Positions 1 to 35,931 of a stretch of 35,931 bases of DNA are shown here, piece by piece (positions within the stretch are counted from its first letter, which is position 1; every line of letters begins with the position of its first letter). Under the pieces are notes generated by a model. That model did no database searches, was not told the DNA's origin, and was given only the letters and a program-made list of their open reading frames with translations. This stretch comes from Spirochaetota bacterium (GTDB lineage: Bacteria > Spirochaetota > UBA4802 > JAGODF01): NCBI GenBank assembly GCA_026419015.1, contig JAOAAF010000017.1, forward strand, positions 1 through 35,931, in the 5' to 3' direction. Made by a program: the position numbers and the translations under genes.

Positions 1-770
1 GTAACAACTATTCCTGTGGGTAAATGGGTAATGCGCACAGCGGAATCTGTTGTATTCACTGACTGCCCTCCATGCCCTGAAGATCGATAGACATCAATTC
101 GAAGATCATCGGGATGAATTTGCACTTCGTTTTCTTCAGCTTCAGGAAGGATAGCAACAGTCACTGCTGACGTGTGAATGCGGCCACCAGATTCAGTAAT
201 AGGTATACGTTGCACGCGATGCACACCCGATTCATATTTTAAATTATCATACGCATCCTGCCCGCTAATCGACACAATTATTTCTTTATACCCGCCAATG
301 CCTGTTGGATTTGAATCCATAATCTCCATTTTCCAGCCTTTTAAATCGCAATATCGCGCATACATTCGAAACAAATCTGCAGCAAAAAGTGCCGCTTCTT
401 CGCCACCAGTTCCTGCGCGTATTTCTAAAATAATATCTTTCCCAGAATTCGGATCTTTCGGTAAAAGCATTATTTTTAGTTCATCATCGATCGCATCTAA
501 TGCGCATTGAAGAGTATCAATTTCTGAAATAAGAAGTTTTCGCATCTCTGCATCTTTTTCAGTTCGCAAAAGTTCTTTTGCATCTTCCAGTTCCTTTGCT
601 TTCTTTTTCCGATCAAGATATTTTGCAACAATTGGCGTAAGCCGAGCATGTTCCCGTGACAACTGTTTATAGCGGTTTTGATCTGAAATAACTTCAGGAC
701 TGCTCAGTTCCTGTTCCAATTGCACATGTCTTCTCACAATTCCGTCAAGTTTATCAAACATTGCTACCAT
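1..770 (-). CDS. prfA: Peptide chain release factor 1 (RF1), C-terminal part beyond window
   Basis: Class I release factor that reads UAA/UAG on the ribosome and triggers peptidyl-tRNA hydrolysis. The minus-strand frame stays open from the left edge to an ATG at 770, giving about 256 residues; roughly the last 100 of a normal RF1 lie outside. Visible hallmarks are the GGQ loop in the context [18 protein letters not shown], and PIT in [18 protein letters not shown] is the RF1-type P-x-T codon-recognition tripeptide (RF2 has SPF). The acidic [12 protein letters not shown] segment is also RF1/RF2-typical. The ATG at 770 has GGAAG nine bases upstream. A second in-frame ATG at 761 gives the familiar MFDKL start but is less well spaced. 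prmC often follows prfA in bacteria, which cannot be checked here. Confidence 0.96.
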
Positions 771-890
771 GAAACAACACTTCCAGAAAAAATATTAATA
801 TCATAATTGTGAGGATTTTTGCATTTGATAGGATAAAAACAGGAATACACAATAGTTCATCCACGCCGCACGTACTCACAAAAGCATATA

Positions 891-964
891 TGCTCCCGGG
901 AGGACTCGAACCTCCGGCACATGGTTTAGGAAACCACTGCTCTATCCACCTGAGCTACGGGAGC
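891..964 (-). tRNA. tRNA-Arg (anticodon CCT)
   Basis: A full cloverleaf can be folded by eye. The acceptor stem is GCTCCCG/CGGGAGC, the D stem GCTC/GAGC, and the anticodon stem GTGGT/ACCAT with loop TTCCTAA, giving anticodon CCT (codon AGG). The T arm is GGAGG-TTCGAGT-CCTCC and the discriminator base is A. The 3' CCA is not encoded. A TATAAC hexamer at 981-986 on the minus strand is a plausible -10 element, but no well-spaced -35 was found. It lies 120 bases upstream of prfA on the same strand. No integrase or att-like duplication is seen beside it. Confidence 0.95.
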
Positions 965-1165
965 AATTGCGTTAATGATTGTTATACAGACGCGTCAGCC
1001 CAAAAATTGTAAAGAATTTTTCAAAATTTTCATTTTGTGAGCATCTTAAAAATCGTATCATAACTTAACTTAACGTACAAAAAAAAGGCCTACATCAAAA
1101 ATACTTATGTTGTGATCATTCTACGGAAAATTCACCCGGCGATTACATATAGTGAGTTGATGATT

Positions 1166-1804
1166 TTAAGAACTTTTTCTTCTGGAATTAACGATTCTTT
1201 GAAAGTCACGAATATTTTTAATGTGAATGCGATCATTGTAGAGTTCAATTTTCCCTGTGGCATTAAAATGCGTAAGAATTTTCTGTACCTCATTTATTTG
1301 CATGCCTGCCCAATTAGCTACTTCTTCAATATTACACCGCAACGTAATCGGTCCTTGCATATCGATATGCGGATCCGATTCTGCAAGCATAATAAGCACA
1401 TCCATTACTTTTAATTGGGGTTCTTCCAATAGCAATATCATCAGCCTCCTCTTTGCATCGTAAATCCGCTTAGAAAAAATAACGAGCAGTTTATATGCCA
1501 TTTGAGGATTTCCCTGTATCAGCGCATCAAAATTATCGCGATGAAATTTTAAAATTTTACAATGCTCCAATGCAATTGCTGACGCAGAACGAGGTTGTTC
1601 TTCGAGAATCGCCATCTCGCCAAAAATATCGCCCGGCTTTAGCACATCGATTGTTTTTTCCGTGTTATTTACAATCTTAACAATTTTTACTCTTCCTGAT
1701 TGAATGATATAAAATTCATTTCCCGGCTCAAACTCGCAAAAAATAAGTTCATTAGGAGCATATTCCACCATAAATTTATCAAAAATAGGATTATCGAGTA
1801 ACAT
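1166..1804 (-). CDS. Crp/Fnr-family transcriptional regulator
   Basis: Predicted cytoplasmic DNA-binding regulator of 212 residues, the usual length for the family. Residues about 10-115 form a cyclic-nucleotide-binding beta-roll. Its phosphate-binding cassette, GEMAILEEQPRSASAIA, keeps the Glu (E63) and Arg-Ser pair (R72, S73) used by cAMP-binding Crp proteins, so cyclic-nucleotide binding is plausible. A C-terminal winged helix-turn-helix (about 155-195) contains EEVANWAGMQINEVQKIL. No Cys cluster for an Fnr-type Fe-S centre is visible. The ATG is two bases after the stop of the CNBD-TPR gene, with AAGG in the preceding gene's last codons as ribosome site, so the pair is almost certainly cotranscribed. 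Target genes cannot be named. Confidence 0.9.
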   Translation of the reverse strand: MLLDNPIFDKFMVEYAPNELIFCEFEPGNEFYIIQSGRVKIVKIVNNTEKTIDVLKPGDIFGEMAILEEQPRSASAIALEHCKILKFHRDNFDALIQGNPQMAYKLLVIFSKRIYDAKRRLMILLLEEPQLKVMDVLIMLAESDPHIDMQGPITLRCNIEEVANWAGMQINEVQKILTHFNATGKIELYNDRIHIKNIRDFQRIVNSRRKSS

Positions 1805-1806
1805 TT

Positions 1807-2994
1807 TTACCTTCTTCCCTGACTATTTTGAATTTTCATAAGGCGATTTTGCGCATCCCTATTTGTTTGATCTTTTGGTTCCATGCTTGCTGCTTTGCTA
1901 TAATACGCAATTGCTTTCTCATAATTTTTTAAATCTTCAAAAATCATGCCCATATAAAGGAGTGCATTTTTAATGACCGTTGATTTTGGAAACTTCTTTA
2001 TTAACCCAGAAAGGGTGTTAAGCGCCTCATTGTATTTACCGAGCTTGTAGTGGCAACGCCCAAGCTCAAAATGCGCCTTCTCGTAAATTCGTTTTTCTGC
2101 TTCCCCCTGAAGGGATTTGCTATTAATAATTCGTTCATAAAGTTTGACTGCATCCTGATACTGTCCTGAGGCAAAAAGGCGCATCCCTTCATAAAATATC
2201 TCATTAATATCCTGCATAGATACTTCCGAAAAAGTCTGATCATCTAATGTCAGATCATCGAGAATATCATTCGATTTATTATCAGAAAGAAAATCATCCA
2301 TTTCACCTCCCAAAGGTGATCTGGTTGTTTCTGGTTTTGATTGCTCTGAAATATCTTCTTCCTCAATATTAAAATCTGTCATATTTTCATCTGCTATTCT
2401 TTGCCCACTTCTCGTTTGTGTGGAAAAACCAACTCCAGGAGAACTTGTTGCAAAATTTCCCGATTTCAATTGCTGCAATTTATCTTTCGCTTGAGAAGCA
2501 TATTTCGAATCGGGATAGTATTCCAAATATTTTTTAAATGCATACATCGCTTGTTGTGGACGTCCCATATTATAATAATATTCACCCAATTTAAACAATT
2601 CTACTTCGGGATTAATGCTTTCCCCCTCGCCCAGAACTTCGCGCACTGTTTTCCCAATCTTTCGTAACTGATTACTAAATACGCGAAGCATTTTCTTAAC
2701 CACACCGACATTTTGAAGAATCATCTTTTCAAAATCGGCAAGCGTTAACACTAGCACAACTGTATCGCCAAGCGTTTGAGCAGTTTCATCGCGTGGATAC
2801 CTTCCAAGCGCAGATTTGACGCCAAAAAACTCACCGGGTTTTACATGTACCTTCTCCTCAACCCACGTTTTATCTTCCACCTTTTTGGTCGTCAATACAA
2901 CTCTTCCCGACTTTAAAATATATATGTACTCGCTTTTATCGCCTTCCATGTAAACAATGGAACCGCTTTTATACGATCGCATCGTAATAGCCAT
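1807..2994 (-). CDS. CNBD-TPR fusion protein
   Basis: Protein of 395 residues from the ATG at 2994. GGGAG lies five bases upstream of that ATG; the frame extends five codons further to a TTG at 3009, which I reject. Residues about 8-110 are a cyclic-nucleotide-binding fold (SGSIVYMEGDKSEYIYILKS). One TPR-like unit spans about 133-175. An acidic, low-complexity linker covers about 200-260, and two or three more TPR units cover about 263-390. There is no HTH, so it probably acts as an adaptor rather than a DNA-binding regulator. The phosphate-binding cassette is degenerate: the canonical FGE Glu is Val59, and the residue after Arg68 is Asp rather than Ser/Thr. It may bind no nucleotide or a different ligand. 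It immediately precedes the Crp-like gene. Confidence 0.85.
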   Translation of the reverse strand: MAITMRSYKSGSIVYMEGDKSEYIYILKSGRVVLTTKKVEDKTWVEEKVHVKPGEFFGVKSALGRYPRDETAQTLGDTVVLVLTLADFEKMILQNVGVVKKMLRVFSNQLRKIGKTVREVLGEGESINPEVELFKLGEYYYNMGRPQQAMYAFKKYLEYYPDSKYASQAKDKLQQLKSGNFATSSPGVGFSTQTRSGQRIADENMTDFNIEEEDISEQSKPETTRSPLGGEMDDFLSDNKSNDILDDLTLDDQTFSEVSMQDINEIFYEGMRLFASGQYQDAVKLYERIINSKSLQGEAEKRIYEKAHFELGRCHYKLGKYNEALNTLSGLIKKFPKSTVIKNALLYMGMIFEDLKNYEKAIAYYSKAASMEPKDQTNRDAQNRLMKIQNSQGRR

Positions 2995-3069
2995 TACAGC
3001 TCCCAACAAATACCAGTATAATAATTCTACAAATAAATAATCTAAGAATTCATGCCCTTACTTAAATTA

Positions 3070-4299
3070 TTACGGATACTTAAATTCTACAGGCATAAAT
3101 GGAAACTCTTTTTTAAATCCAACCGCTTTGCTGATTCGCCTCAAAAGACCAATTAAATCACCAATAACCACTTTTTCTTTGCCGTCAAGAACAACTTTTT
3201 GATATTGTGATTTTTGTGCGAAGAAAATTTCTTCGTATTCCACATCACCATACATTGCCTTCCCAGCAATTACAACGAGTTTGACGTCTTTTAATTCAGC
3301 CTGTACGATAGAATTATATGCATTTCCCTTTCTTGCGAAAATTACGAGATCTGCAATAAATCCAGGTTTGATTCTTCCATGCCTGTACATGCGAAATGCT
3401 TTCGCAGGATTTATTGTCACCATCTTCACAATCTGTTCATCTGAAAGCTCTTTCCCATACGTGCGTTGATAATACGCTTTATCAAACTTCATTTCATACA
3501 AAAGATTCAGCCCTCCCGACATCGGCGAATCTGTACCGATGCACACATTCACGCCCTTTTCTAACATATAACGAATGTTTGCTGTTTTATTAAACATGAA
3601 TACGTTCGAATCGCCACACCATACAACAGATGCGTTCTTTTTCTTAATTTTATCGATATCTTCTTCGGAAAATGCAATACCATGAACCAATACCGAATGT
3701 TCCCCCAATCCATTATGTCTCTCAAGTACTTTCAAGTCATTGACTGTTTCAGCATCGAAACCTTCCGCAATATGCGTAATAAAAGGGATATCGTTTTTGA
3801 CTGCTTTTTTATACTCCTCCTCAATACCATCACCCCAATTCAGAGCAAATGAAGCTATCGAATGTACCAATGCGTAATCGCGAATAACGCGAACAGGAAG
3901 AATATCCAAAAAAGGGTCATTCACAAAATGCGGTATATGATCTGAAACAGTTGTTACCCCCGAAACCAGATTTCTATAAGCACCTAATAAATACAGATCC
4001 CTGTTTTCTATTTGTTGCCGTTCACGATATACCGGCGAACTCTTTAAATCATTATCCCATGGAAGCCAATTCTCATAAGGGCCGTTTCCAACTTTTGGAT
4101 AATATGTTCCAAGCAAATGATCATGGGCATTGATTAGTCCCGGCGATAACACGGAATTTTTGGCATCAATAACGACGGGTAATTTTTGCTCCACATGGCC
4201 AATTCTTTCTATTTTATCTCCCATGACAACAACAGAAGTTTTTTGTAAAACTTCTTCCGGCGTGAGAACGTCTGCACCTACTATACACCACTTCTTCAT
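3070..4299 (-). CDS. Amidohydrolase-superfamily metal-dependent hydrolase
   Basis: Cytosolic TIM-barrel hydrolase of the chlorohydrolase/cytosine-deaminase-like amidohydrolase family, 409 residues. The composite N-terminal sandwich leads to SPGLINAHDHLLG with metal ligands H59 and H61. Further ligands are H176 (FITHIAEG), H206 (VLVHG) and D257 (GTDSPMSGG). A C-terminal NPAKAFRMYRHGRIKPGFIADLVIF segment is typical of the family. Substrate is not predictable; deamination or dechlorination of a heterocycle, or another C-N hydrolysis, are the family options. GGAAGG ends five bases before the ATG. It lies 75 bases upstream of the CNBD-TPR gene on the same strand and may head that transcript. Confidence 0.88.
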   Translation of the reverse strand: MKKWCIVGADVLTPEEVLQKTSVVVMGDKIERIGHVEQKLPVVIDAKNSVLSPGLINAHDHLLGTYYPKVGNGPYENWLPWDNDLKSSPVYRERQQIENRDLYLLGAYRNLVSGVTTVSDHIPHFVNDPFLDILPVRVIRDYALVHSIASFALNWGDGIEEEYKKAVKNDIPFITHIAEGFDAETVNDLKVLERHNGLGEHSVLVHGIAFSEEDIDKIKKKNASVVWCGDSNVFMFNKTANIRYMLEKGVNVCIGTDSPMSGGLNLLYEMKFDKAYYQRTYGKELSDEQIVKMVTINPAKAFRMYRHGRIKPGFIADLVIFARKGNAYNSIVQAELKDVKLVVIAGKAMYGDVEYEEIFFAQKSQYQKVVLDGKEKVVIGDLIGLLRRISKAVGFKKEFPFMPVEFKYP

Positions 4300-4741
4300 C
4301 GCTACCTTCCCATGCTGATATCAAAAACCGTTAAAAAACGGGATCATTTACAAATTAACATTATTTTTAAATAACTCATTACTCATTAAAGCGTCAAGCA
4401 AAAATAATTTTCCTAAAATAATATCCTCCTGCGGGATTATAAGAAAACATGGCAAAAATACTTTTATAATTTATAAAATAAAAATTGAATTTTATAAAGT
4501 TTTAGCTTCTTCAATAGTTCAAAAACTTCTCGTGCAAAAAAAACTTGTGTTTCCGAAAATCATAGCATTTTTAATATAATTCTTCGGTAATAAACGATTG
4601 AAAAAAAAGATAAAAAAGATTGTTTTTTTAGCATATCTGTATTGATATAGTTCAATTTTCTTAAAGATATGCAACATAATTTAAAATTTTTTTCACAACG
4701 ATCATTCGAATGTAGTATTATTATAAATAATTAGGAATTAT
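4300..4741. other. AT-rich divergent intergenic region
   Basis: A 442-base spacer between the divergent amidohydrolase and sensor kinase genes with no convincing ORF. It is very AT-rich. It holds a 17-base perfect palindrome, TTTTATAATTTATAAAA (4462-4478), and an 8-base inverted repeat, GCATATCT/AGATATGC (4631-4638 and 4665-4672, 26 bases apart). Near 4328-4341, a short hairpin followed by T residues on the minus strand precedes the amidohydrolase start. Both promoters must lie here, but no hexamer pair was convincing. The best minus-strand candidate is TTGACG at 4392-4397 with a poor TATTTA 18 bases on. AT-rich sequence gives such elements by chance. Confidence 0.6.
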
Positions 4742-6802
4742 ATGAAACGTAGAGTTCCAATTTTCATTCTTTTTTTCGGCGCAGAAATATTTCTTATCCT
4801 TGCTGCATTCTATTTAATTATTTATTTTAAAAATCTTCCCGAAATCCATACTTATGTAGCATTGTTTTTAGGAATATATTTGTTTGTTCGGGCATTAGTT
4901 TTTATTATTATCCACTCTAAAACATTTACAAAAATTAATTACATCCTTTCAATAATAAACGATTTTAAAAAAGGGAAATTCATTGCTCATCACAACAATA
5001 ACCATTCGAATAATTCGCTTTCGCTCATTATTAAAGAACTTTCTGTAATGGGCAGAAATCTCGATAGCGTACTCAATTCGCAAAAATCTGAAATATCCAA
5101 ACTGCGAGAACTTTACCAAAACATTGTTCTTTCAATAAGTTCGTTTTTCATCGTACTAAACGAAAAGGGAGATATTATTTTTGCAAACGAAAGTTTTTGC
5201 AAGAAATTCCAATTTGATTTAGAAGACATTATTGGGAAAAAAATCGATTCTATTTTTATTTTTGTTACACCAACCATAAAAGAAAGCATAAAATCCGTTC
5301 TTACCAAAAAAGAACCAATAATTATCGAAAAGACCCATTTGCTGTCCTCAACTAGTATTGCGATTGTCGCAGATATAAAAATCTCCAGCATGATAGTTGA
5401 AGGAGAAACACAAGTTATACTTATAATCGATGATATCACTGCAATTTGTAAAAAAGATTTCCAAATGAATTTAATCTCTCAGGTATCAGAGACTATTCAA
5501 AGAGATGACGAAATTGAAAGCGTATTGCATGCTATTTTAATAGGTGTCACATCCGGTTCCGGTTTAGGTTTTAATCGCGCAATGCTTTTCCTCATCGATA
5601 ACAAAGAAAAAAAATTAGTTGGAAAAATGGCTGTAGGTCCTGATACCATGGAAGAAGCTATTCAAATCTGGAGCTCAGTATCAGCATGTGGAATTGACAT
5701 TTATAGCCAGTTAAAATCTTATCAAGAAAAAAACCATGAAAAAAGCAATTTTATCAATCTCGTTTTAAATACTTCATTTAGCCTAAAAGATACAACTAAT
5801 ATTTTCGTGCAGGCATGTCATAACCAAGAATACATACACGTGTACGATGCATATAACGATCCCCGAATCTCAGAAGAAATTCGAGATTTCATGGGAGTGA
5901 AAGAATTTGTAGTTATCCCTCTCATTTCAATGAACAAATCCATTGGCGTTATTGTCGCCGATAACAAATTCAATCAAGCGCCAATAGGTCAGGACAGCAT
6001 CGATTTGCTCTCGATATTTGCATTTCAGGCAGCGTTGCTCATTGAAAGCTACAACAACCTCCACATCATAAAAAAAGAAATGGAAAAAATTCAAGAAAAA
6101 CAGGAAGCGCTCATTGAATCAGAAAAGCTTGCTGCAGTCGGACGCATTGCGGCACACATCGCCCATGAAATACGTAACCCACTGGTCACAATGGGGGGCT
6201 ATGCTCGCAGAATTATTCAACTTGCAAAAGATACAAAAGAGATTATCAAAAATCAAGATCACATTATTAAGTCCGCTTCGGTAGTGCTCAAAGAGTCGGA
6301 ACGCCTCGAAAAGACTCTTTCTAACGTAATGGATTTTTCTCGCACTTCTTCCTTCATTATGGAATTTAACAATATCAACGAAATAGTGTTAGATACATTT
6401 GAACTTCTAAAAAATCTTTTTCAAGAACGACGAATAAATTGTAAACTCAATCTCAGCGAAGAATTACCATTAGTAAAATCGGACTTCAACCAAATGAAAC
6501 AGGTGATGCTGAATCTCATACAAAATGCAATCGATGCAACTCCACCCCAAGGAGAAATTTGTATATCAACAAAATCAAATGGGCAAAACGTCTACATTTC
6601 AGTTAAAGATACAGGGATTGGAATACCTCCAGAAGATTTAAACAAAATATTCGAACCATTTTATTCAACAAAGGTAACAGGAGTTGGGCTTGGGCTTTCG
6701 ATTATAAAAAAAATTATAAATGACCACAACGGCGATATCGCTGTTACATCATCTAAAGAAGAAGGTACAGAGTTTGTTGTGAAACTTCCACTCCCGAAGT
6801 AG
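4742..6802 (+). CDS. Membrane-bound PAS-GAF sensor histidine kinase
   Basis: Sensor kinase of 686 residues. Two hydrophobic helices (about 7-29 and 38-58) with almost no loop between them indicate a membrane anchor without a sizeable extracellular sensor. A PAS domain follows at about 115-225 and a GAF domain at about 245-440, so the signal is probably cytosolic. A short coiled coil leads to HisKA, with phospho-acceptor His475 in AHIAHEIRNPLVTMGG. The HATPase_c domain has the N box (LNLIQNAIDATPPQGE), G1 (DTGIGIP), F box (FEPFYSTK) and G2 (GVGLGLSI). All boxes are intact, so it should be active. The receiver gene starts 122 bases downstream; it is the obvious partner, inferred from position only. 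Confidence 0.93.
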   Translation: MKRRVPIFILFFGAEIFLILAAFYLIIYFKNLPEIHTYVALFLGIYLFVRALVFIIIHSKTFTKINYILSIINDFKKGKFIAHHNNNHSNNSLSLIIKELSVMGRNLDSVLNSQKSEISKLRELYQNIVLSISSFFIVLNEKGDIIFANESFCKKFQFDLEDIIGKKIDSIFIFVTPTIKESIKSVLTKKEPIIIEKTHLLSSTSIAIVADIKISSMIVEGETQVILIIDDITAICKKDFQMNLISQVSETIQRDDEIESVLHAILIGVTSGSGLGFNRAMLFLIDNKEKKLVGKMAVGPDTMEEAIQIWSSVSACGIDIYSQLKSYQEKNHEKSNFINLVLNTSFSLKDTTNIFVQACHNQEYIHVYDAYNDPRISEEIRDFMGVKEFVVIPLISMNKSIGVIVADNKFNQAPIGQDSIDLLSIFAFQAALLIESYNNLHIIKKEMEKIQEKQEALIESEKLAAVGRIAAHIAHEIRNPLVTMGGYARRIIQLAKDTKEIIKNQDHIIKSASVVLKESERLEKTLSNVMDFSRTSSFIMEFNNINEIVLDTFELLKNLFQERRINCKLNLSEELPLVKSDFNQMKQVMLNLIQNAIDATPPQGEICISTKSNGQNVYISVKDTGIGIPPEDLNKIFEPFYSTKVTGVGLGLSIIKKIINDHNGDIAVTSSKEEGTEFVVKLPLPK

Positions 6803-6924
6803 ATGTTGAAACAAAATTTAAGAAAATGTACTATTTTATGTACAAATTAATATTAAATGTATTATATTATACTTAAAGAAGCGATTGCACCGACGAAAAT
6901 TATTTTATTTAAAAGGAGATCTAT

Positions 6925-7287
6925 ATGAGCAAAATACTCATCGTTGAAGACGAACAAAATCAACGCGAGCTGTATTCAATGGTCTTACAGGAAGAAGGTT
7001 ACGAAGTTGATCAGGCATCAAACGGAAAAGAAGCAGTGGAAAAGGTAAAAGCAAATAAATACGATCTCGTTGTTCTTGATATCCGTATGCCAGAGATGGA
7101 TGGCATTGAAGCATTAGGGAAAATTCTCTCACGAGATAAAAAAATTCCAATTATCATTTACACTGCTTATTCTAATTACAAGAGCAATTTTATGACGTGG
7201 ACTGCTGATGCCTACATTACAAAATCATCGAACCTAAACGAACTGAAGGAAAAAATTGCTGAATTATTAGCAGCGCGATCTAAATAA
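6925..7287 (+). CDS. Stand-alone response regulator receiver protein
   Basis: A single CheY-like receiver domain of 120 residues with no output domain. The acidic pocket is in IVEDEQ (E8, D9); phospho-acceptor Asp52 is in VVLDIRMPEMDG; Thr81 is in YTAY; and Lys101 in TKSS completes the active site. AAGGAG precedes the ATG. It follows the sensor kinase by 122 bases and precedes glgC by only 22, so it is probably cotranscribed with glgC. A TATACT hexamer at 6868-6873, and an inverted repeat TGTAC/GTACA at 6827-6844, hint at its own promoter. With no DNA-binding domain it must act by protein contact or as a phosphorelay intermediate. Confidence 0.92.
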   Translation: MSKILIVEDEQNQRELYSMVLQEEGYEVDQASNGKEAVEKVKANKYDLVVLDIRMPEMDGIEALGKILSRDKKIPIIIYTAYSNYKSNFMTWTADAYITKSSNLNELKEKIAELLAARSK

Positions 7288-7309
7288 AGACTACTGGAAG
7301 GTCTTAGCT

Positions 7310-8539
7310 ATGCCACTTTTAGACGATTATATTAACAAAACGCTTACATTTGTTTTAGCGGGCGGTCAAGGTGAAAGGCTTTATCCGCTCACAAAGGATC
7401 GTTCTAAACCTGCTGTGCCATTCGGTGGGATTTATCGAATAATCGATTTTCCTTTGAGCAATTGTTTAAATTCAGGTTTTAAAAAAATAATTGTACTCAC
7501 TCAATATAAATCTCTTTCCTTAGACCGGCATATAAAAACAGCGTGGAACTTTTTCCCACGCGAATTAGGCGGTTTTATTGATGTCGTACCTCCTCAACAG
7601 CGAATAACCACGGACTGGTATCGCGGAACTGCCGATGCTATTTTTCAAAACATATATATCATCGAAATGGAAAAACCCGAATACGTGTTGATCCTCTCTG
7701 GTGATCACGTATACAAAATGGATTATAGAAAATTTCTCCTTAATCACATCGAAAACGATGCTGATCTTACAATTGCTGCAATTGAAACACCAATTTCCGA
7801 AGCTTCTCGATTTGGAGTTCTCGAAGTGGATCAAAGCAATCGCGTAATTGGCTTTGAAGAGAAACCAAAATCACCAAAACCAATACCCGGGAAAAACGAT
7901 CTGGCTTTCATTTCTATGGGTATTTACGTATTTAAGACGGAAAAGCTAGTGAAATACTTGTCTGAAGATCATCGTCTTGAAGGCTCCAACGATTTTGGCA
8001 AGGATATAATCCCTCGAATTTATGCAAAAGAGCGCGTATTTGCTTACGATTATGTACTCGCCGAAGGAACACGCGCTTATTGGAGAGATATAGGAACCAT
8101 TAGCTCTTATTTCGAATCAAACATGGATCTTGTATCAGTTTCGCCTCAACTAAATCTCTACGATCGCGAATGGCTTATCCGGACAAACATGGAACAATGG
8201 CCACCAGCAAAGACCGTCTTCGATGAAGGCGATCGGCGCGGTGTTGCAACAAATTCAATAATCTCCAATGGCTCAATCATAAGCGGAGCGAGAGTTTCTG
8301 GCTCCATTATTTCACCGGGGGTAAAAATTAACAGCTTTGCAAACGTAACGAACTCAATTGTTTTTCACGGCGTAACTGTTGGGCGCTATGCAAAAATTAA
8401 AAACACAATCATCGATAAAAATGTAACTATCCCAGAGGGTGAAGAAATAGGATATGATTTGGAAAAAGATGCAATGCGCTTTACGGTATCTCCCGAAGGG
8501 ATCGTGGTAATACCGAAAGGATATGTTTTCTTAAACTGA
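7310..8539 (+). CDS. glgC: Glucose-1-phosphate adenylyltransferase (ADP-glucose pyrophosphorylase)
   Basis: Makes ADP-glucose from ATP and glucose-1-phosphate, the committed step of bacterial glycogen synthesis. At 409 residues it has normal length. The N-terminal nucleotidyltransferase domain shows the signature VLAGGQGERLYPLTKDRSKP, then YRIIDFPLSNC, WYRGTADAIFQN, the SGDHVYKMDY active-site Asp segment, and GFEEKP. The C-terminal third (about 300-400) is a left-handed beta-helix with hexapeptide-like repeats (SNGSIISGARVSGSIISPGV). GGAAGG lies eight bases before the ATG. It is 22 bases behind the receiver gene, and convergent with malQ. No glgA, glgB or glgP is in this window. Confidence 0.95.
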   Translation: MPLLDDYINKTLTFVLAGGQGERLYPLTKDRSKPAVPFGGIYRIIDFPLSNCLNSGFKKIIVLTQYKSLSLDRHIKTAWNFFPRELGGFIDVVPPQQRITTDWYRGTADAIFQNIYIIEMEKPEYVLILSGDHVYKMDYRKFLLNHIENDADLTIAAIETPISEASRFGVLEVDQSNRVIGFEEKPKSPKPIPGKNDLAFISMGIYVFKTEKLVKYLSEDHRLEGSNDFGKDIIPRIYAKERVFAYDYVLAEGTRAYWRDIGTISSYFESNMDLVSVSPQLNLYDREWLIRTNMEQWPPAKTVFDEGDRRGVATNSIISNGSIISGARVSGSIISPGVKINSFANVTNSIVFHGVTVGRYAKIKNTIIDKNVTIPEGEEIGYDLEKDAMRFTVSPEGIVVIPKGYVFLN

Positions 8540-8571
8540 CTTGCATGTTAAAGATCAACAGGAAATAAAAT

Positions 8572-10095
8572 TTAAGGATTTCGTCTATACAGATGTGCCA
8601 TTTCTTTTAATTTTTTCCACATTTCCTGTGTTATTCCATCCTCTGTAAGTTTCCATCTCCAATTTCCTTGCGTAGTACCCGGCTTATTCATCCGAAATTC
8701 TTCCCCATATCCAATAATATCCTGGGCAGGGATAATCACTAAACGGGCCGTCGACATATATGCGAGCCGAATGAGTTGCCAATGAAAATCACTGAATTTC
8801 ACCGAACCAATATACTCTAAAATGTATTTTCGCTTCTCATTTCCAGTCTCATCGCCATAAAACCACCCATTTGTTGTATTATTGTCATGGGTGCCAGTAT
8901 ATACGACGCAATTTGGATTCTCAATATTATGGGGTAAATATTCATTATCGTTACTCCCATCAAAGGCAAATTGGAGAATTTTCATTCCTGGTAATTCCAA
9001 CTCATCGCGCAACTTTTTTACCTCGTCGGTAATCACTCCTAAATCCTCAGCAATCATTGGAATCTTACCAAGTTTTTTCTCCATCCACACAAAAAATTCT
9101 TTTCCTGGTCCTTTAATCCATTTGCCATTTACTGCAGTTTCCTCCTCTGCGGGAATAGACCAATATGCCTCAAAAGCACGAAAATGATCAATCCTCACCA
9201 CATCGACCATCGTGCATAAATGGCGAAGGCGTTTTAGCCACCATTCATACGTAGGTTCATGGAGTTTACCTTTTTCATTTTTCCACCGATAAAGCGGATT
9301 TCCCCAACGCTGCCCTGTCTCGCTAAAATAATCAGGTGGAACTCCTGCGACAAAAGTAGGTTTAAGCGTCCTTGCATCGAGTTGGAGAATTTCAGGATGA
9401 GCCCAAGCATCTGAACTTTCTAGATTAATATAAATTGGTATATCGCCAATGATCTTGATGCCGTAAGAATTGCATGTTTCTTTAAAAAGCCGCCATTGAC
9501 AAAAAAATATGAATTGCAAGAATTTATGATAATCAATGGGCTTCGAAAGCGCTTTAGCCCACTTTGCAAGTGCCGTTTTCTCTCTATGTTTAATTTCATC
9601 ATCCCATTGAGTCCAATCCTGTGTCTTGAAATGATCGCTCAATGCAGTAAAAAGCGAATAATCATCTAACCAGCACTTTTCCTCCTCACAAAACTCTGCA
9701 AATTTCTCTTTTTCTTTTTTCGACGCAGCATTCACAAACAAGGTAAATGCCCTTTCAAGAGCGATTGCCTTGTGGCGAGTGACCTTTTCGAAGTTAATAA
9801 AGTGTTCATCGCGAAAATCGCCCTTATCGATGTTGCCATCGTGCCATTCCATTTTTGCAAGCTCTTCTAAGCTGATAAAATAATGATTTCCCGCAAATGC
9901 TGATGATGAAGCATATGGTGAAAAATCAAACGCAGGCGATACCGGACCTATTGGCAAAATTTGCCAATAGGTTTGTCCCGCATCCCGCAAAAGGCGAGCA
10001 AACTGCGTAGCTTCTTCCCCAATCGTCCCTATTCCATATTTGCCCGGTAGACTCGTAATATGTAGCAATACACCACAAGAGCGTTTAAGTTTCAT
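8572..10095 (-). CDS. malQ: 4-alpha-glucanotransferase (amylomaltase, GH77)
   Basis: Disproportionating enzyme that transfers alpha-1,4-glucan segments between maltooligosaccharides; 507 residues, typical of bacterial amylomaltase. The start SCGVLLHITSLPGKYGIGTIG is characteristic. Catalytic residues are visible: nucleophile Asp303 in VVRIDHFRAF, acid/base Glu350 in IAEDLG, and the stabilising Asp404 in TGTHDNNT. The 250s loop (FVAGVPPDYFSETGQRWGNP) is present. The ATG overlaps the stop of the upstream acyl-CoA synthetase gene (ATGA, four bases), indicating translational coupling. It is convergent with glgC, so transcripts of glucan synthesis and glucan remodelling meet here. Confidence 0.96.
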   Translation of the reverse strand: MKLKRSCGVLLHITSLPGKYGIGTIGEEATQFARLLRDAGQTYWQILPIGPVSPAFDFSPYASSSAFAGNHYFISLEELAKMEWHDGNIDKGDFRDEHFINFEKVTRHKAIALERAFTLFVNAASKKEKEKFAEFCEEEKCWLDDYSLFTALSDHFKTQDWTQWDDEIKHREKTALAKWAKALSKPIDYHKFLQFIFFCQWRLFKETCNSYGIKIIGDIPIYINLESSDAWAHPEILQLDARTLKPTFVAGVPPDYFSETGQRWGNPLYRWKNEKGKLHEPTYEWWLKRLRHLCTMVDVVRIDHFRAFEAYWSIPAEEETAVNGKWIKGPGKEFFVWMEKKLGKIPMIAEDLGVITDEVKKLRDELELPGMKILQFAFDGSNDNEYLPHNIENPNCVVYTGTHDNNTTNGWFYGDETGNEKRKYILEYIGSVKFSDFHWQLIRLAYMSTARLVIIPAQDIIGYGEEFRMNKPGTTQGNWRWKLTEDGITQEMWKKLKEMAHLYRRNP

Positions 10096-12191
10096 AATTC
10101 AATCCTCATTCGTGCATCAAGCGCAACCGCTCCCTTCCCATCGTTAAAAATTCGGAAAGGATTAATGTCCAATTCGCGAATTTGGGGAAACGCCGCAAGT
10201 AGCTTCGATGTCTGGACAACTGCACTAACAAATGCATCGATATCTGCTCTTGTCTTTCCCCTTGCGCCTTTCAGCATCTTATACGAATTAAGTTTTGCAA
10301 TCCTTTTGCGCACTTCATTTTCTTCCGCAGGGCATAACAAGCATGCAATATCTTTAAAAATTTCGACAAATATGCCACCAAAGCCAAAAAATATCACTGG
10401 ACCAAAAGACTGATCGAATTTCCCTCCAATAAACATGTCATATCCATCATTCACCATGTTCTGGATGCGCACACCAATAAACGTTGCATTTTTTTTATAT
10501 GCAAATAGATTTTCTCTAATAAGGCAGAATCCTTTTCTTACTTCATCCTCACTGTTAATATTTAACAACACTCCACCTGCATCAGTTTTATGCACTGCAT
10601 CAGGAGAAACGACCTTCATTACCACTGGAAAACCCTTTTCTTTTGCAATTTTCACCGCTTCATCTTCGCTATGAGCAATCCCGGACAAAACTACCGGTAT
10701 CCCATATAACGAGAGTACCTCTAATGACTCCTCACCAATAACACCAGTATGCGAATTTATCCATTCCTTTGCCCGCGCATCGACAATCGTTTGTTTCGTG
10801 TCAATGTGTTTTAATTGTTCTTTCCGCGCATAGTAATCCCTTTGAAATGCAAGCGCTCGCACCATTTCTTCGGGATTATTAAAAATTGGGAAATTCACAT
10901 TTTGCTTCACCACATGCATGTACGAAGAAAGGCCATAAAGGCAAATGCCAAGGGGTTTTCCCGATGATAAAATCGCGCCATAGGTCTCTTTCGAAAGATC
11001 GCTCAAAAACATACCATAAAACACATTATCCCCTTCTGGCATTTTGGGTCGTTGGCTTATGATTATTGCACCATCAACATTCTCATTATGCATTACCGAA
11101 ACAACAACGTGTGCAACCATTTGCGGGTCATAGATATCACCCATATCGAGTGGATTTGAAAACTTAATAACACCTGCATTTGCAAAACTCTGAAGGCTCT
11201 CATAAAAATCGTCGCCTGGATCTGCAAAATCAAAACCAGCCTGTTCACAAAGATCTGCTCCAATTACAGAAAAGCCGCCCGCAGGGCTCATCACCATAAT
11301 TCTGTTTCCTTTCATTGGTGGAAGTTGAAAAGCCTTTACCACTGCAATGAAGTCATTGTAATTGCGTATGCGAATAATACCGGCTTCTTCAAATGCAGAA
11401 TCAATTATATCTTCATCATTTGAAATCGCCGCCGTATGGCTCATCGCCGCTCGTTTCCCTGCATCTGTGATATTAGATTTATAAATTACTATCGGTTTAT
11501 TAATCTTTTTCGCAAGTTCCACAAGCTCGCGGCCTCGCATGATACTTTCAAGATACATGCAGATAATATCGGTTTCGGGATCATCGCCAAGATACTTTAA
11601 AAAATCGACCTCATCGAGATCTAATTTATTTCCAATACTTGCAAACTTAGCCATCCCAATATGCTCATCCATCATGAGATTCCACATCATTAATCCCACA
11701 CCACCGCTTTGGGTAATGATGGACATTTTCCCTTTCGGGGGGCGATACAATGGGACAAATGGTAAACAAAGGCCATTTGCCGTATTGGCAACCATAAGTC
11801 CGTTTGGACCAACAAAGCGAATATTGTATTTTTTCGCGTTTTCAATAAGTTTTTCCGACAATTTCTTTCCTTCTTCCCCAAATTCCGAAAATCCCCCTGA
11901 CGGTATTGCCATTCGCCTAATGCCTATTTTCCCACATTCTTCAACATAATCGGGAACAAATTTTGCCGGAACAAGGCATACTGCCAAGTCAGGGACTTCT
12001 GGTAAATCGGCGATATTTTTATACATTCGAATTCCATCGACATGTGAAACTTCCGTGCGCGGATTTGTTCCAAAAATTCTCCCTCGATATCCCCATCGCA
12101 ATAGATTCTCTAAGATCATTCGTGGAATATTATTTGGCTTAGGTGAAAGCCCAATAATCACCAGCGATTCAGGATAAAATATCTTATCCAT
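10092..12191 (-). CDS. ADP-forming acyl-CoA/acetyl-CoA synthetase, fused alpha-beta
   Basis: Reversible acetyl-CoA + ADP + Pi to acetate + ATP + CoA is the family reaction; other acyl-CoAs are possible. The 699-residue protein has a CoA-binding Rossmann domain (about 5-130, VIIGLSPKPNNIP), two CoA-ligase domains (about 155-440) and a C-terminal ATP-grasp domain (about 490-699, VVMKVVSPDAVHKTDAGGV). Catalytic phospho-His252 is present in MSHTAAISNDE. No GNAT domain is fused, which argues against a Pat-type acetyltransferase. GGAGG lies ten bases before the ATG. In fermenters and archaea this enzyme yields ATP by substrate-level phosphorylation. Coupling with malQ suggests expression during alpha-glucan use (inference). 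Confidence 0.9.
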   Translation of the reverse strand: MDKIFYPESLVIIGLSPKPNNIPRMILENLLRWGYRGRIFGTNPRTEVSHVDGIRMYKNIADLPEVPDLAVCLVPAKFVPDYVEECGKIGIRRMAIPSGGFSEFGEEGKKLSEKLIENAKKYNIRFVGPNGLMVANTANGLCLPFVPLYRPPKGKMSIITQSGGVGLMMWNLMMDEHIGMAKFASIGNKLDLDEVDFLKYLGDDPETDIICMYLESIMRGRELVELAKKINKPIVIYKSNITDAGKRAAMSHTAAISNDEDIIDSAFEEAGIIRIRNYNDFIAVVKAFQLPPMKGNRIMVMSPAGGFSVIGADLCEQAGFDFADPGDDFYESLQSFANAGVIKFSNPLDMGDIYDPQMVAHVVVSVMHNENVDGAIIISQRPKMPEGDNVFYGMFLSDLSKETYGAILSSGKPLGICLYGLSSYMHVVKQNVNFPIFNNPEEMVRALAFQRDYYARKEQLKHIDTKQTIVDARAKEWINSHTGVIGEESLEVLSLYGIPVVLSGIAHSEDEAVKIAKEKGFPVVMKVVSPDAVHKTDAGGVLLNINSEDEVRKGFCLIRENLFAYKKNATFIGVRIQNMVNDGYDMFIGGKFDQSFGPVIFFGFGGIFVEIFKDIACLLCPAEENEVRKRIAKLNSYKMLKGARGKTRADIDAFVSAVVQTSKLLAAFPQIRELDINPFRIFNDGKGAVALDARMRIEL

Positions 12192-12374
12192 ACTTTCTTA
12201 ACCTCCAGCAGTTAATTTTCATCACGTAGGCAAAAAATTTTCTCCAAAGGGAATATATAGCTTTTAATACAAAGGGTAATTTAGTCAATCATGAAATTGA
12301 GATACATGCGTTAATTCTATTATTTAAGAATAAAGTTTCTCTAATATACAATCCAAAAAAATTCCGCTTTTGTA

Positions 12375-12404
12375 TTGACAATACCGATGCGCAAATTTCA
12401 TAGT
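12375..12404 (+). promoter_or_regulatory. Putative sigma70-type promoter for the small TPR gene
   Basis: A perfect -35 TTGACA (12375-12380) and a -10 CATAGT (12399-12404) are 18 bases apart. The predicted start of transcription, near 12411, would leave a leader of about 54 bases before the ATG at 12465. It is the only good hexamer pair I see in this spacer on the plus strand. Confidence 0.5.
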
Positions 12405-12464
12405 AAATTAAGTAGACCACAACATGTTTACATTTTCTTATTCTTATCATGACGTGAATTCCTT

Positions 12465-13010
12465 ATGAACGACATCAAACGCTATAACGAACGATTAAAA
12501 AAAATTCTTAGTCCTGAAGAACTTACCATTGTTAGAAAAGATCGTTATCGCATAATCGATTTTGGATACGAGTATGTCGATATTGGACAATATCGAAAAG
12601 CTTTCGAGCTTTTCAACATCGGTGTAAAATTAAACGGTTACGATCCCGATATACTCAATGGCCTAGGAATTACCTTGTGCGAAATGGGGAGGTTTAAATC
12701 AGCGCTAACTATTCTCAAAAAAGCAGTTCAACTTTATCCACATGATGCCCTAATTTTAGCTAATCTTGGTAATGTATATTGGGAAATTTGCGAATACGAA
12801 AAAGCGCTCTACTATTACTATAAATCATTAAGGCTGAACCCAAGCATAAGTGAAATTTATTATAACATTATTAGCGTCTATTACGAAATGGGAGAATTTT
12901 TAATGGCATATATTGCGTGCCTGCAATATTTAGAAAAATTCCCCCCCGATGAACAGATCATCGAATTGCGAAACGATATTCTCATTAACTTAGGGATTTC
13001 ACTCTTTTAA
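12465..13010 (+). CDS. Small tetratricopeptide-repeat protein
   Basis: Protein of 181 residues made almost wholly of TPR helices. Three consecutive 34-residue units can be traced from about residue 28 to 130 (GYEYVDIGQYRKAFELFNIG, LNGLGITLCEMGRFKSALTI, ILANLGNVYWEICEYEKALY), followed by a fourth, weaker unit. There is no signal peptide, membrane segment or catalytic domain, so it is probably a cytosolic scaffold. No clear Shine-Dalgarno precedes the ATG; the start was kept because a TTGACA-type promoter sits at a fitting distance. It is flanked by the divergent acyl-CoA synthetase and the convergent penicillin-acylase homolog, so it is probably monocistronic. Partners are unknown. Confidence 0.8.
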   Translation: MNDIKRYNERLKKILSPEELTIVRKDRYRIIDFGYEYVDIGQYRKAFELFNIGVKLNGYDPDILNGLGITLCEMGRFKSALTILKKAVQLYPHDALILANLGNVYWEICEYEKALYYYYKSLRLNPSISEIYYNIISVYYEMGEFLMAYIACLQYLEKFPPDEQIIELRNDILINLGISLF

Positions 13011-13130
13011 CGAAATCGTGTTATCAACTCTGTGCAGTCCATAAATCAAATGTTTCCATTTTGTATAACACAATAAACAATGCAATCTTCCAAAATTCGA
13101 GAAAAATATCGTTAAGTTTTCGAAATTTAT

Positions 13131-15443
13131 TTATTTTATAGGAAGAATTTTCATTTCATGTTTTATTGAATTACTATCAAACTCAACAAAATATCTATTG
13201 TTCATATAAAATTTACTGAATTCGGAGAGAGGATTCATAGAGATACCCGCAACCCGTGAAATAAATGCACCATTATAAAATGCGACAGAAAAAGCGGTAA
13301 CAGATTTAGCGCGATATCTATTATTCATATCCACTGGTGCATTGAATATTGTAGAATCATCGCCCGAAATTTTGTATAGATACGTTTTCATGAATTCTTT
13401 TCGCACAAGCGACTCCTTACGTAATAATGGGATTTGTAATTTTGCTTTATGCAACCGTCCCCATTTCCATTGATTCATATAAGGTCCGAAACTTTCATTG
13501 AGAAACTTTAATGCGTAAATGAATGCACGATCAAAAATCATGCTCCTTGTTTCCACGCGATCTTCAGTCTTCAAATCATCAAAAACGGGTGAATTTTCAT
13601 CTTTTGCGATTTGGGCAAAATTCTCCATCGCCCAATAATAATGCTCCAGCGCGTGATATGCATCATCTCCTAGCTCATCGTATATAGTTTCGAAGAAAAA
13701 TCTATTCAACACCACATTCATAATTGCAGAGGGAACCGAATCCTTTTGTGCGAAATAATCCCAATTTTTAAAATAAATTTTGCTAAGTTTTGCTGAAGGG
13801 ATAGGAATTTTATCGAGAAGACTACTATATATTGGGGTAAATTTCTTAGCAATTTGTGATTCCGTATCGTGAAGGATATCCTTTATTAAATGTGGTTGTG
13901 CAGAACGTTCCCTGATGAGTTCATTTATGCGTTCATAGCGCCACGTATCGTTGAAAACTTTTCTGTGCTGCAAAACAGGTGGGAGCACTGCAAGCATCTC
14001 GCTTCCAACGACGAGTTGTTTTCCACGTTCTTCGCTGAAATATGCCCCAATCGGTACTGTTGGTTCATAACCGTAATACAAATCGCCCCTTAATATTACA
14101 TTACCAATATTACGCCGTGATATAGCTCCTAAAAATGCAAGAATTCCTTTTTCATTCGTTGCAAGAAGATACACCTTGGGTATCGAAATCACATTCGTAA
14201 ACATTCGATGCGCATGAGATAATCCTTCCGCAAAAGGAAGGTCAAAAAGGAATTTAAAATATTCTTGTGATGGTTCTATGCCTTTAACGGAAATAATATC
14301 CGAAGGCAATTTCCCTTTAAATACATCGCTTATTATTGGGCAATCCTCTTTCCAGCGGACCTGATATGCTGTTGTGTCAGATATGGCTTCATCTTTTCGA
14401 ATTTCTATCTTCTCATCTTTAAATGGTACTTCAATCCACCTGCCACGTATTAAGCATTCAGTTCCTTGTCCTTTTTTTCTTGTTATTTCTCTATAAAAAT
14501 CTTGCACATCAATGCTAAGATTAAAACCTGCAAAAGAAAATTTTTCATTTCTCCCAGAGAAGATATATGGCAATCCAACAGCGGTTAAACCGATTACCGA
14601 TTTCCCTTTCACTTCTATTCGAACAGGATACCACACAGGATAGATGTTTGCAAGGCTTTCTGCATTAAACGCAAATGCTGACTTTTCATCAGCAGTTATG
14701 GATTCAGGGATGTAAAATGCAAAACCTCGATTAAACAAACCCACATACTTTTGGACTGTTTTTTGTAATTCTTTCAAAAGAAATATATTATTTTTCTCAT
14801 TTTCATCATATCCTCCTATCAGCCAGGAAGGAAAAATTTTCTTCACCTCGTTTCGAAGGTTTTGATTTTTAAAGATATACACAAGTTCTCGATTTTGTAA
14901 AAAAGAGAAACACCAATCAAGCATTAAAAGGATTGCTATTGAATCCTCCGCGACCCATTCAACATTACTTATATTACTGACCGCAGCAATATCGTGGTAA
15001 TTTCTTTTTAAAAATAAATTGAGCCCTTTTGTATATGCAATGAAATACGATGAGTATCTCTTCTCGAACTCGCGAAATATTCTTTCTGCCTTTCCCCTAA
15101 AATTTAATGTTCGCGACAATTTATCAATTACAAGCGCCTTCTCGCCTATACGAGCCGACAGCATGCCATTTGCAATAGCGCGATAATAATCCGCAATAAT
15201 TATCCCATCCTGCGCGTGCACATACCCTAACGCAAGGAGCGCATCTTCTATTTTTTCTGCTCGTATTAATGGGATTCCATTTTCATCGCGCAACACCGTG
15301 ATAGGTGCTAATACCTCTGCATGCAGAATCTCATCATAAGAGACAGTTTCTTTTACTTGAAAATACCATATTAAAAGTAACGCGATGCTTACAACAATTA
15401 CAACAGATAGAGAAAAGGTAACATATATTGCTTTCTTTTTCAT
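13131..15443 (-). CDS. Penicillin-acylase-family (Ntn hydrolase) homolog, probably catalytically dead
   Basis: Protein of 770 residues with an N-terminal signal anchor (about 7-29), so extracytoplasmic. Penicillin amidase features are recognisable: ITVLRDENGIPLIRAEKIEDALLALGYVHAQDG near the start, SFAGFNLSIDVQDFYREI near 303-320, ILHDTESQIAKKF, and WKWGRLHKAKLQIPL near the C terminus. In active members a Ser/Cys/Thr (S-N-N-W motif) becomes the N terminus of the beta chain. Here the aligned stretch is RGFAFYIPESITADEK, which puts Gly240 at that position. The oxyanion-hole Asn segment aligns with LVVGSEML (about 478-484), also without Asn. The alignment is by eye. It starts 36 bases after dapL on the same strand. 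No other lesion is seen, so the fold is probably kept for a non-catalytic role. Confidence 0.8.
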   Translation of the reverse strand: MKKKAIYVTFSLSVVIVVSIALLLIWYFQVKETVSYDEILHAEVLAPITVLRDENGIPLIRAEKIEDALLALGYVHAQDGIIIADYYRAIANGMLSARIGEKALVIDKLSRTLNFRGKAERIFREFEKRYSSYFIAYTKGLNLFLKRNYHDIAAVSNISNVEWVAEDSIAILLMLDWCFSFLQNRELVYIFKNQNLRNEVKKIFPSWLIGGYDENEKNNIFLLKELQKTVQKYVGLFNRGFAFYIPESITADEKSAFAFNAESLANIYPVWYPVRIEVKGKSVIGLTAVGLPYIFSGRNEKFSFAGFNLSIDVQDFYREITRKKGQGTECLIRGRWIEVPFKDEKIEIRKDEAISDTTAYQVRWKEDCPIISDVFKGKLPSDIISVKGIEPSQEYFKFLFDLPFAEGLSHAHRMFTNVISIPKVYLLATNEKGILAFLGAISRRNIGNVILRGDLYYGYEPTVPIGAYFSEERGKQLVVGSEMLAVLPPVLQHRKVFNDTWRYERINELIRERSAQPHLIKDILHDTESQIAKKFTPIYSSLLDKIPIPSAKLSKIYFKNWDYFAQKDSVPSAIMNVVLNRFFFETIYDELGDDAYHALEHYYWAMENFAQIAKDENSPVFDDLKTEDRVETRSMIFDRAFIYALKFLNESFGPYMNQWKWGRLHKAKLQIPLLRKESLVRKEFMKTYLYKISGDDSTIFNAPVDMNNRYRAKSVTAFSVAFYNGAFISRVAGISMNPLSEFSKFYMNNRYFVEFDSNSIKHEMKILPIK

Positions 15444-15479
15444 CTACATTCCCACACCTAAATCTGAAACGAAAAGAAA

Positions 15480-16715
15480 TTAAAATTCAAATTGGACATC
15501 GCTAAGCCTTTTTTCAACTTCGTGTAAAATCCGTTCTTCATCTTCAATTCCCTTTGATTCAAATGTTGCTGAAAATCTCACAAAGCTGCCTGCATCATCC
15601 CATGGCACTGTAGAAATGAGTTTTTCCCGTATAAGATATTGTGAAAACTCTTCAGCTGTTTCGAATCTTTTTCCTCCACGAATTCCCTTTGGGCATGAAA
15701 CATACAAATAAAATGTACCATTGGGCATCTCTGCATCAAAACCGAGCTTTCGCAAAATTGCAACAAGCTTTTTTAATCGACGTTCATATTTATCTCTCAT
15801 CTTATCCGTAAGGTGATAATTATTCAATGCAACAATAGCAGCTTTTTGAATAGCTTTGAACTGGCCAGAATCGTAATTATCCTTCACCATCGCAAAAGCG
15901 CTAACGGCAAGTTCATTACCAGCAACAAACGCGATCCTCCAGCCCGTCATATTAAACGATTTGGAAAGGGAATGAATTTCCACCCCAACTTCTTTTGCCC
16001 CAGGAATGCTCAAAAACGAGAGTGGCTTTCTCCCATAGGTAAGCGCTGCATATGCCGCATCGACAATTAACAATATTTTATGCTTCATTGCAAAAGCAAT
16101 GGCTTTTTTATAAAATTCCTCATCAGCACACGCACCTGTTGGATTATTTGGGTAATTCAACACCATCGCTTTTGCTTTCCTACATACATCTTCTGGGATG
16201 GAATCTAAATCAGGTAAAAAACTATTTTCTTTTGTAAGCTTCACATTATGCACCACGCCTCCATACCATTGCGCATGAGTCCCAAACACGGGGTATCCTG
16301 GCACCGTCATAATCACCATGTCCCCTGGATTTACAAATGCCGATGGCATCATTGCCAAAGCCGACTTTGATCCTATTGCATGCACAACTTCAGTTTGTGG
16401 ATTTATCCCTCTTACCCCAAACACATTTTCCAGGTAGCGTGCAGCAGCAATTTTGAACTCTTCAATTCCATTATCTGCATAACCCCTATTTTCTGGTTTT
16501 TCCGCTTCCTCTTTCAATGCTTCAATAACTACATCAAACGCTTTTTCATCAGGTTCTCCCACTCCTAAATCAATTAGCTCAATACCAGGATTGTCTCTAA
16601 TTGCCTCCCTTTTTGCTCTTTTAATTTTTTCAAATTTATATATTTTATCTTCTTTCCCGAACTTACTGCCCCCTATTCTTTCAGCGAAAAGCTCTTGAAT
16701 ATAAGATGTCCCCAT
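15480..16715 (-). CDS. dapL: LL-diaminopimelate aminotransferase-type PLP enzyme
   Basis: Fold-type I aminotransferase that would convert tetrahydrodipicolinate to LL-diaminopimelate in one step, for lysine and peptidoglycan. Length is 411 residues. Family marks are IDLGVGEPDEKAF, GYADNGIEEFKIAAARYL, GSKSALAMMPSAFVNPGD, NYPNNPTGA and VDAAYAALTYG (Asp219, Tyr222). The PLP lysine is K252 in HSLSKSFNMTGWR. The start at 16715 is chosen because GGGGAG lies seven bases upstream; six earlier codons are open but lack such a site. One base separates this ATG from the stop of the upstream gene. Related class I aminotransferases are an alternative, but the paired YADNG and SKSALAMMPSAF motifs favour DapL. 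Confidence 0.88.
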   Translation of the reverse strand: MGTSYIQELFAERIGGSKFGKEDKIYKFEKIKRAKREAIRDNPGIELIDLGVGEPDEKAFDVVIEALKEEAEKPENRGYADNGIEEFKIAAARYLENVFGVRGINPQTEVVHAIGSKSALAMMPSAFVNPGDMVIMTVPGYPVFGTHAQWYGGVVHNVKLTKENSFLPDLDSIPEDVCRKAKAMVLNYPNNPTGACADEEFYKKAIAFAMKHKILLIVDAAYAALTYGRKPLSFLSIPGAKEVGVEIHSLSKSFNMTGWRIAFVAGNELAVSAFAMVKDNYDSGQFKAIQKAAIVALNNYHLTDKMRDKYERRLKKLVAILRKLGFDAEMPNGTFYLYVSCPKGIRGGKRFETAEEFSQYLIREKLISTVPWDDAGSFVRFSATFESKGIEDEERILHEVEKRLSDVQFEF

Positions 16716-16716
16716 A

Positions 16717-17196
16717 CTATTTCTCCCCGACAATGGTAATTGCAGTGTTTATTAACTCAATTTTGACAAACGCATCATCGAGCAGTGTAAAAAATCTATT
16801 AAATTCACCTACGGCGTTTATTATCGTTTTCCCTTTTTGCAATCGCGCAAGCGTCGCAATATCTTCTTTTTCATAAACATTTTTTGAATATAAATAACAT
16901 TCCACATAGCCCTTCTCATAAGGAATCTCAACAACAACACAAAAATTATAATCGATATTGTTTGAAGGGAGCACTTCTTTTACTACTGCACTTTTAATTC
17001 CTACCAGTTCATCTCGCAAATTGCTTTCAATGAGATATTTTTTCGCTGGGTTTGTTGTGCTATCTATTTCTTCTTTTGCTTTTATTAATTCTGCAATTTC
17101 TATCTTTGGTCGAAACCATCGGACATATCCGCGATACCCGCACGTCGAAGAAAGTAAAGCAACAAGCATGAAACATGCAAAAATTTTTCTCATCAT
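16717..17196 (-). CDS. Small exported protein, putative lipoprotein
   Basis: No family recognised. From the ATG at 17196 (AGAGG five bases upstream) it has 159 residues. It begins with a short secretion signal, MMRKIFACFMLVALLSSTCG. Cys at about 19 follows L-S-S-T, a relaxed lipobox of the sort tolerated in spirochaetes but poor by the enterobacterial rule. The remainder is soluble, with mixed alpha/beta character and no obvious active site. An upstream extension to 17247 is open but would bury the signal. Its stop is one base before dapL, so the two are cotranscribed. An envelope role beside diaminopimelate synthesis is a guess from position only. Confidence 0.7.
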   Translation of the reverse strand: MMRKIFACFMLVALLSSTCGYRGYVRWFRPKIEIAELIKAKEEIDSTTNPAKKYLIESNLRDELVGIKSAVVKEVLPSNNIDYNFCVVVEIPYEKGYVECYLYSKNVYEKEDIATLARLQKGKTIINAVGEFNRFFTLLDDAFVKIELINTAITIVGEK

Positions 17197-17226
17197 CAAA
17201 ACCTCTTTACTCTTATCCCCGATGAC

Positions 17227-17255
17227 GATGTAATGCCAGTTGTTCATCGTGTCAA
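17227..17255 (-). promoter_or_regulatory. Putative sigma70-type promoter of the dapL transcript
   Basis: On the minus strand a perfect TTGACA (17250-17255) is followed after 17 bases by TACATC (17227-17232), a weak -10. It would initiate about 24 bases before the ATG at 17196. It lies in the 139-base gap after the upstream exported-protein gene, so the dapL group may be transcribed separately from it. Confidence 0.45.
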
Positions 17256-17335
17256 TACTATTTGTATTGAATCATCGCATTCGGATATTTAAAATTTTTC
17301 TTTTATTAGCAAAAAAATTTAATTTTAGTGAAGCA

Positions 17336-18658
17336 TCATTCAATATTTCCGCCTCTTTGTTGTGCAGCTTTCATCTTTCTTTTCAACTCTTCATCGCTTG
17401 TGCTCATCATAATCGTATTGCTTTCCCATTTGGAGTAATTTTTGAAATATTCTGTGCTTAATCCTATTGCTTCATAGTATGGCAAAAAAACTGTGTGTCC
17501 ATATTCGTCTTTAATGGGTTTTTCACCGCGCGGAACAACATACGCAATAGCGTTTTTGAAAAGCCTATCGATAAGTCCCGTTACTTCTGGAATTTTTTTC
17601 TCTTCTGCCTTTTCCAAAAAGGCAAAAAACGCTGCAGCAGCCATTCCGACGATATAATTTTTGTTTTTCCCTATGAGAACGATTTGCTTCTTTTCGCGAT
17701 CAATTTCATAATTTTCAAAGTCCGAAAGCGCAATGACCTGACGTTTTTCGATGTACGATCTCCCGATGTAAAGCGCAAGATTCAATTTCACCGGATGCAT
17801 ATAATAATTGGAAAGGAACTCGAGATGCTTTTTCACTATATCGTTTTTTAACTCCTTTGCAATTTGCTTATCGGTTACTGTCTTCTTTTTTTTCTCTTCG
17901 TCAATCTTCAATCCTTCTGGTGGCGGTATGCGAAGATGCGCACTATAATGCGCCAACGCTTCACATGAAATCCCTTCGATGATAGGTGCAACTCCATAAC
18001 GATACTCTATCCCTCGAATTGCACCAATATCAAAAAATTCATTTGTGTTTTTCACTTCAGCAATTTTAATAGGCGGGCCAGTTTCTAGTGGTAAACGATA
18101 AATTGCATACTCTTCAATTCCCATCTTTTTATTCCATTGAATAGATATCGAACCTCTTTCGTCGTCAGTGACAATTCGAACTTCTTCTATCTTATCGCAC
18201 ATTTTATTGTGCAAAAAAAGAGCACATCTTCCCGCAATCGTTCTGGCACCATCGTCGAGCTGATCGGTAGATTGAATAAAGTATTCAGTCGCATATACAC
18301 TCTGTTTTTTGGGCAAGTGAAGCAGCACTGCTTTCACAAGATAACCGTCCCCATACGAACGCTCAACTGTTCCGCAAATCACATGGGTTGATTTTTTATC
18401 ATGCGCTACCTCAAAAGCGCGATTTATTTCCTCGCTATTCATTATATTTACAGCTTTATTGCTCTCGCACAAAACAAAATGGATATCGTAAAATTTTTGC
18501 AATGCAACTTTTTCAGCTATTATTTTTCCAATGGAAACATCACCACTCGCATCATAAAACGGAAATACGATCACAGATTTTTCCGCATACCCAGAATGCG
18601 TTACCAGTATCATCAATATCGCCATTGCCAGAAATTCCGTTATCTTTTTTGATACCAT
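17336..18658 (-). CDS. Exported protein with CsgG/TolB-N-like and fibronectin-III-like segments
   Basis: Not assignable to a named family. The 440-residue protein starts with a clean Sec signal, MVSKKITEFLAMAILMILVT, with probable cleavage after HSGYA. Residues about 27-150 (VIVFPFYDASGDVSIGKIIA) resemble the N-terminal alpha/beta domain seen in CsgG/TolB-N-like periplasmic proteins. Residues about 156-230 (GSISIQWNKKMGIEEYAIYR ... FFDIGAIRGIEYRYGVAPI) look like a fibronectin type III beta sandwich. The C-terminal half is charged and helical, with a small hydrophobic patch (YIVGMAAAAFFAFL). AGGAG lies eight bases before the ATG. It sits 139 bases upstream of the putative lipoprotein gene on the same strand. 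A structural envelope role is likely; the domain calls are by eye. Confidence 0.7.
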   Translation of the reverse strand: MVSKKITEFLAMAILMILVTHSGYAEKSVIVFPFYDASGDVSIGKIIAEKVALQKFYDIHFVLCESNKAVNIMNSEEINRAFEVAHDKKSTHVICGTVERSYGDGYLVKAVLLHLPKKQSVYATEYFIQSTDQLDDGARTIAGRCALFLHNKMCDKIEEVRIVTDDERGSISIQWNKKMGIEEYAIYRLPLETGPPIKIAEVKNTNEFFDIGAIRGIEYRYGVAPIIEGISCEALAHYSAHLRIPPPEGLKIDEEKKKKTVTDKQIAKELKNDIVKKHLEFLSNYYMHPVKLNLALYIGRSYIEKRQVIALSDFENYEIDREKKQIVLIGKNKNYIVGMAAAAFFAFLEKAEEKKIPEVTGLIDRLFKNAIAYVVPRGEKPIKDEYGHTVFLPYYEAIGLSTEYFKNYSKWESNTIMMSTSDEELKRKMKAAQQRGGNIE

Positions 18659-18833
18659 CGCTGTGTTCTCCTAAAAAATATTTACAATGTTTCTGATAAA
18701 ATAAAATAAGGTACTATTTACACATATTCAACAATTTTTCTTTCTCCTTAATTGTGTTTCACAAAAAATTCCAAGACTTTTTACAGGAAAAATATCCTTT
18801 ACAAAATAACTAAAATTTTACAATTTGTTTTGT

Positions 18834-18853
18834 GCATTATTTGTGCCTAATGC
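18834..18853. promoter_or_regulatory. Inverted repeat upstream of the ABC transporter
   Basis: GCATTA (18834-18839) and TAATGC (18848-18853) form a perfect six-base inverted repeat with an eight-base spacer, 55 bases before the permease ATG. A second palindrome, TTGTG-TTT-CACAA, is at 18752-18764 in the same spacer. Either could bind a dimeric regulator of the divergent genes, but short repeats in AT-rich DNA are common. Confidence 0.3.
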
Positions 18854-18908
18854 TGAGCGGTTTAACATAACATAATATTATTTATAAATTAAAGAGGAAA
18901 AGTACAGG

Positions 18909-20195
18909 ATGTTTTACATTCTACGCAATATTGCCCTTATCACAAAAGATTCAATTCGCAATATTTTCCGCACGATGATCTCAAGCTTTGGGATCATTAT
19001 TCTCATCGCATTTGTTGTTATGTACATACCATTTCGCGAATCGGTAAAACGATATCTGGAAACCAATATTTTTGGCAAGTTAGCAATCAACGAAATCGTT
19101 ATCTACCCACCAAATGTTCGAAAAAATAATATTATTACCCCGTCATCGAGCATTAGCGGTGAGATTTCGGCTGAAAAAATTCGCCGCATTGCCGCATTTC
19201 CTGAAATTCAAACCATGCATAAGGTTGTTCGACTCGATTTTAAAACAAAGCTCCACATAAGCCTTTTTGGATATACGCGCTATCCTTATGTGCCAATCTG
19301 CGGAGTGAGCAAAGAATATTTAAAAGGGAAAATTATAGGTTGGCAAAATTTCAAAAATACACAACCTGTGCCCATTGTGGCTCCCAAATTGGTGATTGAA
19401 ATGCTCAATGAATTTTTGGTCATCAAAAATATGCCCCCGCTCGAAGAAAATGCGCTTAAAGGTCTGCCGTTAAATATTCTCATTTTTGAACCCCCAATGG
19501 AAAATCGGCCCGAAAAAGAACTTCAAATCCCAAGTACGCTCCTGGGATTTGCAGATGTTTTCCCATTCCCAACTGTCCTTGTGCCAAGCGAATATATCAC
19601 AAGCTTTGCAGAAATGAAAAGAAAAGAACTTGGACTTAAAAAGCGAGGCTACAAATACATCATGGCAATTGCCACCGTGAAGGAGCAAAAATATCTACCT
19701 GAAGTTGCTCGAAGGATTCAAAATATGGGGCTTGTCGTCGAATCGCAACAAGATATTGCGAGCAAAACCAATAAAGCCCTTGAAATCATCGACAGGTTTT
19801 CGTACGCAGTAATAGGAATTTTATTATTTATTACTATCATTTCAATTTTCAATTCGTATTTAAATATCGTGTACATTCGGAGTTATAGTTTTTCTTTGAA
19901 ACGAATCATTGGCGTTTCGAAGTTGCGCATCATCCTCGAATTTGTGCTTGAATCCGCAATCGTCGGAACACTTTTGGGTGCGATTGGCTTTTTTCTGGGC
20001 GATCGCATGCTTTCCTATGCATCGCAAAAGATAGGACAGTGGATACCTGCTCTGCGAAACATTGTTGTAACGTCGAGTTCTGAAAACCTTTTATGGTTTT
20101 CAATTTTCTTTTCAATCGTAATCTCTTCGCTTTCGGCATTATTGCCTGCAATTTTTGCATCGAATATAAATCTCTTTAAAGCATCGCGAAAGTAA
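18909..20195 (+). CDS. FtsX/MacB-type ABC transporter permease
   Basis: Inner-membrane subunit of 428 residues with the MacB/LolCE topology. One N-terminal transmembrane helix (about 25-43, SSFGIIILIAFVVMYIPF) is followed by a large extracytoplasmic domain (about 45-295). Three C-terminal helices lie at about 297-320, 343-365 and 398-420. Such mechanotransmission-type permeases pair with a MacB-like ATPase to move lipoproteins, peptides or lipids, or to control cell-wall enzymes, rather than pumping across the membrane channel. The ATPase gene follows by 44 bases. GAGG lies about a dozen bases before the ATG. Substrate cannot be inferred; no MFP/MacA or LolA gene is adjacent. A two-gene permease-ATPase unit would work as a homodimer. 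Confidence 0.9.
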   Translation: MFYILRNIALITKDSIRNIFRTMISSFGIIILIAFVVMYIPFRESVKRYLETNIFGKLAINEIVIYPPNVRKNNIITPSSSISGEISAEKIRRIAAFPEIQTMHKVVRLDFKTKLHISLFGYTRYPYVPICGVSKEYLKGKIIGWQNFKNTQPVPIVAPKLVIEMLNEFLVIKNMPPLEENALKGLPLNILIFEPPMENRPEKELQIPSTLLGFADVFPFPTVLVPSEYITSFAEMKRKELGLKKRGYKYIMAIATVKEQKYLPEVARRIQNMGLVVESQQDIASKTNKALEIIDRFSYAVIGILLFITIISIFNSYLNIVYIRSYSFSLKRIIGVSKLRIILEFVLESAIVGTLLGAIGFFLGDRMLSYASQKIGQWIPALRNIVVTSSSENLLWFSIFFSIVISSLSALLPAIFASNINLFKASRK

Positions 20196-20239
20196 TCATG
20201 CACGTACATTCAATTTCATCTAAATAGGAGCGTCCAAAC

Positions 20240-21028
20240 ATGCTTTCCGTGCAAAACGTATCTATGTCATTTAAAGAACGCAATGTGTTAAACAACATTA
20301 CGTTTACTGTTAAAGAAAACACCATAAACATCATAATGGGAAAATCTGGTAGTGGGAAAAGTACACTTTTGGGAATCATGTCAGGGCTTTTAAAACCTAC
20401 AAGCGGGCAAGTCCTTTTTATGGGCAACGACATCTATCGGTGGGGCGATTTTCGGCGATCGCGTTTTCGAAACAAAACAATCGGTTTTGTTTTTCAATTC
20501 TTTAACCTGCTCCCAGACCTCACCGCATATCAAAACATTCTCTATCCGACTATCATAAACCCTTTTAGCCAAAACCGAAGAAAGGATGTCGATTACCTCA
20601 TCGAATATTTAGGACTTGAGCGTATTATCCACAATTATCCTCGCACGCTTTCGGGCGGAGAATTACAACGCGTGGCCATTGCCCGTGCAATAATAAACAG
20701 ACCAAAAATCGTGATGGCAGATGAACCAACAGGAAATTTAGACGATGATACCGCTGACCAGATTATTTCGCTTTTTAATGATATTCGAAAAACTCAAGGA
20801 ATTGCTTTTGTCGTAGTAACGCATGAGACGAGGTTTCTTAACATTGCAGATACTTATTACCGAATTGAAAACAGCACACTCATTAAACAACCATTTCCAT
20901 CAGAAACATCCACTCACGCCCCATCGACAACTTTTCTAGATAACCAAAGAAAACAACCCCGACGACTCATTGCGATTAAATCGCCCCAGCAATCCAAAAA
21001 ACCGAAAAAACGGGTTATTGCCGATTAA
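20240..21028 (+). CDS. ABC transporter ATP-binding protein (LolD/MacB type)
   Basis: Cytosolic ATPase of 262 residues energising the permease encoded 44 bases upstream. Walker A is GKSGSGKST (near 37), the Q loop is in [18 protein letters not shown], the signature [14 protein letters not shown], Walker [13 protein letters not shown], and the switch His is in VVVTHET. The [12 protein letters not shown] segment is the LolD/MacB-class signature. AGGAGC lies eight bases before the ATG. Beyond the usual end at about residue 215 there is a basic, Pro/Ser/Lys-rich tail of some 45 residues ([20 protein letters not shown]). That tail is not part of the conserved domain, and its role is unknown. Confidence 0.93.
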
Positions 21029-21056
21029 ACGCAAAAAGTAAACGAGATGAACATTG

Positions 21057-23288
21057 TTAACGAATTTTTACCAAAGGAGTGTACTTTTCAAGAAATACTT
21101 TCCTTTCCCCGCGTTCAAAATCGATAGTGAGCTTTACATTTTCGCCAAAACCTTCTATTCTCACAATTTTCCCATAACCAAAACGGGGATGCGAAACTAA
21201 ATCGCTAACTTTGAAATTGCTTCCTCCCGACAATGAGCGCAAACCATTCCAACCCACACTATCGGCAAAATCACATTGACGAGTTTTGCAGTAATTAATT
21301 TGTTGTTCACATTGATCATCGAGTTCGACTTCACCTTCAATATCGCAAAAATATAAGTCTCTTCTAAGTTGTTGTGGAATTTCAAAAACAAATCGAGATG
21401 GTTGTCGATAAGAAATATTTCCCCATTGCCTTCGCAACTCAGCGCTTGTGATATACAGTTTATTCATTGCACGCGTGATTCCCACATAGCAAAGCCTTCG
21501 TTCCTCTTCAATACCTTCTTCTGTATCCTGAGAATTTACATGTGGGAACAATCCTTCCTCCATGCCTGTAAGGAAAACCACAGGGAATTCCAAGCCTTTT
21601 GCATTGTGAACTGTCATAAGATTGACAGCATTAATATTTTTGCGTAACTCAGGATCTTCTTCCGATGTAAGCAAAGCAATATCTTGAAGAAACTCTTGCA
21701 AGGTTGCCTCGGGATTTTGTTCACTATATTCATAGATCGCATTGATAAGCTCTTCGATATTTTCAAGGCGCGATTTATTTTCAGGACTATTTTCGTTTTT
21801 TAATTCCTCAATATACCCCGTTGAATCAAAAATTGAAACCACGTAATCCGCAAGGCGAATTTTGTGTGGCACATTCGGGATATTATCAATTGCTGAGGCG
21901 ATGATGTTACGGAATTCTGCGACTCCTTTTGGCAATTCAATTTTCAATTCTTCAGCTTTCATAATTACATCCCATTCGGCGATATTATGCCGATAAGCCG
22001 CATCCTGTATTTTTTCAATGGTAGCTTTTCCAATACCTCGTGGAGGTATATTAATAATTCGCTTCAACGCAACGAGGTCTTGCGTGTTGACAATAAATCG
22101 AAGATAGTACAATAAATCTTTTATTTCCTTACGATCAAAAAATTTTAATCCACCTATAATCTTGTACGGAATTCGCGATCCGCGGAGTACAGTTTCGAAT
22201 ATGCGCGATTGGGCATTAGTTCTATAAAAAACCGCAAATCCAGAATACGGCACTCGTTCATTTTTGTGGATTTCGGTTATCTTCCCCACAACAAATGCTG
22301 CTTCGGCATTTTCATTTGCTGCACGGCAGTACACTGGCAATTCGCCATCGTTCTTGATCGATTGAATGTTCTTTTCTTTTCTTTGTACATTGTTTTTTAC
22401 AACAGCCTTCGCCGCATCAAGAATTCGCGCATGAGAACGATAATTTTTCTCAAGCACAATCACCTTCGCATCGGGGAAATCTCGTTCAAACTCAAGGATG
22501 TTGCGAATATCAGCTCCTCGCCAGGAGTAGATCGATTGGTCATCATCGCCCACAACGCAAATATTTCTACTTGAACGAGAAAGGAGCATCGCTAAAAGAT
22601 ATTGCGCATGATTGGTATCCTGGTATTCATCGATCATGAAAAATTTCCAGCGCGACTGAAGTTTTTCCAACACTTCAGGTACATTTCGTAACAATTCAAC
22701 GCACCGAATCAGCAAATCGTTGAAATCGAGTGCGCAATTTTTTTCTAAAACCTTGTGGTATTCATCAAACAACTCTTTAAAGTCAAAGTAGGAATATTTC
22801 GGGAAAAGAGTTGTCACCTCTATTCCATCGATGTATTCTTCTCGCTCTTTTATCTCCGAAATTTTTGCAACTAACGAAGATGGTTTCACTCTGTGTGGAT
22901 CAATGTTCATTGACATCAAAATATCTTTCACCACGGATTCTTGGTCTGTAGTATCGTAAATCGCAAAATTGCTTGGAATGCCAATTCGGTCTCCATATCT
23001 TCGCAAAATATAGACTGATGCTGAGTGAAACGTCTTAATGAACACGTCGCGTGCAATAGGACCAATCATATCGATGACGCGCTTTTTCATTTCTTCGCAT
23101 GCTTTATTTGTAAAGGTCACTGCGAAAATCGCACTTGGCGGGACTAATTTTTCTTTAATCAAATACGCGATCCGATGGGTAATTACTCGCGTTTTCCCTG
23201 AGCCTGGACCCGCAAGTATTAACAGCGGTCCATTTGTAAACATGACAGCTTCCCGTTGGTTATTGTTCAATTGATCAAGCATGTTCAT
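21057..23288 (-). CDS. pcrA: ATP-dependent DNA helicase, PcrA/UvrD family
   Basis: Superfamily 1A 3'-5' helicase for nucleotide-excision and replication repair, 743 residues. Motifs in order: Q motif LNNNQREAV, Walker A AGPGSGKTR (about 26-34), motif Ia FTNKACEEMKKR, Walker B with IDEYQDTNHAQ, motif III GDDDQSIYSWRGAD, motif IV with FYRTNAQSR, motif V VNLMTVHNAKGLEFPVVF, and motif VI VGITRAMNKLYIT. The C-terminal segment VSDLVSHPRFGYGKIV is the Tudor-like PcrA/UvrD RNA-polymerase-binding domain. AGGAA lies six bases before the ATG at 23288. PcrA-like is favoured over Rep because of that tail. The promoter region carries an 18-base palindrome. Confidence 0.95.
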   Translation of the reverse strand: MNMLDQLNNNQREAVMFTNGPLLILAGPGSGKTRVITHRIAYLIKEKLVPPSAIFAVTFTNKACEEMKKRVIDMIGPIARDVFIKTFHSASVYILRRYGDRIGIPSNFAIYDTTDQESVVKDILMSMNIDPHRVKPSSLVAKISEIKEREEYIDGIEVTTLFPKYSYFDFKELFDEYHKVLEKNCALDFNDLLIRCVELLRNVPEVLEKLQSRWKFFMIDEYQDTNHAQYLLAMLLSRSSRNICVVGDDDQSIYSWRGADIRNILEFERDFPDAKVIVLEKNYRSHARILDAAKAVVKNNVQRKEKNIQSIKNDGELPVYCRAANENAEAAFVVGKITEIHKNERVPYSGFAVFYRTNAQSRIFETVLRGSRIPYKIIGGLKFFDRKEIKDLLYYLRFIVNTQDLVALKRIINIPPRGIGKATIEKIQDAAYRHNIAEWDVIMKAEELKIELPKGVAEFRNIIASAIDNIPNVPHKIRLADYVVSIFDSTGYIEELKNENSPENKSRLENIEELINAIYEYSEQNPEATLQEFLQDIALLTSEEDPELRKNINAVNLMTVHNAKGLEFPVVFLTGMEEGLFPHVNSQDTEEGIEEERRLCYVGITRAMNKLYITSAELRRQWGNISYRQPSRFVFEIPQQLRRDLYFCDIEGEVELDDQCEQQINYCKTRQCDFADSVGWNGLRSLSGGSNFKVSDLVSHPRFGYGKIVRIEGFGENVKLTIDFERGERKVFLEKYTPLVKIR

Positions 23289-23322
23289 TGATATTCCTAT
23301 CGTCTGGGTATAAGCGCACTAC

Positions 23323-23340
23323 TTGTTTAATTGTAAACAA
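23323..23340. promoter_or_regulatory. Perfect 18-base palindromic operator candidate
   Basis: TTGTTTA-ATTG-TAAACAA has perfect seven-base arms and a four-base spacer. It overlaps a candidate minus-strand -35, TTTACA (23332-23337), for the helicase gene; the matching -10, TATACC (23307-23312), is 19 bases away, which is long. The size and ends resemble the Rex redox-repressor consensus TTGTTAA-N4-TTAACAA with one change per arm. It could instead serve the divergent hydrolase promoter. Confidence 0.4.
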
Positions 23341-23401
23341 TTATTCTCTTAACAATGCATGTGTGCGCAGACGAATAATCAAGCAAATTTCAGAAATTGA
23401 T

Positions 23402-23429
23402 TTGACAAAAAATTTTTAAATATTATATT
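23402..23429 (+). promoter_or_regulatory. Sigma70-type promoter for the alpha/beta hydrolase
   Basis: Perfect -35 TTGACA (23402-23407), a 16-base spacer and -10 TATATT (23424-23429). Transcription would begin near 23436, about 13 bases before the ATG at 23449. That makes the in-frame TTG at 23440 an unlikely start. Confidence 0.6.
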
Positions 23430-23448
23430 TCTCGTTAATTTGAGAACG

Positions 23449-24360
23449 ATGAAAAAAATATTAATCATCAGCTGTGCTGCTTTTTTGCTAATCATTTCCT
23501 CGTTAGGGATTGCGGGTTGGTATTTTTCTGGATTGGTCATAAAACCAAAAATAAAATCGTATGAAGAAACATATCGAATAGAATTATCAAAAGGACGAAT
23601 AATAGAAGAAACATTCAAATCGCTTCCCTTTGAAGTTGTATTCATTCAATCGCCTCATGGTTACAAATTGCACGCGTTGTATCTTGCCTCGCACAATTCA
23701 AAAAAAACAATAATATTTGCGCATGGTTTTTCGTTTTCGCTTTTGGGATCTGTTAAGTACATGGACATCTTCAGGCAATTAGGATTCAATATACTAATGT
23801 ACGATCATCGGCACCATGGGAAAAGCGGGGGGGACGATGTTACGTTTGGATATTTTGAAGCTGATGATTTAAAAGCTGTCGTAAGCTGGGCGCTTGAAAA
23901 ACTTGGCGGTTCAGGATTGGTGGGCGTACATGGCGAGTCAATTGGAGCTGCAATCGCACTCCAGCATGCTGCGATAGATAACCGAGTTGCATTTTACATA
24001 TCCGATGGTTCTTTTACCTCCTTACCAGAACTTTTAAAATACCGATTAAAATCCGATTTCAATCTTCCGCCGTTTCCGCTATATTATGTTGCGTCTTTTT
24101 TTTCAAAACTTCGTGCTGGGTTTTTCTTTCACGAAATCTCACCAATTAATTCGCTTCAAAAAGCAACAGCACCAATATTTTTTATTCATGGTGGTGCCGA
24201 TACCTATATTCCAACGGAAATGGGTCAACGGCTTTTCAATACATACTCCGGGAAAAAAGCTATTTACATCTGTCCAGGCGCCAAGCATTCTGAATCCTTT
24301 TGGACTAACAAAAAAGAATATGAAAAAAAAATACGGGAGTTTTTAAAAACAGTTTTGTAA
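23449..24360 (+). CDS. Membrane-anchored alpha/beta hydrolase
   Basis: Serine hydrolase of 303 residues with an N-terminal signal anchor, KKILIISCAAFLLIISSLG, so its catalytic domain is probably extracytoplasmic. The fold starts near residue 60. The oxyanion-loop motif is AHGFSFS. Nucleophile Ser164 lies in the elbow GVHGESIGAA, the acid is Asp251 in HGGADTYIP, and the base His280 in PGAKHSES. The YDHRHHGKSGG strand-loop is typical of the S9-like/BAAT and Hydrolase_4 branches. Substrate is not predictable: ester, peptide or lipid are all possible. It is divergent from the helicase gene, and its stop is seven bases from the stop of the convergent deacetylase. Confidence 0.86.
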   Translation: MKKILIISCAAFLLIISSLGIAGWYFSGLVIKPKIKSYEETYRIELSKGRIIEETFKSLPFEVVFIQSPHGYKLHALYLASHNSKKTIIFAHGFSFSLLGSVKYMDIFRQLGFNILMYDHRHHGKSGGDDVTFGYFEADDLKAVVSWALEKLGGSGLVGVHGESIGAAIALQHAAIDNRVAFYISDGSFTSLPELLKYRLKSDFNLPPFPLYYVASFFSKLRAGFFFHEISPINSLQKATAPIFFIHGGADTYIPTEMGQRLFNTYSGKKAIYICPGAKHSESFWTNKKEYEKKIREFLKTVL

Positions 24361-24367
24361 ACTAATT

Positions 24368-25132
24368 TCATCGAGAGTCACATTGATCTAACCGTTGTAT
24401 CCCTTCGGAAGAAGTAACAATATCAATAAGCCCCTTTCGTTTCATCTTTAATGCAATTTCGACAATTCGCATAAAATCGTTATACGAAATTGTAAAGCGT
24501 TCATTTTTTTCACCGATCTTATGAAAGCACACGATGAGCCATGCTCTTTTTTTTATTGCAATATTGAGAAATGTTTCAAATTCTTCCGCATTTGAAGGAA
24601 CTGATGCGATTAGAGAAAACTTATTCGCATTTTTCCCATTGAGACGAAATCTTCCAATCCATGGATACCCTTGAGCACTGTCAAAATAACGCTTTACAAT
24701 CATTTCTGATCCAAGCATGGAAAAACCATATGGCCATGCAAATGATGTTGCAATAATATTATGTTTTTTTAAAGTTTCCAAACTTTTTTGCATCTCATTC
24801 TCGAAATGATCTTTTAATAATAAATGATATAAAGAATGCGTATGGGTATGCGAACCAATTTCAAAACCCCTTTTTGAAATTGTTTGCAACTCATTCCAGT
24901 TAAGATATCCCACAGCACCGACAAATCCAGTAATACAATATATTGAAGCTTTCATTTGATTTTTGTCTAATACCGTGAAAGCAAATCGTTGCGAAGCATA
25001 GCAATCATCAAAACGAAAAGTGAGAAGGGCTTTTTGGAAATAAATTTTCTGATTGCTTCCACATACTACCCAATACACAAAAATAGAAGTAAAAATCATA
25101 ACACCAAAAAGAATCGCAACTTTCGTACGCAT
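24368..25132 (-). CDS. Anchored polysaccharide deacetylase (NodB-fold, CE4)
   Basis: Protein of 254 residues with an N-terminal signal anchor (about 5-24), so active in the envelope. The NodB motifs are present. Motif 1, LTFRFDDCYA, gives the catalytic base and metal Asp (42-43). Motif 2, SHTHTHS, gives metal ligands His95 and His99. Motif 3, AWPYG, replaces the common R-x-P-x-G. A late FHKIG corresponds to the motif with the final His. The protein is short, with little beyond the barrel. Likely substrates are N-acetylated cell-wall or exopolysaccharide sugars. No Shine-Dalgarno is obvious before the ATG at 25132. Its upstream neighbour, the YeaQ-like gene, is 159 bases away on the same strand. 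Confidence 0.85.
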   Translation of the reverse strand: MRTKVAILFGVMIFTSIFVYWVVCGSNQKIYFQKALLTFRFDDCYASQRFAFTVLDKNQMKASIYCITGFVGAVGYLNWNELQTISKRGFEIGSHTHTHSLYHLLLKDHFENEMQKSLETLKKHNIIATSFAWPYGFSMLGSEMIVKRYFDSAQGYPWIGRFRLNGKNANKFSLIASVPSNAEEFETFLNIAIKKRAWLIVCFHKIGEKNERFTISYNDFMRIVEIALKMKRKGLIDIVTSSEGIQRLDQCDSR

Positions 25133-25291
25133 GCCAAAATCAACAAATTACCACCGAAATGCTGTGGATTTTATTCTTCAATGAACGCAAAATTTCTTTA
25201 CCTATTGCTAAAATGGTTTTCAATGTAAATAAAACAAAATACTGAAGGCTTCTTGCTGATATTTGTTAAAAAATTCTTCCCAAAAAACTTT

Positions 25292-25540
25292 TTATTTTTT
25301 AATTTGATTGATTATCCATAATAATGCCAACGCACCAATCACTGCAGTAACAATCGACGCAATTGTCCCTTGCGGGATAAAACCCACGAATCTTACCATC
25401 ACGCCACCAATAAACGAACCAATTATGCCTACCACAATATTACCTACTATACCAAATCCCCGCCCTTTCCACATTACCCCTGCTAACCATCCTGCGACAA
25501 GTCCTATGATGAGCAATCCTATTAAACTCGTAATACCCAT
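25292..25540 (-). CDS. GlsB/YeaQ/YmgE-family small membrane protein
   Basis: Membrane protein of 82 residues with three Gly-rich hydrophobic helices (about 3-23, 29-51 and 58-79), matching the transglycosylase-associated (YeaQ/GlsB/YmgE) family in length and pattern (GLVAGWLAG, IVGNIVVGIIGSFIGG). The family is linked to stress tolerance in several bacteria, but its biochemistry is unknown. GAGGT lies about six bases before the ATG. It begins 17 bases after the SPFH gene ends on the same strand, so it is the third gene of that group. Confidence 0.85.
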   Translation of the reverse strand: MGITSLIGLLIIGLVAGWLAGVMWKGRGFGIVGNIVVGIIGSFIGGVMVRFVGFIPQGTIASIVTAVIGALALLWIINQIKK

Positions 25541-25557
25541 ATTTTTACCTCACTGAA

Positions 25558-26439
25558 TCATTTATTTTTAAAAATATTTTTGATAGATTCAATCACATCA
25601 GCTGGGAAAACCACAATTTTGCTGTTCGTTGAATCTCCCAGCCTTACAATCCCTTTCACGTATTCTTGACCCAAAAGATACATTACCGGATCACCTCCAG
25701 AAATTTTTAACGATTCCGATACAAACTTCAAGGCATTGGCCTCTGCCTTTGCCAGACGTTCGCGAGCTTCTGCATCTTTTTCGGCCGCTTCTTTGCGCGC
25801 TTCCGCCTTTAATATAATCGCTCGTTTTTCTCCTTCAGCTTCTTTTTCCGCAGCCTCGCGTTTCGCTTCTGCTTCTAAAATACGAGCTCTCTTTTCGCGT
25901 TCTGCTTTCATTTGCAAGGTCATCGCTTTAATAATATCTTGCGGAGGTGTGATGTCCTTAATTTCAACGCGCGTAATTTTTGTTCCCCATGCATCGGTGG
26001 CTTCGTCTAAAATTGATAAAAGTTCTGCATTTATTTTATCGCGTGAAGAGAGCGATTCATCGAGGGTCATTTTCCCCATTATCGAACGGAGCGTCGTTTG
26101 TGCAAGATTTTGAATTGCATAACGCAAATTATCTATCCCATAATATGATTTGAATGGATCCATTACTTTATAATATACAATCCCATCTACTTCAATCAAT
26201 GCATTGTCACTGGTAATTGTCGTCTGTTTGGGCAAATCCAGCACTGTCTCACGGATATCAACTTTTTGCGCCACTATTGAAAAAATTGGATTGATAAGAT
26301 TAAGTCCTGGTTTCAAGGTGGTAGTGTATTTCCCAAACCTTTCAACAATCCAATTTTCTTTTTGCGGTACAATCTTTACTCCTTTGTATATTAACAACAC
26401 CACACATATTGCAATCGCAATAACTAATAGATATCCCAT
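25558..26439 (-). CDS. SPFH/band-7 membrane scaffold protein (stomatin/paraslipin-like)
   Basis: Protein of 293 residues. An N-terminal helix (about 2-18) anchors it. The SPFH/PHB domain covers about 20-180 (VPQKENWIVERFGKYTTTLK, LPKQTTITSDNALIEVDGIV). A highly charged coiled coil follows at about 180-245, rich in Glu-Ala-Lys (LEAEAKREAAEKEAEGEKRA). The end, GLGEEY-like in many homologs, is LGQEYVKGIV here. Such proteins form ring or cage oligomers and membrane microdomains, often with NfeD and proteases such as FtsH. GGGAGG lies eight bases before the ATG. The NfeD gene is 42 bases upstream, which fits the usual pairing. Confidence 0.93.
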   Translation of the reverse strand: MGYLLVIAIAICVVLLIYKGVKIVPQKENWIVERFGKYTTTLKPGLNLINPIFSIVAQKVDIRETVLDLPKQTTITSDNALIEVDGIVYYKVMDPFKSYYGIDNLRYAIQNLAQTTLRSIMGKMTLDESLSSRDKINAELLSILDEATDAWGTKITRVEIKDITPPQDIIKAMTLQMKAEREKRARILEAEAKREAAEKEAEGEKRAIILKAEARKEAAEKDAEARERLAKAEANALKFVSESLKISGGDPVMYLLGQEYVKGIVRLGDSTNSKIVVFPADVIESIKNIFKNK

Positions 26440-26481
26440 AATTAAAACCTCCCATTTATTAAAATTTATTAAAAATGTGTT

Positions 26482-26940
26482 TTACTTATTCATCTTTGTA
26501 ACGTAAAGTCGTATTCCTCGCGCTTCATGGACCACAACTTCACATCCTTCTTCTATTATTTCATCAGCCTCCGCCTGCCATCGCTTTATTCCATGATAGG
26601 GATTATACAGTTCCACTTCTCCCGGTATGTGTGGCAGAATCACTTTTATCACTCTGCCTTTTAACTCTTTGAGAGTAGGATCCCTTTCTTCTAACTTTTC
26701 TTTTCCTCTAAACATTTTTTTGAGATAGAAATGCCACCCTCCTGCACACATCAACGATAAAATGAAAAACGCAGCCCATTGGATCGCTCCATCTTCAGTG
26801 CTAATTAAACCTAAAAAGATGCCCGCTGAGGTGAGCAATGCACCTAAGCCAAACCAAAAAATGATAAAACCCGGCACCACAATTTCAAGTCCTATACAAA
26901 TTACCCCAATCGCAACCCACATTAACGGCGTAAGTGCCAC
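26482..26940 (-). CDS. NfeD-like membrane protein
   Basis: Protein of 152 residues with GTG start, supported by AGGAGG seven bases upstream. Hydrophobic helices cover about 6-45 (VAIGVICIGLEIVVPGFIIF) and 52-70. A soluble OB-fold domain follows (about 88-150: ELKGRVIKVILPHIPGEVEL, WQAEADEIIEEGCEVVVHEA). This is the short NfeD form that lacks the ClpP-like protease domain. It is the first gene of a probable NfeD-SPFH-YeaQ operon. The OB domain of NfeD partners is thought to engage the SPFH ring. Confidence 0.9.
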   Translation of the reverse strand: MALTPLMWVAIGVICIGLEIVVPGFIIFWFGLGALLTSAGIFLGLISTEDGAIQWAAFFILSLMCAGGWHFYLKKMFRGKEKLEERDPTLKELKGRVIKVILPHIPGEVELYNPYHGIKRWQAEADEIIEEGCEVVVHEARGIRLYVTKMNK

Positions 26941-27039
26941 AGTAATTCCTCCTAAGCCATTGAAAATTATTAATTATTGCTCTCTAAAATGCAACCTAAT
27001 CCACCTGTACCGCACTCACCCATGGGATAATTAACAGAC

Positions 27040-27990
27040 TTAACGCTCTTTCGCACTCTCAACGAGAGCTTCCATCATATTTAACACACCTTCAGAAAGC
27101 GCTGTGAGGTTATATCCTCCTTCAAGAAACGCAAGCATTTTCCCGCCACAGTGTTCTTGGGCAAGTTCGGTTAGCTCTTTTGTGATCGTATAATACGTCC
27201 GACTTTCGAGTTTAATTGATGCCAATGGATCATTTTTATGTGCATCAAACCCCGCCGAGATTAAAATGAAATTGGGCTTGAATGATTCAATAGCAGGAAT
27301 TATTTTCTTTCGAAACGCATGCAAATACTCTCTTTCCGTCGTTCCCGGTTCTAACGGAACATTTAAGGTATATCCCTTCCCTTTTCCTTTCCCGATTTCC
27401 CGCTCTGATCCTGTTCCAGGGAAGAGGGGCATCTGATGAGTGCTTAAGTAAAATACTGTATCATCTTCCTCAAAAGAATGTTGCGTTCCATTTCCATGAT
27501 GTACATCCCAATCAAAAATTGCAATTCGTTCGCACCCATATTTTTCACGCAAATACCGCGCAGCAATTGCAACATTGTTAAACAAGCAAAAACCCGATGC
27601 ATAATCATACTCCGCATGATGACCTGGCGGACGAACTGCGCAAAAACCATTAACTGCCTTCCCCTCCATTATTGCATCGCAGGCAACTACTCCTGCTCCA
27701 ACAGCATAAAGGGCAGCTTCGAAGGATTTTGCCGAAAGGCCAGTATCCATGTCGAGATAACCTCCACCCTTTTCAGCCGTGCGCTTTACCTCTTCAATGT
27801 ATTTCTTGCTATGATTTTTTTCAATTATTTCAATATCTGCCTTTTGGGGCTTAAGGACAAGAAGCTCTTTCCAAAGCGGGCTTTCAGAAATAGCTGAGTG
27901 AATCGCCACAAGCCTTTCAGGTCTTTCCGGATGACCAAACCCCGGATCATGCTGTATAAATATTGGATCAAAAAGATATGCTGTTTTCAT
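27040..27990 (-). CDS. Histone-deacetylase-superfamily (AcuC/HDAC II-like) amidohydrolase
   Basis: Zinc deacetylase of 316 residues from the ATG at 27990; the frame is open to a TTG at 28002. All catalytic elements are visible: HDPGFGHPERPERL near the start, the tandem His pair H124-H125 in RPPGHHAEYDYASGFC, Zn ligands Asp162 and His164 in FDWDVHHGNGTQ, Asp249 in SAGFDAHKNDPLA, and the transition-state Tyr in LEGGYN. It is expected to be active. Bacterial members act on acetylated lysines, polyamines or acetoin-pathway proteins; the substrate cannot be chosen here. A good promoter sits directly upstream, divergent from the FecR lipoprotein gene. Confidence 0.93.
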   Translation of the reverse strand: MKTAYLFDPIFIQHDPGFGHPERPERLVAIHSAISESPLWKELLVLKPQKADIEIIEKNHSKKYIEEVKRTAEKGGGYLDMDTGLSAKSFEAALYAVGAGVVACDAIMEGKAVNGFCAVRPPGHHAEYDYASGFCLFNNVAIAARYLREKYGCERIAIFDWDVHHGNGTQHSFEEDDTVFYLSTHQMPLFPGTGSEREIGKGKGKGYTLNVPLEPGTTEREYLHAFRKKIIPAIESFKPNFILISAGFDAHKNDPLASIKLESRTYYTITKELTELAQEHCGGKMLAFLEGGYNLTALSEGVLNMMEALVESAKER

Positions 27991-28011
27991 GTTACTAAAC
28001 AATCCTTTCCT

Positions 28012-28040
28012 TTTATAATAATTCCTAATAATATAATCAA
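28012..28040 (-). promoter_or_regulatory. Sigma70-type promoter of the HDAC-like gene
   Basis: On the minus strand TTGATT (28035-28040), a 17-base spacer and TATAAA (28012-28017). Transcription would start about 15 bases before the ATG at 27990, inside the purine-rich AAAGGA tract, which leaves little leader and a partial Shine-Dalgarno. Confidence 0.55.
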
Positions 28041-28180
28041 CTCATACTTAACCATAGAAATTCCAATTCCTTTTCAATTCCTTAAAGTTTTTATTTTTTA
28101 ATTATTTTCAGAAATAAATTTTTATATTTTCCCTAAAATAATCAATCATTTTTTAATGATTTTTTAATTTATTTTTATTG

Positions 28181-28209
28181 TTGACGGTCAATAAAATAAT
28201 AAGTATTTT
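28181..28209 (+). promoter_or_regulatory. Sigma70-type promoter of the FecR lipoprotein gene
   Basis: TTGACG (28181-28186), a 17-base spacer and TATTTT (28204-28209). An AT-rich tract immediately upstream, with repeated TTTTTTAAT near 28149-28170, could act as an UP element. The leader would be about 43 bases. Confidence 0.5.
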
Positions 28210-28258
28210 TAATTGTTCCCACGATTCACCAAAACACATTTTTTGTAGGAGGTGTTCT

Positions 28259-29257
28259 GTGATTAAAAAAATTTTTATCGTTTTCTTTCTAATTCTTCAA
28301 ATAATTATTTTGAATTGCAAAAAACAACAAGATACCGTTGTTGCAAATCAAGGATTTATAAACTTCACAATTGGCGATGTAATGCTAAAATCAAATGGAA
28401 GTGAGCAAATAGCTAAAATTGGCGACGTCATAAAAGAAGGTATGTTTATCATCACTAAAGGTGATAAATCACAAGCCGAAATATTTTTTGGCGATAATAT
28501 AATAAAAGTCCTTGGCAATACTAACATCGAAGTAAAAAAACTTCTATCAAACATAACGAAAAATAGCAGCGATTCAGAATTTTTTGTACATAAAGGTGCA
28601 GTATTTTCAAAAGTGAAAAAACTTGGGAAAAACGATACCTATTTCGTTAAATCCCCAACCGCTACTGCTGGCGTGCGGGGAACTGAATTTTTGGTTGAAG
28701 AAGAAGGTGGGAAAGCATCAATTGCATGTATCGATGGCAAAGTGGAATGCATAAATAATTCGAATCCCTCAGATTCAACCATCATCGAAAAAAATGAAGA
28801 AGCGGTGGTAATACCTGGACAAAATATTGTGAAACAACAAATAAGTGCCGACAGGCTTAATATGCTAAATATTATTCGAAATTTCAAAGAAGTGAGAGAT
28901 GATATTCGAAAACAATATGAAAAGGCAATCGAAGATATTCGAAAGCAATACGAAGATGCAAAACGGAAATATCGGGAAGACCTCGAAAAGGTACGCGAAG
29001 AAGCCAAAGCCGCAGTTGAAGATCAGCGGGCAAGAGATAAAGCTGCGGTCGAAGACCAAAAAGCGCGCGATAAAGCCACAATCGACGCAGCAAAAGGGGT
29101 TTCTCAACAAGCCGCAAAAGAAGCTGTTGCAGAGGCAGGAAGCCAAATGAGCGCTGCAAAAGATTCAGCCAGAAAAGAATCGGCAACCAGCGGTGTTCAG
29201 GATCAAATAAATCAAATGAAGCAACTTAATAAATCAATTGTTACACCTAAGCAATAA
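28259..29257 (+). CDS. FecR-domain lipoprotein with C-terminal hendecad coiled coil
   Basis: Protein of 332 residues starting at GTG 28259, chosen because AGGAGGTG (28247-28254) sits four bases upstream and a lipoprotein signal follows at once. The signal is IKKIFIVFFLILQ, then IIILN and Cys20. The FecR-type beta domain covers about 30-190, ending with the family signature SPTATAGVRGTEFLV. Six 11-residue units occupy about 215-280 and should form a long coiled coil; a Ser/Ala/Gln-rich tail follows. No sigma or TonB-receptor gene is nearby, so the role is probably structural or ligand-binding rather than classical FecR signalling. Its own promoter and a strong terminator make it monocistronic. 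Confidence 0.88.
   Translation: MIKKIFIVFFLILQIIILNCKKQQDTVVANQGFINFTIGDVMLKSNGSEQIAKIGDVIKEGMFIITKGDKSQAEIFFGDNIIKVLGNTNIEVKKLLSNITKNSSDSEFFVHKGAVFSKVKKLGKNDTYFVKSPTATAGVRGTEFLVEEEGGKASIACIDGKVECINNSNPSDSTIIEKNEEAVVIPGQNIVKQQISADRLNMLNIIRNFKEVRDDIRKQYEKAIEDIRKQYEDAKRKYREDLEKVREEAKAAVEDQRARDKAAVEDQKARDKATIDAAKGVSQQAAKEAVAEAGSQMSAAKDSARKESATSGVQDQINQMKQLNKSIVTPKQ
28901..29098 (+). repeat. Six tandem 33-base units encoding hendecad repeats
   Basis: The frame encodes successive 11-residue units: DIRKQYEKAIE, DIRKQYEDAKR, KYREDLEKVRE, EAKAAVEDQRA, RDKAAVEDQKA and RDKATIDAAKG. The first pair and the fourth-fifth pair are nearly identical in protein and close in DNA, which suggests recent duplication of 33-base units within a coiled coil. 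Confidence 0.75.
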
Positions 29258-29284
29258 ATAACATATTGGCATTCGATCCTATAT

Positions 29285-29315
29285 AAGCCATCTTCCGAGA
29301 TGGCTTTTATTTTTT
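29285..29315 (+). terminator. Intrinsic terminator after the FecR gene
   Basis: AAGCCATCT (29285-29293), loop TCCG and AGATGGCTT (29298-29306) form a perfect nine-base stem. A T-rich tract (TTATTTTTT) runs to 29315. It lies 28 bases after the stop codon and is the clearest terminator in the window. Confidence 0.92.
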
Positions 29316-29415
29316 GGCAATTAGGTGTTTAATTATATTTAAAAAAATTATTTACATAAAATTAGCCTTTTTAAAATAAAATCCAAACAAATCGCAATTT
29401 TGTTAGTAAAAAATT

Positions 29416-30198
29416 ATGGCAGTACGTCTTGCATTTTTAGGAACGGGAACCTGTAATGCGACAAAACGCAATCCATTGTCGTTGGCTATTTCTATTAATG
29501 GAGAATTAATACTCGTCGACATTGGCGGCGGTGCATATCACCAACTTCCCCGACTTAATGACGACGACTTTCAATACAAAAATATTTCGACGATATTTAT
29601 AACTCATTTTCACATCGATCACGTTTCAGGTCTACCCGATCTTTTTTGGGGGGAAATGTGGGATCACCTTGGTAGGCGAGAAACGGCATTAACAATAATA
29701 GGGCCAAAAGGGTTGAATAATTTTTACAATAACCGTTTTCTTCCATTTTTGGGGGATTATCCATTGCCATTTCAAGTAAAACTTTACGAACTGTCAGATG
29801 GCGAATGGTATAATGCAACCTCGTATAGCGTGCGTTCGTTTCACTTAAATCACAGCGAATTTTCCACTGGATATCTCTTCGAGCTTCCAACCTGCAAACT
29901 CGCCATAAGTGGGGATACCGGCTACTGTGAAAATCTGGTTGAACTCCTAAAATCATCTGATATTGCAGTGCTCGAATGGTCAATTACTGACTTTAACACA
30001 TACCCAGGCCACATATCGACGAGCGATATAGTAAAATTAATAAAGCTCGACGCTTTACCTCAAAAAACATACATTGTCCATATGTACCCAATCGCAGGGA
30101 TGGATATGGAAACACAGCAAAAAAAATGCAAAGAACTTCTTGGGGAAAAATCTATTGCAATATTTTTTCCAGAAGATATGGAAATAATCGATTTGTAA
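29416..30198 (+). CDS. Metallo-beta-lactamase-fold hydrolase (RNase Z-like)
   Basis: Cytosolic protein of 260 residues, no signal peptide. The metal site is THFHIDHVSGLPDLFW (H64, H66, D68, H69), with further ligands in FHLNHSE, ISGDTGY and a late VHM. The FLGTGTCNATKRNP opening and the overall layout resemble the RNase Z/ElaC-like branch (which begins FLGTG). The usual exosite arm is not obvious, so tRNA processing should not be assumed. No clear ribosome site precedes the ATG. The MoxR gene follows by 13 bases, so it probably heads a three-gene operon with the AAA ATPase and the VWA protein. Confidence 0.85.
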   Translation: MAVRLAFLGTGTCNATKRNPLSLAISINGELILVDIGGGAYHQLPRLNDDDFQYKNISTIFITHFHIDHVSGLPDLFWGEMWDHLGRRETALTIIGPKGLNNFYNNRFLPFLGDYPLPFQVKLYELSDGEWYNATSYSVRSFHLNHSEFSTGYLFELPTCKLAISGDTGYCENLVELLKSSDIAVLEWSITDFNTYPGHISTSDIVKLIKLDALPQKTYIVHMYPIAGMDMETQQKKCKELLGEKSIAIFFPEDMEIIDL

Positions 30199-30211
30199 AG
30201 AGGTGTTACTC

Positions 30212-31069
30212 ATGAATTACTTTAAAGGAACTGATGATTATGTTTTATCGCCAGCACTTCGCGATATCGTTAATGTATCCATTGCGCTGGGAAGACCCCT
30301 CCTTTTGAAAGGTGAACCGGGCACAGGGAAAACGCTACTTGCACATTCAATCGCGAAAGGCTTGGGGAAAGAACTCATCGTGTGGAATATAAAATCCACA
30401 ACAAAGGCAAAAGAAGGCTTGTATGTGTACGATACTGTTCAACGTCTCAACGACTCCCGATTTGGCGATAAGGATGTTTCAAACATCAAACAATACATTC
30501 ATCTCGGGAAATTGGGACTTGCGTTTGCATCAAAAGAACAAGTAGTGCTTCTCATCGACGAAATCGATAAAGCCGATATTGAATTTCCAAACGACCTTTT
30601 AAATGAACTCGATGAAATGAGCTTTTATATCCCTGAAACTGATGAAACGATTAAAGCCATTCATCGGCCAATTGTAATCATAACCTCAAACAGCGAAAAG
30701 GAACTACCCGATCCATTCTTACGTCGATGTGTGTTTCATTATATTGAATTTCCCGATGAAAACCTCATGGAAGAAATCGTGAAAGTACACTTCCCTGACT
30801 TGGACAAAAAGTTATTGCGCGAATGCTTGAAAAAATTCTATTGGCTTCGCGAATTTGATATGCTTCGAAAGAAACCTTCTACGAGCGAATTGCTCGACTG
30901 GATTCAGGCACTGATAGCAGGTGGCATTTCTCCAAAAATTGTGGAAAACGAGCTGCCATTTTTAGGCGCACTGCTCAAGAAAAAAGAAGATATGGATTTG
31001 ATTTTAAATTCATCCAAAAATCATTATAGCTTCAATTCGAGCCAAAGAACTACAAAAAATGTTTATTAA
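30212..31069 (+). CDS. MoxR-family AAA+ ATPase
   Basis: ATPase of 285 residues from the ATG at 30212, six bases after GAGGTG; an earlier in-frame GTG at 30203 is part of that ribosome site. Walker A is GEPGTGKT (34-41), Walker B LLIDEIDKAD (D116, E117), sensor 1 ITSN (Asn160), and the arginine finger is R171/R172 in FLRRCVFHYIEFPD. The helical lid follows to about 240. MoxR ATPases act as chaperones that remodel or metallate a partner, usually with a VWA protein encoded next door. The VWA gene overlaps its end by 11 bases, so the pair is translationally coupled. Confidence 0.93.
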   Translation: MNYFKGTDDYVLSPALRDIVNVSIALGRPLLLKGEPGTGKTLLAHSIAKGLGKELIVWNIKSTTKAKEGLYVYDTVQRLNDSRFGDKDVSNIKQYIHLGKLGLAFASKEQVVLLIDEIDKADIEFPNDLLNELDEMSFYIPETDETIKAIHRPIVIITSNSEKELPDPFLRRCVFHYIEFPDENLMEEIVKVHFPDLDKKLLRECLKKFYWLREFDMLRKKPSTSELLDWIQALIAGGISPKIVENELPFLGALLKKKEDMDLILNSSKNHYSFNSSQRTTKNVY

Positions 31070-32246
31070 TTTTTTTTACAACCTAAAATCGCAGGGCGTA
31101 CCAGTTTCTCTGCATGAATGGTTAATGCTCCACAAAGCATTATCACAGAACCTTAATGATTGCAGCCTTACAAAGTTTTATTACATTGCGCGCGCAATTT
31201 TAGTAAAAAACGAAATTCATTTTGATCGCTACGATATAGCATTTTTGGACACCTTTAAAAATATCGAAACAACAGACGAACTTCTCGAGAAAATTTTGGA
31301 AGGGTTAAAAAAAGTAAAAGAATTAAAACTTACTGAAGAAGAAAAAAAGCAACTTGAAGCTTTAGATCTCGATCAAGTGTTAAAAAATTTTGAAGAACAA
31401 CTTCGACAAGGGCACTACAAAAACCATGTGGGGGGAAACAAGGCTATTGGAACCGGAGGGCGCTCGACGCAGGGCGCATGGGGATACAACCCTGCAGGAA
31501 TTCGCATTGGTCAAGGCGAATCGAGACATAAAAGCGCAATACAAATTGCTGAAAAAAGAACGTTTCGAAATTACTCAAATAACATTACGCTCGATATCCG
31601 TCAAATGAGAGTTGCGCTTTCGCACTTGCGTTCTCTTTTGCCCATTGGTCCTGAGGAAAAATTAAATCTTGAAGAAACCATCGATGCGACGTGCAAAAAT
31701 GCAGGTGAACTTGAATTCGTATGGCAAAATAAAGAAAAAAAAGCCTCGAAAGTTATGCTGCTTATGGACGTCGGAGGTTCAATGACACCATATTCCAATT
31801 TGGTCGAAATGCTTTTTTCCGCAGCTTCTTCCCAAATTAGTCGCTTTAAGCACTATTACTTCCACAATTGTATCTATCAAGACTTATGGACGGACGTGGA
31901 GCGAAACGAATCAGTTTCTACTATGGATGTAATAAAAAACGAAGATAGCGACTATAAAGTAATTATCGTCGGCGACGCAGAAATGGCACCATCAGAGCTT
32001 ACCTGGCGAAATGGCGCAATCGATTATTGGTATCACAATGATACACCGGGAATTGTGTGGCTGCAACGAATTCGCGACAAATTTAAGGATTCCGTATGGC
32101 TTAATCCTCTGCCTTCACGATCGTGGAATTTCATCCACACGTGTCGCCTTATTCGAGAAATCTTCCCGATGTTTGAACTAACCCTCGAAGGACTTGACAC
32201 AGCAGTGCGCCATCTTATGAAAGGTACTGGCCGTATATACTTTTAA
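31059..32246 (+). CDS. CoxE-like VWA-domain protein
   Basis: Protein of 395 residues and likely partner of the MoxR ATPase. The N-terminal segment (FINFFYNLKSQGVPVSLHEW) is family-typical, and supports the start inside the moxR-like gene. A charged helical region covers about 65-120 and a Gly-rich linker about 122-160 (GGNKAIGTGGRSTQGAWGYN). The VWA domain covers about 230-385. Its MIDAS reads MDVGGSM: D237, G239 and S241, so the usual DxSxS is DxGxS. The later acidic residue is in VGDAEMAP. I recall the same Gly in other members of this subfamily, so it may be a feature rather than damage. There is no signal peptide; cytosolic location is likely. Confidence 0.88.
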   Translation: MFINFFYNLKSQGVPVSLHEWLMLHKALSQNLNDCSLTKFYYIARAILVKNEIHFDRYDIAFLDTFKNIETTDELLEKILEGLKKVKELKLTEEEKKQLEALDLDQVLKNFEEQLRQGHYKNHVGGNKAIGTGGRSTQGAWGYNPAGIRIGQGESRHKSAIQIAEKRTFRNYSNNITLDIRQMRVALSHLRSLLPIGPEEKLNLEETIDATCKNAGELEFVWQNKEKKASKVMLLMDVGGSMTPYSNLVEMLFSAASSQISRFKHYYFHNCIYQDLWTDVERNESVSTMDVIKNEDSDYKVIIVGDAEMAPSELTWRNGAIDYWYHNDTPGIVWLQRIRDKFKDSVWLNPLPSRSWNFIHTCRLIREIFPMFELTLEGLDTAVRHLMKGTGRIYF

Positions 32247-32268
32247 ACATTTTTTTAGAAAAAAATAT

Positions 32269-32298
32269 TTGACATAATACTGCATTACGCACCATACC
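32269..32298 (+). promoter_or_regulatory. Possible promoter of pyrB-pyrC
   Basis: Perfect TTGACA (32269-32274), then CATACC (32293-32298) 18 bases on, a poor -10. Transcription would start only a few bases before the ATG at 32309, giving a nearly leaderless message. There is no PyrR-type attenuator in the 62-base gap. Confidence 0.3.
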
Positions 32299-32308
32299 TT
32301 TATCGGAT

Positions 32309-33250
32309 ATGGCTGGCTTACTCCGCAAAGACCTACTCGATATTGAATCGCTCACAGTTGATGAAATAAAATTAATCTGTGAATCAGCGAAATACTTTAA
32401 GGATCTTTTTACTCGTACAATAAAAACTGTTCCAGTGCTTCGCGGAAGAACCGTATGCCTTCTTTTTTATGAACCATCTACCCGAACTCGCATAAGTTTT
32501 GAACTTGCCGCAAAAAGACTATCAGCTGATTTAATTAACATTTCTGTGCAAACTTCAAGTGTGGTAAAAGGAGAATCTCTCATCGATACCGTCCATACGC
32601 TTGAGGCCATGAAGGCCGATATTATCGTGATGCGCCATGCGGTGTCTTTGGCACCGCATTTTTTATCTCGAAACATACGATCATCGGTCATCAATGCAGG
32701 CGATGGATTTCATGCTCATCCAACTCAAGCCCTTCTCGATGCCTATTCGATTATGGAAAAGAGGGGAAGCCTTGAAGGATTACATATCGGCATCATCGGC
32801 GATATCCTTCATTCGCGAGTTGCCCGATCGGACATCAGCGCGTTTAAAATGTTGGGAGCCAAAGTAACACTGTGCGGTCCACCCACACTTGTCCCCGATG
32901 AATTTAAACAATACGGCGTTGAGATTTCCTACAATCTTGACGATGTTCTGCCAGATTTCGATGTTATCCAAATGCTTCGAATTCAAAAAGAACGACAACG
33001 AGGAAATATGTTTCCATCCATTCGAGAATACCATAAGCTCTTTGCGCTTACCACTGATCGGCTTAAGCGTTGTAAAAAAGATGTAATCATCATGCATCCT
33101 GGTCCAATGAATCGTGGGATTGAAATCCAGGATGCCGTTGCTGATAGCCCAAATGCGATTATTAATGAACAAGTGACCAATGGCGTGGCTGTGCGGATGG
33201 CAATTTTTTATCTACTTTCTGGCGGTGCGCCGTTAGAAGGTATTGCATAA
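32309..33250 (+). CDS. pyrB: Aspartate carbamoyltransferase catalytic chain
   Basis: Condenses carbamoyl phosphate and aspartate, the committed step of pyrimidine synthesis. At 313 residues it is the standard catalytic chain. The carbamoyl-phosphate site is FYEPSTRTRISFELAAKRL (STRTR at 57-61), followed by NAGDGFHAHPTQALLDAYSI, and by HPGPMNRGIEI with the aspartate-binding region near the end. No pyrI regulatory chain is adjacent, so it is either unregulated or DHOase-associated. No Shine-Dalgarno is visible before the ATG. pyrC begins 36 bases downstream. Confidence 0.97.
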   Translation: MAGLLRKDLLDIESLTVDEIKLICESAKYFKDLFTRTIKTVPVLRGRTVCLLFYEPSTRTRISFELAAKRLSADLINISVQTSSVVKGESLIDTVHTLEAMKADIIVMRHAVSLAPHFLSRNIRSSVINAGDGFHAHPTQALLDAYSIMEKRGSLEGLHIGIIGDILHSRVARSDISAFKMLGAKVTLCGPPTLVPDEFKQYGVEISYNLDDVLPDFDVIQMLRIQKERQRGNMFPSIREYHKLFALTTDRLKRCKKDVIIMHPGPMNRGIEIQDAVADSPNAIINEQVTNGVAVRMAIFYLLSGGAPLEGIA

Positions 33251-34504
33251 CGATAACAAGAAAAAATTGTACTTTATGCAACGTGTATGAAGATTTTAAT
33301 TCAACAGGGACGGGTAATCGATCCTGCGAGCGGATTTGATCAAGTCGCCGATGTATTAATATCAGGATCGATTATCGAGAAAATTGAAAAAAATTTACTC
33401 CCAAACGATGAATACGAACGAATCGACGCTCGCTCTTGCATTGTCCTTCCAGGTTTAATCGATATGCACGTCCATTTTCGCGAACCCGGAAGAGAAGATC
33501 AAGAAACGATCATCGGTGGATCGCATGTCGCAGCGAAAAGCGGATTTACCACAGTATGCACAATGCCAAATACAACCCCCGTTATTGACAATCAAGCACT
33601 TGTGAGGTTTATTAAACTCGAAGCCGAGAAAGGGCCAATTAATGTTTACCCTATTGCCACAATTACAAAAGGAGGCCTTGGCGAAGAGATATCGGAAATG
33701 GGAGAACTGGCTGAAGCTGGTGCAATCGCATTTTCCGATGATGGTAAACCAGTAATGAATTCATTGGTGATGCGAAGGGCTCTCGAATATGCCCGTATGT
33801 TTAATCGACCAATCATTTCCCATGCGGAAGATCTATCGCTTTCCGATGATGGAATTATGAACGAAGGGATGAATTCTGTAATATTGGGATTAAAAGGAAT
33901 TCCGCGCGAAGCTGAAGAAGTAATGATTGCACGCGATACAATATTAGCACGCCTCACAAAAGGGAGGCTTCACATTGCTCACGTTTCATCGGGTGGATCT
34001 GTGGAAATTATTCGTCGTGCGAAAGCTTCCGGAATAAAAGTTACGTGCGAAACAGCTCCGCATTATTTTTCGCTCACCGATGATGCAATTGCAAAATATC
34101 TTTCCATGGCGAAGATGAACCCACCTCTTAGAACTGAACAAGACCGCCTCAAAATAATTGAAGGGCTTCGTGACGGAACCATCGATGTGATCGCAACAGA
34201 CCATGCGCCTCATTCAAACAACGAAAAGATGCAAGAAATTGCATATGCACCATTTGGCATTGTTGGCTTAGAAACTGCGGTACCGCTAATAATTTCAATT
34301 CTTATAAACGAACACGGATTTTCATTCATCGAGGCATTCCGCTGCCTTACAGTAAATCCTGCACGCATTTTGGGACTCGACTGCGGCATTCTTCAGGTAG
34401 GCAAAAAAGCTGATATTACCATCATCAATCCCAATAAAAAGATCTACATCGACGAGTCCTTCCTCCTCTCAAAATGCAAAAATACTCCCTTTATAGGTTT
34501 GGAA

Positions 34505-35931
<1,427 letters not shown>

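Follow-up and report, generated by a model that had tools for sequence, protein, structure and literature searches.

A penicillin amidase family protein with glycine at the nucleophile position, and its lipoprotein neighbour, in one order of Spirochaetota

Genes and features at the locus

The window, meaning the whole 35,931-nucleotide stretch of DNA that was analysed, comes from an assembly of 2.98 Mb in 217 contigs. Three genes on its minus strand lie in the order lipoprotein, dapL, pseudo-acylase, separated by gaps of 1 and 36 nt. The features discussed below are as follows.

13131-15443, minus strand: pseudo-acylase, penicillin amidase fold without the catalytic nucleophile; 770 amino acids, with a predicted N-terminal membrane anchor at residues 2-31
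14724-14726, minus strand: codon for Gly240, which occupies the N-terminal nucleophile position (beta1); Gly in 37/37 orthologues vs Ser or Thr in 131/131 other members
14658-14660, minus strand: codon for Glu262, at the beta23 position; His in 80/83 and Gln in 3/83 outgroup homologues
14001-14006, minus strand: codons for Gly480 and Ser481, aligned with the oxyanion Asn (Asn beta241 of PGA, Asn beta269 of PvdQ)
15480-16715, minus strand: dapL, encoding LL-diaminopimelate aminotransferase; probable start codon ATG at 16715, with a gap of 1 nt to the stop codon of the lipoprotein gene
16717-17193, minus strand: small lipoprotein, the constant partner gene; 158 amino acids, lipobox SSTC, invariant Cys18, predicted OB fold

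We found that the pseudo-acylase has the fold of its family over its full length, as a preliminary description had proposed. The open reading frame starts with ATG and, as that description also held, runs unbroken through 770 codons with zero internal stops. PF01804 was the single Pfam family matched by the product (254.9 bits against a cut-off of 21.3, E 3e-75; residues 47-718 aligned to positions 1-622 of the 675 in the profile). An AlphaFold2 model built with 42 sequences had a pLDDT of 89.9 and a pTM of 0.92. It contains an N-terminal helix at residues 2-31 and a strand at 239-245 that begins at the nucleophile position. The best Foldseek match was D-succinylase (TM 0.76-0.78), followed by unprocessed forms of cephalosporin acylase (precursors) and MacQ (an uncleaved mutant); chains of PGA and PvdQ also matched. 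By fold and homology, the pseudo-acylase is a member of the penicillin amidase family (PF01804, MEROPS S45). The source genome encodes two ordinary paralogues of this family, C29 (851 amino acids) and C151 (884 amino acids), both over the Pfam cut-off.

The dapL product matched the NCBIfam equivalog NF004937 with 695.9 bits (cut-off 585). In promoter and terminator scans the numbers of sites were about equal to those in shuffled sequences, so the operon is proposed from spacing and conserved order. Upstream of the lipoprotein gene, an open reading frame on the minus strand (17336-18658) encodes 440 amino acids with a signal-peptide-like start. It matched no Pfam family over the cut-off, and nothing related to it turned up at the other loci in the comparison. 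Elsewhere in the window, 30203-32246 on the plus strand encodes, by eye, a MoxR-type AAA ATPase and, after it, a VWA-domain-like protein, a pair often found together. Near the window end (34642-35921, minus strand), two open reading frames (35397-35921 and 34642-35082) resemble portions of a single hybrid histidine kinase (PAS/kinase and receiver) that seems to be frameshifted or otherwise incomplete.

Loss of the catalytic residues

The defining feature of penicillin acylases and AHL acylases is an N-terminal nucleophile that they generate themselves. We found that the pseudo-acylase has Gly at this position. The cleavage-site motif RGFAFYIPESITADEK, with R239-G240, was confirmed in the translation. 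RGFAFY shares its register with GSNSW and ASNNW of the two paralogues, with no gaps from beta1 through beta23. Position 240 is Gly in all 37 orthologues, including the divergent members of family f3, and is invariant in the 34 orthologues that were aligned. All four Gly codons are used (GGT 14, GGC 10, GGA 8, GGG 5), indicating that it is the residue, not the codon, that is retained. In contrast, the beta1 residue is Ser in 83 of 83 outgroup homologues from Ignavibacteria, Pseudomonas, Chloroflexota, Bacteroidota and others. Among 49 further members from Spirochaetota, a sample that took in some lower-scoring members, 48 have Ser and one has Thr; in all 49, beta23 is His and the oxyanion residue is Asn. 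The two sets share one gene (G018, contig 21) and together make 131 distinct proteins (130 Ser, 1 Thr). The preliminary description had assigned Gly240 to the nucleophile position and had called for a family alignment to see whether Gly is fixed; these alignments bear out the assignment, and Gly is fixed.

The canonical Spirochaetota member L183 carries Thr in place of the Ser nucleophile (VGTNAW).

We considered the possibility that Gly240 reflects an alignment shift and that a nearby Ser, Thr or Cys is the true counterpart. This was rejected: across positions 222-261, no such residue is conserved beyond T250 and position 260 (62% Ser, Thr or Cys each).

Two further catalytic positions are also replaced. 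The third catalytic position, His or Gln at beta23, is Glu262 in the pseudo-acylase and Asp or Glu in 27/37 orthologues. The oxyanion Asn, which the preliminary description had reported missing from VVGSEML (residues 478-484), is indeed absent: the position maps to Gly480 or Ser481 in two alignments that differ by one residue. This column is Asn in every outgroup and in 0/37 orthologues (1/37 in the other register), the residue in the pseudo-acylase clade being Gly, Ser or Ala. In PvdQ, the oxyanion hole is formed by Val beta70, Asn beta269 and His beta23 (PMC5474475). With beta1, beta23 and the oxyanion Asn all replaced, the whole catalytic centre is gone, beyond the change of one residue. 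Judged from sequence by the defining catalytic features, the pseudo-acylase is not an Ntn hydrolase. Three positions assigned by PGA numbering as putative ligands of the structural calcium site are mostly acidic in the orthologues (Glu186 in 36/37, Asp312 in 33/37, Asp315 in 24/37), which fits a stable chain.

The pseudo-acylase probably stays one uncleaved chain. The region from Asp167 to position 240, which includes the spacer, is 71-75 residues long in all orthologues vs 76-110 in outgroups, which fits a spacer that has ceased to be excised. This short spacer, the lack of Ser, Thr or Cys at the cleavage position and the presence of uncleaved precursors among the best structural matches all point indirectly to a single chain. 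In 34/34 orthologues the N-terminus carries a hydrophobic segment, in agreement with the membrane anchoring that had been proposed.

Conservation of the pseudo-acylase and its lipoprotein neighbour

We found that the Gly proteins are confined to one order of Spirochaetota. A scan of genome contigs with the single sequence gave no relative; an alignment query gave relatives, the nearest of which are in metagenome assemblies of Spirochaetota (for example JARKUF010000004.1, 46% identity). The Gly proteins group together in a single clade (SH-aLRT 100), with one change of state. They were found in 29 of 198 genomes of the phylum at E <= 1e-60, all within the one order. More than 30 genomes have open full-length frames at 28-46% identity, with Gly240 among 28 invariant columns, and dN/dS among the closest pairs of orthologues was 0.09-0.26. 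Even the strongly divergent f3 members L155 and L156, on a branch of ~2 changes per column, still have the Gly. The pattern of substitution indicates that the pseudo-acylase is a fixed pseudoenzyme under purifying selection, not a decaying gene, and upholds the earlier suggestion of selection for a non-catalytic protein.

The pseudo-acylase is absent from three genomes (G005, G015 and G022). In another (G042; L175:6761-9061) its coding sequence is spread over more than one reading frame, perhaps through an error of assembly.

The lipoprotein, which the preliminary description had not mentioned, is the constant neighbour. It has a signal peptide with a lipobox, its Cys18 is invariant among 32 sequences, and it was modelled as an OB fold (pLDDT 79). 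Searches by sequence in PDB, Pfam and NCBIfam gave nothing reliable; a few members matched PF12869 and PF01336 (tRNA_anti-like OB) weakly and below cut-off (best E 0.0065 and 0.044). In one sample, all 37 genomes of the order had the lipoprotein and none of 161 other Spirochaetota did. In a second sample the lipoprotein was present in 45/46 genomes of the order, the exception (G045) being 72% complete with a contig that starts at the gene. The lipoprotein gene is directly upstream of the pseudo-acylase gene, or separated from it by dapL, in nearly all loci that have flanking sequence. The sole exception where sequence exists is G004, in which the two genes are on separate contigs. The three genomes from which the pseudo-acylase is gone have kept the lipoprotein, so the dependence seems to be one-way. 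The loci of active-type paralogues that were examined do not have such a lipoprotein. The order-wide linkage could partly reflect slow change of gene order, though dapL comes and goes.

In families f3 and f4, a pair of genes lies upstream of the lipoprotein gene (L127:13246-17037 and L156:10778-14019). By eye, they encode a Tat-signal molybdopterin oxidoreductase and a ferredoxin-type iron-sulphur subunit; the pair is of formate-dehydrogenase type and is perhaps an ancestral neighbour.

Interpretation and known systems

We think it probable that the pseudo-acylase is an uncleaved, membrane-anchored pseudoenzyme derived from an Ntn hydrolase, and that it acts together with the OB-fold lipoprotein, as a scaffold in the envelope or as a module that binds a ligand. 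It would have arisen once, from a periplasmic hydrolase of the penicillin acylase type, at the base of the order. The nucleophile would have changed from Ser to Gly, the beta23 His or Gln and the oxyanion Asn would have been lost, and the spacer would have been shortened. The N-terminal helix would hold the single chain in the inner membrane, and the acylase fold would lie in the periplasm. There, the intact fold and the old substrate cleft may now serve for binding, perhaps in a complex in which the lipoprotein is primary and the pseudo-acylase depends on it. That the ligand is acylated is a guess. More tentatively, and as a possibility that falls somewhat short of probable, we suggest an envelope system of two proteins ancestral to the order, in which a dedicated OB-fold lipoprotein has an uncleaved natural 'S1G' acylase as its receptor or scaffold.

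Other explanations were considered. The first follows from the preliminary description, which had guessed at a role near the cell wall from the position of dapL. In that case, the pseudo-acylase would be a cell-wall accessory protein linked through dapL to diaminopimelate metabolism. In a comparison of about 40 neighbourhoods, dapL was directly upstream in about 20 loci, including the source locus, where it lies on the same strand. Only in roughly half of the orthologous loci were the two genes thus adjacent; about 16 lack dapL there and keep the lipoprotein. In addition, the pseudo-acylase is predicted to be periplasmic, whereas DapL is a cytoplasmic enzyme. The variability of dapL, with the lipoprotein nearly always present, weakens both the cell-wall argument and the case for dapL as a functional partner, and we consider this explanation unlikely.

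The pseudo-acylase might instead regulate an active paralogue present in the same cell, as a decoy or inhibitor that sequesters its substrate or forms a mixed complex. Paralogues of the active type, with Ser, His and Asn, are indeed present in the source genome and many others. However, the pseudo-acylase is the sole PF01804 member found in four genomes (G007, G012, G017 and G038), and the paralogue loci without the lipoprotein also speak against a decoy. We regard this as quite improbable.

A changed enzyme, with new chemistry performed by another residue, also seems very unlikely. Ser550, Tyr557 and Asp638 are 100% conserved within the clade and not in canonical members, which speaks for this reading. 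However, they sit on model helices (549-558 and 633-652) off the strand of the Ntn centre, where they may equally be a surface for a partner, and there is no strictly conserved Ser, Thr or Cys near position 240. Together with a YPxWYP motif (residues 268-273), these three residues are, from their conservation, the leading candidates for a newly acquired interface or ligand site. Phe637 and Phe641 are likewise specific to the clade.

Finally, that this is a decaying gene on its way out, having lost its catalytic residues, is scarcely credible: the three genomes without it and the split frame in G042 fit decay, but the many full-length frames, the low dN/dS and the invariant Gly240 refute it for the family as a whole.

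A Gly-fixed clade under purifying selection shows that this fold has a function without Ntn catalysis. The annotation 'penicillin acylase' is thus misleading for this gene in these genomes, and the constant lipoprotein is a concrete candidate for its partner. If the reading of a two-protein system is true, it describes a binding protein built from an Ntn hydrolase.

Our searches of open-access papers turned up no account of a natural pseudoenzyme within the penicillin amidase family. The best Foldseek match of the partner lipoprotein is Klebsiella 3f1z (E 7e-4), which likewise has a signal with a lipobox and an OB fold; the two are only 15% identical, and the partner lipoprotein matches no Pfam family over its cut-off. 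We know of no other pairing of OB-fold lipoproteins of the 3f1z kind with an acylase fold.

For the pseudo-acylase itself, D-succinylase from Cupriavidus sp. (PDB 7eby, 7ea4), a member of the S45 family, has the same whole-chain fold at 16% identity. It is catalytically active, whereas the pseudo-acylase is without Ser beta1, His beta23 and the oxyanion Asn. The paralogues C29 and C151 belong to the same family but keep the Ser of GSNSW/ASNNW, as well as NDPH/NDTH and TANNR. Closer in state are the precursors 1keh, 4e55 and 5c9i, each an uncleaved single chain and a structural match to the pseudo-acylase. The S1G mutant of Kluyvera citrophila penicillin G acylase (PDB 4pem, identified by its PDB title), also a structural match, has the same change of Ser to Gly. 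This mutant and the precursors are engineered or trapped states; in contrast, the Gly of the pseudo-acylase is natural, clade-wide and fixed.
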